Positions 1 through 57,402 of a stretch of 57,402 bases of DNA are shown in pieces. How positions within the stretch are numbered: position 1 is the first letter of the stretch; each line of letters opens with the position of its first letter. The stretch is from Clostridiaceae bacterium. GTDB taxonomy: Bacteria > Bacillota > Clostridia > DSM-8532. The position numbers and the translations under genes are program-made. The stretch lies in NCBI GenBank assembly GCA_012522505.1, contig JAAYKJ010000019.1:1-57402 (forward strand). The letters run 5' to 3'. Below the pieces are notes generated by a model. The model saw nothing but the letters and a program-made list of their open reading frames with translations. It was not told the DNA's origin and made no database searches.

Positions 1-1
1 C

Positions 2-1555
2 AAAACGACGATCCGGGATGAAATCAGGGAATACCTGAATTGCAGGGCTGCAAATGAAGCGCTCCTGCGCTTAAAGAAACACTGGAACAGCTACCTTGGA
101 AAGCTGCAGGTTGAAACACCGGATGAAGAGATGAACCTGTTTATAAACACCTGGAATCAATACCAATGCAAAACAACCTTCAACTGGTCCCGGTTCGTAT
201 CTCTTTATCAGCTTGGCCTGGGCAGGGGGATGGGCATTCGGGACAGCGCACAGGATACTCTGGGCGTTATGCATACGATACCCGGAGAAGCAAGGGACTT
301 GATCAGGAAACTGCTAAAATGCCAATATACCGACGGTCGTATATATCATTTGTTCTTTCCATTAACTGGAGAGGGTGGTGTCGGAGATGCGCCTGTGAAG
401 AAGTTTGATTGGTATTCCGACGACCATCTATGGCTGGCGCTGGCTGTAAACGCATACATCAAAGAGACCGGAGATTTCGATTTTCTGGATGAGAAGGTGC
501 TCTATAATGATAAAACGACCTTGGATACAGTCTGGGAGCATCTGGACAAAGCCCTTTGCTTTACAAATACCTGGAAGGGGCCTCATGGCTTGGCCCTGGC
601 AGGAAGGGCAGACTGGAACGACACGTTGAATCTGGATACTGGTAAAGGGATCGCTGAAAGTGTTTTCACCTCTATGCTTTACTGCCGCGCGGCTCTGGAA
701 ATGCTTGAGTTGGCAAAGTACCTGAAAAAGGATGAGGCTGCGGTCAGGTACAGAGGGATGTATGAAGAGATGAAAAAAGCCATCCAGGATACCTGTTGGG
801 ATGGGGATTGGTATGTACGGGCCTTTGACGATAATGGTAAGGTTATCGGCTCAAAGATGAATGAGTTTGGCAAGATTTTTATCAACTCCCAGACATGGGC
901 GGTTCTAGGCCATGTAGCTGAGGGTGAATTCAGCCGAAAATGCCTCGATGCCGTATACAAACACCTGAACTCCGAGTATGGTATTGTGAAATTATTCCCG
1001 GGGTTTATAAGCTATGACGCTGATATGGGCGGGATTACAACATACATCCCCGGAACAAAGGAAAACGGCGGCATTTTTGTACATACAAATCCGTGGGCAA
1101 TGGTGGCTGAGGCCATGGAAGGGAACGGAAACAGGGCTTATCAGTATTACAGGCAGGTGCTGCCTGCAAGACGAAACAAGGAGGCCGATTTATTGGAGGT
1201 TGAGCCTTATGTGTACTGCCAGAATATTCTTGGCAAGGAGCACCCCCAGTTCGGAATCGGCAGAAACTCCTGGCTGTCGGGTGCTGCTGCCTGGAATATG
1301 GTTGCATCCAGCCAGTACATCTTGGGGATTAGGCCAAGATATGAAGGCCTGGAAATTGATCCATGTATCCCTTCGGATTGGGATGGCTTCCGTGCAAGAA
1401 GAGAGTTCCGCGGAGCGGTGTATCACATTGAGGTTAGAAACCCAGACAGAATATGCAAGGGGGTCAAAAAAATCATTGTTGACGATATGGAATGCAACAA
1501 GATACCATTAGCTGCTGAAGGTTCCAGCTGCAATGTTCTCATTGTTATGGGATGA
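2..1555 (+). CDS. GH94 family disaccharide/oligosaccharide phosphorylase, 5' truncated by window edge
   Basis: The reading frame is open from base 2, so only the C-terminal 517 or so residues of a protein of about 800 are present. GH94 enzymes split beta-linked glucosides or chitobiose with inorganic phosphate in the cytoplasm, giving a sugar 1-phosphate. What I see is the (alpha/alpha)6-barrel part: a WNQYQCKTTFNWSR stretch, then GLGRGMGIRDSAQD, the Arg-Asp-x-x-Gln-Asp motif that carries the catalytic acid, then a DDHLWLALAVNAYIKETGDF stretch and a late NSWLSGAAAWN motif. These are hallmarks of the cellobiose, cellodextrin and chitobiose phosphorylase family. The substrate cannot be fixed without the N-terminal half. 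It is followed by a good terminator and stands apart from the next gene. Such enzymes fit a bacterium that imports oligosaccharides from plant or fungal polymers. Confidence 0.88.
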   Translation, partial: KTTIRDEIREYLNCRAANEALLRLKKHWNSYLGKLQVETPDEEMNLFINTWNQYQCKTTFNWSRFVSLYQLGLGRGMGIRDSAQDTLGVMHTIPGEARDLIRKLLKCQYTDGRIYHLFFPLTGEGGVGDAPVKKFDWYSDDHLWLALAVNAYIKETGDFDFLDEKVLYNDKTTLDTVWEHLDKALCFTNTWKGPHGLALAGRADWNDTLNLDTGKGIAESVFTSMLYCRAALEMLELAKYLKKDEAAVRYRGMYEEMKKAIQDTCWDGDWYVRAFDDNGKVIGSKMNEFGKIFINSQTWAVLGHVAEGEFSRKCLDAVYKHLNSEYGIVKLFPGFISYDADMGGITTYIPGTKENGGIFVHTNPWAMVAEAMEGNGNRAYQYYRQVLPARRNKEADLLEVEPYVYCQNILGKEHPQFGIGRNSWLSGAAAWNMVASSQYILGIRPRYEGLEIDPCIPSDWDGFRARREFRGAVYHIEVRNPDRICKGVKKIIVDDMECNKIPLAAEGSSCNVLIVMG

Positions 1556-1648
1556 TTCCAAATGTAACAGTTCAATGAGGCTTGCGCGATTTGTGTACAA
1601 CACACGTTTTTTCTTGCGAAATACGCCTTACGCTGCGAGCATTTGATG

Positions 1649-1678
1649 AAAAGCCTGATTTTGTGGATCAGGCTTTTT
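1649..1678 (+). terminator. Rho-independent terminator after GH94 gene
   Basis: An 11-bp perfect stem, AAAAGCCTGAT with ATCAGGCTTTT, has a 7-nt loop and ends in a T run. It lies about 95 bases after the phosphorylase stop. Confidence 0.85.
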
Positions 1679-1757
1679 GAATCCCGTTTTGCATGGAACA
1701 TTTTTCACCAAAACATGTCTAATGAATCAGAGAACAGTAGGAAGTAAGGAGGTTATC

Positions 1758-1766
1758 ATGAAATGA
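1758..1766 (+). other. Two-codon minimal ORF (Met-Lys-stop) overlapping the serpin start
   Basis: A strong GGAGG at 1748-1752 sits 5 bases before ATG-AAA-TGA. The TGA overlaps the serpin ATG as ATGA. Spacing from GGAGG to the serpin ATG is 10 bases, still usable. The arrangement is seen directly; a role in start-stop coupling is inference. Confidence 0.45.
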
Positions 1767-3046
1767 AAAGGAACATTTATATTATTATGCTTATCATCAT
1801 TGCCATGTTTATTGCTGGATGTACATTCCCTGTTATTCCGATTGATGAGCCGGCTGTTGATGATCAAAATCATTCCGAATCACCTTCCGAAGAGGAAGCG
1901 AACGAATCCAACCAAGGCGATGATGTGCATGGGGTAAAAGACGACAGGTTGGTTGCTGCCAATCAGAAATTTTCCTGGGATTTATTCAAAAAGCTGAATG
2001 AAGAGGACGCTAAGGAGAATATCTTTATATCGCCCTTCTCCATTTCCAGCGCGTTAACGATGGCGATGAACGGAGCAGAGGGCAAAACCAGGACGGAGAT
2101 GGAAAAGGCTCTGCATTACGACGGCATGACCCGGGAGGACATAAACCTGGCTTATGCGTGGGAAACTAACAGGCTAACAAACCTGGATAAAAAGGTAACA
2201 CTGCGAAACGCAAATTCCATCTGGACCAGAAACAATTTTGAGATCAAGAAGGATTTTGTAGAAATGAACCAGAAGTACCTATCAGCTGAAGCGCAGGCGC
2301 TTGATTTCGATAAGCCCTCGGCCACAGAGACTATCAACAGCTGGGTTGACGAAAAAACCAATGGTTTGATCCCCGAAATTGTAACGCCACCTATCCCGCA
2401 AGATACCATTATGTACCTGATTAATGCCATTTATTTTAAGGGTGAATGGACGACGGAATTTGAGGAAAAAGAAACCAAAGAGCAGAATTTTCATTCGTTA
2501 GATGGATCAACAGGCAGGGTACCCATGATGCGCAGGAATGGAAAGATTGATTACTTTCAGAATGAGGAACTGAAAGCTGTCCGGCTTCCCTATGGTGACG
2601 AGAAAATCAGCATGGTTCTCATCCTGCCACATGAAGATATCAACCAGTGGATACACGGCATGGATCATGACAAGTGGAAGGAAATTCAAGAAAATCTGCG
2701 ACCAGTGTCCGATGTAGAACTACAGATTCCAAAATTCAAGATGGAATATGGCAAAAAGGAATTGAAGGAAGTGCTGTCTGGATTGGGAATAATGGAAGCA
2801 TTTTCCCAAACCGCTGATTTTTCGGGAATAGCTGATAATATTCTCATCAGCAGTATTCTTCACAAGGCAGTAGTGGACGTAAATGAAAAAGGAACCGAGG
2901 CTGCGGCTGTTACTTCCATTGAAGTCAAGGTTACCTCTGTAAGAGAACCAGTGTCATTCATTGCAGACCGCCCATTCTTTTTTGCAATCGTGGATAATGA
3001 AGCCGGCAGTATCCTGTTCATGGGTAAAAAGGTAACAAACCAGTGA
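1763..3046 (+). CDS. Serpin-family serine protease inhibitor, lipoprotein
   Basis: This is a 427-residue serpin of normal length with a lipoprotein signal peptide (hydrophobic 5-17, lipobox IAGC with Cys20). It is expected to be tethered to the outer face of the membrane. An acidic, Ser/Glu-rich linker (about 25-58) precedes the serpin fold (NIFISPFSISSAL, then LINAIYFKGEW). The hinge of the reactive loop, residues 377-384 GTEAAAVT, has the small residues of inhibitory serpins. Counting from the hinge as in alpha-1-antitrypsin puts the scissile bond near Thr391-Ser392, with Arg394 close by. The ending FIADRPFFF is typical. Known clostridial serpins protect cellulosomes and carry dockerins; none is visible here. 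The start is the second of two ATGs; the first (1758) opens a two-codon ORF. The target protease is unknown. Confidence 0.93.
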   Translation: MKRNIYIIMLIIIAMFIAGCTFPVIPIDEPAVDDQNHSESPSEEEANESNQGDDVHGVKDDRLVAANQKFSWDLFKKLNEEDAKENIFISPFSISSALTMAMNGAEGKTRTEMEKALHYDGMTREDINLAYAWETNRLTNLDKKVTLRNANSIWTRNNFEIKKDFVEMNQKYLSAEAQALDFDKPSATETINSWVDEKTNGLIPEIVTPPIPQDTIMYLINAIYFKGEWTTEFEEKETKEQNFHSLDGSTGRVPMMRRNGKIDYFQNEELKAVRLPYGDEKISMVLILPHEDINQWIHGMDHDKWKEIQENLRPVSDVELQIPKFKMEYGKKELKEVLSGLGIMEAFSQTADFSGIADNILISSILHKAVVDVNEKGTEAAAVTSIEVKVTSVREPVSFIADRPFFFAIVDNEAGSILFMGKKVTNQ

Positions 3047-3057
3047 GGATGTATGGA

Positions 3058-3093
3058 AAAAGCCTGACCAATGATTACGGACGGGCTTCTTTT
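3058..3093. terminator. Bidirectional terminator between serpin and alpha/beta hydrolase
   Basis: The stem AAGCCTG with CGGGCTT is flanked by an A run on the left and T-rich sequence on the right, so it can stop transcription in both directions. It overlaps the last codons of the minus-strand hydrolase gene. Confidence 0.65.
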
Positions 3094-3974
3094 CTCATAT
3101 CCGCATTCTCCTGTGCAAACCTGATTAGCTGTTCACAGAATTGCCTGTAGCACTCAGACTGTAGCGAATGACCACAGTTTTTAAAGCAAATGCATTCCGA
3201 GTTTCGAATATATTGGTGAAGTTGTTTAGAGTTTTCGTTTGGAACTATCCGATCTTTATCACCGTGCAAAATGAGGGTAGGCAGTTCTACGCGGCTTAGC
3301 TCCATTAAAAACGTGTTTAAGAGTGTTTTTTTCAATCCGGACAGGGATATGCTTGAGAGAATAATGGAAAACATAGCCCGCAAAGAACCTGGTTCATTGA
3401 TGTAATGATAAGCATCCCTCAACAGATTATCGGTTATCATACTATGATTGCAAAAAGTACGCCTGGCTGCAGTTTTCACAACAAAGAGCGGCACCTTCCG
3501 GATCAGACCAGGAAGAAATTTAAAGCTTCCCAGCCGGATAGAAAGGGGCAACTTTGAAAAAACGCTGTTCAACAAAACCAGACGTTCAACAAGGTGGGGG
3601 AATTTAAACACCATATTCAGGCAAACTGCTCCTCCAAGAGAATGACCAGCCAAAATGATTTTTTCGGTGCTTATGGTTGTGATAAATTCGCACAGGGAAT
3701 CTGTAAGGAAATCTAGCGTATAAGGGACCTCCGGTTTATCGCTTAAGCCATGTCCGGGCAGATCCAAGGCGATTACCCTGAACTTTTCCTTAAGGATTGC
3801 CATAGCCGGCTCCCATTCCTCCACATACCCTGCGACCCCATGCACAAGAACAATCAATGGTCCCTTTCCTGCTTCCCTGTAACGGATGGAGTAATGATTT
3901 ATTGTGAGGTACTTGTCGTCTTTCAATGAAATTTTCACCTTCTTCCGTGCATATTTTATCACGTTTTCCGGCAT
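3075..3974 (-). CDS. Alpha/beta-fold hydrolase
   Basis: A 299-residue single-domain alpha/beta hydrolase with no signal peptide. Visible landmarks: the oxyanion strand LIVLVHG (40-46), the DLPGHG turn (71-76), the nucleophile elbow GHSLGG with Ser112, a variable cap of about 90 residues, an acid in HGDKDRIVP and a late His in NCGHSLQ. This gives a complete Ser-Asp-His triad. The substrate cannot be read from sequence; esterase, lipase-like or C-C hydrolase activity are all possible. There is no convincing ribosome binding site directly before this ATG. A well-placed AGGAGG instead serves a 27-codon ORF that overlaps the start by 16 bases, so translation may be coupled. It converges with the serpin gene across a shared terminator. 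Confidence 0.85.
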   Translation of the reverse strand: MPENVIKYARKKVKISLKDDKYLTINHYSIRYREAGKGPLIVLVHGVAGYVEEWEPAMAILKEKFRVIALDLPGHGLSDKPEVPYTLDFLTDSLCEFITTISTEKIILAGHSLGGAVCLNMVFKFPHLVERLVLLNSVFSKLPLSIRLGSFKFLPGLIRKVPLFVVKTAARRTFCNHSMITDNLLRDAYHYINEPGSLRAMFSIILSSISLSGLKKTLLNTFLMELSRVELPTLILHGDKDRIVPNENSKQLHQYIRNSECICFKNCGHSLQSECYRQFCEQLIRFAQENADMRKEARP

Positions 3975-4042
3975 TTGGCATAGGGATTTTGTATGATAAA
4001 CGAGGAAAAAATTTCCAAAAGATATGGGAAGCCCATATTCAT
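3959..4042 (-). CDS. Possible 27-residue leader ORF overlapping the hydrolase start
   Basis: On the minus strand an AGGAGG (plus positions 4048-4053) lies 5 bases before an ATG at 4042. The ORF begins MNMGFPYLLEIF and stops at 3959, inside the hydrolase gene but in a different frame. Codons 2-7 contain the perfect hairpin ATATGGG-CTT-CCCATAT. The strong SD and overlap suggest a coupled leader peptide. A frameshift that split the hydrolase N-terminus is less likely, because the hydrolase already has a complete fold start. No homology is recognised. Confidence 0.35.
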   Translation of the reverse strand: MNMGFPYLLEIFSSFIIQNPYAKCRKT

Positions 4043-4048
4043 CAAATC

Positions 4049-4160
4049 CTCCTAAGCCCCGGGCTTAAAGGCCACGAATAGAGAAAGTGTATTTTTACCG
4101 CGAGGGCAAAAAACACGAATATGCGGGGGATAAACCGATACTTTAGTGGCAATCCCCCGC
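4049..4160 (+). ncRNA. Candidate structured RNA element, copy A (unassigned family)
   Basis: This element shares a distinctive core with a second element at 7967-8100. In order there is a short palindromic hairpin (AAGCCC-C-GGGCTT here), a GAATAGAG-like linker, GTGTATTTTT at 4087-4096, a CC...GGG loop, AAAAAACACG at 4108-4117 that pairs back to GTGT(A)TTTTT, and then GCGGGGGA at 4123-4130. Here GCGGGGGA pairs perfectly with TCCCCCGC at 4153-4160. GCCAC at 4071-4075 can also pair with GTGGC at 4146-4150. I do not recognise a named riboswitch class. On the plus strand no gene follows (it points into the 3' end of the GH18 gene); on the minus strand it lies in front of the hydrolase. Confidence 0.5.
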
Positions 4161-4195
4161 TGAAGCAGCATTTGATAAAATTGGTTTCTCTTTTG

Positions 4196-5824
4196 CTATT
4201 TCGATGCGAGAACGGCTTCATCAGCGTTCAGATAAGGTGCTGCTCTTTCCATAAGCACCGCCATCTGGGCTCTTGTGGTGTTTTTGCCAGCACCAAAGGT
4301 CCCGTCCGGGTTTCCCGTGAAGACACTGTAGTGTGTTAGCTTTACTATCGCGTCATAAGACCAGGAATTGTTTTTTCTGCTGATGTCGGTATATGGATTC
4401 CGGGCGTTGTTCGCGTCTTGCAGATGAACCAATATTCTGTCAAGCATGACCGCCATCTCCTGTCTGGTTAAGTGCTTGTCCGGAGAAAACTTCCCGTCCC
4501 CGGTTCCCAATACAATACCATGACATGCTGCGGTTTCTATTTCGTTTCTTCCCCAATGCTCTGAAATATCGGTAAACTGTGCTATAGAGCCTGCTTCATC
4601 ATCCACCTTTTTTTCAAGCCCCATGGCTCTTACAAGAATTACGGCGGCTTCAGCACGGGTTAAAACGTTGTCCGGAGCAAACATATTGAATGAAACCCCG
4701 GTCATCCACTCTCTATCGGCCATGGAAATAATGGATCCCTGAGCCCAGTGTCCCTGGGCGTCCTCGAAGTAATGCCCGTTCAACCACAATCCATAATAAT
4801 TCCAGGTATCCTTGGTCTCCTGTCCAAGGCTCCAGCTTCCGGTACCCTTCAGATCATATTTGTTTACAAGACCCAACTTGTACTTGATGGAGGTTTCATT
4901 CTCATACCATATGGTATAAGTGCCTGCTTCCAGCTTTGAACCCAATACGTAAGGCTTTGTATCCCACGGAGCAATGGTTATAACCGCATAAGGGGACTTT
5001 GTTCTTTCGTCGAAATAAACCTTCCCGCTGTAATTGCCCACCAGCCTTGCCACATCGGTATTGCTAAGGCCATAGCCACCTGTTGTAGCGTTTTCCTTCC
5101 AGAACCGTCCGTAGAAAGGAATGCCCAATACAAGCTTTTCCTTCGGAACCTGAGTCAGCGCTTTCTTAATTGTAGCTTCAACAAAGCCATAGCTTGCGAC
5201 AGGTCCCGCAGGACCTCCGGTATAACTCTCATCATAGGCCATGATCATTAAATAGTCACTGTATTCGGCCAGGGCGGCGTAATCATAAGAACCCTGCCAG
5301 CCTTTCGTAATGCCGTACGGGTTTGGTGCTACAGCCACTGCGAGGGTGGTCCCTTCGGGGAGCTTGTCCCGTAATATTTTGACAAAATCCGTGTACATGT
5401 CCCGCTCAATGTGGGTTACATTTTCGATGTCCACATTCACACCGTCCAGGTTTAATTGTATGACGGCATCCGAAATCTGTGCAGCGAGCAGTTCCCTGTT
5501 TTCCAGGGCTTTTATCCCTTTCTCCCTGTCCCAGTGGTTGCTTAAGAAAGGAATTACCTTAATCCCCTTGCTGTGCATCTCATGAATAAAGTTAGTGTCC
5601 ACTGCCAGTGTCAGCTCCAGGCTGCCATCGTCCTTCAGATTGAAATAGTTCGGTGATATTTCATCCAGCGTGTTCTGTGTACTTTCTACATGGTAATAAT
5701 ATGAGTTCGTATTCCCAAAGTAAATATATGACATATTGTATCGATTGGCTCCAAGTGCATCGATAGCAGGAGTCAAAAGAAATAAAGCTGCCAACAATGC
5801 TGCAGCCACTTTTATTTTTCTCAT
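4196..5824 (-). CDS. Secreted SLH-domain protein with GH18 glycosidase domain
   Basis: A 542-residue exported enzyme. A signal peptide (MRKIKVAAALLAALFLLTPA) is followed by a GH18 barrel containing LDGVNVDIENV, the DxxDxDxE motif with catalytic Glu134. The later motifs MAYDE and LGIPFYGRFW resemble the YaaH/SleL group that cuts peptidoglycan or cortex glycan as well as chitinases. Three S-layer-homology domains follow at about 352-404, 417-466 and 478-531, each with the FxDxxxHW...G...G.F.P...TRAE pattern. They would bind secondary cell wall polymer. The first SLH fits less well than the others. The start at 5824 is chosen because AAGGGGG lies 7 bases before it; an in-frame ATG nine codons upstream lacks an SD. 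It is likely a wall-anchored chitinase or peptidoglycan N-acetylglucosaminidase. Confidence 0.9.
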   Translation of the reverse strand: MRKIKVAAALLAALFLLTPAIDALGANRYNMSYIYFGNTNSYYYHVESTQNTLDEISPNYFNLKDDGSLELTLAVDTNFIHEMHSKGIKVIPFLSNHWDREKGIKALENRELLAAQISDAVIQLNLDGVNVDIENVTHIERDMYTDFVKILRDKLPEGTTLAVAVAPNPYGITKGWQGSYDYAALAEYSDYLMIMAYDESYTGGPAGPVASYGFVEATIKKALTQVPKEKLVLGIPFYGRFWKENATTGGYGLSNTDVARLVGNYSGKVYFDERTKSPYAVITIAPWDTKPYVLGSKLEAGTYTIWYENETSIKYKLGLVNKYDLKGTGSWSLGQETKDTWNYYGLWLNGHYFEDAQGHWAQGSIISMADREWMTGVSFNMFAPDNVLTRAEAAVILVRAMGLEKKVDDEAGSIAQFTDISEHWGRNEIETAACHGIVLGTGDGKFSPDKHLTRQEMAVMLDRILVHLQDANNARNPYTDISRKNNSWSYDAIVKLTHYSVFTGNPDGTFGAGKNTTRAQMAVLMERAAPYLNADEAVLASK

Positions 5825-6139
5825 TAGTATTCCCCCTTTCTCATAATACATTAAATGAGATAAATACTAAATACAAGGAACAATTTATGTTAATATGAGT
5901 GGAACGAGGGAAAGCAATTGATTACACTTGCTTTGATAGGAAGAGAGAATTGGGGAAAACTGTTTGTAACCGGGCTTCATTTTTGATACAATAACCTTGT
6001 TTTTATTAATTGAAAAATCCACCGAAGTAAACTAACGTTTTTACGGAATAAAATACGTGAATTGGCGCTATTACAGGTTATAACACGTGATGAGCTTCGG
6101 ATATTGGCTTAGGAATCTGATTGAAGAAAGGAATACAGC
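5825..6139. other. Divergent intergenic region (GH18 / cyclophilin)
   Basis: There are 315 bases without a gene. It is AT-rich and must hold the promoters of the minus-strand GH18 gene and the plus-strand cyclophilin. Only one clear promoter-like pair was found, listed separately. No stable RNA structure stands out. Confidence 0.6.
5964..5992 (+). promoter_or_regulatory. Candidate sigma-A promoter upstream of cyclophilin gene
   Basis: TTGTAA at 5964-5969, a 17-base spacer and TACAAT at 5987-5992. This predicts a 5' untranslated region of about 140 bases before the cyclophilin ATG. Confidence 0.45.
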
Positions 6140-6658
6140 ATGAAAAATCCAATTGTTACGATTACAATGCAAAACGGAAGCCAGATCAGGGTTGAACTAT
6201 ACCCAGATACAGCCCCCAATACAGTAAGGAACTTTATCTCTTTGGTAAAATCCGGTTTCTATAATGGTACCATTTTTCACCGGGTCATTCCTGGATTTAT
6301 GATTCAAGGTGGAGATCCGCAGGGAACTGGTATGGGAGGTCCTGGATATTCCATCCCAGGAGAGTTTTTGGCTAATGGCTTTCAAAACGACATGAAACAT
6401 GACCGGGGCGTGATATCCATGGCGCGTTCCCAGCACCCCGATTCTGCAGGTTCACAGTTTTTTATCATGATAGAAAAGTCACCGCATCTTGATGGCCAGT
6501 ATGCCGCCTTCGGCAAAGTGCTTGACGGAATGGAGGAGGCCGACAGAATTGTTTCGGTTAAGCGCAATTACATGGACAGACCAAAGGAGGAGCAGATCAT
6601 GCGTGAAGTAACGGTCGAAGCCTTTGGGAAAGAGTATGGAGAAGTTGAGAAGGTATGA
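6140..6658 (+). CDS. Cyclophilin-type peptidyl-prolyl cis-trans isomerase
   Basis: A 172-residue cytoplasmic cyclophilin with no signal peptide. It speeds up cis-trans isomerisation of X-Pro bonds during protein folding. The active-site block FHRVIPGFMIQGGDPQGTG (catalytic Arg in FHRV) is intact. So is the second block, GVISMARSQHPDSAGSQFFI, followed by LDGQYAAFGKVLDGM. A GAAAGG ribosome site lies just before the ATG. It is short and single-domain, like the PpiB type. The chromate transporter pair starts 61 bases downstream and may be cotranscribed; no functional link is evident. Confidence 0.95.
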   Translation: MKNPIVTITMQNGSQIRVELYPDTAPNTVRNFISLVKSGFYNGTIFHRVIPGFMIQGGDPQGTGMGGPGYSIPGEFLANGFQNDMKHDRGVISMARSQHPDSAGSQFFIMIEKSPHLDGQYAAFGKVLDGMEEADRIVSVKRNYMDRPKEEQIMREVTVEAFGKEYGEVEKV

Positions 6659-6719
6659 CAGTAAAAAACTGAACCGGGTTACTGCAGGGTCTTCATAGTA
6701 CGGAAGGAATAGGATATTT

Positions 6720-7271
6720 TTGGACATTAAATTGTTTACTCAGTTATTTTTTGTTTTCTTTAAAATTGGGGCATTTACGTTCGGTGGTGGCTATGCGATG
6801 CTGCCATTGATTCAAAAAGAAGTTGTTACCAGACAAAAATGGCTAACGGACGAGGAAATTCTGGATATTTTTGCGATATGCCAGTCTGTACCCGGGGTTA
6901 TATCCATCAATTCAGCCATCTTTATTGGCAGGCGGGTTGCTGGTACTTTAGGTGCTGTTATTTCTGCACTCGGCGTCATTTTGCCTTCCTTTATCATCAT
7001 TTTGGTCATTGCTTCTGTTCTGGTTACCTATCGACAGAATCCCATCATCGACAAGGTATTTACAGGGATCAGAGCGGCCTATGCTGCACTCATTCTTCTT
7101 GCGGCGATAAAGATGTCAAAAAAAGCAATTTTGAACAAAGTTGGGATAGCTATTGCCATTGTTTCCTTTGCGCTGGTGGTGCTACTCGATATTCATGCAC
7201 TTTGGGCGGTTATTTTTGGCGGCGCAATTGGTATCATCAGCAACTTATACAAAGGGAGGCAGAAACAGTGA
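6720..7271 (+). CDS. Chromate transporter (CHR family), first half-size subunit
   Basis: A 183-residue membrane protein of the short-chain CHR family. These act in pairs, each giving about half of a full-size ChrA. The CHR signature FFKIGAFTFGGGYAMLPLIQKEVV is at the N-terminus, and PGVISINSAIFIGRRVAG follows. Five or six hydrophobic segments are visible. Translation starts at TTG 6720, the start compatible with the conserved N-terminus, after an AGGAATAGGA purine stretch. Its stop codon overlaps the GTG start of the partner gene. The family exports chromate or related oxyanions; in clostridia the physiological substrate is not certain. Confidence 0.88.
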   Translation: MDIKLFTQLFFVFFKIGAFTFGGGYAMLPLIQKEVVTRQKWLTDEEILDIFAICQSVPGVISINSAIFIGRRVAGTLGAVISALGVILPSFIIILVIASVLVTYRQNPIIDKVFTGIRAAYAALILLAAIKMSKKAILNKVGIAIAIVSFALVVLLDIHALWAVIFGGAIGIISNLYKGRQKQ

Positions 7272-7822
7272 TCGAATACATCCGGCTCTTTATCAGTTTT
7301 TTTAAGATTGGTATGTTCAGTTTCGGCGGGGGTTATGCGATGCTTCCGATGATATATCAAGAGGTAGGCGCTTTTGGGCTTACGATGAAGGAATTTTCAG
7401 ATGTTGTAGCCATATCTCAGATGACGCCGGGGCCAATTGCAGTAAACGCCGCCACCTACGTGGGTTACCAAGCAGCGGGTGCTATAGGCAGTGCATTCGC
7501 AACCTTTGGTGTTTCCCTGCCATCATTTATTCTGATCATGATTATTTCTTCCGCTTTCGACAAGTTTAGCTCCAATGCCATGGTTCAGTACGCATTGGAA
7601 GGAATCCGTCCTGCCACGGTAGGGATGATCGCATCAGCTATCGTTTTTTTCGCAAACACATCGCTTATCGATATCACACTTATTCCCGAAGGCTTCTGGA
7701 GAATATTCAGCCTTCCATCCATTGCGATATTTGCTTTGACTATAGTCGGCAGCAAATATCTAAAACTAGGGCCAATTGTTATGACACTGCTCGGTGGGTT
7801 GTTGGGGGTTATACTGCTGTAG
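7268..7822 (+). CDS. Chromate transporter (CHR family), second half-size subunit
   Basis: This 184-residue CHR protein is homologous to its upstream neighbour: FFKIGMFSFGGGYAMLPMIYQEVG, then MTPGPIAVNAATYVGYQAAG. It starts at GTG 7268, overlapping the TGA of the first gene (GTGA), with AGGGAGG eight bases upstream. The tight overlap suggests balanced synthesis of a heteromeric transporter. The reading frame extends far upstream over the first gene, but that part is out-of-frame shadow without CHR features. Five to six membrane segments are expected. Confidence 0.88.
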   Translation: MIEYIRLFISFFKIGMFSFGGGYAMLPMIYQEVGAFGLTMKEFSDVVAISQMTPGPIAVNAATYVGYQAAGAIGSAFATFGVSLPSFILIMIISSAFDKFSSNAMVQYALEGIRPATVGMIASAIVFFANTSLIDITLIPEGFWRIFSLPSIAIFALTIVGSKYLKLGPIVMTLLGGLLGVILL

Positions 7823-8172
7823 CGGAATAATACTTAATCTTCGCAACAGGAATATACTTGCTGTAACCCGATTGTCTTTCTTTTGTAATCTTTTTAATCA
7901 AAACGTAAACCTTGTTTCAGTAGTCTTTTATCCACCTGCATGATAAAATATAAAGGGTAAGATTTGTCCCCCACACCTATTAAGTGGCTTAAGCCACAGA
8001 GTAAGGTAGTGTATTTTTGCCTACCAGGGGAAAAAACACGTTTTGGCGGGGATCTGATTACCAAAATCAGGCGGTGAGCCTGCGTATCGTACCTCGCAGA
8101 ATGGAACCTATTTTCGGTCAGAGAGGTCTAAGATTAAACAAACGAAAGAAAAGATTGTTGGAGGGTTTACAT
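7823..8172. other. Intergenic region holding structured element B
   Basis: There are 350 bases between the chromate transporter and the phosphodiester glycosidase gene. The second half holds structured element B, listed separately. The first half is AT-rich; I see no confident promoter or terminator in it. Confidence 0.55.
7967..8100 (+). ncRNA. Candidate structured RNA element, copy B, in leader of phosphodiester glycosidase gene
   Basis: Second copy of the element at 4049-4160, 73 bases before the ATG of the downstream gene. It has a palindromic hairpin GTGGCTTAAGCCAC (7984-7997), GAGTAAGGTA, GTGTATTTTT (8009-8018), a CC...GGGG loop, AAAAAACACG (8031-8040) and GCGGGG (8046-8051). GCGGGG can pair with CCTCGC at 8092-8097, enclosing a CTGATT/AATCAG hairpin. 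The first hairpin differs in sequence from copy A but stays palindromic, which looks like covariation. ACAC at 7973-7976 and at 8036-8039 could compete for GTGT, giving a possible switch. Class unknown to me. Confidence 0.5.
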
Positions 8173-11100
8173 ATGAATTTAAAAAAGGCAGGAGCCATTC
8201 TTTTGTCGGGGCTATTGCTTGTCTCCTCAACTGCCGTTGTATCGAGGGCGACGGAGGTCCCTGCAGAAAATAATGTTATTTATCAGTGGTCGGAAAGCAA
8301 AAACATTACAACCGGTGTAAGCCAGGAGAAAATCGTGCGTTTTACCGATCTGGGCTGGCAGACCATCTATGTTCTGACTGCAGATCTGAATAATACCAAT
8401 GTACATATCGACACACTAGCCAATAAAGAAACCATTCAAAAACCGCTGACAACATCGGAGCATATGAACGAGTGGGGAGCCATTGCGGGAATTAACGGCA
8501 GCTTCTTCCTCGCTTCGGAGCAAGTCGGCCTTCAGAATCCCATCGGCCCAATGGTTCAGTCACATAACATTAAGACGGCCGATGCAACCTTTAATCTTGA
8601 CAAAGATAATATGGCAACCTTTGCGATCGATAACGCCAATGCGGCGGTTTTCGGATACTGGAAAACCAACATCCAGGTCTACGCACCCAATGGAGCGTGT
8701 ATCAACGCGGCGAGGTATAACGAACCTTACTATGGGTATACCGACTTTACCATTATCGACAGAAAATGGCGTACAACAACCATCGGAACCCGGGATGGTT
8801 ATTATCCCGATATTACAGAGATGATTGTTGAAAACGGTATTGTGAAGGAAATTAGACAGAATATGCCGGCTACCGACATTCCTGTGAACGGTTACGTAGT
8901 AATTACCCGGAAGGACAACACACCGCAGATCACAGAAAATTTCAAAGTGGGCGATCCTGTAGGTTTCGATATTCATGCTACACCAGACTGGAAACAAATG
9001 AAAATGGCTGTCAGCGGCGGTGGGATGATTGTGGTTGATGGTGTAATTCCGCAAACCTTTACCCACGAAGTAGCTGGCAGGCACCCCAGAACAGCTGTTG
9101 GAAGCAGTCAAAACGGTAAAAGACTTTATCTTGTGGCCGTTGATGGCAGGCAGTCACACAGTATCGGTATGACGATGCAGGAGTTGGCTGCGTTCATGCT
9201 GGAGATCGGGGCATGGAATGCAGTGGCAATGGACGGCGGCGGTTCTACTACCTTGGTTTCCAGAGAACCAGGCACGAGTAGTCTTGTTGTTCAAAACAGT
9301 CCCAGTGATGGTGTTCAGCGCAGGATCCCCAATGCGATAGGCGTTTTTTCTACAGCCCCCCCTTCACCGTTGGCAAAGCTGGAAATCCATACAGTCGATC
9401 CCAACGTTTTTATCAATACTTCCAGAGAATATACAGTAACCGGGTATGATGCTTATCTGAATCCTGTGATGATCAACCCGGAAGAAGTAAAATGGGAAGT
9501 ATCAGGTATCGAGGGCAATTTCGAAGGAAATATTCTGAAGCCTTCTACCTATGGTACTGGAAAAGTGACTGCAACGTTAGGCGATGTTCAAGCTGAATTT
9601 CCGGTATATGTATTAGGTGGGCCTGCAATGCTGACGCTAAACCATCAGGATATTACATTAATCACAAAGGAAAGCAAAACCTTTACAGTTATGGGCCATC
9701 ATTCCGAGGGCTACAAAGCAGTGATAGACCCTCGTGATGTAGAGTGGAGAACGATGGGCGGTGTTGGGTTCTTCTCAGAAGATACATTTGTATCAACCCA
9801 ATCCGGTTATGGATATATCCAGGCATCAGTGGGCCAGGCTCAGGCATACTGCGGGGTAACGGTTCTTCCAACGGTAAGCACCCTTGTTGACACATTTGAA
9901 AAACAAAATGCATCCTTCCTGCCTTATCCGTCTACGGTGACAGGTTCTTACACCATATCTTCCGAACAGAAGCACGGTGGTGAAAAATCGGGCAAACTGG
10001 CCTATAGCTTTGAAATGGCCGAAACCAACAGGGCGGCTTATGTGGAATTTTCAGGGAACGGTATCGAACTACCTCAGAATGCTATCCGGGTAGGTGTTTG
10101 GGTTTATAACAGTCAGGAAAACTCAAACTGGCTCAGGATTGAGGTAAAGGACAGCCAAAATAGGGTGTACAGGCTGGGAGACCTTACAAAGCTTGATTGG
10201 AAAGGCTGGCGCTATGTGGAAATCCCGCTTAATGGTGTTCCGATGCCTGCCAGGCTCACACGAATCTATCTTGTACAGGTTAATCCGATTGCCGAAATCG
10301 GAACGGTATATTTCGACGATTTAAGTGTCATCACGGTGGAGCGTGAAAAGATGACTACCGAAACCGCGGTAAAACCATTGGAGAATATCGTCGCAGAGAA
10401 TTTTGAAAAGGGTACTGTAGGGTTTTCATCCTATCCCTCTTGGGTTCCAGGGGGTGCTGAGATCACAAAGGACTATGCAAACTCGGGTCTATCAAGTGCA
10501 CGGTTGGATTATGTGTTCAAAGAGGCGCCCGAAACACAGGCAGCTTACCTGATGCTTGGTGAAAATGGGATCAGTATCCCCGAAGCAACCGAAACCATCG
10601 GTCTGTGGGCCTACAGTAGGAGGTTTACAAAGAGTTGGCTTCGTGCAGAGGTGATTGATGCAAAGGGAGAAAAAAAATATGTGATGTTTTCCGAAGGGAT
10701 TAGCTGGACCGGTTGGAGGTATGTAGAAGGAAACATAGCACATATTGAAAAACCTGCAAAAGTCACGCGTCTGTATGTCGTTAATCCTTCTCCGATCAAC
10801 GAGGAAGGCCATATTTTCCTTGATGATTTGCAGTTCACTTTGAAAACACAAGCACAGGTTGACTTTAACAATTTGCCAGCCGATTCTGAACCTGTCGACA
10901 ACAGGAACCAGCCAAAAACCTTTGTGCCAGGGGAGAAGAACTACCGCTTCTCGGTGTTCGGCGAAGCGAGAGAACCAGCAAATGATGTTGAGAAATATCT
11001 GACTGATTACCTGGCAGATAAGATTAACAAATATATTGAGATTGGTGCTTTCGTAGGAAGTGGCTCTCACAATGTGCTGTCCCAGGTTCAAAAACCTACC

Positions 11101-11529
11101 GTAGCTACGGGTACTGGTTACAGTTCCATGGACATGCAGGGATCCAGGTTTATTTCTCTTGATATGAGGGCGAAAAGCCTCAGGAACGGCGCTACAGGAC
11201 AGTGGTCCTGGCTTATCCAGCAGATGGACAGCTTTACAGGGGAGAATATATTCCTGTTTCTTGAAAATGATCCGAAAACCTTTACCGATAAGATGGAATA
11301 CAGCCTCTTACAGGATATTCTTGTTCAATACCGTGGGAAGTTTCAAAACATATGGGTATTCTACAAAGGAACGGAGAACAAGGTAACGAAGGACAGAGGA
11401 GTGCGCTATTTATCAACCTGTGGCTTCGATGTACCGGATCTTTCCGCCGAGAACAAAAAAGCGGCTCAGTATATTCTCGTTACCATTTTCGACGATCAGG
11501 TAACTTACGAATACAAGCCGATAGAATAA
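8173..11529 (+). CDS. Secreted phosphodiester glycosidase (NAGPA family) with two beta-sandwich modules and a degenerate phosphoesterase-like C-terminus
   Basis: A 1118-residue exported protein. A signal peptide (about 1-27) is followed by an NAGPA/DUF2233 phosphodiester glycosidase domain (about 60-390) with GINGSFF near 106, RHPRTAVG, VDGRQSHSIGMTMQEL and DGGGSTT near 354, the usual signature residues. Next come an Ig-like stretch (about 400-565) and two homologous modules at about 569-722 and 737-889. Each begins with a (D/E)xFEK motif and contains ANRAAY- or TQAAY-like, KxWLRxEV and GWRYVE motifs, resembling carbohydrate-binding beta-sandwiches. The last 190 residues look like a metallophosphoesterase fold without its metal ligands. 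Such proteins uncap or cleave phosphodiester-linked sugars in wall or exopolysaccharide; the substrate here is unknown. The start at 8173 has GGAGGG seven bases upstream. Confidence 0.85.
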   Translation: MNLKKAGAILLSGLLLVSSTAVVSRATEVPAENNVIYQWSESKNITTGVSQEKIVRFTDLGWQTIYVLTADLNNTNVHIDTLANKETIQKPLTTSEHMNEWGAIAGINGSFFLASEQVGLQNPIGPMVQSHNIKTADATFNLDKDNMATFAIDNANAAVFGYWKTNIQVYAPNGACINAARYNEPYYGYTDFTIIDRKWRTTTIGTRDGYYPDITEMIVENGIVKEIRQNMPATDIPVNGYVVITRKDNTPQITENFKVGDPVGFDIHATPDWKQMKMAVSGGGMIVVDGVIPQTFTHEVAGRHPRTAVGSSQNGKRLYLVAVDGRQSHSIGMTMQELAAFMLEIGAWNAVAMDGGGSTTLVSREPGTSSLVVQNSPSDGVQRRIPNAIGVFSTAPPSPLAKLEIHTVDPNVFINTSREYTVTGYDAYLNPVMINPEEVKWEVSGIEGNFEGNILKPSTYGTGKVTATLGDVQAEFPVYVLGGPAMLTLNHQDITLITKESKTFTVMGHHSEGYKAVIDPRDVEWRTMGGVGFFSEDTFVSTQSGYGYIQASVGQAQAYCGVTVLPTVSTLVDTFEKQNASFLPYPSTVTGSYTISSEQKHGGEKSGKLAYSFEMAETNRAAYVEFSGNGIELPQNAIRVGVWVYNSQENSNWLRIEVKDSQNRVYRLGDLTKLDWKGWRYVEIPLNGVPMPARLTRIYLVQVNPIAEIGTVYFDDLSVITVEREKMTTETAVKPLENIVAENFEKGTVGFSSYPSWVPGGAEITKDYANSGLSSARLDYVFKEAPETQAAYLMLGENGISIPEATETIGLWAYSRRFTKSWLRAEVIDAKGEKKYVMFSEGISWTGWRYVEGNIAHIEKPAKVTRLYVVNPSPINEEGHIFLDDLQFTLKTQAQVDFNNLPADSEPVDNRNQPKTFVPGEKNYRFSVFGEAREPANDVEKYLTDYLADKINKYIEIGAFVGSGSHNVLSQVQKPTVATGTGYSSMDMQGSRFISLDMRAKSLRNGATGQWSWLIQQMDSFTGENIFLFLENDPKTFTDKMEYSLLQDILVQYRGKFQNIWVFYKGTENKVTKDRGVRYLSTCGFDVPDLSAENKKAAQYILVTIFDDQVTYEYKPIE

Positions 11530-11591
11530 CAGGAACCGAAAGACCGAATTACTTATCGAATGTCTGACGTAACCGCTTGAGATTGCTTTAT

Positions 11592-11632
11592 AAGGAGACA
11601 AATCCTGAACTTCAGGATTTGTCTCCTTTTTA
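11592..11632 (+). terminator. Strong Rho-independent terminator
   Basis: Eighteen-base perfect inverted arms (11592-11609 and 11611-11628) flank a single base and run into TTTTT. It ends transcription of the phosphodiester glycosidase gene. Confidence 0.92.
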
Positions 11633-11893
11633 ATATGTGAACGGTGTATTTTCTGACCATGAAAATAGGCTTGTCCGGTAAACCTTTGTGTTTGCTTCCC
11701 ATTTTGTAATGAGTTTACTTATCAACTGCAGTTTGACTTGTCGGAAGAAACAAATCCTTCCTGTACCATCAACCGATAAGTATAAAAATCCCAATTATGA
11801 ATATTCCAATTCGTGATGTTATATGATACCATATAAATAAAAAAGTAAAAATCAGGCAACAATTATATGGTCATAAATTAAAAGGGGAACTTC
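11633..11893. other. AT-rich intergenic region before the GT-C gene
   Basis: About 260 bases without a gene. It is notably AT-rich just before the next start (ATATGATACCATATAAATAA). It must hold that gene's promoter, but I could not settle on one -35/-10 pair. Confidence 0.5.
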
Positions 11894-13408
11894 ATGAAAA
11901 ATGGAAGTAAAGAGTATCTTTTCCTATTAAACGCTAAAGTTAATAAAAAGAATACTCAGAAAAAAAATATTTCTATTTCATTGTTACTTCAAAAAACTGT
12001 TTTCATAGTGTCTTTTATCATTGGAACCATTATTGTATATCATAATATAGAGTTTCTGTTTTCTGGTAAACTTGTCAGTGCTCTTCCAGTCTGTGTCATC
12101 ATATTATTGATCATCGCTGCGATGGTTTTATTTTTGCGTATCAATATGCCGGACAAATTCCAGCCGCTCATCATTGTCATCGTTAGTTTTCTCATTCGTA
12201 CCACTTTTGCTTTGGAGGTAGTGACTCCAGTGACAGGAGATTTTTTGCTGCAATATCGAGCTGCACAAGATATCGTTGCGAATAACCCAATATGGTTAAG
12301 TCAAAGTTTTTTCTCTACCTGGGGTTACCAGATTCCTTTTGTATATTATGAAGCATTAGTAGTAAAGCTTTTCGAGAGCGAAATAGCCCTAAAACTGCTA
12401 AACGTTCTTTTTATGACAGGAACGAATCTGATCGTTTATTTATTGGCCAAAGAGGTTTCGACATCACGCGCTGCTTTTATCACATCGTTTTTATATGCGA
12501 TATATCCGTCTCCGGTTCCTTTAGCCTCTTTTCTAACCAACCAACACATTTCCCTTTTCTTTATATTGCTGGGAATTTACTTTCTTCTGATGGGCAACCA
12601 TTCGAAGCATTATGTTTTATCAGGTGTGTTTATTTGCATTGGGAACTTAATGCGGCCGGAAGGGATTCTGGTTATTTTGTCAGCTGTGATCTATGCTGCC
12701 ATTTTAGCTGTTAAGGAAGATTGCTTGAAAGGGATTATCAGTATTCTCAAACCGGTATTATTGCTTGTTCTTTCATATGTGCTATTATCTCAGATGTCTT
12801 CTTTTCTGTTCAAAGTAACGAAAGCTTCACCCAATGGCATAAAGAACAATTGTCCCGAATGGAAATTTGTTTTAGGATTGGATACAGAATCAAAGGGATT
12901 GTATAATGAAAAAAATTCATACGTTTTGAATATTCCGGATGACAATGAGAGAAGAAAAGAATCCTGGGAAATTATTGTCCATTCTCTTCAAACATGTAAA
13001 AGTATACCGCAATTCTTTTGGGAGAAATCAAGAATCATGTGGGGAAATGCAGAGACTACCTCATGGTCATTGCTGCATATAGAAAGAGAGCGGCCTGTGT
13101 TTGAGTTTTCAACAGATTATACTTATGACAAGGCAATTCAATTGATAATATCTTTTGAAAAGATACTATACATAATACAATTTATACTTTTACCCTTTTC
13201 ATGCCTCATCCTATTGAAAAATAAACAACTGCGAGGGACAAAAGCGTTATTTCTGTTAGTACTGATCTGTGGCAATTTTCTTTTGTACCTGTTCATTGAA
13301 ATTCAGGTAAGATACCGTTATTTTATCATGCCTTTTGTTTTCATAATGGGGGCTTTGGCGATAGAAAGGGTAATTTACGGTATTCTCCATAAAAATTCTC
13401 TGGAATAG
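11894..13408 (+). CDS. Multi-pass membrane glycosyltransferase, GT-C fold (GT39/ArnT-like)
   Basis: A 504-residue integral membrane protein with roughly ten or more hydrophobic segments. After the first segments comes a TGDFLLQYRAAQDI loop near residue 115, the position where GT-C transferases of the PMT/ArnT/DUF2029 type carry their catalytic Asp in the first outer loop. These enzymes move a sugar from a polyprenyl-phosphate carrier to a wall polymer, lipid or protein outside the membrane. The last outer region and the RYRYFIMPF end are typical of the class. The gene is visibly richer in A and T than its neighbours, stands alone, and meets the LCP gene tail to tail 15 bases away. Substrate is unknown; recent acquisition is possible. 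GGGG nine bases before the ATG serves as SD. Confidence 0.7.
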   Translation: MKNGSKEYLFLLNAKVNKKNTQKKNISISLLLQKTVFIVSFIIGTIIVYHNIEFLFSGKLVSALPVCVIILLIIAAMVLFLRINMPDKFQPLIIVIVSFLIRTTFALEVVTPVTGDFLLQYRAAQDIVANNPIWLSQSFFSTWGYQIPFVYYEALVVKLFESEIALKLLNVLFMTGTNLIVYLLAKEVSTSRAAFITSFLYAIYPSPVPLASFLTNQHISLFFILLGIYFLLMGNHSKHYVLSGVFICIGNLMRPEGILVILSAVIYAAILAVKEDCLKGIISILKPVLLLVLSYVLLSQMSSFLFKVTKASPNGIKNNCPEWKFVLGLDTESKGLYNEKNSYVLNIPDDNERRKESWEIIVHSLQTCKSIPQFFWEKSRIMWGNAETTSWSLLHIERERPVFEFSTDYTYDKAIQLIISFEKILYIIQFILLPFSCLILLKNKQLRGTKALFLLVLICGNFLLYLFIEIQVRYRYFIMPFVFIMGALAIERVIYGILHKNSLE

Positions 13409-13423
13409 ACCGCTCAAGCCTAT

Positions 13424-14509
13424 TCATTTTGTGCGGATCAATTCATATAGTGCGTCGTTAACCATTCTGGAACCGGTGCATTCGATGGTCACCGATTCAA
13501 TCGAATACTCATTCTCAAGTATTCTTTTCAAAAGCCTTGAATACTGGTATGCATCACCAATGCTTTCGATACTTGTGTTGGCATTATTCTTAAAGATTTC
13601 ATATACTTTGCCCGTCTTCCCAAGATTTCGAAGCGTTGCGTGCTGCTTGAAAAAGGATTTCAGAAAAAGAAAGGTATTGTCTGCCCGGGAATAACTGACC
13701 AACTGTCCCGATTCGTTGTACCCCTGCCTGAATCGGACAAATCCCTCCGCTTGGGTACCATTTAAGACCTGAAGGCCGGGTTCCAGATGGATATAGAGAT
13801 CCTGAGTGGGGTCATCATAATGCATTGCATAGGGGACATTGACGACTACACCCCCGAAATAGTCCACCATTTCACGAAATCCGTCGGTTTCGATAGCGAT
13901 ATAGTCATCGACTTTGATATTGAAGATTTCCTGGATCAGATCGGTTATAAAATTGATGTCCTGTTTTCCTGAGAAACGTTCATTTTCAGGCGCGTACTTT
14001 ATCTTTCTGCCAACTACATGAGCTGCATTCAGTTTTCTGGACCCTTTTTCGTTAAAAAATTCGTATGCGGTATCGTGCAGCTTCTCCAGTATGGCGTCGG
14101 AGTAATCAATATAAATATCTCTTGGCAGATCGATCAAGCGTATGGTTTCATTCTTCTCATTAACGGATACAACGACCAGGGTATCAAAATTGGAATAAGC
14201 CGGATCCTTTCCGATGAGCAAGACATTCTTACTATCCTGATCAGACAGGGAGGTATAATAACGTTGGCCCTTGGTCAGTGATTCAGGTTTCTCCTGCGAC
14301 TCTTCCAGGTTACCCTGGTCTGTATGAAAAGCCCGGGGCAGCGGGAGCGGTGTTATGACACTGGACGAGTCTGGTTCGGAGAGTTTTGCTTTGATCGTGC
14401 TCAGCCTGCGCTCCTGTTCGTTTCTTGCCTTTGTTATGATACCATAAAACAGGGTGCCCGTTATGATGACCATGAAAAGTGTAAAGACAAGAAATATTTT
14501 TTTCGTCAT
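13424..14509 (-). CDS. LytR-CpsA-Psr (LCP) family wall-polymer ligase
   Basis: A 361-residue membrane-anchored protein with one N-terminal membrane segment (about 5-25), a low-complexity linker and an LCP domain from about residue 90. Family blocks are NVLLIGKD, FDTLVVVSVN, IDLPRDIYIDY (the Pro-Arg-Asp motif), KLNAAH, DGFREMVDYFGGVVVNVP and LNGTQAEGFVRFRQG. LCP enzymes transfer teichoic acid, capsule or other phosphate-linked glycans from lipid carriers to peptidoglycan. The Asp and Arg residues that bind the pyrophosphate are present. GAGG sits eight bases upstream of the ATG. The neighbouring GT-C glycosyltransferase could build part of such a glycan, but the genes are convergent, so the link is inference. 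Confidence 0.9.
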   Translation of the reverse strand: MTKKIFLVFTLFMVIITGTLFYGIITKARNEQERRLSTIKAKLSEPDSSSVITPLPLPRAFHTDQGNLEESQEKPESLTKGQRYYTSLSDQDSKNVLLIGKDPAYSNFDTLVVVSVNEKNETIRLIDLPRDIYIDYSDAILEKLHDTAYEFFNEKGSRKLNAAHVVGRKIKYAPENERFSGKQDINFITDLIQEIFNIKVDDYIAIETDGFREMVDYFGGVVVNVPYAMHYDDPTQDLYIHLEPGLQVLNGTQAEGFVRFRQGYNESGQLVSYSRADNTFLFLKSFFKQHATLRNLGKTGKVYEIFKNNANTSIESIGDAYQYSRLLKRILENEYSIESVTIECTGSRMVNDALYELIRTK

Positions 14510-14606
14510 ATTATCGCCTCATATCGTTCAGATAAAATCAGTGACATTTTTTATTTTTCTCATCTATCAACGTATTATTACAACTGAAAGTATTGCGTGA
14601 CATACT

Positions 14607-14636
14607 CCCACCACCTTAAGAGGTGGGGACTTTTTG
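14607..14636 (+). other. Hairpin CCCACC/GGTGGG with following T run, possible IS200/IS605-end remnant
   Basis: A six-bp GC-rich stem (14607-14612 with 14622-14627) and ACTTTTT lie between uvsE and the LCP gene. Both of these genes run on the minus strand, so the T run faces the wrong way to terminate uvsE. Hairpins of this look also occur at the ends of IS200/IS605 elements, but no transposase or guide sequence is present nearby. Confidence 0.35.
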
Positions 14637-14673
14637 TTTATATACAGTAAAAGTAACATCCGCAACACCTCGG

Positions 14674-15570
14674 CTATGAATTCAACATATTGATTGCCGC
14701 CATGCATTTTACAGCAGACAGGTTCTTATCCTTTACTTCGATCATGATGTCCAGATCTTGATGCTCGATCGTATTTATAAAATGGACAAATTCGCCCACT
14801 GCTATACTGTCGCAATGAGCGCCGGGTGGCTTACCGGGAGCTTGTTGCGAGTAATGTAATTTTTGTGGGCCATCCCAGATATGCCACGTACGTTGGCAGC
14901 TAGCGATCCACTCTGCATCATTTTTACCAACCTGACCAGGATTGACCAAGTTGTGCAGCGTATCATAAACCACTGGAATATGGATTTTTTCGGAAATCGC
15001 AAGAACATCCCCAGTTGTATAACTTTTATCATCATTTTCGATGACGAGCCTATCGCGTACGCCCTTGGGTAACCGCCCATAGTTGGCAATAAACCTGTCC
15101 ATTGCGGCCTGCTTGTTGTCATAGACGCCTCCAATATGCAGGATCAGTTTATGTTCAGGGCCCAACCCCAAGCAGTCCAAAACCCTTGCGTGATAGTTCA
15201 GATCATCGATGCTTCTTTGAACAATATCATCGTTGTATGAATTGATAACGGTGTATTGGCCCGGGTGCATGGATACACGCATGTTGCTGGCCTTTATCTT
15301 ATGACCGATGGTTTGAAGCCATGATGAATACATGTCCCACCAGGGTAGCTGATTTACAGGACTTGAACCAAACGGAATCAGATTGGAACTGATGCGGAAC
15401 AGCTGAATACCGGTGCGGATATTGTAATTTACCAGATTCTCCAATGCGTTCAGGTTGTGCCAGGTAAGTTCCATCAACCTTGGAACGGTTGCGTTTTTCA
15501 TCAGGCACCTTTTCATTTTGGTATGAGGCACCCCAATGGCAAGACACGCATATCCAATTCGCAAAACCAA
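14674..15570 (-). CDS. uvsE: UV damage DNA endonuclease UvsE/UVDE
   Basis: A 298-residue TIM-barrel endonuclease. It nicks DNA 5' of UV photoproducts and other lesions, starting excision repair independently of UvrABC. Family motifs are RIGYACLAIGVP, NYNIRTGIQLFRISSNLIPFGS, MHPGQYTVINS, HIGGVYDNK (metal ligand His), RLVIENDDKSYT (metal ligand Glu) and VVYDTLHN. These metal-binding residues are all in place. The start is TTG 15570, with AAAGGA eight bases upstream; it gives the expected LRIGYA beginning. There is a normal length and no extra domain. The downstream LCP gene runs the same way 165 bases further on; no functional link. Confidence 0.95.
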   Translation of the reverse strand: MVLRIGYACLAIGVPHTKMKRCLMKNATVPRLMELTWHNLNALENLVNYNIRTGIQLFRISSNLIPFGSSPVNQLPWWDMYSSWLQTIGHKIKASNMRVSMHPGQYTVINSYNDDIVQRSIDDLNYHARVLDCLGLGPEHKLILHIGGVYDNKQAAMDRFIANYGRLPKGVRDRLVIENDDKSYTTGDVLAISEKIHIPVVYDTLHNLVNPGQVGKNDAEWIASCQRTWHIWDGPQKLHYSQQAPGKPPGAHCDSIAVGEFVHFINTIEHQDLDIMIEVKDKNLSAVKCMAAINMLNS

Positions 15571-15712
15571 AAACCTGTCCTTTCATGCAAAATATTCAAT
15601 AACAGTTTCCTGCAAATACCGCTGTTCTACTTGCTCACCACGGCTATCATCATAGTTCATAGCTTTTGCCATTGAGAATAAACTATTCGTCAGAAAATTT
15701 CAAAAACTTCCC

Positions 15713-15741
15713 TTGTGCACACGACGAGATTGGGGTATAAT
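15713..15741 (+). promoter_or_regulatory. Sigma-A promoter of the alaA T-box transcript
   Basis: TTGTGC at 15713-15718, a 17-base spacer and TATAAT at 15736-15741. It lies about 60 bases before the T-box stem I. Confidence 0.75.
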
Positions 15742-15799
15742 AGAAAAAATTAATCTGCTTTCCGGTTATGGAATAGCAGGCAGAACTGAAAAACCAAAG

Positions 15800-16040
15800 G
15801 CAATGAAGAAGAGGAGTACGTATCTTAACCTCACAGAGAGCCGGAAATGGTGGGAATCCGGCAGGTGAACATACCGAAGGCAGCTTCCGAGCCTCCTCCC
15901 GAACAGAGTAGGGAGAGACGTTTCTCTCACGTTACAGAGGGACAGTATGATAGTACTGGATAAAGCCGGACATTATTTGTCAATTAGGGTGGTACCGCGG
16001 ATAACTCTTCCGTCCCTTTGTGGATTGGAAGAGTTTTTTA
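15800..16040 (+). promoter_or_regulatory. T-box leader (tRNA-sensing attenuator), probably alanine-specific
   Basis: The stem I start GAAGAGGAGTA and AGAGAGCC block, the GTTACAGAGGGAC stem III region and the T-box itself AGGGTGGTACCGCG (15986-15999) are all present. The terminator AACTCTTCC/GGAAGAGTT plus T run (16003-16039) follows. Uncharged tRNA would stabilise the antiterminator and switch on the downstream gene. In stem I, GTAT-TT-ACCT pairs with AGGT-AA-ATAC, so the specifier loop lies at about 15875-15893. That stretch contains the alanine codons GCA (15880), GCT (15883) and GCC (15891). Which one pairs with tRNA is not settled. Alanine fits the gene that follows. Confidence 0.93.
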
Positions 16041-16190
16041 TTACCCTTTGGCTTTCCGGACTTCATGTTGCATATGGGCAGAACCCAACGGCTGAAGGGC
16101 ATGCTTCAGGTTTTGTAGGGTTGATGAGATTCCTTTCAACAGGAGGTAACCATCATCATTGCCCCAAAAAAGATGGAAGGAGAGCTTTTT

Positions 16191-17414
16191 ATGAACAAAA
16201 CGTTTACAAGATCAACCAAGTTGAACCGGGTTTCCTATGATATACGGGGCCCTATCCTAAAAGAGGTGAGGCGTCTCGAAGCCGCGAATATAAGGGTTAC
16301 AAGGCTGAATATCGGAAGTCCTGCGTCTTTTGGTCTTTTTGCTCCAGAGAATATTCTGGATGATGTTAAAAACAATATCACATGTGCACAGGCACAGGCA
16401 TATTGCGATTCTAATGGAATAGAGGAGGCAAGAGCCGCAATCGTACGGTACTATAACGGGAAGGGTGTAGCCCATATTGGCCTGGATGATGTTTATATTG
16501 GCAATGGCGTGAGTGAACTCATCCTGTTGGTCATGCAGGCACTATTGAATCAAGGTGATGAAGTACTGGTTCCTGCACCGGACTATCCCTTGTGGACAGC
16601 AGCTGTAAATCTTTCACAGGGTAGGGCTGTGCATTACCAGTGTGACGAACAAGCCGACTGGATGCCAGACATACAGGACATCGAAAACAAAATCACTACA
16701 AAAACCAAGGCGATTGTACTGATCAATCCCAACAACCCGACCGGTGCTGTTTACTCAAAGGAATGTCTCCAACGCATTGTGCGCCTTGCTGAAAAGCACC
16801 AGTTGATCATATACTCGGATGAAATTTATGATAAAATTTTATATGATGGACAAAAGCATATCTCTCCCGCATCGTTAACCGAAGACACACTCGTGGTTAC
16901 CTTGAGTGGTCTTTCCAAATCACACCGGATAGCTGGATTCAGGGTTGGCTGGATGGTGCTGAGCGGCAACAGGGGCATGGCTGAGGGTTACATTGAAGGG
17001 TTGCAGTTGCTTGCATCAATGCGGTTGTGCAGTAATGTCCCGTTTCAATACGCGATTCGTTCGGCACTGGAAGGATATCAGTGCATCAACGATCTGGCAA
17101 AGCCAGGCGGAAGGCTTTATGAACAGCGGAACATTGCATATCGGATGTTTAATGATATACCTGGCGTTTCCTGTACAAAACCAAAGGGAGCCTTCTATCT
17201 GTTTCCGCGGCTTTCGAAGGAAAAGTTTGGCATCAAAGATGATCAGCAGTTTGCGCTTGATCTGCTGCTGGCAAAACAGATATTGATTGTTCAAGGGACG
17301 GGATTTAACTGGTTTGAACCCGATCATTTCAGAATTGTTGCGTTAATGGAAAAGGAGGGTTTGGCACAGGCCATAACCGATATCGGAGACTTCCTTTCAA
17401 CATACCATCAATAA
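16191..17414 (+). CDS. alaA: Alanine aminotransferase AlaA (glutamate-pyruvate transaminase)
   Basis: A 407-residue class I PLP-dependent aminotransferase. It moves the amino group of glutamate to pyruvate to form alanine. It follows Escherichia coli AlaA (YfbQ) very closely along its length: YDIRGP(I/V)LKE, YIGNGVSELI, LVPAPDYPLWTAAV, NPNNPTGAVYSKE, DEIYDKILYD, GLSK (PLP lysine about Lys243), GFR.GWMVL, YIEGL..LASMRLC.NVP and PGGRLYEQRN. This is why alanine is preferred over the generic aspartate aminotransferase name. The start at 16191 has GGAGAG nine bases upstream; an ATG six codons earlier lies over that SD. It is controlled by the T-box just upstream. Confidence 0.92.
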   Translation: MNKTFTRSTKLNRVSYDIRGPILKEVRRLEAANIRVTRLNIGSPASFGLFAPENILDDVKNNITCAQAQAYCDSNGIEEARAAIVRYYNGKGVAHIGLDDVYIGNGVSELILLVMQALLNQGDEVLVPAPDYPLWTAAVNLSQGRAVHYQCDEQADWMPDIQDIENKITTKTKAIVLINPNNPTGAVYSKECLQRIVRLAEKHQLIIYSDEIYDKILYDGQKHISPASLTEDTLVVTLSGLSKSHRIAGFRVGWMVLSGNRGMAEGYIEGLQLLASMRLCSNVPFQYAIRSALEGYQCINDLAKPGGRLYEQRNIAYRMFNDIPGVSCTKPKGAFYLFPRLSKEKFGIKDDQQFALDLLLAKQILIVQGTGFNWFEPDHFRIVALMEKEGLAQAITDIGDFLSTYHQ

Positions 17415-17459
17415 AGGCAAATCGGTTTTTTTACCGGATGGCATCTTCTGCGCGCCAAA

Positions 17460-17526
17460 CCAGGGGCTAAGCACAGCTCTCCTTTTGTAATCATAACCGG
17501 TTCAAAATAATGATCTGTGCTCCTGG
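17460..17526 (+). other. Interrupted RNA stem-loop downstream of alaA
   Basis: CCAGG (17460-17464) and GCACAG (17471-17476) pair with CTGTGC (17515-17520) and CCTGG (17522-17526). This leaves a 6-base bulge on the left, a 1-base bulge on the right and a 38-base loop. No T run follows. Function unknown. Confidence 0.4.
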
Positions 17527-17569
17527 CTTATTCAAGCGCCAAGGGACTGAATTTCATAGAATGCCTATG

Positions 17570-17618
17570 GGGTTACTGTTCACAGCTATATCTCAAGTAT
17601 AGGTGTGAACAGTAACCC
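17570..17618. repeat. Large inverted repeat (15-bp perfect arms plus inner stem)
   Basis: GGGTTACTGTTCACA (17570-17584) and its exact complement TGTGAACAGTAACCC (17604-17618) enclose a further C plus TATA/TATA plus G stem with one mismatch and a TCTCAAG loop. It is not followed by T residues, so a terminator role is doubtful. A dispersed palindromic repeat or regulator site is possible. Confidence 0.6.
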
Positions 17619-17655
17619 TTCGGGAACTGACCTTTCAGGCTATGGATTGCTGGTC

Positions 17656-17684
17656 TTGACGAGGGCTTTATGCTGATATAAAAT
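17656..17684 (+). promoter_or_regulatory. Sigma-A promoter of gatCAB
   Basis: TTGACG at 17656-17661, a 17-base spacer and TAAAAT at 17679-17684, about 110 bases before gatC. Confidence 0.65.
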
Positions 17685-17795
17685 AAAGAAAGCATTTTTA
17701 TACAATATCCTCAATACGATACAAACAACAATAAGTAAGTTTACAGTTGAGTTTACTACACTATCCAGATAGCAAGATGCTTGGAGGTTACAGGG

Positions 17796-18092
17796 ATGGC
17801 AATTACGGATCGGGACATTCAATATGTGGCGGAACTCGCCCGACTAAGTTTGTCTGAAGAAGAAGCAGACAGACTGGCAAAGGATATGGAATCAATTATT
17901 GGGTATTCCATGAATAAATTAAAAGAGCTGGATACAGATGCTGTGAAGCCGATGGAGCACGTGTTGTCCAAACGGAACGTTTTTCGACTGGATGAATGCG
18001 AAAAATCCTTTGACCGGGATGAATTGTTGCAAAACGCTCCCGATAAGGAAAATGGTTGCTTTAGGGTACCGCAGGTTGTCGACGGGAATTGA
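17796..18092 (+). CDS. gatC: Asp-tRNA(Asn)/Glu-tRNA(Gln) amidotransferase subunit C
   Basis: A 98-residue GatC, the small subunit that clamps GatA to GatB in the amidotransferase making Gln-tRNA(Gln) and Asn-tRNA(Asn) from misacylated precursors. The usual features are [21 protein letters not shown] at the start, an [14 protein letters not shown] middle and an [16 protein letters not shown] end. The ATG at 17796 has GGAGG eight bases upstream; the TTG further upstream lies on the SD and is rejected. It is first in gatC-gatA-gatB, with only 14 bases before gatA. The presence of this operon suggests the cell forms glutaminyl- or asparaginyl-tRNA indirectly. Confidence 0.96.
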
Positions 18093-18106
18093 ACGGAGGG
18101 ATTTCA

Positions 18107-19564
18107 TTGGATTTAACACAGTTAACCATCATGGAAACAGCTAAAAAACTCAGGGAAAAGGAATTTTCCGTTAGTGAGTTGGTTTCGGCATACCTGAATC
18201 GGATCCAAAAACATGATGCATCAATTGGGGCATATATTACCGTGTGTTCCGAAAATGCGATCCAGCAAGCCGAGGCAATGCAGGAAAAGATTAATGCCAA
18301 TGAGGATGTCCCTGTGCTGACCGGTATTCCGCTGGGGTTGAAGGACAATATCGTAACCCGCGGTTTGTTGACCAGTTGTGGCTCAAAAATGCTTTCAAAC
18401 TTTATTCCACCCTATGATGCCACCGTTGTTCAAAAACTCCAAAAAAACAATGCTATATTGCTTGGGAAACTGAATATGGATGAATTTGCTATGGGCAACT
18501 CCAATGAAAGTTCGTGGTATAAGCCTGTGAAAAACCCATGGGATCTGGAAAGGGTTTCTGGTGGATCCAGCGGTGGCGCAGCAGCAGCAGTAGCTTCCGG
18601 TATGGCTGGCTTCGCATTGGGCACTGACACAGGCGGTTCTATCCGGCAGCCTGCATCGTTCTGTGGTGTTGTCGGATTAAAGCCCACATATGGTGCTGTT
18701 TCAAGGTATGGAGTAGTCGCGTTTGCTTCCTCATTTGATCAGGTTGGGCCTATTACCCGAAATGTAGCTGATTGCGCAGTGGTTATGAATGCGATTGCAG
18801 GCCACGATCCGAAGGATTCCACTTCTGCTGATATTGAGTACCCTGATTACACTGCGTTCTTGGATCAGGAAATTAAAGGGTTGAAAATCGGTATCCCCAG
18901 GGAATATCTCCAGGCAGGGCTTACTGCAGATGTAAAGCAGCAAGTTCTAAAAGCAGCCAAATCTTTCGAGGCCCTTGGCGCTGTTGTAACAGAAGTGTCA
19001 CTTCCATTAACCGAATATGCCATTCCGGTTTATTATCTGATATCTTCTGCCGAAGCCAGTTCCAACCTTGCCCGTTATGATGGTATTAAGTATGGGTACA
19101 GGGCTTCAGAGTATGAAGATATCATCGATCTCTACAGGAAAACCCGCAGCGAGGGCTTCGGCACCGAAGTGAAAAGAAGAATCATTCTGGGCACGTATGC
19201 GCTCAGCTCTGGGTATTATGATGCGTTTTATAAAAAAGCACTGAAGGTTAGAAGGCTTATATATGAAGATTATAAGAAGGCTTTTGACCAGGTAGATCTT
19301 CTTCTTGGCCCGACAGTACCGACGACTGCGTTCAAAATCGGAGAAAAAGCGGATAACCCACTTGAAATGTATTTGGGAGACATCTGCACCGCATCGGTTA
19401 ATATTGTGGGTTTATGCGGAATCTCCGTTCCCTGCGGAACTGACAGCCAGGGGCTTCCGGTGGGGCTCCAGCTTATAGGCAGGCCTTTTGACGAGGGAAC
19501 GCTACTGAAGGCAGCCCACGCATTTGAAAAGGTCGCCGTGTATCATGCTATGCCGGAGTTATAA
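18107..19564 (+). CDS. gatA: Asp-tRNA(Asn)/Glu-tRNA(Gln) amidotransferase subunit A
   Basis: A 485-residue amidase-signature protein, the glutaminase subunit that releases ammonia for GatB. Catalytic Lys in GLKDNI, the cis-Ser/Ser pair in [14 protein letters not shown], and [25 protein letters not shown] are all present and normal. The start is TTG 18107, six bases after GGAGGG. A TTG farther upstream overlaps gatC but lies before the SD, so it was not chosen. Length matches the family. It sits between gatC and gatB in a compact operon. Confidence 0.97.
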
Positions 19565-19680
19565 CCAACATCGAATGCGGGTATTTGCTGCACCAGGGTA
19601 TAAAGGGTAAAGCCAGGAAAGTGCGGCAGGGAGATATCTCGTTAACGTTATCACCTTATCCCGGAAATGGAGTGAGTTCT

Positions 19681-21114
19681 ATGGAATATGAAGTTGTTAT
19701 TGGGTTAGAGGTTCACGCCGAATTGGCGACCCAGTCCAAAATATATTGTAATTGTACTACGGAATTCGGAGGAGACCCCAACACTCACTGTTGTCCGATC
19801 TGTATGGGGATGCCCGGCGTTCTTCCGGTACTGAATAAAAAAGTAGTGGAATATGCTATAAAAGCGGGGCTTGCCACAAACTGCAGAATTGCAGCCTTTT
19901 CAAAACAGGACAGGAAAAATTACTTTTATCCGGATCTCCCAAAAGCATTCCAGACCTCCCAATATGATCTGCCCTTGTGCTATGACGGGCATGTGGACGT
20001 TGAGGTGGACGGGCTGGTGAAAAAAATCGGAATCACACGAATTCATATTGAAGAGGATGCCGGAAAACTGCTCCATGACGCCTGGAGCGGAGATACACTA
20101 ATCGATTACAACCGAGGTGGTGTTCCGTTAATCGAAATTGTTACCGAACCAGATATGCGTTCTGCAGAAGAGGTTAGAGCATTTTTTGAAAAGTTAAAAG
20201 CTATCCTGGAGTATACGGGTGTATCTGACTGCAAGATGCAGGAAGGCTCGCTTCGGGCCGATGTAAACCTTTCTGTCAGGCCGAAGGGACAGGCGGAATA
20301 TGGGACCCGGACAGAAATGAAAAACCTGAACTCTATCCGGGCGATTGTCCGTGCGGTAGAGAGTGAAGCCAAAAGGCAGATTTCAGAGATTGAATATGGT
20401 GGTATGATTGTGCAGGAAACCAGACGCTGGGATGATGCCAAGGGAGAAAGCTATTCCATGCGCAGCAAGGAAGAGGCCCATGACTACCGGTATTTTCCCG
20501 AACCGGATCTGTGCCCAATTGAAGTGGATGAGAACTGGATGAAGGATATCCAGGCTTCCATACCTGAGCTTCCGGACGCAAGAAGGAAAAGGTATATCCA
20601 GGATTACGGCATCCCGGAGTACGATGCTTCCTTTATTACAGCGTCAAAAGATTTAGCTGATTTTTTCGAAGAGGCCGCGAAATCAGGTGACAACATCAAA
20701 GCCATAAGTAATTGGATAATGGGGGACCTTTCCAAGAAACTCAATGACAATAACCTTGAGCCGTCCCAGATTCCTTTCTGCCCGGAACATTTATCAAAAC
20801 TTGTCGGGCTGATCGACTCCAACATTATCAGTGGAAAAATTGCCAAGCAGGTATTTGATTTCATGTGGGATACAGGAAAGGATCCAGCGGATATTGTTGA
20901 AGAAAAGGGGCTTAGGGTTGTAACGGATACCGATGCAATTCGAGGTGTGGTTCTGGAGGTGCTTCAGGCAAATCCTAAGACCATAGAGGATATAAAAAAG
21001 GGTAAAGCCAAATCTATCGGTTTTCTGATAGGACAGATTATGCGCGAGACCAAGGGAAAAGCGGACCCTCAGACCGTCCGAAGCATTCTTACCGAAGAAT
21101 TGGAGAAATACTAA
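19681..21114 (+). CDS. gatB: Asp-tRNA(Asn)/Glu-tRNA(Gln) amidotransferase subunit B
   Basis: A 477-residue GatB, the kinase/transamidase and tRNA-binding subunit. It begins MEYEVVIGLEVHAEL, carries the zinc-type cysteine cluster CNC...HCCPICMGMPG, the KNYFYPDLPKAFQTSQYD and HIEEDAGKLLHD blocks, and ends with the YqeY-like tail domain (about 335-477). The ATG at 19681 has GGAG about nine bases upstream. The frame stays open for another 96 bases upstream, but that part shows no family similarity and is left out. It ends the gat operon, followed at once by a terminator that overlaps the convergent GGDEF gene. Confidence 0.97.
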   Translation: MEYEVVIGLEVHAELATQSKIYCNCTTEFGGDPNTHCCPICMGMPGVLPVLNKKVVEYAIKAGLATNCRIAAFSKQDRKNYFYPDLPKAFQTSQYDLPLCYDGHVDVEVDGLVKKIGITRIHIEEDAGKLLHDAWSGDTLIDYNRGGVPLIEIVTEPDMRSAEEVRAFFEKLKAILEYTGVSDCKMQEGSLRADVNLSVRPKGQAEYGTRTEMKNLNSIRAIVRAVESEAKRQISEIEYGGMIVQETRRWDDAKGESYSMRSKEEAHDYRYFPEPDLCPIEVDENWMKDIQASIPELPDARRKRYIQDYGIPEYDASFITASKDLADFFEEAAKSGDNIKAISNWIMGDLSKKLNDNNLEPSQIPFCPEHLSKLVGLIDSNIISGKIAKQVFDFMWDTGKDPADIVEEKGLRVVTDTDAIRGVVLEVLQANPKTIEDIKKGKAKSIGFLIGQIMRETKGKADPQTVRSILTEELEKY

Positions 21115-21130
21115 ACACTACTTCACAGCT

Positions 21131-22318
21131 CTATTTCAGCTGGCCGGTATGACTGACCATATTCCGGCCTTTTTCCTTGGAATGATATAGGGCTTTATCA
21201 GCTGCGGTGACGAGCTGTCTGGAATTAGTGCCATCTAGCGGATATGAAGCCACTCCGATGGAAACGGTATAGTGGGGGTCATTTGTTTTCTCAACATTTT
21301 TTCGAAACCGGTCAGCAACAAGGTATGCCTTTACAGGGCTCGTATCCGGCAGCAATATGATGAATTCATCTCCACCGAAACGTCCGATTACATCATCGCC
21401 GCGAAACGTATGCTTTGCGATGCTGACAAGGTTCTTAATACACTTATCTCCGGTGATATGCCCGTGGACATCATTGACGGTCTTGAAATTGTCTATATCA
21501 AACATCAAAATAGAAAACTCGCTATTAGGCTTCTTGGTTATCATTGAATCCATCATAGAGAGGATTGCTTTCTTTGTATATACGCCTGTAAGGCTGTCGG
21601 TTTTTGAGATTTCTACAAGCTTCCTGTTGGAACGCTCGATCTCTTCCACTCTCCGAGTCACCTCGCGCTGAACATTTTCATTTATCCGCTCAAGCTGGGA
21701 ACGACTCTTTGAATGTTCCTGCTGCAGCTGGTATACGGTAGACTGATAGAAATACCTGGAGAAGATAAAATATCCTGTCGCTTTGACAATTAGGGAGATG
21801 GGTACCGCGATTCCATTCATGCCCAGACGGACGGACATCAATGAAGCACAGACCGCAAGCATACCCCAATACAGGGCTTGGCGGTTCTTGCGCTTCAAGA
21901 GGATGCATGAGATGAGCACAATAATCAAAATCCCAAGGTAAGCAGCAATAAGAAAGTCGAAAACAACAGTTCGATGAAGGGAGTCGAAATTCAGGTTCAA
22001 TATGCTTATGCCTAACGGTAATGCATATAACAGAAAGAATATCACATAGGTAAAGTCTTTGTTTTTCTCAAACAGCAGGATCAAAAACAAGGCGGTTATC
22101 AGTATAAACTCAGCGAAAAACAGGTAGGAAGCGGAGTGTTCTTTGTTAAACGATAAAAATGACATCATACACAGCAACAGAGGAATAAAGAACGCTGTCC
22201 CAAAATGCTTCATACTTGACGAAAGAGCTTTTATCGTAAAGGAAGACAGGTAAATGTAGGAAGAAAAAACTACGACAATCATCATATGAACCTGATTTTC
22301 CAAACTGAAGTAAAACAT
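21131..22318 (-). CDS. Membrane-bound diguanylate cyclase (GGDEF)
   Basis: A 395-residue protein. About six to seven hydrophobic segments fill residues 1-190, followed by a coiled coil (about 200-245) and a C-terminal GGDEF domain. The active site RFGGDEF is intact, and an RxxD inhibitory site (RGDD) sits exactly five residues before it. This predicts a working, product-inhibited cyclase making cyclic di-GMP. The membrane part is not a recognised sensor (no MASE motif that I can name). The start at 22318 has GGAGGG seven bases upstream; the GTG 18 codons earlier has no SD. It is convergent with gatB. No partner phosphodiesterase or c-di-GMP riboswitch is visible in the window. Confidence 0.9.
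   Translation of the reverse strand: MFYFSLENQVHMMIVVVFSSYIYLSSFTIKALSSSMKHFGTAFFIPLLLCMMSFLSFNKEHSASYLFFAEFILITALFLILLFEKNKDFTYVIFFLLYALPLGISILNLNFDSLHRTVVFDFLIAAYLGILIIVLISCILLKRKNRQALYWGMLAVCASLMSVRLGMNGIAVPISLIVKATGYFIFSRYFYQSTVYQLQQEHSKSRSQLERINENVQREVTRRVEEIERSNRKLVEISKTDSLTGVYTKKAILSMMDSMITKKPNSEFSILMFDIDNFKTVNDVHGHITGDKCIKNLVSIAKHTFRGDDVIGRFGGDEFIILLPDTSPVKAYLVADRFRKNVEKTNDPHYTVSIGVASYPLDGTNSRQLVTAADKALYHSKEKGRNMVSHTGQLK
21142..21175 (+). terminator. Terminator of gat operon
   Basis: GGCCGG (21142-21147) pairs with CCGGCC (21164-21169), with an inner TATG/CATA pairing, then TTTTT. It overlaps the last codons of the convergent GGDEF gene. Confidence 0.8.
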
Positions 22319-22663
22319 GGCTAAACCCTCCGGAATTCGATGAGCATTTGCGAACAAAATGAAGAACGGCACCAGGGCTTCTTCCAGATAAAAATATTCA
22401 CTGTATATATCGGTAAAGGTAGCAACCTGTTTAAGTAGATGATTCTTCTTTAAAATATACCGGCGTGAAGGTTGTATAATTGAATTGGTTGAAGTTGGAA
22501 TCTTTGCCGGGTATAATAATTAGTAGTGTGAATGGGGATTAATAAACAGATGTGTGAACTCATATAGTCTGAGTGAACATCTTGCGTTTTTGCGAAGTCA
22601 AATACTTATATGGCTTTTACGAAGTAAAAATAGCTTCTCTGTCGCCTGAAAGGAGATAAAACG
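22319..22663. other. Divergent intergenic region (GGDEF / yfmF)
   Basis: There are 345 bases without a gene. A good plus-strand promoter lies at 22489-22517, listed separately. The minus-strand promoter for the GGDEF gene is not obvious. No stable hairpin was noticed. Confidence 0.55.
22489..22517 (+). promoter_or_regulatory. Sigma-A promoter of yfmF-yfmH
   Basis: TTGAAG at 22489-22494, a 17-base spacer and TATAAT at 22512-22517, about 145 bases before the yfmF start. Confidence 0.75.
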
Positions 22664-23986
22664 ATGCGAAACAGTAAAAATCGGGTTGCTGTAAGCAAGC
22701 TGCATGAAAAAAACGGAATATCCTTCTATGCTGTGCAATCCGATAAATTCAAGACCATTCAGTTAGATATCTTTCTGATACATCCACTTCAAAAGGAAGC
22801 AGTCAGTGAAAATGCACTTTTTCCTTATGTACTCAGAAGAGGATGCAGCCGCTATGCCACACAGCTTGAACTGGCATTACGACTGGAAGAGCTGTATGGT
22901 GCGGGAATCAGTGCAGCGGTTCATAAGAAGGGTGAAAATCAAATCATTCACCTCAACAGCGGTTTTGTTGCAGATCAGTTTACCTCTGGCAATACGAATC
23001 TCTTCGATGAGGCGGGAAGCCTTCTGCTTGAAGTGTTAACAAGGCCTGTGCTGGAAGAGGGGTTGTTTCGGCGGGATTATTTTGATCAGGAAAAGACAAA
23101 TCTGATTCAGAGAATACAAAGCAGGGTAAACGACAAGATGCATTATGCCCTGCGAAGATGCTTGGAAGAAATGTGTGCTGGAGAGCCTTATGCCATTTAT
23201 GAGGACGGGGATGAGGAAGGCGCAGGAACCATAACTCTTGAAGGGCTGATGGCCCGGTATCGTAAAACATTGGCAGAAAGCCCTATGGTGGTTTTCATAT
23301 CCGGAAATGTAAATGATAAAGATACGGGAAGGTTTATTGATAAATTCAGTGGCCTGGAAAGGGATTGTAATAAATCCTTTTACAAATCCCAGGTTACGAA
23401 GGACGTTGCCAAAGTGCGGCGAATAGAGGAACCGATGGATGTCAGCCAAGGGCAATTGTGCCTGGGTTTCAGGACACAGGTTGAAGCGGGTAGTCCAGAC
23501 TACTTCCCCTTGGCCATATATAACAGCATTCTGGGCGGAGGCGTTCAGTCCAAGCTGTTTCAGAATGTACGTGAAAAGGAAAGCCTGGCTTATTATATAT
23601 TTTCCCGATTGGAAAAATTTAAGGGTCTGTTGGTTGCCTGCGGTGGAATAGACATCAAGAACAAGGAGAAGGCTGAGAAAATCATACTGGAGCAAATGGA
23701 AGCCATCCGTCATGGAAACATATCTGACTTGGAAATAGAGGCTGCGAAAAAGAGCATTGAAACGGGAACCAAATCCATGCAGGACAGCCAGGGAGGAATG
23801 ATTGACTTTTACCTCAGCCAGCTTTTGGCTGGTGATGACGATGACATCGAATCTTTTCTCGATAAGCTGATGAAGGTGGAGAAGGAAGATGTTGTTCGGA
23901 TATCAGAAAAGATAACCCCCGACACGGTTTATTTTCTGACGTCGTTGTCGGGTGAAAGTACTGGAGAAGGGAGCAGAAACGAATGA
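22664..23986 (+). CDS. yfmF: M16 peptidase-like protein YfmF, zinc site absent
   Basis: A 440-residue M16 (pitrilysin/MPP) family protein. The place where active members have HxxEH reads YVLRRGCSRYATQLELALRLEELYG, so the zinc ligands are missing, while the rest of the two-lobe fold is present (YYIFSRLEKFKGLLVACGGID, late GG and helices). Active/inactive M16 pairs work as heterodimers, as in mitochondrial processing peptidase. The Bacillus subtilis pair YfmF/YfmH is associated with EF-P 5-aminopentanol modification. No efp gene lies in this window. The ATG has AAAGGAGAT just upstream. The TGA overlaps the ATG of yfmH (ATGA), pointing to coupled synthesis. Confidence 0.85.
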   Translation: MRNSKNRVAVSKLHEKNGISFYAVQSDKFKTIQLDIFLIHPLQKEAVSENALFPYVLRRGCSRYATQLELALRLEELYGAGISAAVHKKGENQIIHLNSGFVADQFTSGNTNLFDEAGSLLLEVLTRPVLEEGLFRRDYFDQEKTNLIQRIQSRVNDKMHYALRRCLEEMCAGEPYAIYEDGDEEGAGTITLEGLMARYRKTLAESPMVVFISGNVNDKDTGRFIDKFSGLERDCNKSFYKSQVTKDVAKVRRIEEPMDVSQGQLCLGFRTQVEAGSPDYFPLAIYNSILGGGVQSKLFQNVREKESLAYYIFSRLEKFKGLLVACGGIDIKNKEKAEKIILEQMEAIRHGNISDLEIEAAKKSIETGTKSMQDSQGGMIDFYLSQLLAGDDDDIESFLDKLMKVEKEDVVRISEKITPDTVYFLTSLSGESTGEGSRNE

Positions 23987-25260
23987 AGATATTCGATTAT
24001 GAACGGATACAGGAAAAAATAATTATGCATGAACACAAAAGCGGCCTGAAGGCATTTGTTATTCCTAAAAAAGGATATAACAAGGTTTATGCAACATTTG
24101 CCACAGACTACGGTTCAATAGACAATACTTTTATTTCACCGGGTGATAAAGAGCAAACACGGGTACCGGACGGCATTGCACATTTTCTTGAACATAAGCT
24201 CTTCGAGCAGGAAGATGGGAGTGTCATGGACAAATTTTCAAAGCTTGGCTCTGTACCAAACGCATATACGTCTTTCACGCAAACCGTGTATCTGTTCTCC
24301 TGCACCGGGGTGTTCGAAGAAAACTTCAAGCTGTTACTGAATTATGTCCAGCACCCTTATCTCACCGATGAAAATGTAGAGAAAGAAAAAGGAATTATTG
24401 CACAGGAAATTAAAATGTATCAGGATAATGCGGATTGGCGTGTGTTTTTTAACCTCTTGGGCGCACTCTACGAAAAACATCCAACTAAGATCGATATCGC
24501 TGGAACAGTTGAAAGCATTTCACAAATCGACAAAGCAGCCCTATCCAAGTGCTACGATACCTTTTATCACCCTTCCAATATGATTGTTGTTGTTGTGGGA
24601 GATGTAAATGATGAAGCTGTTTTTAAAATGATTGATGAAGGCATTACTGCAAAAGAGAACCCTGGGGAGATTAAAAGGATCTATCCGGATGAACCCAATA
24701 CCCATTTCAAGGAAAAAGTGGAGAAAAACCTTGCGGTGGCTATACCACAGTTCCTAATGGGGGTTAAAGACAATTCAGCCGTTTCGGGTTATGAATTGCT
24801 CAAAAGGAAAGTATCCCTTGAAATAATCCTTTCAATATTGATGGGAAGAAGCTCCTTATTGTATAATCAATTGTATGATGAAGGTTTGATCAATCAGTCC
24901 TTCAGCACGGAAGCTATTTTGGAAAAATCCTTTGGTTATACTGTATGGGGAGGACAATCCAATGATCCTGCACAGGTTGCAGGCAGAATTCAGGAAGCGA
25001 TTGAAAAAATCCACCGGGAAGGATTGGATCAAAAGAATTTTGATCGTATCCGCAAAGCACATGAAGGAAGGTTTATTCGGGGGCTGAATTCACCTGAGAA
25101 TATCTCACATTCGTTTATTCCGCTTTACTTCAAAGGTGTTAATTTTTTCGAGCAAACCAAGGTATACAAAGAACTGACCATTCAGGATGTACAGAAGGTG
25201 TTCAGCGAACATTTTTCTATGACACCAGCTCTGTCCGTCATATGGCCAATGAAGATGTAA
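23983..25260 (+). CDS. yfmH: M16 family zinc metallopeptidase YfmH, active partner
   Basis: A 425-residue M16 peptidase with the inverted zinc motif HFLEH (His67, Glu70, His71) and the distal ligand region EKEKGIIAQEIKMYQD. The R/Y region near the C-terminal lobe (RGLNSPENISHSFIPLYF) is also present. Zinc ligands are therefore complete, unlike its upstream neighbour. The two start-stop overlapping genes would form an active/inactive heterodimer. The start ATG 23983 overlaps the previous stop. Physiological substrate is not known from sequence. Confidence 0.88.
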   Translation: MKIFDYERIQEKIIMHEHKSGLKAFVIPKKGYNKVYATFATDYGSIDNTFISPGDKEQTRVPDGIAHFLEHKLFEQEDGSVMDKFSKLGSVPNAYTSFTQTVYLFSCTGVFEENFKLLLNYVQHPYLTDENVEKEKGIIAQEIKMYQDNADWRVFFNLLGALYEKHPTKIDIAGTVESISQIDKAALSKCYDTFYHPSNMIVVVVGDVNDEAVFKMIDEGITAKENPGEIKRIYPDEPNTHFKEKVEKNLAVAIPQFLMGVKDNSAVSGYELLKRKVSLEIILSILMGRSSLLYNQLYDEGLINQSFSTEAILEKSFGYTVWGGQSNDPAQVAGRIQEAIEKIHREGLDQKNFDRIRKAHEGRFIRGLNSPENISHSFIPLYFKGVNFFEQTKVYKELTIQDVQKVFSEHFSMTPALSVIWPMKM

Positions 25261-25424
25261 GAAGCCATCACCTTCACCTGCGTTTTTTGAATAACCTTGC
25301 TTGGGTTGTGATTTACCGTATGGGCTTAATCCTGATGGAGCACCAAAAGACAGTCAAGCTTTTTGGGATTGTATCGGGAGCCTGAATGGGATATGATGCT
25401 GATGTCTGCGGTTTCGTGGAACTG

Positions 25425-25446
25425 TGTTGTATCCCGGGATGCAACA
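25425..25446. promoter_or_regulatory. 22-bp palindrome upstream of lgt (operator candidate)
   Basis: TGTTGTATCCC followed directly by GGGATGCAACA: 11-base arms with one G-T wobble and no loop. Without a loop it is more likely a dimeric protein site than an RNA hairpin. It lies 45 bases before the lgt start. Confidence 0.4.
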
Positions 25447-25490
25447 AATTTGAAAGAATAGAACCAAAAAGAATGAGGGGGATGAACAGG

Positions 25491-26594
25491 ATGCATTATA
25501 TTGATTTTCCAAACTTAGGACTTCACTTGAAGATGAACCTGGAGTTGTTTTCGGTCGGTCCGTTTACCGTGCGTTGGTATGGGCTAATCACTGCACTGGC
25601 TTTTCTGGTGATCGTCACGGGTGTGCTGAGGAATAGCCAAAAGTATGTGATTAAGCAGGACGATCTGATCGACATGATGCTGATCACAGCTCCGGTTGGC
25701 ATTGTTGGTGCAAGAGTTCTTTATGTTCTTGTGAATTGGAGCTATTATGCCCAAAGACCATCCAAAATATATAGAATATGGGAGGGTGGTCTTGCCATTT
25801 ACGGTGGTATAATCTTTGGAATCGTTACGATATATCTTTTCTGCCGGTACCGGAAAATTAGTACATTGCAGATGCTGGATCATCTGGTCGTATATCTTGT
25901 TCTGGGACAGGCTGTTGGAAGGTGGGGAAATTTTGTTAACCAGGAACTCTTCGGTCCCAACACGAACCTGCCTTGGGCAATGACCGGGGATATCATTAAA
26001 AGCACCATCATCAATGAGCAATATCCGGGAGTGAACCCGGACCTGCCGGTTCACCCGCTCTTTCTGTATGAATCACTGTGGAGTTTGGTAACCTTTTTCA
26101 TTCTGTTGTGGTTTCGAAATAAGAAAAAACTTCAGGGTGAGGTCTTCTACTTATACATGGTTTCATATGGTTTGGCCAGATTTGCCATCGACAGCCTCCG
26201 ATTCGATCTGAAGGTGGGCAATACGAATATTAACCGCATCTTCGGGTTATTGTTTGCCATAGCCTTTATCGCTTTGCTATTTGTCCGGCGTCAGCGGATG
26301 AAAAAGAATGATGAAGACGACGCTTCGTACCAGCCAAGCCAATACAGGGAAATTATTACGGAAATCGGGCTGGAGCCTGAAGAAGCCGCAGAAGCGGTGG
26401 AACCTGAAGGAACTGCATCTGACGAACAGCCTGAAGAAACCGCAGAAGAAGTGGAACCTGAAGGAACTGCAACGGACGAACAGCCTGAGGGTGCCGCAGA
26501 AGCGGTGGAACCTGCAGAAACCGAGCCGACCGAATCAACAGAGCAGGAGCTTGACAACCTGGAAAGAGAAACGGCAGAGCAGAATGAAGATTGA
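25491..26594 (+). CDS. lgt: Prolipoprotein diacylglyceryl transferase with acidic repeat tail
   Basis: A 367-residue membrane enzyme. It transfers diacylglycerol from phosphatidylglycerol to the lipobox cysteine of prolipoproteins, such as the serpin in this window. Seven membrane segments fill about residues 20-265. The Lgt signature GQAVGRWGNFVNQELFG with the key Arg, the RWYG motif at the start and HPLFLYESLW are present. Beyond the last membrane segment (RRQRMKKNDEDD) there is an unusual extension of about 90 residues containing 2.6 copies of an 18-residue acidic repeat (consensus PEEAAEAVEPEGTATDEQ). The start at 25491 follows AGGGGG by nine bases; an ATG at 25482 is too close to it. Confidence 0.93.
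   Translation: MHYIDFPNLGLHLKMNLELFSVGPFTVRWYGLITALAFLVIVTGVLRNSQKYVIKQDDLIDMMLITAPVGIVGARVLYVLVNWSYYAQRPSKIYRIWEGGLAIYGGIIFGIVTIYLFCRYRKISTLQMLDHLVVYLVLGQAVGRWGNFVNQELFGPNTNLPWAMTGDIIKSTIINEQYPGVNPDLPVHPLFLYESLWSLVTFFILLWFRNKKKLQGEVFYLYMVSYGLARFAIDSLRFDLKVGNTNINRIFGLLFAIAFIALLFVRRQRMKKNDEDDASYQPSQYREIITEIGLEPEEAAEAVEPEGTASDEQPEETAEEVEPEGTATDEQPEGAAEAVEPAETEPTESTEQELDNLERETAEQNED
26378..26520 (+). repeat. lgt: 54-bp tandem repeat inside lgt (about 2.6 copies)
   Basis: The unit begins CCTGAAGAAGCCGCAGAAGC and is 54 bases long, in frame, so it encodes an 18-residue Glu/Ala/Pro-rich repeat. Copies differ by a few bases. In-frame slippage would change tail length without disturbing the enzyme. 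Confidence 0.8.
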
Positions 26595-26698
26595 TATGCA
26601 GGGTAAATTAATCGTATCATTGTTAACAGTGGACAGATGCTTTTATGTGACAGTGTTTAAAAGGGAGAAAAGCTGGCCTGAAAGGATACAGAAAACGC

Positions 26699-27826
26699 AT
26701 GCTGAAAGTTGAGAAAACCCAAGGGTTAAATGTGCTGAAAAACTACGACTGGTTTCTGGTGTTTCTTATATTTGCATTAAATGCCTATGGGCTTATTGTG
26801 ATTACCAGCGTATCAAGGCAGCTGGGCACTCCGGGGAATATCATCAAACAGGCGATTGGAATTGCTGCTGGTAGTATTGCAATGGTTATTTTAAGCCTGA
26901 TCGATTATAAAGATTTGAAGATTCTTGGGTTTGCAGCCTATGGCTTTACTACACTGTTGCTTGTCCTGGTGATGATCTTTGGTAAGGGCGCGGAAGAGAC
27001 TGGAACTCAAGGATGGCTTGATCTTGGGATTTTCACATATCAGCCCTCAGAGGTTGGAAAAATAACCTTTGTGCTGATGAATGCATTGTATCTTGAAAAT
27101 ATTGCTACGAAAACAGGCAAGTTTAACTTCGTTAAGCTGGTATTTTTTGCCGCCTTGCCCATTTCCCTGATTCTGATGCAGCCCGATATTGGGACAAGTC
27201 TGGTATATGTTTTTATCTTTCTTGTTATGATCTTTTTTGCAGGATTGCCTTACAAATATATCTTTATGGGCCTGGGCGCAGTTGCGGTAGGCCTTCCACT
27301 GGTATACTATACCGGCTTGTTTCACCAGCTTCCCTCCTATTTACAAAACCGTTTTATCAGCTTTTTTAACAAGGATGCCGATCCACTGGGGATTAATTAT
27401 CAGGTTACTTATTCCATCCAATACGCTGGTTCTGGGCAACTATGGGGTCGGGGCTGGGGAAACGGTTTTGCTGCTGAAACGGTCCCTTTTGCTCATACCG
27501 ACTTTATTTTTTCTGTGGTTGCAGAGGAATTTGGTTTTTTTGGTGCTGCAGTGCTGATCCTTCTTTTCCTGGCTCTTTTCGCACGATGCATCTATATTGC
27601 ATGGTATTCCCGCGAACATTACGGCTCGTATATTGTTATGGGCCTAACCGCAATGATCTTTGGACACTTTATGGAGAACATCGGCATGAATATCGGCCTC
27701 CTCCCAGTCACAGGCATACCGTTGCCCTTTATTAGCTATGGTGTCAGCTCCGTCACGACGAATTTAATGGCTATCGGCATCATTCTAAGTATTTCACTTC
27801 GAAAGAAAAGACCTATGTTTGAGTGA
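26699..27826 (+). CDS. rodA: SEDS peptidoglycan glycosyltransferase, RodA type
   Basis: A 375-residue polytopic SEDS protein of about ten membrane segments. SEDS proteins polymerise lipid II into glycan strands with a cognate class B PBP. Family motifs are GTQGWLDLG..TYQPSEVGKI, LMQPDIGTSLVY, and AHTDFIFSVVAEEFGFFGA with the essential Asp, then LLPVTGIPLPFISYG. The late VTGIPLPFISYGVSS is close to RodA of elongation rather than FtsW. It lies between lgt and mraZ, upstream of the division cluster that has its own ftsW. AAAGGA lies 12 bases before the ATG, a little far. An RodA role is inferred from sequence feel and the second SEDS copy downstream. Confidence 0.82.
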   Translation: MLKVEKTQGLNVLKNYDWFLVFLIFALNAYGLIVITSVSRQLGTPGNIIKQAIGIAAGSIAMVILSLIDYKDLKILGFAAYGFTTLLLVLVMIFGKGAEETGTQGWLDLGIFTYQPSEVGKITFVLMNALYLENIATKTGKFNFVKLVFFAALPISLILMQPDIGTSLVYVFIFLVMIFFAGLPYKYIFMGLGAVAVGLPLVYYTGLFHQLPSYLQNRFISFFNKDADPLGINYQVTYSIQYAGSGQLWGRGWGNGFAAETVPFAHTDFIFSVVAEEFGFFGAAVLILLFLALFARCIYIAWYSREHYGSYIVMGLTAMIFGHFMENIGMNIGLLPVTGIPLPFISYGVSSVTTNLMAIGIILSISLRKKRPMFE

Positions 27827-28137
27827 GTATCTTTTAATCAGAGACGCATTTTTGCCCATATCGGTATTCACTATTTTTCCTGTCTGGTTCATACTCATTT
27901 ACACTCCATTTATTGCAATTCAGAAAAGCGTGGGGAAGAGCTTCTATCTCATGCTACAATCTATTCTGGTATTACCCGAACCATCATTATATTAAAATTA
28001 TATTACAAAAAGTCAATAAAAAATCAAGAATTGTATATTGTGATCATGTGACATACAATATGTTGTATTTCCTTTTGAAAAAATGATAAATATTATCCCA
28101 GAGGCTGGATTTAACCATGGTTTATCGGATAAATGTC

Positions 28138-28167
28138 TTGACTAGTGGGGAGAGGTTGGGGTAAAAT
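28138..28167 (+). promoter_or_regulatory. Promoter of the mraZ-led division operon
   Basis: TTGACT at 28138-28143, an 18-base spacer and TAAAAT at 28162-28167. The spacer itself contains two TGGGG boxes 11 bases apart (28146 and 28157), which could be further MraZ contacts. Confidence 0.65.
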
Positions 28168-28177
28168 ACTAATTGAG

Positions 28178-28211
28178 TGGAGGAAAGTGGGTAAGAATGG
28201 TGGAAAGTGGG
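28178..28211 (+). promoter_or_regulatory. MraZ operator: four TGG boxes with exact 10-bp period
   Basis: TGGA, TGGG, TGGT and TGGG begin at 28178, 28188, 28198 and 28208. Known MraZ sites are three or more TGGG-like repeats with 10-bp spacing just downstream of the mraZ promoter. Position and period match, so autoregulation by MraZ is likely. Confidence 0.8.
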
Positions 28212-28240
28212 GAGGACCCTAAAGAAGAGGTGGAGAAGGA

Positions 28241-28663
28241 GTGTTACTCGGTAAAGGAACCAATACATTGGACCCAAAGGGTAGAGTAATCATACCGGCA
28301 GCATTCCGCGAAGGCCTCGGGTTTACCTTCTATCTTACAAGAGGTTTAGACTCATGCCTGTACATATACTCTGAAACAGAGTGGAGGAACTTCGTTGAAA
28401 GATTGACCACCGGTCTTCCAAATTCAAAACAGGGAAATCGTAACGCGATAAAGCATTTTATACACAATGCTGTGAAATGCGAAGTGGACAAACAGGGTAG
28501 AATATTGGTTCCACAGGAGTTACGTGAATATGCCTCTCTGGACAAGGACATACTGTTTATAGGGGATGTGTCGAAGGTGCAGGTCTGGAATCCTGAACTA
28601 TACGAGGATCCGGATGTAGAGGATGTTCGTAGCACCCTTGAAGAGTATAACATCATACTATAA
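28241..28663 (+). CDS. mraZ: Transcriptional regulator MraZ
   Basis: A 140-residue MraZ with two AbrB-like swapped-hairpin halves, each with its DxxGR motif: DPKGRVIIPAAFR near 12 and DKQGRILVPQELRE near 83. It forms a ring and binds tandem TGGG repeats to control the division operon. It starts at GTG 28241, giving the standard MLLGKGTNTLDPKGR beginning, with AGGTGG about eight bases upstream. It is followed closely by rsmH, the standard order, and preceded by matching operator boxes. Confidence 0.95.
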   Translation: MLLGKGTNTLDPKGRVIIPAAFREGLGFTFYLTRGLDSCLYIYSETEWRNFVERLTTGLPNSKQGNRNAIKHFIHNAVKCEVDKQGRILVPQELREYASLDKDILFIGDVSKVQVWNPELYEDPDVEDVRSTLEEYNIIL

Positions 28664-28681
28664 CCAGATGGGAAGTAAGGA

Positions 28682-29626
28682 ATGAATTTTTCACATAAAC
28701 CGGTTATGCTGAAGGAATGCATAGAGGGGCTAAACATAAAGGCAGATGGTATTTATGTAGACGGTACCCTGGGGGGTGCCGGGCACTCGGTTGAAATATT
28801 AAAGCTTCTGGGGCCCGAAGGATTGCTGATCGGGATTGATCAGGACAGAGAAGCACTGGAAGCAGCCCGAATCAAGTTAAAGGCAGTAAACACCAAAGGG
28901 AGCTTTGTAACAATACATGCGAACTTTGAAAACATAAGACAAATCCTGAAAGCACAAAAGATAAAATCCATAGACGGAATACTTCTGGATCTCGGCGTTT
29001 CATCCCATCAGCTGGACACAGAAGAGCGGGGATTCCGATACCTTAAGGATGCTCCGTTGGACATGCGAATGGATCAGAACCGGGAGTTTAATGCCAGGGT
29101 TTTGGTAAATACATGGGAAAAAGCTGATATTGCCAGGGTTATCCGAGATTATGGAGAAGAAAAATGGGCAGTTCGAATAGCAGATTTTATATGCAACGCC
29201 CGTATACAAAACGAGATTACCACTACAGCACAGCTGGTTGACATCATCAAGGCAGCAGTTCCGGCAGCAGCTCGGAGAGAAGGTGCGCATCCTGCAAAAA
29301 GAACCTTTCAGGCAATACGAATTGCCGTAAACCGGGAATTGGAAGTTCTGGCAAAAGCTTTGCCTGAAATGACCGAAAGTTTAAAAGTCGGTGGCAGACT
29401 ATGCGTTATCACCTTTCACTCCCTTGAGGACAGAATCGTGAAGCAGTTTATTCGGAGCAAATCAGGACGGTGCACATGTCCGCCCGGTTTTCCGAAGTGT
29501 ATTTGCAACGCAGTAGCTGAATTACGGGCGACACCATCAAAACCAATCATACCGTCAAAACAGGAGTTGGAGGACAACCATAGGGCTCGCAGTGCGAAAC
29601 TAAGAGTTGCTGAAAAACTTATATGA
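28682..29626 (+). CDS. rsmH: 16S rRNA (cytosine-1402-N4)-methyltransferase RsmH
   Basis: A 314-residue SAM-dependent methyltransferase (MraW) that modifies C1402 in the ribosomal decoding centre. Visible features are HKPVMLKE at the start, the SAM-binding DGTLGGAGHSVEIL, the LLDLGVSSHQLD motif, an RGFRY.KDAPLDMRMD segment and ITFHSLEDRIVKQF near the end. Length is usual. It lies 19 bases after mraZ. A 338-base spacer separates it from the next division gene, which is unusual for this operon. Confidence 0.96.
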   Translation: MNFSHKPVMLKECIEGLNIKADGIYVDGTLGGAGHSVEILKLLGPEGLLIGIDQDREALEAARIKLKAVNTKGSFVTIHANFENIRQILKAQKIKSIDGILLDLGVSSHQLDTEERGFRYLKDAPLDMRMDQNREFNARVLVNTWEKADIARVIRDYGEEKWAVRIADFICNARIQNEITTTAQLVDIIKAAVPAAARREGAHPAKRTFQAIRIAVNRELEVLAKALPEMTESLKVGGRLCVITFHSLEDRIVKQFIRSKSGRCTCPPGFPKCICNAVAELRATPSKPIIPSKQELEDNHRARSAKLRVAEKLI

Positions 29627-29893
29627 CATAATTTTACCAAAGATAAAAACATTAAAGCACAAAAGATAAAATTTAAATGCACAGAAGATTTGCAGTAACA
29701 TTACCAAAAAGAACGTTTACGGCACACGATGTTATACAGAAGAGAAAAAACGGATACACAAAAGAAAATATCACGGTACTAAAGACAAGCAAAGTCATAC
29801 CATACAAAAGAGAAAAAATTTAGAAACATAAGAAAAAGCGAGAAACACTACAAAGGATAAAAGAGAACACAACAAAAGAGCTGATTTGATCTC
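29627..29893 (+). other. A-rich, T-poor spacer between rsmH and ftsL
   Basis: About 265 bases where the plus strand is more than half A by eye and contains few T and G residues. It has irregular recurrences of ACAAAAGA(G/T)AAAA (for example near 29676, 29758, 29806 and 29871). No open frame with an SD is seen on either strand. A transcript here would be almost unstructured. Confidence 0.6.
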
Positions 29894-29930
29894 AAAACCC
29901 GTGGCCTGGTGTATACCGGCCCGGGGGTTT
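29894..29930 (+). terminator. Strong GC-rich hairpin before ftsL (attenuator or terminator candidate)
   Basis: AAACCC and GGCC-GGT on the left pair with ACC-GGCC and GGGTTT on the right, with a GTAT loop and two small internal loops. GTTGTCT follows, so the U tract is poor. It sits 34 bases before the ftsL start inside the operon; it may attenuate or protect the mRNA rather than terminate fully. Confidence 0.5.
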
Positions 29931-29964
29931 GTTGTCTAAAAGCAGCGAACTGAGGTGAAAAAGT

Positions 29965-30450
29965 ATGAAAGGAAGTCCTGAATACATATACGGTTCCGCA
30001 GCACCGCAGCTTCCAGAGCGCCCACAACAGGAAGAACGCCAGGTGAGGAAGGCTCCACCATTGCGAAAAGTTGCGATGGCCAAGCCCGAACCGATCACCT
30101 ATCCGATGGCACAGATGATACTATGCATCCTTGTAGGTTTCATGATTCTTTTTACTTTGGTATTTCGGTTTTCGACGATTACAGAGATGAATGGCCAACT
30201 GGCTGCTTTAAATTCAGAATTGGAGATGCTTAAGGACGGTAACAGAAAATTACAGGCAGAAATAAGCACGAGTATCAATCAGGAAAATGTTCGTAAAATT
30301 GCTGAGGAAAGACTGGGCATGAAAATGCCTGATAGCTATCAGAGAATTCCTGTTAAAGTGCCTAAAGTGAACTATAGCATGGTTACTGAAATTGCTCCGG
30401 AGGAAGAAAGAACAACGCTTTTGTCATTGCTTATGGCATTACTGGAATAA
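29965..30450 (+). CDS. ftsL: FtsL-like division protein
   Basis: A 161-residue bitopic protein. It has a 45-residue Pro/Gln/Arg-rich cytoplasmic tail, one membrane segment (about 48-68) and a coiled coil at about 73-105. A NQENVRKIAEERLGMKMP motif follows, typical of FtsL/DivIC septum-formation initiators. FtsL recruits and activates the FtsW-PBP pair at the septum. Sequence alone does not separate FtsL from DivIC, but the position between rsmH and the PBP gene is that of ftsL. GAGGTG lies 9 bases before the ATG. The tail after residue 130 is longer than usual. Confidence 0.8.
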   Translation: MKGSPEYIYGSAAPQLPERPQQEERQVRKAPPLRKVAMAKPEPITYPMAQMILCILVGFMILFTLVFRFSTITEMNGQLAALNSELEMLKDGNRKLQAEISTSINQENVRKIAEERLGMKMPDSYQRIPVKVPKVNYSMVTEIAPEEERTTLLSLLMALLE

Positions 30451-30559
30451 CAAAAACGACATGTGGAGCTGAAGCCTGGGAGATGTTTCAAAGAGAGATA
30501 CCAGAAAAAATGCAGTCAAGTTATTGGTTGTACCGAATATATATATAGGGAGAAGACAA

Positions 30560-30595
30560 ATGGACAATGGGTTGAGGGTAAGTTTTGCGAAATAG
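30560..30595 (+). CDS. Possible 11-residue leader ORF before spoVD
   Basis: GGGAGAAG stands seven bases before an ATG that opens MDNGLRVSFAK-stop. Its end overlaps a hairpin (30582-30607: GTTTTGCGAA with TTCGTAAAAAC, one bulge), followed after a short gap by TTTTTTA. It looks like a leader-peptide attenuator, but there is no run of regulatory codons. Speculative. Confidence 0.25.
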   Translation: MDNGLRVSFAK

Positions 30596-30667
30596 CTTCG
30601 TAAAAACCAATCTATAGTCCTTTTTTATGATTGAAGGGTATTTATTGCCCGTTAAGGAGGGTATCGT

Positions 30668-32872
30668 TTGAGTTCCGATACGGTTAGAGTAAAAAAACGA
30701 TCACTTTTTCTTTTGATTACATATTCAGTGCTTATCGTTGCGCTGATGGTACGGATTGGGTATTATCAGATCGTTAAGGGGGAAGAATACTCCAAACTGG
30801 CCTATCAAAGCCAGACTCGCAACCGCATCATCAACCCCAAAAGGGGTACGATATATGATAGAAATGGTAAGGAACTGGCAATCAGCGCATCGGTTGAAAC
30901 GATATCGGTAAACACGCAGGATTTTAAAGATAAGACGAAGGATACACCTGAAAGAGTCGACGAAATCGCGAGTGATCTGGGTAAAATACTGGATATGGAT
31001 CCCCAGGTTGTCAGAGATCGACTGATGGCGAATACGGGTTGGGCCTTTATTAAAAGAAAAGTTGATAAAGAAATCGGATCGATGGTTCGTGAATATCTCT
31101 TGGAGAATAACATTAACAATATTTTCGTTGATGAAGACTCCAAAAGATATTTTCCAAACGGTGCATTGGCCTCCCATGTCCTTGGTTTTACAGGGGATGA
31201 CGATCAGGGACTTAATGGTATTGAAAAAGTTTACGACCAGGATTTGTGTGGGGAGCCGGGTATGGTGATGAGCGAATTTGATGCTGGCGGAAGGCAGGTA
31301 AAATATAGCCCCGAGACATATGTTGAACCGATCGACGGCTATGATCTGTATCTGACGATTGATGAAACCATTCAGTATTTTACCGAAAAGGCGCTGGAAA
31401 AGGCGATGTTGGATTATAATCTCAAAAGAGGAGCAGCGGCCATCGTGATGAACCCGAAAACAGGAGAGCTTCTTGCGATGGCGTCCAAGCCAGACTATGA
31501 TCCCAACGATCCCTTTGCAAAGCCTGATTTTTTAGGTGAAGAGATCGAGTGGAAGGGAAAAGCCAGCCAGGAAGATGTGGATTTTCTGTTTCAGACTGTA
31601 TTCCGAAACAAAGCACTGATGGATACCTACGAGCCAGGATCCACCTTCAAAGCCATTACAGCTTCAGCAGCGCTGGAAGAGGGGGTCGTAACTCCGGAAA
31701 CCCAGTTTGTTTGTACGACCATTTCCATGGCAGGCCATAATATCAATTGCTGGAAGGCCGGAGGACATGGTGCAGAAACCTTTCGGGAGGGAGTATACCA
31801 GTCTTGCAACCCTGTATTTGTTAAGACCGGGAGCCTGATAGGGATTGATAAATTCTTCCGGTATGTCAGAAACTTCGGCTTCACCGAGAAAACAGGCATT
31901 ACCCTGAATGGTGAACCGGGAGCCGATCAATACCAATGGTGGGAAAAGCCCACCGAAATCGATTTGGCCGTCGCATCCTTCGGCCAGCGATTTACTATAT
32001 CACCGCTGCAGCTGGTAACCGCATACAGTGCGATAGCCAATGGCGGGAACCTTATGAAACCGTTATTGGTCAAGCAGATCAGCGACAGTGATGGGAATGT
32101 GATCCAGAAGGCAGAACCTCAGGTAGTTAGAAAGGTGATCTCCCAGCAGACCTCCGATACACTGCGGGATATTCTCGAAGGCGTGGTATCCGAAGGAACG
32201 GGAAAAAACGCATATGTCAGCGGGTATCGGATCGCAGGCAAAACCGGTACCTCAGAAACCCGGGAAACCGAATCTGAGGGCAGGTATATCGCTTCTTTTT
32301 CCCTCTTCGCTCCGGCGGACGACCCCGTTATTGCACTTTTGCTCATACTGGATCATCCTCAGGTTTACCCGCATTCCGGAGGTATGATAGCAGCTCCGGT
32401 TGCCGGAAAACTGGCTGAGGAAATACTCGACTATCTGCGGGTTGAACGGAAATATACCGAAATGGATAAAGCGCTGATGCTGAAGGAAATGTATGTCCCT
32501 GAAGTCAGGAATATACCCCTGAAGGATGCGATCGAAAAACTGAAAATATATGAATTGAATTATATTGTCGAAGGTGAATATCAGGATGCTGATGCAATCA
32601 TCATGGAACAGACTCCAAAGCCAAACAGTAGCGTACCAAGTGGTTCTACAGTGATCCTGTATACCTACAAACCAGAAAAAGAAATTTCGGTGACAATGCC
32701 CAATGTGCTGAACAAAAACATCAATGAAGCAGCTGAGGCCTTGAAAAAGGCAGGGCTGAACATCAAGGTGGAAGGGATTGGACAGGCGCACCGGCAGGAG
32801 TTTGAGCCGGGGCAGGAATTGAACAAAGGCCAGGTCGTCACCATTTGGTTTGAACATACCGATACGGACTGA
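30668..32872 (+). CDS. spoVD: Class B penicillin-binding protein, SpoVD/FtsI type, with two PASTA domains
   Basis: A 734-residue transpeptidase with one N-terminal membrane segment (about 13-32), a PBP dimerisation domain (about 55-220) and the transpeptidase domain. Active-site motifs are Ser325-Thr-Phe-Lys328, Ser379-Cys-Asn381 and Lys525-Thr-Gly. Two PASTA domains close the protein (about 608-667 and 675-731). It cross-links septal peptidoglycan with a SEDS partner such as ftsW downstream. In clostridia the single PBP at this spot may serve as FtsI, SpoVD or both; PASTA repeats alone do not decide. The start is TTG 30668, six bases after AAGGAGGG. Its TGA overlaps an in-frame ATG of the murE frame. 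Confidence 0.92.
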   Translation: MSSDTVRVKKRSLFLLITYSVLIVALMVRIGYYQIVKGEEYSKLAYQSQTRNRIINPKRGTIYDRNGKELAISASVETISVNTQDFKDKTKDTPERVDEIASDLGKILDMDPQVVRDRLMANTGWAFIKRKVDKEIGSMVREYLLENNINNIFVDEDSKRYFPNGALASHVLGFTGDDDQGLNGIEKVYDQDLCGEPGMVMSEFDAGGRQVKYSPETYVEPIDGYDLYLTIDETIQYFTEKALEKAMLDYNLKRGAAAIVMNPKTGELLAMASKPDYDPNDPFAKPDFLGEEIEWKGKASQEDVDFLFQTVFRNKALMDTYEPGSTFKAITASAALEEGVVTPETQFVCTTISMAGHNINCWKAGGHGAETFREGVYQSCNPVFVKTGSLIGIDKFFRYVRNFGFTEKTGITLNGEPGADQYQWWEKPTEIDLAVASFGQRFTISPLQLVTAYSAIANGGNLMKPLLVKQISDSDGNVIQKAEPQVVRKVISQQTSDTLRDILEGVVSEGTGKNAYVSGYRIAGKTGTSETRETESEGRYIASFSLFAPADDPVIALLLILDHPQVYPHSGGMIAAPVAGKLAEEILDYLRVERKYTEMDKALMLKEMYVPEVRNIPLKDAIEKLKIYELNYIVEGEYQDADAIIMEQTPKPNSSVPSGSTVILYTYKPEKEISVTMPNVLNKNINEAAEALKKAGLNIKVEGIGQAHRQEFEPGQELNKGQVVTIWFEHTDTD

Positions 32873-32889
32873 TGATTCGGAGGGGTATC

Positions 32890-34344
32890 ATGGAATTGGA
32901 AAAACTAATTGAAGGGTTGCCTGTTTTAAGCATTCAGGGAGAGCTGAAAAGAAAAATTACAAGGGTTGTATACGATTCCAGGCGAGCTGTTCCGGGTTCC
33001 CTCTTCGTATGTATTGATGGATTTAAAACAGATGGCCATAAATTTATACAATCGGCTTTAGATAATGGGGCAACAGCCCTCATCGTACAAAAGGAAATCA
33101 TGAAGCCAGACGGTGTTACAGTCGTACGGGTTCCGGATACCCGCTATGCTCTGGCATACACCGCGGATGCCTTTTTTAACCATCCATCCGGTGATTTTTC
33201 CCTTATAGGGGTTACTGGTACAAAGGGAAAAACAACCACGGCGTACATGATAAAATCTATCCTCGAGAAAGCAGAACAGACAGTGGGTATTATCGGAACG
33301 GTAGCCAACAGTATCGGCAGCGAGAAGATCCCTGCACAAAGAACCACGCCTGAATCATTGGATTTGCAGGAGATATTCGATAAGATGAAGGACAAAGGTG
33401 CCGATACCGTGGTTATGGAGGTTTCATCACAGGGCCTGAAACTGAGCCGTGTGGCAGGCTCGGAATTTAGTATCGGTGTCTTTACCAATTTTTCACATGA
33501 TCATATCGGTGGGGATGAGCACCCGGATATGGAAGACTATTTTCAATCCAAAATGCTTCTTTTCTCCATGGCCAAAAGGGGGCTTGTGAATGCGGATGAT
33601 TCCTGTGCGAACCGGATTTTGGAAAGTAGCAATTGCCCTCTTTTGACATTCGGCATTCAAAACAAAGCCGATATTATGGCGAAGAGGATTGTTACCCACG
33701 CTGATCGGGTGGAGTTTCATGTTGAAACACCATGGTTTTCTCTTCCGGTTGAAGTCTCGGTTCCGGGTTATTTCAGCGTATACAACGCACTGGCTGCCAT
33801 TGGTGTTGCCGGGATGATCGGAATTGATAAAGAAGTCATCAAGTGTGGGCTTATGGATATTCACGTCCCGGGAAGAGCAGAGGTTGTCCAAACGCCGGGT
33901 AAGCCATGGACTGTTATGATCGATTATGCGCATACGCCAGACAGCCTTGAGAATATTCTGTCAACTGTGAAGGGCTTTGCCCCAGGCCGCCTGATCGTTG
34001 TGTTCGGATGTGGCGGAGACAGAGACAGGACAAAGCGCCCCGAGATGGGTAAAGTCTCGGGCAGGATTGCAGACTTTTCGGTCATTACCTCGGATAACCC
34101 AAGAACGGAAGACCCCGCTGCCATAATCGAGGATATTGTTGAAGGCATAAAACAGACTCAAGGGCAGTATATTATCATTCAGGACAGAACCGAAGCTATC
34201 CGGTATGCAATGAATAGCGCCCAAAAGGGAGATGTAATCGTTTTAGCGGGGAAAGGACACGAGACTTACCAGATATTTAAAGATAGAACAATTCATTATG
34301 ATGAACGGGAAATCGTAAAGGAAATCCTGGATGATATGGAGTGA
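32890..34344 (+). CDS. murE: UDP-MurNAc-tripeptide synthetase (meso-DAP-adding) MurE
   Basis: A 484-residue Mur ligase. It adds the third amino acid to UDP-MurNAc-L-Ala-D-Glu using ATP in the cytoplasm. The P-loop GVTGTKGKTTTAYM is near residue 108. The specificity motif Asp402-Asn-Pro-Arg405 is the version that selects meso-diaminopimelate rather than lysine. The GKGHETYQ end is also typical. The start at 32890 is four bases after GGAGGGG; an ATG six codons earlier overlaps the spoVD stop and lies before that SD. The gene ends inside the SD of murF. Confidence 0.95.
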   Translation: MELEKLIEGLPVLSIQGELKRKITRVVYDSRRAVPGSLFVCIDGFKTDGHKFIQSALDNGATALIVQKEIMKPDGVTVVRVPDTRYALAYTADAFFNHPSGDFSLIGVTGTKGKTTTAYMIKSILEKAEQTVGIIGTVANSIGSEKIPAQRTTPESLDLQEIFDKMKDKGADTVVMEVSSQGLKLSRVAGSEFSIGVFTNFSHDHIGGDEHPDMEDYFQSKMLLFSMAKRGLVNADDSCANRILESSNCPLLTFGIQNKADIMAKRIVTHADRVEFHVETPWFSLPVEVSVPGYFSVYNALAAIGVAGMIGIDKEVIKCGLMDIHVPGRAEVVQTPGKPWTVMIDYAHTPDSLENILSTVKGFAPGRLIVVFGCGGDRDRTKRPEMGKVSGRIADFSVITSDNPRTEDPAAIIEDIVEGIKQTQGQYIIIQDRTEAIRYAMNSAQKGDVIVLAGKGHETYQIFKDRTIHYDEREIVKEILDDME

Positions 34345-34349
34345 GAAGC

Positions 34350-35723
34350 ATGGAAAAACTACATGCAGACAAAATATCCGAATGGGTACAAGGGAAGCTG
34401 GATGGAGATGCCAAAGCTTGTGCAGATAAAGCTGCGACGGACACGAGAACCATGGAAGCCGGCAGTTTGTATTTTGCCATTCGAGGAGAAAGGTTCGATG
34501 GTCACCAGTTTATAGAAAAAGCCTTCGAAAAAGGGGCGTCCATCGTAGTTTCGGAAATATCTTATTCGCCGCCTCCGGGATGTGCTGTCATCATTGTTAA
34601 GGATACGGTTAAGGCATTGGGTGATCTGGCGCGGCGATATCTCGAAGCATTTCCTGTACCCGTCGTGGGGATTACAGGAAGCACAGGAAAAACATCCACA
34701 AAGGATATGATTACACAGCTTCTGTCTACCCAGTATGTTGTACATAAAACCATGGGCAATTTTAATAACCATATTGGTCTGCCCCTATCGGTGCTCAGCC
34801 TAACCCGTAACCACACTGCAGCGGTTTTTGAAATGGGTATGAGCGGACCGGGTGAGATCGAGTACCTGTCAGGCATTATTCGTCCGGATCTTGGCGTGAT
34901 TACCAATATTGGAATATCCCATATTGAAAAACTGGGCTCAAGGCAGAATATCCTCAGGGCGAAGCTTGAAATGATTAAGGGGATGAAAGAGAACGGAAGG
35001 CTTGTCCTTAACGGGGATGACGAGCTGTTGTCAGGTCTTGAAGGTTTGTTACCAATGCCGGTCATCTTTTATGGCATTAACGAAAATATCCGCCTGCACG
35101 CATTCGGGATTGAATCGCTGGGAGAAGCAGGTGTAAGGTTTACCGTGAAGATTCGGGGCGAGGAGGTTGAAATCCGTCTTCCGGCTCCGGGGATTCACAA
35201 CGTGTCAAATGCGCTTGCAGCTATAGCCTGTGCACTTGAGCTGGGAATATCCAATGAAAACATTCAAAAAGGGCTGGCTGAATACTCCCAGGAAAAAATG
35301 AGGCTGAGCATTACCCATTACGATGGCGTAAAGGTGATTAATGATGCCTATAATGCAGCTCCTGCATCAATGGCTGCTGCTTTGGCGGTTTTGCGCGACA
35401 TTGCAGGGAAGCATCGAAGCATAGCCGTACTTGGTGATATGCTGGAGCTGGGTGATTTTTCGCAGGACGCTCATAGACAGACAGGTGGAATAGTCGCACA
35501 GCAACAGATCCATTCATTGGTTGCGATCGGTGAACTGGCACGGGATTATGTGAATGGAGCGTTGGAACGAGGGATGAATCCTGAGAATACCAAGCACTTT
35601 TCTTCGGTTGAGATGGCCATTAAGCACTTAAAGGAGTTTATCCAGCCAGATGATGTTATCCTGTTTAAAGGCTCCAGGGGGATGAATTTGGATGCGGTTA
35701 TTGAAGCCCTATTTGGTAGCTGA
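34350..35723 (+). CDS. murF: UDP-MurNAc-tripeptide D-Ala-D-Ala ligase MurF
   Basis: A 457-residue Mur ligase that completes the cytoplasmic pentapeptide by adding D-Ala-D-Ala. The ATP-binding GITGSTGKTSTKDM lies near residue 107, followed by NFNNHIGLPLSVL, an EMGMSGPGEIEYL motif typical of MurF and a NDAYNAAPASM block in the C-terminal domain. The start at 34350 has GGAG eight bases upstream. A GTG at 34341 overlapping murE is before that SD. Length is normal. Confidence 0.95.
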   Translation: MEKLHADKISEWVQGKLDGDAKACADKAATDTRTMEAGSLYFAIRGERFDGHQFIEKAFEKGASIVVSEISYSPPPGCAVIIVKDTVKALGDLARRYLEAFPVPVVGITGSTGKTSTKDMITQLLSTQYVVHKTMGNFNNHIGLPLSVLSLTRNHTAAVFEMGMSGPGEIEYLSGIIRPDLGVITNIGISHIEKLGSRQNILRAKLEMIKGMKENGRLVLNGDDELLSGLEGLLPMPVIFYGINENIRLHAFGIESLGEAGVRFTVKIRGEEVEIRLPAPGIHNVSNALAAIACALELGISNENIQKGLAEYSQEKMRLSITHYDGVKVINDAYNAAPASMAAALAVLRDIAGKHRSIAVLGDMLELGDFSQDAHRQTGGIVAQQQIHSLVAIGELARDYVNGALERGMNPENTKHFSSVEMAIKHLKEFIQPDDVILFKGSRGMNLDAVIEALFGS

Positions 35724-35833
35724 AGAGCTTAACGGGAGAAAGAGCCGTAAGGGAATTTCGATAACTTTACAAGTTGCTATGGAATACGAAGACTGTAAAT
35801 TACAATTCCGTTCATAACGGGAAAGGGAAAACA

Positions 35834-36805
35834 ATGAAAATACCGACGCAGATCACTGTATTTGTCATTACTTTTATACTCGCGCTTCTTTCAGGGGCTG
35901 TTTTTCTCCCTGTACTGAGGCGGCTGAAATTCGGCCAGCCCATAAGGGAAGATGGCCCGCAGACCCATCTGGTGAAACAAGGGATCCCTACTATGGGCGG
36001 GGTTATTTTTCTGGTTCCGATGATCTTGGTAGGAGGCTACTTCGCGATCGGCGATGCGAATATGACAGCGCTGATCCTGACAACCCTGGGGTTTGGGCTG
36101 GTGGGCTTCATTGATGATTATCTTAAGGTTATTCGTAAAAAAAAGGATGGCCTGAAGCCAAAGCAGAAAATGATTGGTCTTTTAGTCGTCTCTGCATGCT
36201 TTACGGCCTACGTCATCACGATGACAGATGCAGCGGACAAAACGGTAATCCCGTTTATCGGTCTTGATAACCCTTTATCGCTGCCAATTTTTGTGTTCAT
36301 TCCATTTTGTATCTTTATTTTGTTATCCTATACAAATGCCGTTAATCTGACAGATGGCCTGGATGGTCTTGCTGGAAGTATAACGATGATTGTGCTTGTG
36401 TTCTTTACTGTGGTGGCCATGCTGAATGACCAAGGGAGTTCCATTAAGCTGTTTTGCGCCATTCTTGCCGGTGGATGCCTTGGTTTTCTGGCCTACAACC
36501 TATATCCCGCTAAAGTGATCATGGGAGATATGGGGTCACTTTCCCTTGGCGGAGCTGTCGCAGCAGTATCCATTCTGTTGCAGATGCCTTTTATCCTCTT
36601 GATCGCTGGTATGGTTTATTTCATCGAAAACCTTTCGGTTATTCTGCAAGTTGGGTATTATAAACGAACAGGGAAAAGGATATTTAAAATGGCTCCCATC
36701 CATCATCACTTTGAGCTTATGGGTTGGAAAGAAACAAAAGTGGTGACGGTATTCCTTCTGGTCACGGTTGTTTTTTGTATCATTGCTTTTTTTGCACTGA
36801 GGTGA
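35834..36805 (+). CDS. mraY: Phospho-MurNAc-pentapeptide transferase MraY
   Basis: A 323-residue polytopic enzyme with about ten membrane segments. It moves phospho-MurNAc-pentapeptide to undecaprenyl phosphate, giving lipid I. The signature GIPTMGG, the magnesium-binding FIDDYLKV, NAVNLTDGLDGLAG with catalytic Asp residues, and MGDMGSLSLGG are present. So is the APIHHHFE histidine loop. The start at 35834 follows AAAGGGA by seven bases; the reading frame upstream lacks an SD. ftsW follows within three bases. Confidence 0.96.
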   Translation: MKIPTQITVFVITFILALLSGAVFLPVLRRLKFGQPIREDGPQTHLVKQGIPTMGGVIFLVPMILVGGYFAIGDANMTALILTTLGFGLVGFIDDYLKVIRKKKDGLKPKQKMIGLLVVSACFTAYVITMTDAADKTVIPFIGLDNPLSLPIFVFIPFCIFILLSYTNAVNLTDGLDGLAGSITMIVLVFFTVVAMLNDQGSSIKLFCAILAGGCLGFLAYNLYPAKVIMGDMGSLSLGGAVAAVSILLQMPFILLIAGMVYFIENLSVILQVGYYKRTGKRIFKMAPIHHHFELMGWKETKVVTVFLLVTVVFCIIAFFALR

Positions 36806-36807
36806 AC

Positions 36808-37929
36808 ATGAAAAGAAGAGATTTTGACTTTTGGATTTTCATAACCGTATTGCTGCTTTTGTCCTTAGGGGTTTGTATGGTGTACAGTGCAAGCTCATAC
36901 TACGCAGGACGGGAGTTTGGCAACAAGGAGTACTTTCTGGTCAGACAGCTTCTTTGGGCAACCATAGGTGTGATTGCCATGCTGATCGTGTCCAGGTTGG
37001 ATTACAAAAGACTTGCTCAGTTTTCACCCATTTTATTACTGATCAGCATTATTCTTTTGGTTCTGGTCAGGATCCCGGGTATAGGATCATATAGAAATGG
37101 TGCTTACCGATGGTTTGATTTCGGCTTCGCGTCATTCCAGCCATCTGAAATGGCAAAGCTATCCATCATTCTGTTTTTTTCTTTTACACTTTCGAAAAAA
37201 ACCAATGTTCTGCAAAGTTTCTTTAAGGGGCTGTTCCCATATCTTCTGGTGATCGGTGTGATCGACGTGCTGCTGATTATGCAACCCCATTACAGCGGGA
37301 CCATTCTGGTTACGGCTGTTGCAATCATCATTCTCTTTTGTGCAGGTGCGAAGATATGGCATTTCATTTTATTGGCCATTCCTGTTATACCAGCCGGAAT
37401 TTATCTTATCTTGACTGAAGAGTACAGGCTGGAGCGTTTGATGACCTTCCTCGATCCGTTTTCCGATCCCACCGACAGTGGATACCAGATAGTGAACTCG
37501 TTGTACGCGATAGGTTCGGGCGGCTTGTTCGGAAAAGGCATCGGCCAAAGTGTTCAAAAAAACCTATATATCCCTGAACCACATACAGATTTTATTTTTT
37601 CAATTCTAGCCGAAGAGTTGGGCTTTATCGGTGCTGTTACTGTTCTGTTGCTGTTCCTTGTGCTGATTTGGCGCGGCATCCGTGTCGCAATGCATTCACA
37701 GGATAACCTGGGGAGTCTGCTGGCTGTGGGTATTACCTCACTGATTGCGGTTCAGGTGATCATCAATATCGCTGTTGTTACAGCCTCCCTGCCGGTTACC
37801 GGAATGCCGCTTCCGTTTTTCACTTCTGGCGGCAGTTCTCTTGCATTCTTGCTGGTAGGCATTGGGATACTGCTGAATGTCTCAAGATCGGCAGGCAACC
37901 AATACCGTATGAAACGGGAAAAAATATAA
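36808..37929 (+). CDS. ftsW: SEDS division glycosyltransferase FtsW
   Basis: A 373-residue SEDS protein of about ten membrane segments. It polymerises lipid II at the septum together with the class B PBP encoded upstream. Motifs are NGAYRWFDFGFASFQPSEMAK, LLIMQPHYSGT, EPHTDFIFSILAEELGFIG with the conserved Asp, and LPVTGMPLPFFTSGGSS. FFTSGGSS is the FtsW version of the late motif, in contrast to FISYGVSS of the upstream SEDS gene. The start is ATG 36808, with GAGGTG about four bases upstream. murG, which normally follows, is absent here. Confidence 0.93.
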   Translation: MKRRDFDFWIFITVLLLLSLGVCMVYSASSYYAGREFGNKEYFLVRQLLWATIGVIAMLIVSRLDYKRLAQFSPILLLISIILLVLVRIPGIGSYRNGAYRWFDFGFASFQPSEMAKLSIILFFSFTLSKKTNVLQSFFKGLFPYLLVIGVIDVLLIMQPHYSGTILVTAVAIIILFCAGAKIWHFILLAIPVIPAGIYLILTEEYRLERLMTFLDPFSDPTDSGYQIVNSLYAIGSGGLFGKGIGQSVQKNLYIPEPHTDFIFSILAEELGFIGAVTVLLLFLVLIWRGIRVAMHSQDNLGSLLAVGITSLIAVQVIINIAVVTASLPVTGMPLPFFTSGGSSLAFLLVGIGILLNVSRSAGNQYRMKREKI

Positions 37930-38224
37930 AAACCTTAACGAATATTCCTGCACTTTTCTTGGTGATTCTTCTCCATGATATTATTGTTTCTTTTTTACTC
38001 TCTTCCTGATTATACCGGAGATGGGTTATGTTCAAGCCGTTCTGGAGTTTGCCATGTAACAGATTTTTCATTGTGGCATAGAATAAATTATGAAAAATTC
38101 TGATTTATTCCTTACATGTACATGAACTTATCGCTATCAATCGCTTGGGATAATGTATGCCAGCTCATTACAAAAAGTGTGCTTTACCCTTTGACTTTGC
38201 GAACAAAAGCGGAGGTGTTTTTTC
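37930..38224. other. Spacer between ftsW and murA with sigma-K-like promoter
   Basis: There are 295 bases where murG or similar genes would be expected in many clusters; no coding remnant is recognisable. It contains the sporulation-type promoter candidate listed separately. Confidence 0.5.
38059..38085 (+). promoter_or_regulatory. Candidate sigma-K (or sigma-E) sporulation promoter upstream of murA
   Basis: AC at 38059-38060, 16 bases, then CATAGAATA at 38077-38085, an exact match to the -10 consensus CATANNNTA. The -35 is short, so chance is a real possibility. It lies about 140 bases before murA. Confidence 0.35.
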
Positions 38225-39502
38225 TTGAATAGGTTTATCATAGAAGGTGGTAACCGCCTGCATGGAAAATTAAACATACCGGGGGCCAAGAACGCAGTGT
38301 TGCCAATTCTGGCAGCAACCATACTGAATCGCGGTATCAGTAGAATTAAAAACTGCCCCAATCTTGAAGATACGAAGACCATGCAGGAGATTCTGATTTC
38401 CCTGGGCCTGCATGTTGAAAATGATAAACAGGATATTGTGGTATATGGCGAAAATATAACAGCAAATACAATTCCTGAATCGCTGGCCGGAAAAATGCGC
38501 AGCTCAATTGTCCTGATGGGTGCTGTTCTAGGTCGCATCGGTGAAATCTATATCAGCTATCCGGGTGGATGTGCAATCGGACCCAGACCGATTGATATGC
38601 ACTTGAACTCCTTACGGAAGATGGGTGCAGAAATAGATGATCTATACAAAGGGACATTGCATTGTAAAGCTGCAAAGTTTAAGGGAACAGAAATCCTTCT
38701 GGATTATCCCAGCGTTGGGGCAACCGAAAACACCATGCTTGCAGCCTGCCTTGCAGAAGGGGAGACCATAATCCGAAACGCAGCCAAGGAACCGGAAATT
38801 GTTGATCTGCAAAACTTTTTACAGCAAATGGGTGTTGCTGTCTATGGGGCAGGCACGGGCGTCATTCATATTACCGGAAAACCAATCATAAAGGCCGATG
38901 TCACCTACAGCGTTATACCGGACAGGATTGTGGCAGGCACCTATATGGCCTGTGTAGCCGCAACTGGCGGTGAAATCGTATTATCCAGCATTGATTATGA
39001 ACCCGTCAGTTCTATTGCATACTGCCTGAGAAATTGTGGTGTAAGCATTGAAACCCTTAACAAAAAAGAGGTTAAGGTTAAGTCACTTCAAAGACTAAAA
39101 GCGATTGAAGTAATCCGTACTTCCCCATATCCCGGTTTCCCTACAGATTTGCAGCCACAGCTTGTAGCTGTTTTATCCAAATCATCAGGCACCAGTGTTA
39201 TCATAGAAACCGTGTTTGAAAACAGGTATGGTTATGTGGAACAATTGATGAGAATGGGAGCGGATATAACGGTACGGGAAAGGGTTGCCGTAGTGAAAGG
39301 TGTAAGAAAGCTTACTGGGGCAGAGGTAGATGCTTGTGATTTGAGAGGGGGAGCGGCCTTGGCGATAGCTGCTCTGATCGCTGAGGGAACTAGTACCATC
39401 AATCATGTTATGCATATCGACAGAGGCTATGAAGCTCTTGAAAATAGTCTTGCCAGCGTAGGAGCGTCAATCAGAAGAGAACGTTCCAACAGTGTTTCCT
39501 AA
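38225..39502 (+). CDS. murA: UDP-N-acetylglucosamine 1-carboxyvinyltransferase MurA
   Basis: A 425-residue MurA. It adds enolpyruvate from PEP to UDP-GlcNAc, the first committed step of peptidoglycan synthesis and the target of fosfomycin. The active-site cysteine lies in YPGGCAIGPRPIDMH (Cys116), the fosfomycin-sensitive form. An N-terminal GGNRLHGKLNIPGAKNAVLP block and the later SSIDYEPVSS, FPTDLQPQ, ENRYGYVEQLMRMGADI and DLRGGAALAIAALIAEG blocks are normal. The start is TTG 38225 with GGAGGTG about eight bases upstream. Many firmicutes have two copies (MurAA, MurAB); which this is cannot be told. Confidence 0.95.
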   Translation: MNRFIIEGGNRLHGKLNIPGAKNAVLPILAATILNRGISRIKNCPNLEDTKTMQEILISLGLHVENDKQDIVVYGENITANTIPESLAGKMRSSIVLMGAVLGRIGEIYISYPGGCAIGPRPIDMHLNSLRKMGAEIDDLYKGTLHCKAAKFKGTEILLDYPSVGATENTMLAACLAEGETIIRNAAKEPEIVDLQNFLQQMGVAVYGAGTGVIHITGKPIIKADVTYSVIPDRIVAGTYMACVAATGGEIVLSSIDYEPVSSIAYCLRNCGVSIETLNKKEVKVKSLQRLKAIEVIRTSPYPGFPTDLQPQLVAVLSKSSGTSVIIETVFENRYGYVEQLMRMGADITVRERVAVVKGVRKLTGAEVDACDLRGGAALAIAALIAEGTSTINHVMHIDRGYEALENSLASVGASIRRERSNSVS

Positions 39503-39521
39503 AGTACTGTCACATCCTAAA

Positions 39522-39565
39522 TGTTACCTGTGGACAGTTCACACTCTCTGAACAGTTACCACAGA
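39522..39565. other. Hairpin between murA and ftsQ
   Basis: CTGTGG (39528-39533) and GTTCA pair with TGAAC and CCACAG (39559-39564), with small internal mismatches. It shares GAACAGT-ACC and AGTTCACA pieces with the large palindrome at 17570-17618. There is no T run. Confidence 0.35.
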
Positions 39566-39598
39566 ACGTCTGATTATTGCCGGGAAAGGTTGACGATG

Positions 39599-39628
39599 TT
39601 GCAGGTAAACAGCGGGATGTGATATAAT
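39599..39628 (+). promoter_or_regulatory. Extended -10 promoter of ftsQ
   Basis: TTGCAG at 39599-39604, an 18-base spacer and TATAAT at 39623-39628 with a preceding TGA (extended -10). It would let ftsQ-sbp be transcribed apart from murA. Confidence 0.65.
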
Positions 39629-39666
39629 TTTTCTATCAAAGTACTGGATAAGGTCAGAGGTTACCA

Positions 39667-40437
39667 ATGAAAAAGCGTAAAGGCTTCAAAATTTTATTTG
39701 GTTTCGTCGTTTTTACAGGCGTATTGGCAGCGGTGATGCTTTTTTCTCCGCTGTTTTTAATATCCGATATCCATGTCAATGATCTTTCAAAGTACACCGC
39801 TGAAGAGATAATCCGGGTAACGGGTTTGGAAAAAGATGAAAATGTTATGTATTATATGGGCGGAAGCTTGAGGAATGTACTTCAGCTTCGAATGGGCAAA
39901 GCAGAAAGCAGGGTCGAGAACCTGCCATGGGTCAGGACAGCCGAAGTGCAGTACCTTTTTCCAGGTACAGTTCAAATTACTGTTACCGAAAGAAACGCTA
40001 TTGCATGGGTAAGGTATATGGCCAATTATCTGCTGGTAGACGAGGAAGGATATGTGTTGGAGGTATCCTCTTCAATTGATGATCGTTACCCGGAAATCAG
40101 AGGCGTTCAACTGGACAAGTTCTCTGTTGGGAAAAAAATAGTGGCACAAAAGCCCGAGAAAATCGACTGGCTTGTTCAATTGCTGCAAAGTCTTGAGCAG
40201 GTTGATCAAAGCCCTCATCATAAGCTTGGAGAAGTGTTGGATTGGGTGGATTTTCTACAGGATAAGGAATTGTTTCTGTCCCTTGATAGCAGGATAACCG
40301 CCAAATTGGAATTGGATGATGATCTGACTTACAGGCTTTCCTATTTGAAAGAATTGTATTACAATTATATTAAGCCTGAAGAAAAGGGAATGATAGATTT
40401 CTTTGATAAAAAATATGCCCGGTTTATTGTAGAATGA
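39667..40437 (+). CDS. ftsQ: Cell division protein FtsQ/DivIB
   Basis: A 256-residue bitopic protein with a short basic tail, one membrane segment (about 9-31), a POTRA domain (FLISDIHVNDLSKYTAEEIIRVTGL) and a beta domain with LPWVRTAEVQYLFPGTVQITVTERNAIAWV. It forms a complex with FtsL and FtsB/DivIC that controls septal synthesis. It begins 164 bases after murA, and sbp follows 49 bases later. AGAGG lies about eight bases before the ATG. It is only distantly related to model FtsQ but domain order and context agree. Confidence 0.9.
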   Translation: MKKRKGFKILFGFVVFTGVLAAVMLFSPLFLISDIHVNDLSKYTAEEIIRVTGLEKDENVMYYMGGSLRNVLQLRMGKAESRVENLPWVRTAEVQYLFPGTVQITVTERNAIAWVRYMANYLLVDEEGYVLEVSSSIDDRYPEIRGVQLDKFSVGKKIVAQKPEKIDWLVQLLQSLEQVDQSPHHKLGEVLDWVDFLQDKELFLSLDSRITAKLELDDDLTYRLSYLKELYYNYIKPEEKGMIDFFDKKYARFIVE

Positions 40438-40486
40438 CCTTTGCTTCAGTAAAACCAAAAGCCGGCTGTTCCAGGAGGGAAATAGT

Positions 40487-40828
40487 ATGATTCCACTGCT
40501 TGGTCTGATACTTGGTTTGCTCATTGGCATCATAATCCCATATAATATTCCAAAAGAATATTCGAATTATGCCGCGGTTGCAATTTTAGCCGCGTTGGAT
40601 TCAGTGTTTGGTGCTATGGCTGCATCCATGAATAACAAATTTGACATTAAGGTATTTCTGTCGGGGTTTTTCGGAAACTCTCTGTTGGCTGCATTGTTGG
40701 CATATATTGGGGACCGATTGGGCATTCAATTGCATCTTGCAGCGGTATTTGCTTTTGGAAATCGAATATTTTTGAATTTCGGTCGTATCCGGAGGAAGCT
40801 GATCGAAAAAAACGTTGAAAAATCATAG
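40487..40828 (+). CDS. sbp: Small basic protein Sbp (DUF1290)
   Basis: A 113-residue membrane protein with three to four hydrophobic segments and a basic end (RIRRKLIEKNVEKS). It matches the small basic protein found next to ftsZ in Firmicutes and Actinobacteria: IIPYNIPKEYSNYAAVAILAALDSVFGA and LSGFFGNSLLAALLAYIGDRLG. Its biochemical function is not known to me. AGGAGGG lies about eight bases before the ATG. In many clusters Sbp is followed by ftsZ, as here. Confidence 0.9.
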   Translation: MIPLLGLILGLLIGIIIPYNIPKEYSNYAAVAILAALDSVFGAMAASMNNKFDIKVFLSGFFGNSLLAALLAYIGDRLGIQLHLAAVFAFGNRIFLNFGRIRRKLIEKNVEKS

Positions 40829-40836
40829 CGTATTGC

Positions 40837-40864
40837 TTGATTTTATGGCTCGTTGATATATAAT
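40837..40864 (+). promoter_or_regulatory. Promoter of ftsZ
   Basis: TTGATT at 40837-40842, a 16-base spacer and TATAAT at 40859-40864, 142 bases before the ftsZ start. A GCTCTT/AAGAGC hairpin at 40914-40931 lies in the leader. Confidence 0.6.
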
Positions 40865-41006
40865 AATATTAAAGGTTTGCTACAAAGTCTTGATGCATTC
40901 CCAAGAAGAAATTGCTCTTGGTGTTAAGAGCTTATTGTATCCAATTGCAGTTCATTCGGGTGCAGGGTGATATTACATAAGAAAAATGGAAAAGGGGGAC
41001 ACGGGC

Positions 41007-42101
41007 TTGCTGGAATTTGATATCGATATGGAAAACTTTGCCCGCATAAAGGTCGTTGGTATAGGCGGCGGCGGGAATAATGCCGTGAACCGCATGATAG
41101 AGGCGGGTTTGCGCGGGGTCGATTTTATTTCTGTGAACACCGATAAACAAGCGTTGTTTTTATCAAAAGCCAATACAAAAATTCAAATCGGGGACAAGCT
41201 CACCAAAGGGCTTGGAGCTGGTGCAAACCCGGATATTGGTGAACGCGCGGCCAATGAAAGCAGAGACGAAATCGCAATGGCCATCAAGGATGCCGATATG
41301 GTTTTTGTAACCGCTGGTATGGGCGGTGGAACTGGCACTGGTGCAGCTCCCGTTATTGCTCAGATTGCCAAAGAGCTTGGAATCCTTACAGTAGGTGTTG
41401 TTACAAAGCCCTTTATGTTTGAGGGCAGAAAAAGAATGCAGCAAGCCGAACGTGGTGTAGATAATTTAAAAGGTGTTGTCGATACCCTGGTTACCATTCC
41501 CAATGACAGACTTCTGCATATTGCCGATAAAAAAACTTCCATGCTCGAGGCATTCAGAATTGCGGATGATGTTCTCCGCCAAGGTGTCCAGGGCATTTCT
41601 GATCTGATTGCCGTTCCAGGCTTAATTAATCTGGATTTTGCTGATGTTAAAACCATTATGCTCGATACCGGTCTGGCCCATATGGGTATTGGAAAGGGTT
41701 CGGGTGACAACAAAGCAGAAGAAGCCGCCAAACAGGCTATTGCAAGCCCGCTGCTGGAAACTTCAATTGAAGGGGCAAGGGGTGTGCTTATGAATATCAC
41801 AGGCGGAGCTGACCTTGGTTTGCAGGAGGTCAACATTGCTGCCGAGCTTATTCAAAACTCAGCTGATCCGGAAGCGAATATTATATTTGGTGCAGTGATC
41901 GATGAAAACCTGAAAGATGAGATTTTAATCACCGTTATCGCTACGGGCTTTGAAAAGAATCCTGTTTTGAAAAAACCCACAAAGCTGAATGATGCAGCGA
42001 TGTCAAGTGATTCGGTTACGCCAGCTGCAAAGCAGCCGTTAAAGGAAGAGGATGACGGTCTGGACATTCCAATTTTCCTCAAGAGAAACAGGTTCAGATA
42101 A
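41007..42101 (+). CDS. ftsZ: Cell division GTPase FtsZ
   Basis: A 364-residue tubulin-like GTPase that forms the division ring. [18 protein letters not shown], the tubulin signature [15 protein letters not shown] near residue 105, the T7 loop with [11 protein letters not shown], and the C-terminal conserved peptide [16 protein letters not shown], which docks FtsA, SepF and others, are all present. The start is taken as TTG 41007, eight bases after AAAGGGGG, giving the [16 protein letters not shown] beginning usual in clostridia. An in-frame ATG at 40986 lies before this SD. ftsA is not adjacent; SepF or a distant FtsA must tether the ring. Confidence 0.96.
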
Positions 42102-42117
42102 GCTACGAACAAAATCA

Positions 42118-42161
42118 GGGGATGGTAATTGTGGGTTACACCACAGGAACCATCCCTTTTC
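42118..42161 (+). terminator. Rho-independent terminator after ftsZ
   Basis: GGGATGGT pairs with ACCATCCC, with an inner GTGG/CCAC helix, then CTTTTC and a further T run. It ends the division cluster before addB. Confidence 0.85.
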
Positions 42162-42177
42162 ATTTTTCGTATATCGT

Positions 42178-42206
42178 TTGCAGAAGAAACAACGTTTCTG
42201 TAAAAT
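42178..42206 (+). promoter_or_regulatory. Promoter of addB-addA
   Basis: TTGCAG at 42178-42183, a 17-base spacer and TAAAAT at 42201-42206, 37 bases before the addB ATG and just behind the ftsZ terminator. Confidence 0.7.
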
Positions 42207-42243
42207 AGTAGACAAGATCAATCACTCAGAACAGGAGACTATT

Positions 42244-45200
42244 ATGAGCGTACGCTTTATATATGGCCGGGCTGGTAGTGGAAAAACCTTTTTTTGTCTG
42301 GACGAACTGAAAACCAGGATTCACGAGGGAGGTTACAGTCCCCTTGTTTTTTTGGTTCCCGAACAGTATACCTTTCAGGCCGAGCGGGATCTGATTGCCA
42401 TGTTGAAAACCGGCGGGATCCTGGGAACAGAGGTGTTAAGTTTCCAGCGCCTGGTTTTCCGGGTGTTTAGTGAAACAGGCGGTATAACATATCCGCACCT
42501 TCATCCCGCCGGAAAGAACATCATCCTCTACCGTATAATGGACAAAATGAAGAGCAGCCTGAAGTATTTTGCAAAATCAGCAGAGCAGCCCGGTTTTGTC
42601 GGGACGCTGTCTACGCTGCTAACCGAGTTCAAACGGTATAATGTCACCCCGGAAAAAATTGATGCCGTATTGGAATCGCTTCAGGACGACAACCCCCTGA
42701 AGGAAAAACTGCCCGAACTGGGGAACATATATGCTGCTTTTGAGGAGATAATCAACCAGAGATACAGAGACCCTGACGACGACCTGACCCTTGCCGCAAA
42801 AAAGCTGAAATATTCAACCCGATACCGTGGTGCCGAAATCTGGGTTGATGGTTTCACCGATTTTACGCCGCAGGAATATGCGATCCTTCATGAGCTGTTT
42901 TTGCAGGCAAAGCGCGTCACGATTACGCTTACGACCGATACTATCGATAGAGAAGCTTCTGAGCTGGATGTGTTCGCGATGGCAAAAAAAGCATACCGTA
43001 AACTGGTCTGGCTTGCACAGCAGGATAATATTACCTGCGAATTGCCGATCGGTCTTAATCAAAAACCCCTTTTCCGGTTCCGACACAACAGAGAACTATT
43101 TCACCTTGAACAAAATCTTCATGCTCATCCATACAAAGTCTATTCCCACCCAACGAAGCAAATGGCCCTATTCTCGGCGGTGAACATTTTTTCAGAAATC
43201 GAAACCGCGGCAGCAGATATCCTGAGGCTTTGCCGCGATGAAGGGTTGCGATATCGTGATATTACAGTTGTTGCCAGAAATCTGCAGTCTTATGAAAAAT
43301 TGATTGAAGTGGTTTTTGCAGATTATGGTATACCCTGTTTTCTGGACAGAAAGCTGGATATCGTAAATCATCCTCTGGTGAGGCTGATACTGTCGATGCT
43401 GGCGATCTTCATAGACAACTGGTCCTATGAATCGGTCTTCCGGTATCTCAAGTCGGGTTTAACCGGTATCGAACAGAGTAACATCGATCAGCTTGAAAAC
43501 TATGTGCTGGCCTGTGGCATCCGAGGCAGTAAATGGACCGCTGCTGAACCGTGGAGCATGGTTCCGGAGCTTCTGCCCGATGACAGGAAATCAAAGGAGT
43601 ATACCAGGCTTCTTAAGGAAATTCACCAGACACGGCTTGCAATCATTAAGCCCCTGCAGGAATTCAGAGAAAGAACAAAAGGCCGAAGGACAGCATCTGA
43701 ATTTTGCACTGCTCTCTTTGATTTTCTTTGTGAGCTGAATATCCCCGAACAGCTGGAAAGGCTGATCGAAGATTTCAAGCAATCGGGTGACCTGATCCTT
43801 GCAAACGAATACTCTCAGGTATGGAACATTGTGATGGAACTGTTGGATCAAACGGTTGAGGCAATGGCGGATGAAACCTTCGGTGTGGAGCGGTTTGCGA
43901 ACATGATGACAATCGGTTTCGGCGAATATAAAATCGGGCTGATTCCAGCATCCTTAGACCAGGTTCTGGTGGGCAGCGTAGAGCGTTCAAGAAGTCACAC
44001 TGTTAAAGCTTTATATATATTAGGGGCCAATGATGGTATTTTTCCAGCCAGTGGGGCAGATGAAGGCATTCTGTCCGATGATGACAGGACCTGCCTGAAT
44101 CAAGCCGGGATGGAACTTGCAAAAAGCAGCCGCTCCAAAGCTTATGACGAGAATTTCCTGGTTTACCGGGCGTTGACCACACCGTCGGATTATCTGCGCA
44201 TTAGCTGGCCAATTGCAGACCAAGAAGGGAAAAGCATGAGGCCGTCCATCATCATATCCAGGCTTCGCAAGCTTTTCCCGAACATTAACGAAACCAGTAA
44301 TATTCTTCCACCCGCTTCAGGTGCCGAAGTTCTTGAACAGATCGCATCCAGAAACATGACTTTTCGTTCTCTGACATCAGCCTTGCGGCAAAAAGCGGAT
44401 GGGCGTGAGATTCTTCCGGTGTGGGTGGATGTTGCGCGTTGGTTTTCACAGAAAGAACAGTGGAAGGAACATTTCCGGATTATGCGTGAAGCCCTTCAAT
44501 ACCGCAATCTTGCACAGCCGGTGATGAGGGATAAGATACCTAAGCTATACGGTGAACCAGTTGTTTCCAGTGTGTCCAGGCTGGAGCGATATACCGCCTG
44601 CCCGTTTTCCTTTTTTATTCAGTATGGCCTTGGAGCAAAGGAAAGAAGAATATTTGAAATGGCGCCTCCCGATGTGGGAACCTTCCTGCATGCAGCAATA
44701 GAGCGATTTTCAAAGATGATGCAGGAATCTGAAAAGCTTCCAGGCCTTGTGTCCGAAGACGGCAGCAAACCCATCACCTGGCGAAACTTTGACAGGGAAT
44801 GGTGCGAGGAAACCGTTTCACAGATCATTGACGACAGCCTGAGAAAAATGAAAGGCTCAGGCATATCTTCTTCAAAACGATTTACTGCACTGACCGTTCG
44901 TTTGAAAAGAGTTGTGACCCGGGCGATCTGGCTGATCGCCGAGCATATCCGAAGAAGCAGTTTTGATCCGGTAGATTATGAAGTGGGATTTGGCGAAGGG
45001 GAAAAATATCCTCCCATCATCATCGAGCTGGATTCAGGGGAAAAGGTGCAACTTTTAGGCCGCATTGACAGAATTGATGCCATGGAAACCACGGACGGCA
45101 GGTACCTGCGCATTGTTGATTATAAATCGGGCAGTAAGGATTTCAAGCTGTCCAATGTGTATTATGGCCTTCAACTGCAATTGATCACCTATATGGATGC

Positions 45201-45729
45201 GATCTGGTCCGGGGTAGGGCAAGAGAATGACCGCCCGATGATGCCTGGTGGAATGTTGTATTTCAGGGTGGATGACCCGCTTATTCGAACCGATGGAGAT
45301 ATGGACGAAGAAGAGATTGAACGTTCCATTATGAAGCAGCTTAAGATGAAGGGGCTGCTACTTGCAGATGTAAAGCTAATCCGGAGCATGGACCATGAGA
45401 TTGATGGTTCTTCGCTGATCCTTCCTGCAGCGATTAACAAGGGGGATGTGATCGGGAAGTATTCCTCTGTCGCAACGAGGGAACAGTTCAAGCTTCTGAG
45501 AAACTATGTCAGGCATCTGCTGAAGGATTTAAGCCAGGAGATTATCAAGGGAACGGTGACGATCAATCCTACGAAAGCCAAAGGGGGAACAGCCTGCAAA
45601 TATTGCAGCTATCTTCCGATCTGTCAGTTTGACACCGGAATGCGGGATAATGCTTACCGTATTTTATATGAAAAGGATAACGACGCGGTATGGGAGATTA
45701 TGGGGAAATCCATTGGGGAGGATCTATGA
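42244..45729 (+). CDS. addB: ATP-dependent helicase/nuclease subunit B AddB
   Basis: A 1161-residue subunit of AddAB, the Gram-positive counterpart of RecBCD. AddAB unwinds and trims double-strand breaks to Chi-like sites to load RecA. A P-loop GRAGSGKT starts at residue 8. The iron-sulfur cluster ligands are Cys786 (TACPFSFF) and Cys1118-x2-Cys1121-x5-Cys1127, the same spacing as in Bacillus AddB. Between them is the RecB-type nuclease region with LRIVDYKSG. The start at 42244 has AGGAG six bases upstream; the frame is open far upstream over ftsZ, which is shadow. The TGA overlaps the addA ATG (ATGA). Confidence 0.95.
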   Translation: MSVRFIYGRAGSGKTFFCLDELKTRIHEGGYSPLVFLVPEQYTFQAERDLIAMLKTGGILGTEVLSFQRLVFRVFSETGGITYPHLHPAGKNIILYRIMDKMKSSLKYFAKSAEQPGFVGTLSTLLTEFKRYNVTPEKIDAVLESLQDDNPLKEKLPELGNIYAAFEEIINQRYRDPDDDLTLAAKKLKYSTRYRGAEIWVDGFTDFTPQEYAILHELFLQAKRVTITLTTDTIDREASELDVFAMAKKAYRKLVWLAQQDNITCELPIGLNQKPLFRFRHNRELFHLEQNLHAHPYKVYSHPTKQMALFSAVNIFSEIETAAADILRLCRDEGLRYRDITVVARNLQSYEKLIEVVFADYGIPCFLDRKLDIVNHPLVRLILSMLAIFIDNWSYESVFRYLKSGLTGIEQSNIDQLENYVLACGIRGSKWTAAEPWSMVPELLPDDRKSKEYTRLLKEIHQTRLAIIKPLQEFRERTKGRRTASEFCTALFDFLCELNIPEQLERLIEDFKQSGDLILANEYSQVWNIVMELLDQTVEAMADETFGVERFANMMTIGFGEYKIGLIPASLDQVLVGSVERSRSHTVKALYILGANDGIFPASGADEGILSDDDRTCLNQAGMELAKSSRSKAYDENFLVYRALTTPSDYLRISWPIADQEGKSMRPSIIISRLRKLFPNINETSNILPPASGAEVLEQIASRNMTFRSLTSALRQKADGREILPVWVDVARWFSQKEQWKEHFRIMREALQYRNLAQPVMRDKIPKLYGEPVVSSVSRLERYTACPFSFFIQYGLGAKERRIFEMAPPDVGTFLHAAIERFSKMMQESEKLPGLVSEDGSKPITWRNFDREWCEETVSQIIDDSLRKMKGSGISSSKRFTALTVRLKRVVTRAIWLIAEHIRRSSFDPVDYEVGFGEGEKYPPIIIELDSGEKVQLLGRIDRIDAMETTDGRYLRIVDYKSGSKDFKLSNVYYGLQLQLITYMDAIWSGVGQENDRPMMPGGMLYFRVDDPLIRTDGDMDEEEIERSIMKQLKMKGLLLADVKLIRSMDHEIDGSSLILPAAINKGDVIGKYSSVATREQFKLLRNYVRHLLKDLSQEIIKGTVTINPTKAKGGTACKYCSYLPICQFDTGMRDNAYRILYEKDNDAVWEIMGKSIGEDL

Positions 45730-48700
45730 TAGAGGGCGAAGTAAAGCTTCAAAATGAAAAAATTGCGCAGCAGGAGCACAAGTGGACGGATGAACAGCTA
45801 CAAGCCATCTGCAGCAGAGATTGTAGCCTTCTTGTTGCCGCTGCGGCAGGGGCAGGGAAAACAGCGGTTCTTGTAGAAAGAATCATCCGGAAGCTCACTG
45901 ATAAAACAGCCCCGGTGGACATTGACCGGATGCTCATTGTAACATTTACAAATGCTGCCGCTACCGAAATGCGGGAGCGGATCGGTGAGGCAATTTCAAA
46001 AGAGCTTGATCGCCAACCGGAATCTGAAAGCCTGCGGCGACAGTCGAGCCTTTTGGCAAAGGCCAGTATCACAACCATCCATTCCTTTTGCAGGGATGTA
46101 ATCAAAAAACATATTGAACATATTGATCTGGATCCGGGTTTCAGGGTGGCCGATGAAACAGAAAGCACGCTGATGCGCCTGGAGGCCATGACCGAACTGT
46201 TTGAGGACCAATACGAACAGGAAAAGGCCGACTTTAACGAGCTTTTGGAATGCTATGGCGGGAACCGAAATGATCAGCCTGTTCAGGACATGGTCATGAA
46301 CTTGTATGATTTTATTCAATCAAGCCCGTGGCCGGATAAATGGCTGGAGGAGAAGCTTGATGCGTTGGATGTATTGCCTGGTATGGATTTTTCACAGACA
46401 CCCTGGGGCAGGGTGTTGATAAATACAATTCAGCTGGAGCTTTCGGGGCTGAAGCATATGCTTGATCAAGCCCTTGGAATGCTAAATTCTACGACGGGGT
46501 TGGAGAGATATGCGCCGGTTTTTGAAGAAGAGCGGGGGGAAATTGAGAAGCTGATCCAAATCATTACGCAGACACCTCATGATTCGTGCGGGCCTACTGA
46601 TGATAGCAGTAAGGTTGACGGATGTTGGGATGTACTATATGAAGCCCTTCATGCGATGGAATTCAAAAGGCTTCCCCCAGCTGGGAAAAACGCCGACAAA
46701 GAAAAACAGGCGTCTGTCAAAGAAATTCGAGATACGGTAAAGACTGTGATCAACACAAAACTGAGGAAAAAACTTGTGAATGCCCGTTCAGAAGAGATCA
46801 TCCGGGATTTGCAAAGGCTTTCCCCGGTCTTGCGCTGCCTCGGCCGGTTGGTACGGGATTTTTCCCAACGGTATCAGCAGAAAAAGAAAAAGCGAGCCAT
46901 ACTGGATTTTAATGATCTGGAGCATCTGTGCCTTGAAGTATTGACAGAACACACCGAAACGGGTATCGTTCCATCCCAGGCAGCACAGCGGTATCAGGAA
47001 CAGTTTGAAGAGATCATGGTGGATGAGTACCAGGACAGCAATCTGGTTCAGGAGATCCTTATCCAAATGATTTCAAGGCATAAACCCCACCGTCCCAATG
47101 TTTTCATGGTTGGTGACGTAAAACAAAGCATTTACAGGTTCAGGCAAGCCAAACCCGAGCTGTTCCTTGAAAAATATAATACATTCTCCCAGGACTCGGG
47201 CAGCCTCTTCAGAAAAATTCTGCTGTTTAAAAATTTCCGCAGCAGAGGCGAAGTGCTGGATGGTGTAAACTATATTTTCAAACAGATCATGTCTGAAAAA
47301 ACTGGAGAAATGGATTACACAGACGCAGAAGCCCTGAACCACGGTGCTTTATTCCCAGAGTGTTCCCAGCCAGAAAGTATTGTTGGCGGGCCTGTGGAAT
47401 TCCATCTGCTCCAAACGGAAGGCACATACTTCTCTGACGAAGAGGAAGAGCCTGATGACGGCAGTGGGGACGATTCAAAAAGAGAAGAGGAAGAGAGCCT
47501 GGACAATATCCAGAGCGAAGCCAGACTGGTTGCTCTTCGGATTCTTGAACTGATGGCACCAGATGCTGATGGCCGGTACTTCCATGTTTTTGACAAGAAA
47601 AAGAAGGAATACCGCAAGGCAGCGTTCAGGGATATCGTTATTTTGCTGCGTGCAACAAAAAACTGGTCAGAGGTGTTCCTTGATGAGTTGGCAGGAATGG
47701 GGATTCCCGCTTTTGCCGATACGGGAACAGGCTTTTTCAAAACCATAGAAATACAGGTTGTTTTATCCCTTCTGCAGATTATTGACAATCCGCTGCAGGA
47801 TATCCCGCTTTTATCGGTGCTTCGCTCTCCAATTTGTGCGTTTTCAACCAATGAGCTTGCAGAAGTACGTCTTGTCCAACGCAAGGTTTTGCTGTATGAT
47901 GCGCTGAAGCTTTTAGCGCAAAAGCATCCTGTAAGCGAGGGCCCTGAGACAATGCGGACTGCCGCGGAAAAGGCTGCGGGCTTTCTGGAAAAGCTTTCCC
48001 GGTGGAGGGAGTTATCATTGCACATGCCCACCGATCAGCTGCTGTGGTTTCTGTATCAGGATACCGGGTACTATGGTATGGTAGGCGCTATGCCCGCCGG
48101 AGAACAAAGGCAGGCAAACCTCCGCATCCTGTACGACAGGGCCAGGCAATTCGAAGAGACCAGTTACAAGGGGCTTTTCAATTTCATCCACTTTATCGAC
48201 AGGTTGAAAAGCAGCCGGGGCGATATGGGCAGTGCCAAGATCCTCGGAGAAAACGACAATGTGGTTCGTATTATGAGTATTCATAAGAGCAAAGGACTGG
48301 AGTTTCCGGTGGTGTTTTTGTCCGGATGCGGAAAGCGGTTTAATCTAACAGATATGAACAGAAGCGTTCTACTGCATCATCAACTGGGCTTCGGTGCCGA
48401 TGTGGTGGATTACCGTCTGCGCATTTCAAGGCCATCGGTTTTAAAAAGGGCGATACAGGAGAAAATCAGGGTGGAAACCCTGTCAGAGGAGATGCGGATC
48501 CTGTATGTTGCAATGACACGAGCCAGGGAGAAGCTTATTATCACAGGTGCTGTGCGCAGCATAGAAAAAAAGGTCTCTCGATGGCTTCAAACAGCGTGTG
48601 TCCACGAAGACAAACTACCCGCCCATGCGATACTGAAAGGTTCCGGCTATCTGGACTGGATAGGCCCTGCATTGATACGCCATGCAAATGATGCAGGGGA

Positions 48701-49601
48701 AAAATCTCGTAATGTGCTGATGTCCTGTGCAGGTATCGGAACAGAATATTCAGGAAAGCCTATGATAGATCCATCACGGTGGCAAATGAGAATATGGAGC
48801 AAAAATGATGTTCTCGCCGAAAAGATATCTGAGGTCCATGAAGAGAAGGAACTCTTGGACTGGCTGGACGGTCAACTGGTCGCTTCTGAGCCGTATGAAT
48901 ATTTCACCGAGGTTGAAAGACGCTTGGGATGGGATTACCCATATACCAAAGCGAACACAACGCCAGCCAAGATCACCGTAACCGAACTGAAGCGGCGCTT
49001 CGAAGCCGAACTGGCCGATGTTACACGGATTCCCGTCCAGATACCGCCATTGGTGAAAAAGCCAATGTTTCTGGAAGTTGAAAAGGGTTTGAGTGCAGCA
49101 GAAAAAGGAACGGTGTTACACTTTGTTATGCAGCATCTGGACTTCGGAAATTCAAACCTGCAGCAACAACTCGATGCGATGGTAAAAAAAGATCTGCTAA
49201 CCGAACAGCAGGCAGAGACTGTTAGGCTTGGGAAAATAGTCCGTTTTCTGGAAACTGACCTGGGACGGCGGATGATGGCTGCAAAAAGGATATACAGAGA
49301 GGTACCGTTTAATCTTGAGATTTTCTGCCATGAGCTCTTCCTTGAAATGATAGAAGAGGAATACAAGGATGAGACCCTTTTATTGCAGGGAATTATTGAC
49401 TGCTATTTTGAAGAACCGGATGGGCTTGTTTTGCTGGACTATAAAACAGACTATGTGCCGCAGGGAGGCATTGCACAGATCATTGGGAAATACAGGGTCC
49501 AGCTTGATTATTACACCAGGGCCCTTGAAAACCTTACCCGCCAGCGGGTAAAGGAAAGGTACCTGTATCTGTTTTCCGTCGAGCAACTGGTGGAAATGTG
49601 A
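45726..49601 (+). CDS. addA: ATP-dependent helicase/nuclease subunit A AddA
   Basis: A 1291-residue UvrD-type 3'-5' helicase with a C-terminal nuclease domain, partner of AddB. In order: the Q-motif KWTDEQLQAI, Walker A AAAGAGKTAV, TFTNAAATEMRERI (motif Ia), the DEYQDSN Walker B box, the GDVKQSIYRFRQAKPELF motif, IMSIHKSKGLEFPVVFL, YVAMTRAREKLIITG (motif VI), then a nuclease domain with GTVLHFVMQ, QGIIDC and LLDYKTDYV. All catalytic residues look intact. It starts at ATG 45726 overlapping addB, with GGGGAGG directly before. It converges with the Phd-Uma2 gene, 13 bases away. Confidence 0.96.
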   Translation: MIEGEVKLQNEKIAQQEHKWTDEQLQAICSRDCSLLVAAAAGAGKTAVLVERIIRKLTDKTAPVDIDRMLIVTFTNAAATEMRERIGEAISKELDRQPESESLRRQSSLLAKASITTIHSFCRDVIKKHIEHIDLDPGFRVADETESTLMRLEAMTELFEDQYEQEKADFNELLECYGGNRNDQPVQDMVMNLYDFIQSSPWPDKWLEEKLDALDVLPGMDFSQTPWGRVLINTIQLELSGLKHMLDQALGMLNSTTGLERYAPVFEEERGEIEKLIQIITQTPHDSCGPTDDSSKVDGCWDVLYEALHAMEFKRLPPAGKNADKEKQASVKEIRDTVKTVINTKLRKKLVNARSEEIIRDLQRLSPVLRCLGRLVRDFSQRYQQKKKKRAILDFNDLEHLCLEVLTEHTETGIVPSQAAQRYQEQFEEIMVDEYQDSNLVQEILIQMISRHKPHRPNVFMVGDVKQSIYRFRQAKPELFLEKYNTFSQDSGSLFRKILLFKNFRSRGEVLDGVNYIFKQIMSEKTGEMDYTDAEALNHGALFPECSQPESIVGGPVEFHLLQTEGTYFSDEEEEPDDGSGDDSKREEEESLDNIQSEARLVALRILELMAPDADGRYFHVFDKKKKEYRKAAFRDIVILLRATKNWSEVFLDELAGMGIPAFADTGTGFFKTIEIQVVLSLLQIIDNPLQDIPLLSVLRSPICAFSTNELAEVRLVQRKVLLYDALKLLAQKHPVSEGPETMRTAAEKAAGFLEKLSRWRELSLHMPTDQLLWFLYQDTGYYGMVGAMPAGEQRQANLRILYDRARQFEETSYKGLFNFIHFIDRLKSSRGDMGSAKILGENDNVVRIMSIHKSKGLEFPVVFLSGCGKRFNLTDMNRSVLLHHQLGFGADVVDYRLRISRPSVLKRAIQEKIRVETLSEEMRILYVAMTRAREKLIITGAVRSIEKKVSRWLQTACVHEDKLPAHAILKGSGYLDWIGPALIRHANDAGEKSRNVLMSCAGIGTEYSGKPMIDPSRWQMRIWSKNDVLAEKISEVHEEKELLDWLDGQLVASEPYEYFTEVERRLGWDYPYTKANTTPAKITVTELKRRFEAELADVTRIPVQIPPLVKKPMFLEVEKGLSAAEKGTVLHFVMQHLDFGNSNLQQQLDAMVKKDLLTEQQAETVRLGKIVRFLETDLGRRMMAAKRIYREVPFNLEIFCHELFLEMIEEEYKDETLLLQGIIDCYFEEPDGLVLLDYKTDYVPQGGIAQIIGKYRVQLDYYTRALENLTRQRVKERYLYLFSVEQLVEM

Positions 49602-49614
49602 TGATACAGCATTT

Positions 49615-50340
49615 CTATATCAGGTGTGGGAAAATATGCTCTACAGGCACCGCAAGCCCTTTAAACAGAAAAGATTCAGCAATATCGGTTGCTTTACACA
49701 GCTGATACTGGGAAACCTTGTAATCTTTAAAATGGTATAAATATACCTCCTGTTTCGTGGGGTTTACAATCCAGTATTCGGAAATACCGCTTTCGGAATA
49801 CAGATCCAGCTTCTTTACCATATCTTTGTTGACTTCTGATTCGGACAGCACTTCAACAACGAGGGACGGAACACCGGTATACCTGCCTTTGCTGTTGATT
49901 TTGCTGGTATCGCAGATGATGAGGATATCGGGCTGAACAATATTGATATTATCCTGGTCCCCGAGCCTGTGTAAGGTTACATCAAATGGCGATGTTAATG
50001 GACTGCATTTTTTTCCCCTAAACCATTGATACATGATACTAAGAACTTCCACAATTATTCTTTGATGGTCGTAGGATGGTGAAGACATCAAGTATACTTC
50101 ACCATCAATATATTCGTATCTGTTATCACTGGTATCCGACAGTTTGATGAATTCCTGGTAGGATATTTTTCTTTGGTAAGCATTTGCCTGCTCAGATACT
50201 GAATGACTGCCAACTTCCCTGTTATAGCTTTTTATGACAACAACCCTTTTCCCGTTTTTCGTAACAATGATATCTTCCCACGCGGCAAGCTTAAGATACC
50301 GACCAAAATTATTCTGGGCTTCGGTTGAAGTAATTTCCAT
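49615..50340 (-). CDS. Phd/YefM antitoxin-Uma2 nuclease fusion protein
   Basis: A 241-residue protein made of two parts. Residues 1 to about 40 (MEITSTEAQNNFGRYLKLA, then IIVTKNGKRVVVIKSY) look like a Phd/YefM antitoxin DNA-binding fold. After a linker, about 60-235 is a Uma2/DUF820 PD-(D/E)xK nuclease-like domain: DNRYEYIDGEVYLM, then VQPDILIICD, PSLVVEVLS (acidic site) and KKLDLYSESGISEYWIVNP. Uma2 proteins are very widespread and of uncertain function. Fusing the Phd half would let the protein bind its own promoter, where two TTAGCTAAT boxes are found. It could be a self-controlled nuclease, a toxin-antitoxin or a defence factor. The start at 50340 has AGGTGAT just upstream; an earlier ATG at 50358 does not. 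Confidence 0.8.
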   Translation of the reverse strand: MEITSTEAQNNFGRYLKLAAWEDIIVTKNGKRVVVIKSYNREVGSHSVSEQANAYQRKISYQEFIKLSDTSDNRYEYIDGEVYLMSSPSYDHQRIIVEVLSIMYQWFRGKKCSPLTSPFDVTLHRLGDQDNINIVQPDILIICDTSKINSKGRYTGVPSLVVEVLSESEVNKDMVKKLDLYSESGISEYWIVNPTKQEVYLYHFKDYKVSQYQLCKATDIAESFLFKGLAVPVEHIFPHLI

Positions 50341-50361
50341 GTGATCACCTACCATCACAAA

Positions 50362-50388
50362 TTAGCTAATATTCAAAAGTTAGCTAAT
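50362..50388. promoter_or_regulatory. Operator: two TTAGCTAAT boxes 18 bp apart
   Basis: TTAGCTAAT at 50362-50370 and 50380-50388, each holding the palindrome TTAGCTAA. They lie directly after the -10 of the minus-strand promoter and cover the expected transcription start. Two sites one and a half to two turns apart suit a dimeric Phd-type repressor. Confidence 0.65.
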
Positions 50389-50391
50389 ACA

Positions 50392-50420
50392 AGTATAGCA
50401 AACATTAACATATATGTCAA
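50392..50420 (-). promoter_or_regulatory. Consensus sigma-A promoter of the Phd-Uma2 gene
   Basis: On the minus strand TTGACA (plus 50415-50420), a 17-base spacer and TATACT (plus 50392-50397). It is close to perfect consensus and abuts the operator boxes. Confidence 0.8.
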
Positions 50421-50441
50421 TAAAAAACCCCTGCAAAACAG

Positions 50442-50471
50442 TTGTGGCAAACACACGTTCTGTTATATAAT
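50442..50471 (+). promoter_or_regulatory. Promoter of sbcD-sbcC
   Basis: TTGTGG at 50442-50447, an 18-base spacer and TATAAT at 50466-50471. It is back to back with the Phd-Uma2 promoter, 21 bases between the two -35 elements. Confidence 0.6.
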
Positions 50472-50523
50472 ATTCCTAAGCTTGACTTTTCTTATTAAAC
50501 GCATCAATAAAAAGGAGGCACCT

Positions 50524-51783
50524 ATGCGAATTCTGCACACATCCGACTGGCATCTGGGAAAAAGCCTTGAACAGATCAATCGCCTGGATGAACAGCGAGC
50601 GTTCATCGATTTCCTTGTCGGGGCGGTAGAAAAGCAACATATCGATTTGGTTATCATTGCAGGTGATCTTTTCGACACTTATAACCCTTCTGCTGCAGCG
50701 GAGGAGTTGTTTTACGAAGCGATAGACAGGCTGAATGATAAAGGGAGAAGGCCAATAGTGGTCATTGCGGGAAACCATGACAACCCGGAACGGCTTTGTG
50801 CTGCAAGCCCACTGGCTTATAAGAATGGCATTATTCTACTGGGTTACCCAAGCAGTGACGCAGGTGACTGGAAAATAACTTCCGAAACGATTAAAATAGC
50901 AGATTCGGGGCCGGGCTGGTTAGAGCTTTGTGTTCCGGGATGCGATGAGCATACGGTTATATTAACGCTGCCATATCCTTCCGAATCCAGGCTTGAAGAG
51001 GTTTTGACGGTTGATTATGATGAAATAAGTCTTCAAAAGGCTTATTCCGAAAAGATTGGTCTCATCCTGGGCAAACTGAGCAGCAAGTTCAGGAATGACA
51101 CGGTAAATCTTGTTACAGGCCATCTTTTCCTGCGCGGTGGTAAAGAATCGGATTCAGAAAGGACGCTTCAGGTGGGTGGCGCATTAACTGTAGATCCCAG
51201 TGTGATACCTGCAAACGCACAATATGTAGCGCTGGGGCACCTGCACCGTCCGCAGGAAATTCGCCATGCGCCTTGCCCGGTGTTTTATTCTGGTTCTCCG
51301 CTGGCTTACAGTTTCTCTGAAGCAGAGCACAGCAAGGCGGTTTTTATCATTGATGTTGTCCCGGGGGAACAGGCCATTGTTGAACCTCTTTATTTGAATT
51401 GCGGCAAACCCCTCAGAAGATGGATAGCTGATGAAGGTATCGGACAGGCCATCAAGTGGTGCGAAGAGGGCAGGGATGAAAACGCCTGGATCGATCTTGA
51501 GATCGTAACCGACCGGGTTTTTACGCTGGAGGAGCAAAAGACACTGCGTACATTGCACCCGGGCATTATCAATATCCGACCAAGGATAAAACAGGATGCA
51601 GGTGCAATCGTCAGTCCGGAAAGCAGGGAAGGCAGGAGAATCGATGTACTGTTCAAAGACTTTTACCGATACAGGATGGGTGTGGAAATTCCGGACGACT
51701 TGATGGAAGCTTTTATAGAAATTATCAACGAGGAAGATATAGAACCTGGTGGAGGTGACAAAGATGAGACCAAAACTTCTTGA
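50524..51783 (+). CDS. sbcD: DNA repair exonuclease subunit SbcD (Mre11 family)
   Basis: A 419-residue metallophosphoesterase-fold nuclease, the bacterial Mre11. With SbcC it opens DNA hairpins and removes protein-blocked ends. Metal-binding motifs are intact: HTSDWHLGK (Asp8, His10), AGDLFDTYNP, AGNHDNPERL, GHLF, and GHLHRPQ. The start at 50524 follows AAGGAGG by about seven bases. The frame is open upstream into the promoter region but without an SD. It overlaps sbcC by 20 bases. Confidence 0.96.
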   Translation: MRILHTSDWHLGKSLEQINRLDEQRAFIDFLVGAVEKQHIDLVIIAGDLFDTYNPSAAAEELFYEAIDRLNDKGRRPIVVIAGNHDNPERLCAASPLAYKNGIILLGYPSSDAGDWKITSETIKIADSGPGWLELCVPGCDEHTVILTLPYPSESRLEEVLTVDYDEISLQKAYSEKIGLILGKLSSKFRNDTVNLVTGHLFLRGGKESDSERTLQVGGALTVDPSVIPANAQYVALGHLHRPQEIRHAPCPVFYSGSPLAYSFSEAEHSKAVFIIDVVPGEQAIVEPLYLNCGKPLRRWIADEGIGQAIKWCEEGRDENAWIDLEIVTDRVFTLEEQKTLRTLHPGIINIRPRIKQDAGAIVSPESREGRRIDVLFKDFYRYRMGVEIPDDLMEAFIEIINEEDIEPGGGDKDETKTS

Positions 51784-54700
51784 AATTGAAGGATTGCAGA
51801 GTTTCAGAGGCCGCCAGCGTATCGATTTCAGCAGTTTAGGGGAAACGGGGCTTTTTGGGATATTCGGGCCCACCGGAAGCGGTAAATCCACGGTTCTTGA
51901 CGCTATCACACTAGCCCTGTATGGCCGGGTGAAACGCGCAGAGCGCGGAACTCAGGGGATTATCAACACCAATATGGATTCCGCGAAAGTGGCTTTCACC
52001 TTCGAGCTGCAGCAGGGCAATGAACGGAAAACATACCGTGTTGAACGAAGCTTTCAGCGCAAAAAGGGAACCGAAAATTCGAGTGAGCCGAAAGTAGTAA
52101 GGCTGATAGAGATAACTGCAGCAGGTGAGCTTCCCATATGCGAAAGAACAATGGAGGTTACAAACAGGGTTGAAGCATTGCTTGGCTTAAACCACGATGA
52201 TTTTACAAGGGCTGTCGTATTGCCACAGAACAGCTTCCAAGAGTTTTTGCTCCTTGACAACGCCAGAAAAAGAGAAATGCTGGAAAGAGTGTTTTACCTC
52301 GAGGAGTATGGGAGGAAGTTGCTGGACAAGATTTCCCGGAAAATGGTGGCAATGAAGAGCCAATTGGATATTCTGTCCGGTCATTTAATGGAATATGGCG
52401 ATGCCACTGATGAAGCCCTGGAAGTTCTCCAAAATGAGATGAAAGCTGCTGCATCCGAAAGAAACCAGGCAGAAAAAGACCTTAAAATTCTGGAAACCCG
52501 ATATAACGAGGCAAAAGAGGTGTGGCAATATGTCCATGATTTAGAGTTGATCAAAAGCAGGCAACAGGAGCATGCTGCAAAAGCGGATGAAATCAATAGG
52601 AAAAGAGAGCAGATGGAAAAAGCCGTAAAGGCCGACAGCTTGCTCGAGAGGGTCAGAAAGACAGCTGAACTTGAATTAAAGCTTACCAACGCTGGCAAAC
52701 AGCTGGAAGAGATATTGCTGCAGCTGCCAGCTGTTGAACAGGATTTAGTGCGCACCCGTCAGAAGCATGATGCTCTGAAAGCCGAAGCGTCGGTAGAGCA
52801 GCCGAAACTGGTGAGTCTAAAAACCCGATTAACCGATGCGCTGCCCGTTCAGGAAGAAATTCTTGCACTGGATAAAAAATTGACCATACTTGGGAACAAC
52901 GCCATAAAGCTGACCGAGGAAATGACCCAAAAATACAACGAATACAACACAGAGAAGGTGGCTTTGGACGAACTGGAAAATTCAATGGTCCAGTTGCAGA
53001 AGGAGATCGCTATGCTTCAGGTTTCGCCGGCATATCGCGAACAGGTACAGCACGGTGTAATCCTTGAAAGAGAAGCACAGGCAAGCAGTGCCATGAGCAT
53101 AGAACTGGAGCAGAAAATTACTTATTTGCAAACAGAAATTATGAAGCTGGAAGAAGAACTGAAGCATTCCCAAAGCATGCTATCAATACAGCAAAAGAAT
53201 TTGGATGCCCTTGTGGAAGAAAAGCAAAAGCACGAAGCGTCCATGCCCGAAGACAGAAGCGCAATTGATAGGTTTCGAGAGCAGATGCATGCTCTTGAAA
53301 ATGGGCTGGAGGTTCTGAAGATCAGAAATGGCGAAGTGTGTAAGACCGAAGAAAAACTCGGGGAGTTTGAAATTTCCCTGCAAAATCAGCAGACGCAAAT
53401 AATAAGCCTTCAGCAGCTTAGGGAAGAGCACGGAATCGCATACGAGCAGCAAAAGCTTGAAGTTGAAAACGCAGAAAAAGCGCTTAGTGCAAACACGGTC
53501 TTTACACTGTCACAAAATCTTCGGGAAGGGGAAGCGTGCCCTGTATGCGGCTCCACACATCACCCTGCACCTGCGTCAGGGGCTGAACCCTATGATATTG
53601 ATGAACTGGAGAAAAAGGTTAAGCATGCGAAGACAGTTTTGGAAAGCAGGGAAAGGGTTTTACGGGATACAGAAGGAAAACTGCTTATTGCCAATGAACA
53701 GCTGAATGCATTGAAGCTACAACGGGACCAGGTCCTTGCCGATAGAGAGCTGAAACTTGGTCAGCTTCTTCAACAGAAAGAAAAAATAGCTGAACCATAC
53801 CGAAGCATGGATCTTGAACAGCTTCAGCAGGAACTGGATAAAATGAATGTCCTGTATATGGACAAGCTGAAGGCGCTTGAACACTGGCTTAAGAAACGTG
53901 ATGAATACCTGGTGGATATTCAAAAGCTACATGATGAAATGAATATGGGCAAGCTATCCGAGAACAAGTTGTCGGCAGAGCTGGAGATCAAGCAACAGAC
54001 ATTGGCACAGGACACAGAAAGCCTGAAAGCTGCGCAACTGGAGCAAGAAGAGAAGCAAAGCGGATATGCTGAGTTTCTACAGAGCCTTCAGATAGAGAGC
54101 GCATCAACCGAACAAAAAAGGCTGACTCAAAATGATATCAAAATCGGTCAGTTACAGCAAAGATTGGATCAGAACAAGATTCTATCAGAAAAGAAGAGAG
54201 CAGCCTTGGAACAGATGCAACTGGCCATTCAGGGTTTAAAGGATTTGTTAACAAAGAACCAGACAGAAACAGACAGCCTGAATACACAAAAATCAGAAAA
54301 GGAAACTAAAATAAAAGAGCTTTCAGGTGCCCTGGGAATAGAAGAAGAATTAAGACAGACCGAATTGAAGCTTGCAGAATACGACAGGTTGGCAGAGCAA
54401 TACCGTCAGGCACTTTTACAAGCAGAAAAGCAGTACAATGAACTTCTTTTCCAAAAGTCCACCCGTGAGAACCAGATGGATATTTATTCAGATAATCTGG
54501 AACAAGAAGAAAAACTGCTTTCAGCCGCTCTTGCTGCCAAGGGGTTTCAAAACCGTGAGGAAGTAAAGCTGGCCCTGATAACACAGGAAATGCAGAAAAC
54601 CGTGCAAGAAGAAATCCGGGAATATGATCAGAAGGCAATGAATGTCCAGGCCGAAAAGGAAATTATTCAAAAAAAGCTCAAATCCCGCACGATCACCGAG

Positions 54701-55387
54701 GAGGAATGGAATGCTCTGGATAGTCGATACCAGGAAGCTGCTGCCTGGAAGGAAGCATGTGTCACCCGAAGTGAGCTTGCAAAAACCAGTTATGATCAGA
54801 TCAAGGCGAAGCATGAACGATGGGTTGCGCTGAACAAAAAATATACGGCATTGTCGGGCCAATACGCGTTATACCAGCAAATTCAAAAGCTGCTAAAGGC
54901 AGAAAGAAGCAAAGACAACAGTTTCATTGACTATATCGCCGAAGAACGTCTGCGCTATGTTGCGGTGAAAACTTCGGAGATCCTCGGGGTCATGACAAAA
55001 TATAAATACGCTCTGGAGCTTGATACAGACGCGGGTTTTATCATCCGGGACAATGCAAACGGTGGTGTCTACCGCATGGTCACAACCCTCTCAGGCGGAG
55101 AGACATTTCTAACCGCTCTTTCTCTTTCTTTGGCGTTGTCGGATCAAATACAATTGAAGGGTAATAGCCCTCTGGAATTTTTCTTTTTGGATGAAGGGTT
55201 TGGAACCCTTGATAACAGTCTATTGGATACGGTGATTGATTCCCTGGAACGTTTAAGCCGGAAAGAGAGGGTTATCGGTATTATCAGCCATGTACCGGAG
55301 CTTCGCAACAGAATGGCCAGAAGATTGATTGTCAAACCACCGTCTGCGCAGGGAGAGGGAAGCCTGGTGAGGCTGGAGAAAGCATGA
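51764..55387 (+). CDS. sbcC: DNA repair ATPase subunit SbcC (Rad50 family)
   Basis: A 1207-residue SMC-like ATPase, larger than many SbcC proteins. It has Walker A GPTGSGKSTVLD near residue 37, two long coiled coils, and a zinc hook CPVCGSTHHPAP (Cys592, Cys595) at the middle where two molecules join. The second half of the ATPase has signature LSGGETFLTALSLSLALSD and Walker B FFFLDEGFGTLD. It works with SbcD at broken or hairpin DNA ends. The start at 51764, inside sbcD, has GGAGGTG six bases upstream. No terminator is evident before the tRNA promoter. Confidence 0.96.
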   Translation: MRPKLLEIEGLQSFRGRQRIDFSSLGETGLFGIFGPTGSGKSTVLDAITLALYGRVKRAERGTQGIINTNMDSAKVAFTFELQQGNERKTYRVERSFQRKKGTENSSEPKVVRLIEITAAGELPICERTMEVTNRVEALLGLNHDDFTRAVVLPQNSFQEFLLLDNARKREMLERVFYLEEYGRKLLDKISRKMVAMKSQLDILSGHLMEYGDATDEALEVLQNEMKAAASERNQAEKDLKILETRYNEAKEVWQYVHDLELIKSRQQEHAAKADEINRKREQMEKAVKADSLLERVRKTAELELKLTNAGKQLEEILLQLPAVEQDLVRTRQKHDALKAEASVEQPKLVSLKTRLTDALPVQEEILALDKKLTILGNNAIKLTEEMTQKYNEYNTEKVALDELENSMVQLQKEIAMLQVSPAYREQVQHGVILEREAQASSAMSIELEQKITYLQTEIMKLEEELKHSQSMLSIQQKNLDALVEEKQKHEASMPEDRSAIDRFREQMHALENGLEVLKIRNGEVCKTEEKLGEFEISLQNQQTQIISLQQLREEHGIAYEQQKLEVENAEKALSANTVFTLSQNLREGEACPVCGSTHHPAPASGAEPYDIDELEKKVKHAKTVLESRERVLRDTEGKLLIANEQLNALKLQRDQVLADRELKLGQLLQQKEKIAEPYRSMDLEQLQQELDKMNVLYMDKLKALEHWLKKRDEYLVDIQKLHDEMNMGKLSENKLSAELEIKQQTLAQDTESLKAAQLEQEEKQSGYAEFLQSLQIESASTEQKRLTQNDIKIGQLQQRLDQNKILSEKKRAALEQMQLAIQGLKDLLTKNQTETDSLNTQKSEKETKIKELSGALGIEEELRQTELKLAEYDRLAEQYRQALLQAEKQYNELLFQKSTRENQMDIYSDNLEQEEKLLSAALAAKGFQNREEVKLALITQEMQKTVQEEIREYDQKAMNVQAEKEIIQKKLKSRTITEEEWNALDSRYQEAAAWKEACVTRSELAKTSYDQIKAKHERWVALNKKYTALSGQYALYQQIQKLLKAERSKDNSFIDYIAEERLRYVAVKTSEILGVMTKYKYALELDTDAGFIIRDNANGGVYRMVTTLSGGETFLTALSLSLALSDQIQLKGNSPLEFFFLDEGFGTLDNSLLDTVIDSLERLSRKERVIGIISHVPELRNRMARRLIVKPPSAQGEGSLVRLEKA

Positions 55388-55445
55388 TGGCATACCGTGT
55401 CTAGCGTTATGGTGTTACTGTGGTGTTTTTTTGAGAGTTCCTGTA

Positions 55446-55474
55446 TTGACTTATGATTGAAAGAACTGTAAAAT
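55446..55474 (+). promoter_or_regulatory. Promoter of tRNA-Glu
   Basis: TTGACT at 55446-55451, a 17-base spacer and TAAAAT at 55469-55474, 20 bases before the tRNA. Confidence 0.75.
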
Positions 55475-55494
55475 AGAATTTGTCTGATACACGC

Positions 55495-55569
55495 GGCCCC
55501 ATGGTCAAGCGGTTAAGACGCCGCCCTCTCACGGCGGCTTCAGGGGTTCGAATCCCCTTGGGGTCACCA
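55495..55569 (+). tRNA. tRNA-Glu (anticodon CTC)
   Basis: A complete cloverleaf. Acceptor GGCCCCA pairs with TGGGGTC (one G-U), the D arm reads GGTCAAGCGGTTAAGAC, and the anticodon stem CCGCC/GGCGG encloses the loop CTCTCAC, so the anticodon is CTC for GAG. The T arm AGGGG-TTCGAAT-CCCCT, discriminator A and an encoded CCA (55567-55569) complete it. It lies next to, but convergent with, the gene for the matching synthetase. Confidence 0.97.
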
Positions 55570-55606
55570 CAGTTATGTCTATGTCGCTCTTATCTTCATA
55601 GACTAC

Positions 55607-55647
55607 GAAAAGCCTGGATGATACGTTTTTGTTCATCCAGGCTTTTA
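55607..55647. terminator. Bidirectional terminator between tRNA-Glu and gltX
   Basis: AAAAGCCTGGATGA pairs with TTCATCCAGGCTTTT around a short T-rich loop. A residues before and T residues after allow it to stop both the tRNA transcript and the convergent gltX transcript. Confidence 0.85.
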
Positions 55648-55699
55648 TCAGTGATTCGCTTGTATGGTCATGTTCAAAGGGCTCATCGGCTTTGCCGTC

Positions 55700-57160
55700 T
55701 TAACTTTTAACTGCAGCCGTAAGTCTTTCGATGCCGATACGGATACGGCGAAGTGTTTCATCCTTTCCGAGGATCTGTGCAATTTCAATAGCACCGCCCG
55801 GAGTAACGGGTAAGCCTGATACTGCAGTTCGCACAGGCCATAACATTTGTCCGTTTTTTATCCCCATTCTGCCCACCAATTCCAGGATGGAAGCATGCAG
55901 ACTATCTTCTGTCCAATGCTGAATCTCTTCCAGAACCGGAACCACGGCTTTCAGGTTTTCCAGCGAATTTTCAAGATTTGTTTTCATTTTTTTGTGAACA
56001 TAAATATCCAGGCTATAGTCTTCCAATGTGTTCAAAAAACCTAGCTTCCCTGGAATTTCGGAAAGAATCTCAGTCCGCGGCTGAATCATACGCGCAATCG
56101 GTAGCGTGGGCAAATCAACTGCCAAACCCTTTTTGATCCAAGGCAGTGCGATCTCATGAAAGGTTTCCGGTGCCATTGCCCGGATATACTCCGCATTAAA
56201 CCAGCGTAGCTTTACGATATCAAATACTGAAGGTGATTTACTGATACGGTTTACTGAAAACACTTTCTCCAGCTCGGCTAGGGTAAAAAGTTCCTGATTG
56301 GATTCCGGAGACCAGCCTAATAGAGCCAGGTAGTTAACGATGGCTTCTACCAGAAAACCTTCTTCCAGTAAATCCTCAAAGGATGCATCTCCTTTGCGTT
56401 TGGAGATCTTTGAGCCGTCGGGTTTCACAATCAGGGGAAGGTGTACATAGACAGGTACTTCCCAGCCGAATGCATCATAAAGCAGATTGTATTTCGGTGC
56501 TGAGGACAAATACTCGCTGCCACGGACAACATGAGTAATCGCCATCAAGTGATCATCAATGACGTTGGCAAAGTTATAGGTTGGATAACCATCGGATTTG
56601 ATCAGGATCTGATCCTCCAAATCACTGTTATCTACGGAAATAGCGCCATATACTACATCATGGAAGGTGGTTGTACCTTCGTTTGGCATTTTCTGCCGGA
56701 TGACATACGGTTTCCCTGCCTGCAGGTTCGCCTCAATTTCTTCCTGTGGCAAGCCGAGGCAATGGCGGTCATACCGATAAGTCTTACCCTCCGATTCACA
56801 TTCGCCACGTAGTGCGTCCAGGCGCTCTTTTGAACAAAAACAGTAATAGGCATGACCTGTTCTGACTAGCTCCTTCGCATAGGGCAGATACGTATTTTTT
56901 CGCTCACTCTGAACATAAGGCGCATACGGTCCGCCAATGTCAGGGCCTTCATCATGTTGCATCCCACATAGGTTCAGGGTACGGTATATAACATCGACGG
57001 CTCCTTCAACCAAACGTTCCTGATCAGTATCTTCAATACGCAAAACAAATTTACCGCCGTTTACCCGTGCTATAAGGTATTCATACAGCGCAGATCGGAG
57101 ATTACCGATGTGAATATAGCCTGTAGGGCTGGGAGCATAACGAGTACGAACTTCTGACAT
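55700..57160 (-). CDS. gltX: Glutamyl-tRNA synthetase
   Basis: A 486-residue class I synthetase that charges tRNA-Glu, and in cells with GatCAB often tRNA-Gln as well. The HIGH motif is HIGN (17-20) in RYAPSPTGYIHIGNLRSALYEYL. Other blocks are FVLRIEDTDQER, a KSDGYPTYNFANVIDDHLM block, HVVRGSEYLSSAPKY, and KISKRKGD as the KMSKS loop near residue 250. Length is that of discriminating or non-discriminating GluRS; the sequence alone does not tell me which. The start at 57160 follows AAGGAGA by seven bases. A longer frame upstream runs into the promoter -35 and is rejected. Confidence 0.96.
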   Translation of the reverse strand: MSEVRTRYAPSPTGYIHIGNLRSALYEYLIARVNGGKFVLRIEDTDQERLVEGAVDVIYRTLNLCGMQHDEGPDIGGPYAPYVQSERKNTYLPYAKELVRTGHAYYCFCSKERLDALRGECESEGKTYRYDRHCLGLPQEEIEANLQAGKPYVIRQKMPNEGTTTFHDVVYGAISVDNSDLEDQILIKSDGYPTYNFANVIDDHLMAITHVVRGSEYLSSAPKYNLLYDAFGWEVPVYVHLPLIVKPDGSKISKRKGDASFEDLLEEGFLVEAIVNYLALLGWSPESNQELFTLAELEKVFSVNRISKSPSVFDIVKLRWFNAEYIRAMAPETFHEIALPWIKKGLAVDLPTLPIARMIQPRTEILSEIPGKLGFLNTLEDYSLDIYVHKKMKTNLENSLENLKAVVPVLEEIQHWTEDSLHASILELVGRMGIKNGQMLWPVRTAVSGLPVTPGGAIEIAQILGKDETLRRIRIGIERLTAAVKS

Positions 57161-57230
57161 ATTCATTCTCCTTGCAATATTTTCTGCTCTCATGATATCC
57201 ATATAATTCCAAAAGCAGACCTGTAAGGAT

Positions 57231-57259
57231 ATTATAGCAGATATAAAATTGCCTTTCAA
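57231..57259 (-). promoter_or_regulatory. Sigma-A promoter of gltX
   Basis: On the minus strand TTGAAA (plus 57254-57259), a 17-base spacer and TATAAT (plus 57231-57236), about 70 bases before the gltX ATG. Confidence 0.8.
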
Positions 57260-57402
57260 GGAACATGATTTCCGACGTTTCTGTCAAGCAATTGACGGCA
57301 AATTTTTTCTGGCAATCAAAATCATCTATTAATTTGTCCTTTATGAATACAGTTTCATGTAATTCCCACTAATGAATTTATCAAGGTCAGGGCTTACGGG
57401 TC

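Follow-up and report, generated by a model that had tools for sequence, protein, structure and literature searches.

A Phd-Uma2 fusion gene with predicted N-domain-matched operators, a putative autorepressed and mobile nuclease gene

A fusion gene in the addA-sbcD interval

The window analysed here, a stretch of 57,402 nucleotides from a Clostridiaceae bacterium, carries a gene that lies antisense between addA and sbcD and joins the N-terminal DNA-binding domain of a Phd/YefM antitoxin to a Uma2 PD-(D/E)xK nuclease-like domain (Table 1). The corresponding gap is gene-free in two congeners, at 40 bp in one and 21 bp in the other. An in-frame GTG at position 50358 is an alternative start, with which the ORF would cover 49615-50358 on the minus strand. 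The flanking genes are addA and sbcD, and no cognate toxin gene adjoins the fusion. Upstream of sbcD, on the plus strand, there is a promoter-like site (GTGGCA-16-TATAAT, window 50444-50471) that may be a post-insertion substitute for addA read-through into sbcD. We also weighed an antisense effect of the gene on addA or sbcD and rejected it as a family trait, because neither gene recurs beside other fusions in the neighbour clustering.

Table 1 Features of the fusion gene and its surroundings in the window.
Feature	Position	Strand	Description and basis
Phd(N)-Uma2 fusion gene	49615-50340	minus	241 aa; ATG start, AGGTGA before start; ORF, Pfam, NCBIfam
Phd/YefM N-terminal DNA-binding domain	50203-50340	minus	residues 1-46, beta-alpha-alpha-beta-beta; PF02604, TIGR01552, fold
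Linker	50173-50226	minus	residues 39-56, poorly ordered in the model
Uma2 PD-(D/E)xK nuclease-like domain	49627-50172	minus	residues 57-238; profile, fold, alignment
Sigma-70 type promoter	50392-50420	minus	TTGACA-17-TATACT, TG before -10; consensus score 11/12
Operator box 1 (predicted)	50380-50387		palindrome TTAGCTAA, just downstream of -10
Operator box 2 (predicted)	50362-50369		palindrome TTAGCTAA, nearer the start codon
Extra DNA between addA and sbcD	49602-50523		addA stop 49601, sbcD ATG 50524; comparison with two congeners

Structure prediction of both halves and profile searches for Phd/YefM and Uma2 recovered both domains, with profile scores over the cut-offs and a matching predicted fold, confirming the claim of the initial annotation that the two are joined in one gene; domain databases probably list this combination, as we would expect. 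PhdYeFM_antitox (Pfam PF02604) matches residues 3-39 with E=2.5e-7 (30.8 bits against a cut-off of 29.8), spanning profile positions 4-42 of 74 only, and NCBIfam phd_fam (TIGR01552) scores 30.6 bits against a cut-off of 20.8. Both Pfam families, Phd and Uma2, are matched in all 42 aligned relatives. A sequence search of the Phd half against the PDB gave no match, so a fold comparison was needed. In the AlphaFold2 model, built from an 18-sequence alignment (pLDDT 87), the predicted N-domain superimposes on those of VapB46 (rmsd 1.4 over 41) and phage P1 Phd (rmsd 2.5 over 44). The Z-scores of this small domain are modest, about 6, and we therefore base its identity on the profile matches together with the order of the secondary-structure elements. 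The fusion gene is the sole Phd/YefM match in the whole genome. The linker, with pLDDT below 50 at residues 39-52, is predicted to be disordered there, and its residues E50 and Y55 are almost invariant in the alignment of 42 relatives. The toxin-neutralising C-terminal tail of stand-alone relatives (SYLTDSLTGIL...) is missing from the fusion, its place after the linker being taken by Uma2.

Uma2 is an abundant bacterial family whose function, to our knowledge, is not established. In the fusion, its profile (Pfam PF05685) matches residues 62-213 with E=3.8e-30 (105.1 bits against a cut-off of 27), and the modelled fold agrees with known Uma2 structures over residues 57-239 (Z 19.9-24.8), with 6okh at Z 24.8 and rmsd 1.6 and with 9y1l, 3ot2 and 1wdj also close. 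Residues E76, H92, Q93, Q136-P137-D138, E163, D173 and K177 are the same in all 42 relatives, so that the predicted set of acidic site residues plus lysine (E76, D138, E163, K177) is complete. Given these fold and profile matches and invariant site residues, neither of the two doubts attached to the initial annotation holds: the first 45 residues do match Phd/YefM, by profile as well as by fold, and the acidic residues of Uma2 are all present. Nuclease activity is predicted from the fold, our literature search having found no nuclease assay of Uma2 proteins; DUF820 was placed earlier in the PD-(D/E)XK group (PMC1913061), and Uma2/DUF820 proteins are regarded as predicted PD-(D/E)xK nucleases that often occur solo and in multiple copies (PMC2701414, PMC1274311).

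Predicted operators co-vary with the N-domain

The gene has its own consensus promoter and paired boxes, as the initial annotation had proposed, and the range of 50355-50395 given there for the boxes is correct. The two TTAGCTAA boxes lie 18 bp apart between the -10 element and the start codon. The expected number of pairs with this spacing in the window is 0.01, and the 3.29-Mb genome contains a single one. Because the spaced pair is unique in the genome, a larger regulon is unlikely, and the predicted operator likely serves the fusion gene alone.

Searches of about 890 genomes, together with one public contig, yielded 127 distinct fusion genes for comparison. As a single-gene module, the Phd-Uma2 fusion is genuine and widespread: in the phylum sample, the full fusion is present in about 56 of 398 genomes, with up to five copies per genome. 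Palindromic 8-mers were counted in the 200 bp upstream of each gene, and the gene interior and the upstream regions of 29 unfused Uma2 genes served as controls. The commonest upstream palindrome is TTAGCTAA, found at 54 of the 127 fusion genes, followed by TCGTACGA at 18, and neither shows enrichment in the two controls. Genes with an N-domain of the type '(S/T/A)T(E/D)xQNxFGKYL' have TAGCTA upstream in 83 of 87 cases (shuffled mean 9.5) and CGTACG in none, with L118 counted under this type following its tree position. Those of the type 'ITATELKxNLGKYLD' have CGTACG in 22 of 40 (shuffled mean 0.9) and TAGCTA in none; about 18 of these 40 are without an exact CGTACG, many of them showing TCGCAC- or GTAC-like boxes. 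At the level of sequence, N-domain type and palindrome thus co-vary. The distance between boxes falls mainly at 9, 17-18 or 20-23 bp, close to one or two turns of the helix.

In the Uma2-domain tree, a quick tree with SH-aLRT support only, all fusions form one clade of 125 in which the 'ITATELKxNLGKYLD' type is nested, and the single 'unfused' row inside this clade is an incomplete gene at the edge of a contig. One clade with a nested second type suggests that N-domain and operator switched together about once. Since the fusion genes are related and essentially one operator switch is involved, the box counts are not independent events; the telling point is that the predicted boxes persist while the clade diverges to 36-40% protein identity. 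With conserved boxes matched to the N-domain and an intact predicted site, the comparison gives good support to the earlier proposal of a putative self-regulated nuclease module. In one genome (L064, G161:C9:84076-88676), three divergent Phd-Uma2 paralogues lie within 5 kb, and the TAGCTA and CGTACG operator types are found adjacent to each other.

In seven Phd-PIN pairs from viral contigs (L193, L195-L200), the stand-alone Phd antitoxin shares its N-domain with the fusion, and a double TAGCTA box lies just upstream in six of these seven, which include two near-duplicate pairs. In a wider set, L325 and L340 carry TAGCTA pairs, and L327, of the ITATELK type, carries two CGTACG boxes. The spaced-box pattern is AT-rich, which makes its matches in viral contigs uninformative. 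Because the same boxes stand at the stand-alone Phd genes of Phd-PIN pairs, such a module appears to be the source from which the repressor half and its operator were captured, with Uma2 replacing the neutralising tail; we infer this direction of transfer from the sequences. The Phd-PIN pairs with the paired TTAGCTAA operator (L193, L195-L200, L325) come from Firmicutes-like viral contigs and one genome, and an operator common to these pairs and the chromosomal Phd-Uma2 genes could allow cross-regulation or titration.

Mobility and genomic neighbours

Among the fusion genes, 74 pairs have a DNA identity of 80% or more, and 59 of them have no homologous neighbour among the four flanking ORFs, a slightly generous count since one of these pairs (L051/L052) is collinear on its left side. 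In the 59 pairs, the shared DNA typically begins 74 bp ahead of the start codon (median) and ends at the stop codon (median -1; 10-90%: -12 to +4). One genome contains two copies with 95.9% identity, separated by 18 kb, and their flanks are not homologous. As the shared DNA is confined to a stretch that starts near -75 and ends with the stop codon, the mobile unit would consist of promoter, operator and ORF, and the fusion gene appears to have moved between genomes as a gene-plus-promoter unit. Several homologues are broken by in-frame stops. No terminal repeats, target-site duplications or shared target motif were seen at the compared copies, and one joined-flank query in five relatives found no precise empty site for L168.

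Neighbour clustering of the 127 loci revealed no conserved partner gene. The only recurrent neighbours are other Uma2 genes, beside 13 of the 127 fusions. These make up a second, distant Uma2 clade, some of its members with an HTH_17-like domain in front; examples are L144:5772-6569 (minus) and the fusion neighbours in L103, L111, L119, L125 and L152. By Pfam, 110 neighbour proteins have mostly housekeeping functions, and PADLOC identified JetA (DUF2397, Wadjet) twice among them and JetD, DrmD and BrxH once each, with Fic also present. A minority of the fusions is located in defence loci. The Uma2 half itself matches PDC-S03, which PADLOC lists as a phage-defence candidate, with E=1e-57. In plasmid, phage and IMG/VR records, no fusion was found, only unfused Uma2 or Phd alone.

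Discussion

We consider it probable that the fusion is an autorepressed, solo, mobile gene for a predicted PD-(D/E)xK (Uma2) nuclease, and we infer its binding, repression, catalysis, target and benefit along the following lines. By analogy with Phd and YefM, the N-terminal 45 residues would dimerise and bind both TTAGCTAA palindromes between the -10 element and the start codon, and the bound protein would shut its own promoter, holding the nuclease low. If the protein level drops, because the protein is diluted or proteolysed or because additional operator copies titrate the repressor, derepression would give a burst of nuclease, and Uma2 would cut nucleic acid; the gene would spread as a promoter-operator-ORF cassette. 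The linker or the N-domain may also inhibit the nuclease. Against this best reading, Phd/YefM proteins usually repress more strongly with the toxin acting as co-repressor, and the fusion locus has no such toxin.

The PDC-S03 match, the patchy distribution with transfer and the few loci that adjoin JetA, JetD, DrmD, BrxH or Fic genes are consistent with an anti-phage or abortive-infection effector, a solo nuclease silenced by its own repressor half and released upon infection. We regard this reading, the defence role named in the initial annotation, as possible though somewhat unlikely, since housekeeping genes predominate among the neighbours, no sensor or partner is conserved, and the fusion is absent from the plasmid, phage and IMG/VR records searched. 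A homing-endonuclease-like selfish gene, in which breaks made by the nuclease help to copy the cassette to further intergenic positions and the Phd half acts as autorepressor or also as targeting domain, would account for the cassette-precise homology of copies in unrelated contexts, such as the nearly identical pair 18 kb apart, for the insertion in an addA-sbcD gap that is empty in two congeners, and for the multiple copies per genome, several of them decayed; I-TevI offers a precedent of an endonuclease that is also an autorepressor (PMC2988022). However, the copies show no target-site duplication, common target motif or terminal repeat, the joined-flank search gave no empty site in the five relatives, and passive horizontal transfer could explain the movement of the cassette, so that homing seems unlikely. 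Quite unlikely, in our estimation, is the bolder proposal that the 800-bp unit of promoter, operator and ORF represents a new kind of minimal mobile element, its one protein serving both as its own repressor (the Phd half, with an operator code that changed once along with this domain) and as the nuclease by which copying to further intergenic positions is driven.

The initial annotation had also raised a toxin-antitoxin system in a single polypeptide. In such a system, the Phd part would additionally neutralise a Uma2 toxin in cis. An antitoxin domain and a possible toxin do share one chain, E50 and Y55 of the linker are almost invariant, and Uma2 has been proposed as a likely solo toxin, seldom associated with known antitoxins (Makarova et al. 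2009, PMC2701414). This part of the proposal is not supported, however: the match is confined to the DNA-binding half of Phd, the tail present in stand-alone relatives is gone, the linker is predicted to be disordered, and no partner gene is conserved. With the neutralising part missing, such a system is very doubtful. The in-frame stops in some homologues would fit a degenerate or chance fusion devoid of function, a scarcely credible explanation that is refuted for the family by the single clade of 125 members, the invariant predicted active site and the co-varying operator.

As a putative autorepressed nuclease gene, the fusion offers a handle on Uma2: with a defined promoter, a predicted operator of two natural specificities and a set of active-site residues, repression, derepression and cutting become directly testable. 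It would also exemplify a toxin-antitoxin repressor and operator re-used to control another enzyme, and provide a natural two-state code for DNA recognition of the Phd type. A full-text literature search for Uma2 with Phd returned no paper describing the fusion, and the literature searched contained no description of the operator code, of the operator common to Phd-PIN modules or of the cassette boundaries.

Among known systems, the Uma2/DUF820/COG4636 proteins (TT1808 1wdj, Ava_3926 3ot2, 6okh, 9y1l) resemble the fusion in fold and conserved site; those proteins are unfused, whereas the fusion adds a Phd DNA-binding domain with a matched operator and forms a separate clade. Phd/YefM antitoxins, especially those of the Phd-PIN pairs (L193, L195-L200, L325), have the same N-domain and paired TTAGCTAA operator, and the YefM operators of yefM-yoeB are likewise paired palindromes near the -10 element, with the core TGTACA (PMC7730913). 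Compared with these toxin-antitoxin modules, the fusion lacks the neutralising tail and the toxin gene and has Uma2 in their place. The HTH-Uma2 proteins beside some fusions (L144) similarly place a DNA-binding domain before Uma2, but this domain has another fold and their Uma2 belongs to a separate, distant clade. I-TevI and free-standing homing endonucleases belong to a nuclease family unrelated to Uma2, and homing of the fusion is the unlikely rival reading weighed above; they too combine a nuclease with a DNA-binding moiety that acts as autorepressor, as the Phd half would do in the fusion, and they are intergenic, mobile single genes (PMC2988022).

Follow-up and report, generated by a model that had tools for sequence, protein, structure and literature searches.

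The locus described here raises the question of what two identical short palindromes do at the start of a gene in which part of an antitoxin is joined to a putative nuclease. It lies within a window of 57,402 nucleotides (the whole stretch of DNA that was analysed), in which the following features are needed for the argument.

45690-49601, plus strand: addA/rexA-like helicase-nuclease gene, a neighbour (directly before sbcD in two congeners)
49615-50340, minus strand: Phd-Uma2 fusion gene encoding 241 aa from the ATG at 50340; translation might also begin earlier, from a GTG at 50358
49702-50157, minus strand: Uma2 domain, PF05685 (4.1e-30), a putative PD-(D/E)XK nuclease
50224-50334, minus strand: Phd/YefM N-terminal domain, PF02604 (PhdYeFM_antitox), profile positions 4-42 of 74
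50355-50371 and 50373-50389, no strand: two copies of a 17-nt direct repeat with an 18-bp period and 88% identity, the boxes inside
50361-50370, no strand: candidate operator box 1, ATTAGCTAAT, a 10-bp palindrome, gene-proximal; core TAGCTA at 50363-50368, centre at about +20 of the predicted transcript
50380-50387, no strand: candidate operator box 2, TTAGCTAA, an 8-bp palindrome; core TAGCTA at 50381-50386, centre at about +2, over the inferred transcription start
50392-50420, minus strand: predicted promoter of the fusion gene, TTGACA (50420-50415), 17-nt spacer, TATACT (50397-50392), with TG before the -10 hexamer
50442-50471, plus strand: predicted divergent promoter of sbcD, TTGTGG-18-TATAAT
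50524-51783, plus strand: sbcD, a neighbour and not part of the circuit

A motif search on the plus strand returns two exact copies of TTAGCTAAT, at 50362-50370 and 50380-50388, 18 bp apart from start to start, which confirms the twin identical 9-base sites, 18 bases apart, described in the initial annotation. Both hold TTAGCTAA (50362-50369 and 50380-50387), an 8-bp palindrome identical to its own reverse complement, and the boxes are both palindromes and direct repeats. Following the minus strand from 50425 to 50336, the promoter is succeeded by four bases, TTAGCTAA, a second TTAGCTAA 18 bp further on, and the ATG. Two articles describe Phd/YefM antitoxins as repressing through short palindromes that lie in pairs over their promoter, these being, for YefM and Axe, TGTACA palindromes 12 bp apart (PMC7730913, PMC4803016). 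Paired palindromes over the gene's own promoter are also found here, with a different core and a different spacing. The expectation per shuffled window is 0.03 for a TAGCTA pair and 0.02 for the exact 18-bp pair (up to two mismatches). Throughout the 3,287,973-bp genome, no other TAGCTA pair has its cores separated by 3-17 bases (a spacing of 9-23 bp), and the exact 18-bp pattern has a single match, six other places being reached at three mismatches. As a single site with at most one mismatch, TTAGCTAAT is not enriched in the window (8 matches versus 14 expected).

The predicted promoter of the fusion gene carries 11 of the 12 consensus bases, in agreement with the near-perfect TTGACA-17-TATACT previously noticed directly before the boxes, and the sbcD promoter does run back to back with it, 21 bases separating the two predicted -35 hexamers. 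For sbcD, the promoter scan ranks GTGGCA-16-TATAAT (50444-50471) first. Since the scan of this stretch yields two promoter-like sites versus 1.0 (sd 1.3) in shuffled sequences, both promoters are regarded as plausible predictions.

The N-terminal part of the protein belongs to the Phd/YefM family, as it scores 30.8 bits with PF02604 (cut-off 29.8) and 30.5 bits with TIGR01552 (cut-off 20.8), while the remainder is a member of the Uma2 family (PF05685, 105 bits versus a cut-off of 27). The C-terminal segment with which an antitoxin neutralises a separate toxin is absent, because the PF02604 match stops at position 42 of 74 and is followed by a linker and the Uma2 domain; the missing rest of the profile presumably leads into the toxin-binding tail. 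Neither does the locus have the two-gene organisation of a type II toxin-antitoxin system, as there is a single gene between addA and sbcD, with no toxin gene, and the only Phd-family match in the genome (E <= 0.001) is the fusion gene itself. Residues D138, E163 and K177, which we take to be the likely PD-(D/E)XK residues of the Uma2 domain, are invariant in all 141 fusions collected in this study, as are E76, Q93, Q136, P137, S166 and D173. A profile of a 15-row alignment (A1) matches PDB entries 9y1l and 6okh over the Uma2 part. The AlphaFold model (mean pLDDT 56, and 28-39 over residues 1-30) is too poor for assigning DNA-facing residues. A search of viral contigs returned no relative of the fusion, and the matches in plasmids (19 records) and in a phage (one record) begin only at residue 52, that is, in the Uma2 half, none of them covering 80% of the query.

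Searches with the window protein found relatives in 13 of 41 genomes. With A1, they were found in at least 42 of 391 genomes of the class (threshold 1e-20) and, at a threshold of 1e-60, in 11 of 33 genomes of the order, five of the six of the family of genome G154 and at least 57 of the 398 genomes sampled from the phylum. Phd-Uma2 fusions thus constitute a widespread gene family, which is functionally uncharted. A protein was counted as a fusion when its profile match started at position 6 or earlier and ended at position 150 or later, and the removal of duplicates left 141 fusions out of 178 domain matches; matches without a locus were taken by place, with the exception of a single N-terminal match (G072:C51) and some fragments from the ends of contigs. 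The 120 bp upstream of these genes contain TAGCTA in 82 of 141 cases (171 copies) and CGTACG in 31 (46 copies). Neither word occurs in an equal stretch of coding sequence, and mononucleotide shuffles give 4.4 and 2.0, respectively. The other common self-complementary hexamers consist of A and T only (AATATT in 34, TAATTA in 34 and TTATAA in 24 of the 141, with 17.9, 19.6 and 18.6 in shuffles).

A tree of the whole proteins (140 rows, one of the 141 having been lost through a name clash) separates two clades, A with 86 members, among them the window protein, and G with 53. They also differ in their N-terminal pattern, which is roughly M-x-[VI]-x-[STA]-T-[ED]-x-[QK]-N in clade A and x-x-[IV]-T-A-T-E-[LF]-K in clade G; the pattern was formulated with the promoters already known, but the whole-protein tree yields the identical two sets. 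Within clade A, TAGCTA is present within 150 bp upstream in 82 of 86 genes, and at least two copies are present in 69; after dinucleotide shuffling, the corresponding means are 8.8 (maximum 18) and 0.4 (maximum 2). The word is confined to this interval: it appears in the preceding bin in 5 of 86 genes, and in 3, 3 and 0 of 86 in the bins covering positions 0 to 450 after the start. If one mismatch is allowed, 81 of the 86 promoters have at least two sites within 120 bp, as compared with 1 of 86 for a control word. Thirteen clade-A promoters hold a single copy, six of them with no near-copy at a preferred spacing, and four lack a box within 150 bp. One of these four genes (L103) has a TAGCTA pair about 270 bp upstream. 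Separately, the clade-A gene L152 (genome G707) has a Phd part whose N-terminal sequence (HHFSNTIL...) does not fit the rest of the family, and it has no exact boxes; it is perhaps a decaying copy.

The initial annotation had proposed looking for the boxes before other Phd-Uma2 genes; for clade A this check is positive, and the counts are accompanied by negative controls. Among Uma2 genes without a Phd part (14 matches with loci, out of at least 53 class matches that lack the N-terminal part), TAGCTA precedes one and CGTACG none. Of 21 stand-alone Phd-family matches in the order, 18 have a locus and were examined over 140 bases ahead of the profile match (57 in one case); TAGCTA precedes none of these 18 genes and CGTACG one (L205). 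Given these controls, the TAGCTA box goes with the clade-A fusion and not with Uma2 or Phd genes generally. The accompanying statement that fusions lacking the boxes would refute the proposal was, on the other hand, too strict: the sister clade does lack TAGCTA, but mostly carries CGTACG instead.

In clade G, exact CGTACG lies within 150 bp upstream of 33 of the 53 genes (shuffles 1.4, maximum 4), the other 20 being devoid of the exact word, and TAGCTA occurs in none; with up to one mismatch, CGTACG is found within 120 bp in 45 genes and is absent in eight. Exact TAGCTA and exact CGTACG never occur together in any of the 141 promoters. Two genes that branch at the base of clade G (L012 and L102) have a single TAGCTA in one case and neither word in the other. 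Among the genes with an exact box, box class and clade switch together once on the tree, and therefore the match between clade and operator represents one evolutionary event followed by conservation, not repeated covariation. Both clades coexist in 24 of 78 genomes (UBA5301, the source of L029, and G596 appear to be one genome and were counted once), and there every gene has the palindrome of its own clade or none, never that of the other. The fact that box type follows the clade inside single genomes is an argument for each fusion protein acting on its own promoter, rather than for one external regulator shared by all.

Several individual loci deserve mention. In genome G154 (L066), two Phd-Uma2 genes lie side by side on opposite strands, with three TAGCTA copies on one and three CGTACG copies on the other. 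In genome G413 (L109), two such genes of different clades are arranged in tandem on the same strand, each preceded by the box type of its clade. Where a clade-G promoter has no CGTACG within 120 bp (e.g., L075, L092, L107 and L108), degenerate or TGTACA-type sites suggest that the box has drifted between CGTACG and the classical TGTACA core. The stand-alone Phd/YefM-family gene L205 (genome G386), from the order of the window genome, has a CGTACG pair exactly 12 bp apart, which is the yefM spacing with a changed core.

Candidates for the determinant of box class were also considered and discarded. Residue 9, which we aligned by eye with Arg10 of YefM, is Gln in the window protein and Lys in 53 of 53 clade-G proteins. 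It was rejected as the sole specificity switch because eight clade-A genes with Lys9 (e.g., L009, L010, L039, L130, L135 and L148) keep TAGCTA. Asn10 alone was likewise rejected, given that L018 and L020 combine Asn10 with CGTACG. A T-E motif common to the first Phd helix and to the recognition helix of RptR, a repressor discussed below, does not by itself account for their shared operator either, as clade G has the motif too.

The spacing between neighbouring TAGCTA copies (n = 90) is 9 bp in 22 cases, 17-18 bp in 15 (7 of them at 18 bp), 20-23 bp in 41, 30 bp in five and some other value in seven, so that the preferred spacings (9, 17-18 and 20-23 bp) comprise 78 of the 90. For CGTACG, 11 of 15 pairs have a spacing of 20-23 bp. 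The promoter could be called well for 68 clade-A genes, and every one of these has one or more boxes whose centre falls in the interval from -45 to +30, a result partly dictated by the shortness of the stretch that was searched. In 30 genomes bearing fusions, 41 of the 75 TAGCTA pairs listed (of 93) are located within 200 bp before a fusion gene. By spacing, these are 40 of the 54 listed pairs with preferred spacings and 1 of the 21 with others, a split that is partly circular because the classes were drawn from the same promoters. Seven pairs not associated with fusions were read individually, and all but L196 could be placed. Three of them (L180, L187 and L192) fall within long frames belonging to other genes, and another three (L185, L190 and L195) between frames. 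L185 (genome G002, from the genus of the window; 1501-1515) is a 9-bp pair located 60 bp before an unrelated AAA_15/AAA_21 ATPase gene with an AbiEii-like match, L190 is a 12-bp pair before an amidohydrolase-family frame, and L195 is a 10-bp pair before an 88-aa frame with no Pfam match. A few further targets of the box may therefore exist outside the window genome.

The surroundings of the fusion gene bear on how it came to this site. From the addA stop to the sbcD ATG there are 922 bp (49602-50523), which hold the opposite-strand fusion gene and the predicted sbcD promoter, whereas in two congeners there is no fusion gene at this place and addA lies 21 and 34 bp from sbcD. An sbcD match (E <= 1e-40) exists in seven other genomes of the order, and in the five that are not congeners the 182-1500 bases upstream contain no addA match, so the adjacency of addA and sbcD is shown for the genus only. 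The closest relative found, L029, is 61% identical over the protein and belongs to another family of the phylum, while congener fusions with an N-terminus are 40-49% identical. On account of this and of the adjacency in congeners, the fusion gene looks like an arrival at this site, perhaps a horizontal one. Apparently, the insertion of a single gene split addA from sbcD and left the latter with its own promoter.

Taken together, the comparative data give strong support to the initial proposal of tight autorepression by the Phd half. The boxes would be a paired operator through which the fusion protein represses its own gene, a reading that we hold with a probability of roughly 0.87, because the boxes recur throughout the clade, the controls are negative and the sister clade uses another palindrome. 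Of a Phd/YefM antitoxin, the protein keeps no more than the N-terminal portion responsible for DNA binding and dimerisation, and this is joined to a Uma2 domain that retains its putative active-site residues. According to the model, one dimer of the Phd part would sit on each 6-8-bp TAGCTA palindrome; the two dimers, 18 bp or 1.7 helical turns apart and hence not on one face of the DNA, would cover the stretch from just behind the -10 hexamer to about +24 and block the RNA polymerase, and as an outcome the putative nuclease would be kept scarce. The sequences themselves show the boxes, the promoter match, the fusion, the recurrence within the clade and the lack of the box in the controls; binding, repression, cooperation of the two dimers and nuclease activity are what we infer from them.

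Other explanations of the boxes were weighed against autorepression. An origin by chance could be imagined, since the intergenic region is AT-rich and single TTAGCTAAT sites are no more frequent in the window than expected, but the low number of pairs in shuffled windows and, above all, the recurrence in 82 of 86 relatives already refute it, and its probability is practically nil. It could also be argued that the Phd part aims the nuclease at TAGCTA arrays, in which case the boxes would serve as targets for cleavage or homing and repression would be a side effect. The invariance of the putative catalytic residues, which indicates that the domain seems to be under selection, and the apparent insertion between addA and sbcD would fit this proposal. 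Nevertheless, the position of the boxes in the 68 well-called promoters is that expected for repression, the window genome has no second TAGCTA pair with a 9-23-bp spacing, and cutting its own promoter would be costly for the cell, all of which makes targeting highly unlikely. Just as little credit can be given to the idea that the boxes serve both directions and that the protein also controls sbcD, and hence SbcCD repair. Although the two predicted promoters are back to back, the boxes are downstream of the fusion promoter and more than 50 bp from the -35 hexamer of sbcD. Moreover, sbcD, sbcC and addA were sought next to the other fusion loci examined, in flanks of up to 1.5 kb around the first hundred loci and in 0.4 kb of upstream sequence for the rest, and none was found, and the neighbourhood is not conserved, as the short addA-sbcD distances in the two congeners attest. 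The earlier suggestion that binding could affect SbcCD is thus unsupported, and a designed link to it is unlikely.

The last alternative is that an outside regulator binds the boxes and controls the fusion gene. A candidate of this type would be a homologue of RptR from enteropathogenic Escherichia coli (EPEC), which has been shown experimentally to bind three TAGCTA repeats in 9-bp steps cooperatively, and whose two sites with the nine bases between them scrambled, that is, 18 bp apart, repress like the wild type (PMC12255303). This protein regulates both Type I restriction (in rptR-hsdMSR defence islands) and itself, and it is reported across gammaproteobacteria together with Type I restriction genes (PMC12255303). 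We located the rptR gene and its promoter, which does carry three TAGCTA sites; the product is a 79-aa protein of the PF24718 family. However, BLASTP detects no similarity between RptR and the fusion protein (E = 42), and a search for homologues of RptR or PF24718 in 30 genomes with fusions, including that of the window, returned no match, although such homologues could have been missed, as these searches ran without a positive control. A common regulator, moreover, would not yield box types that follow the gene's own Phd clade inside single genomes. Control from outside is accordingly considered quite improbable, and autorepression is retained as the preferred explanation.

What goes beyond the initial annotation is the family-wide operator code, the second operator class, and the identity in core and register with the operator of RptR. 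If autorepression holds, the family gains a predictable regulatory code, and the two operator classes offer a natural set of proteins for studying how Phd domains choose between AGCT and GTAC. In a broader interpretation, to which we give an even chance, the fusions would be one-gene, self-repressing, defence-type nucleases whose Phd part has evolved a new recognition class, TAGCTA in place of the TGTACA/CGTACG type, with two mutually exclusive operator classes separating paralogues within a cell, and they would have converged on the RptR operator in its core, its 9-bp register and the logic of its arrays. If this is true, fusion proteins and RptR could cross-regulate where both meet. Titles and the beginnings of abstracts in the open-licence literature revealed no paper describing Phd-Uma2 fusions with an operator.

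Among the systems already known, yefM-yoeB and axe-txe are similar in that the N-terminal domain of the antitoxin binds paired short palindromes overlapping the promoter and represses it (PMC7730913), as is proposed here for the candidate operator pair. They differ in the operator, TGTACA at 12 bp from centre to centre as opposed to TAGCTA at 18 bp (mostly 9, 17-18 and 20-23 bp in the family), and in gene organisation: no toxin gene accompanies the fusion, and a Uma2 domain takes the place of the remaining part of the antitoxin. The N-terminal domain of Phd from Enterococcus faecalis is reported to bind one perfect 10-bp palindrome near the TATA box, with Arg10 and Asn14 near the bases; unlike the fusion, that system is described as having a single site, a separate Doc toxin and a fold distinct from that of E. 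coli Phd (PMC13034048). The solo Uma2 proteins of cyanobacteria also have no partner toxin or antitoxin gene and are treated as likely solo toxins, but they are said to be rarely associated with known antitoxins (PMC2701414), whereas here the DNA-binding part of an antitoxin is fused and the boxes come along with it.

The closest resemblance in the operator is to RptR, which shares with the fusions the TAGCTA core, a register in multiples of 9 bp and the regulation of DNA-cutting genes. The window pair, at 18 bp, is of this operator type, as are, in the family, the spacings of 9 bp (22 of 90) and 18 bp (7 of 90), next to 41 of 90 at 20-23 bp. The proteins themselves are unlike, RptR being described as all-helical (PMC12255303) and matching PF24718 (HTH_73), a profile to which the fusion has no match at E values up to 0.1. 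As no similarity between both proteins was detected, and no RptR homologue was matched in the 30 genomes with fusions, the operator that they share is apparently the result of convergence. It would provide a clear case in which convergence, as well as cross-talk, can be studied in DNA-cutting systems whose repressors are unrelated.
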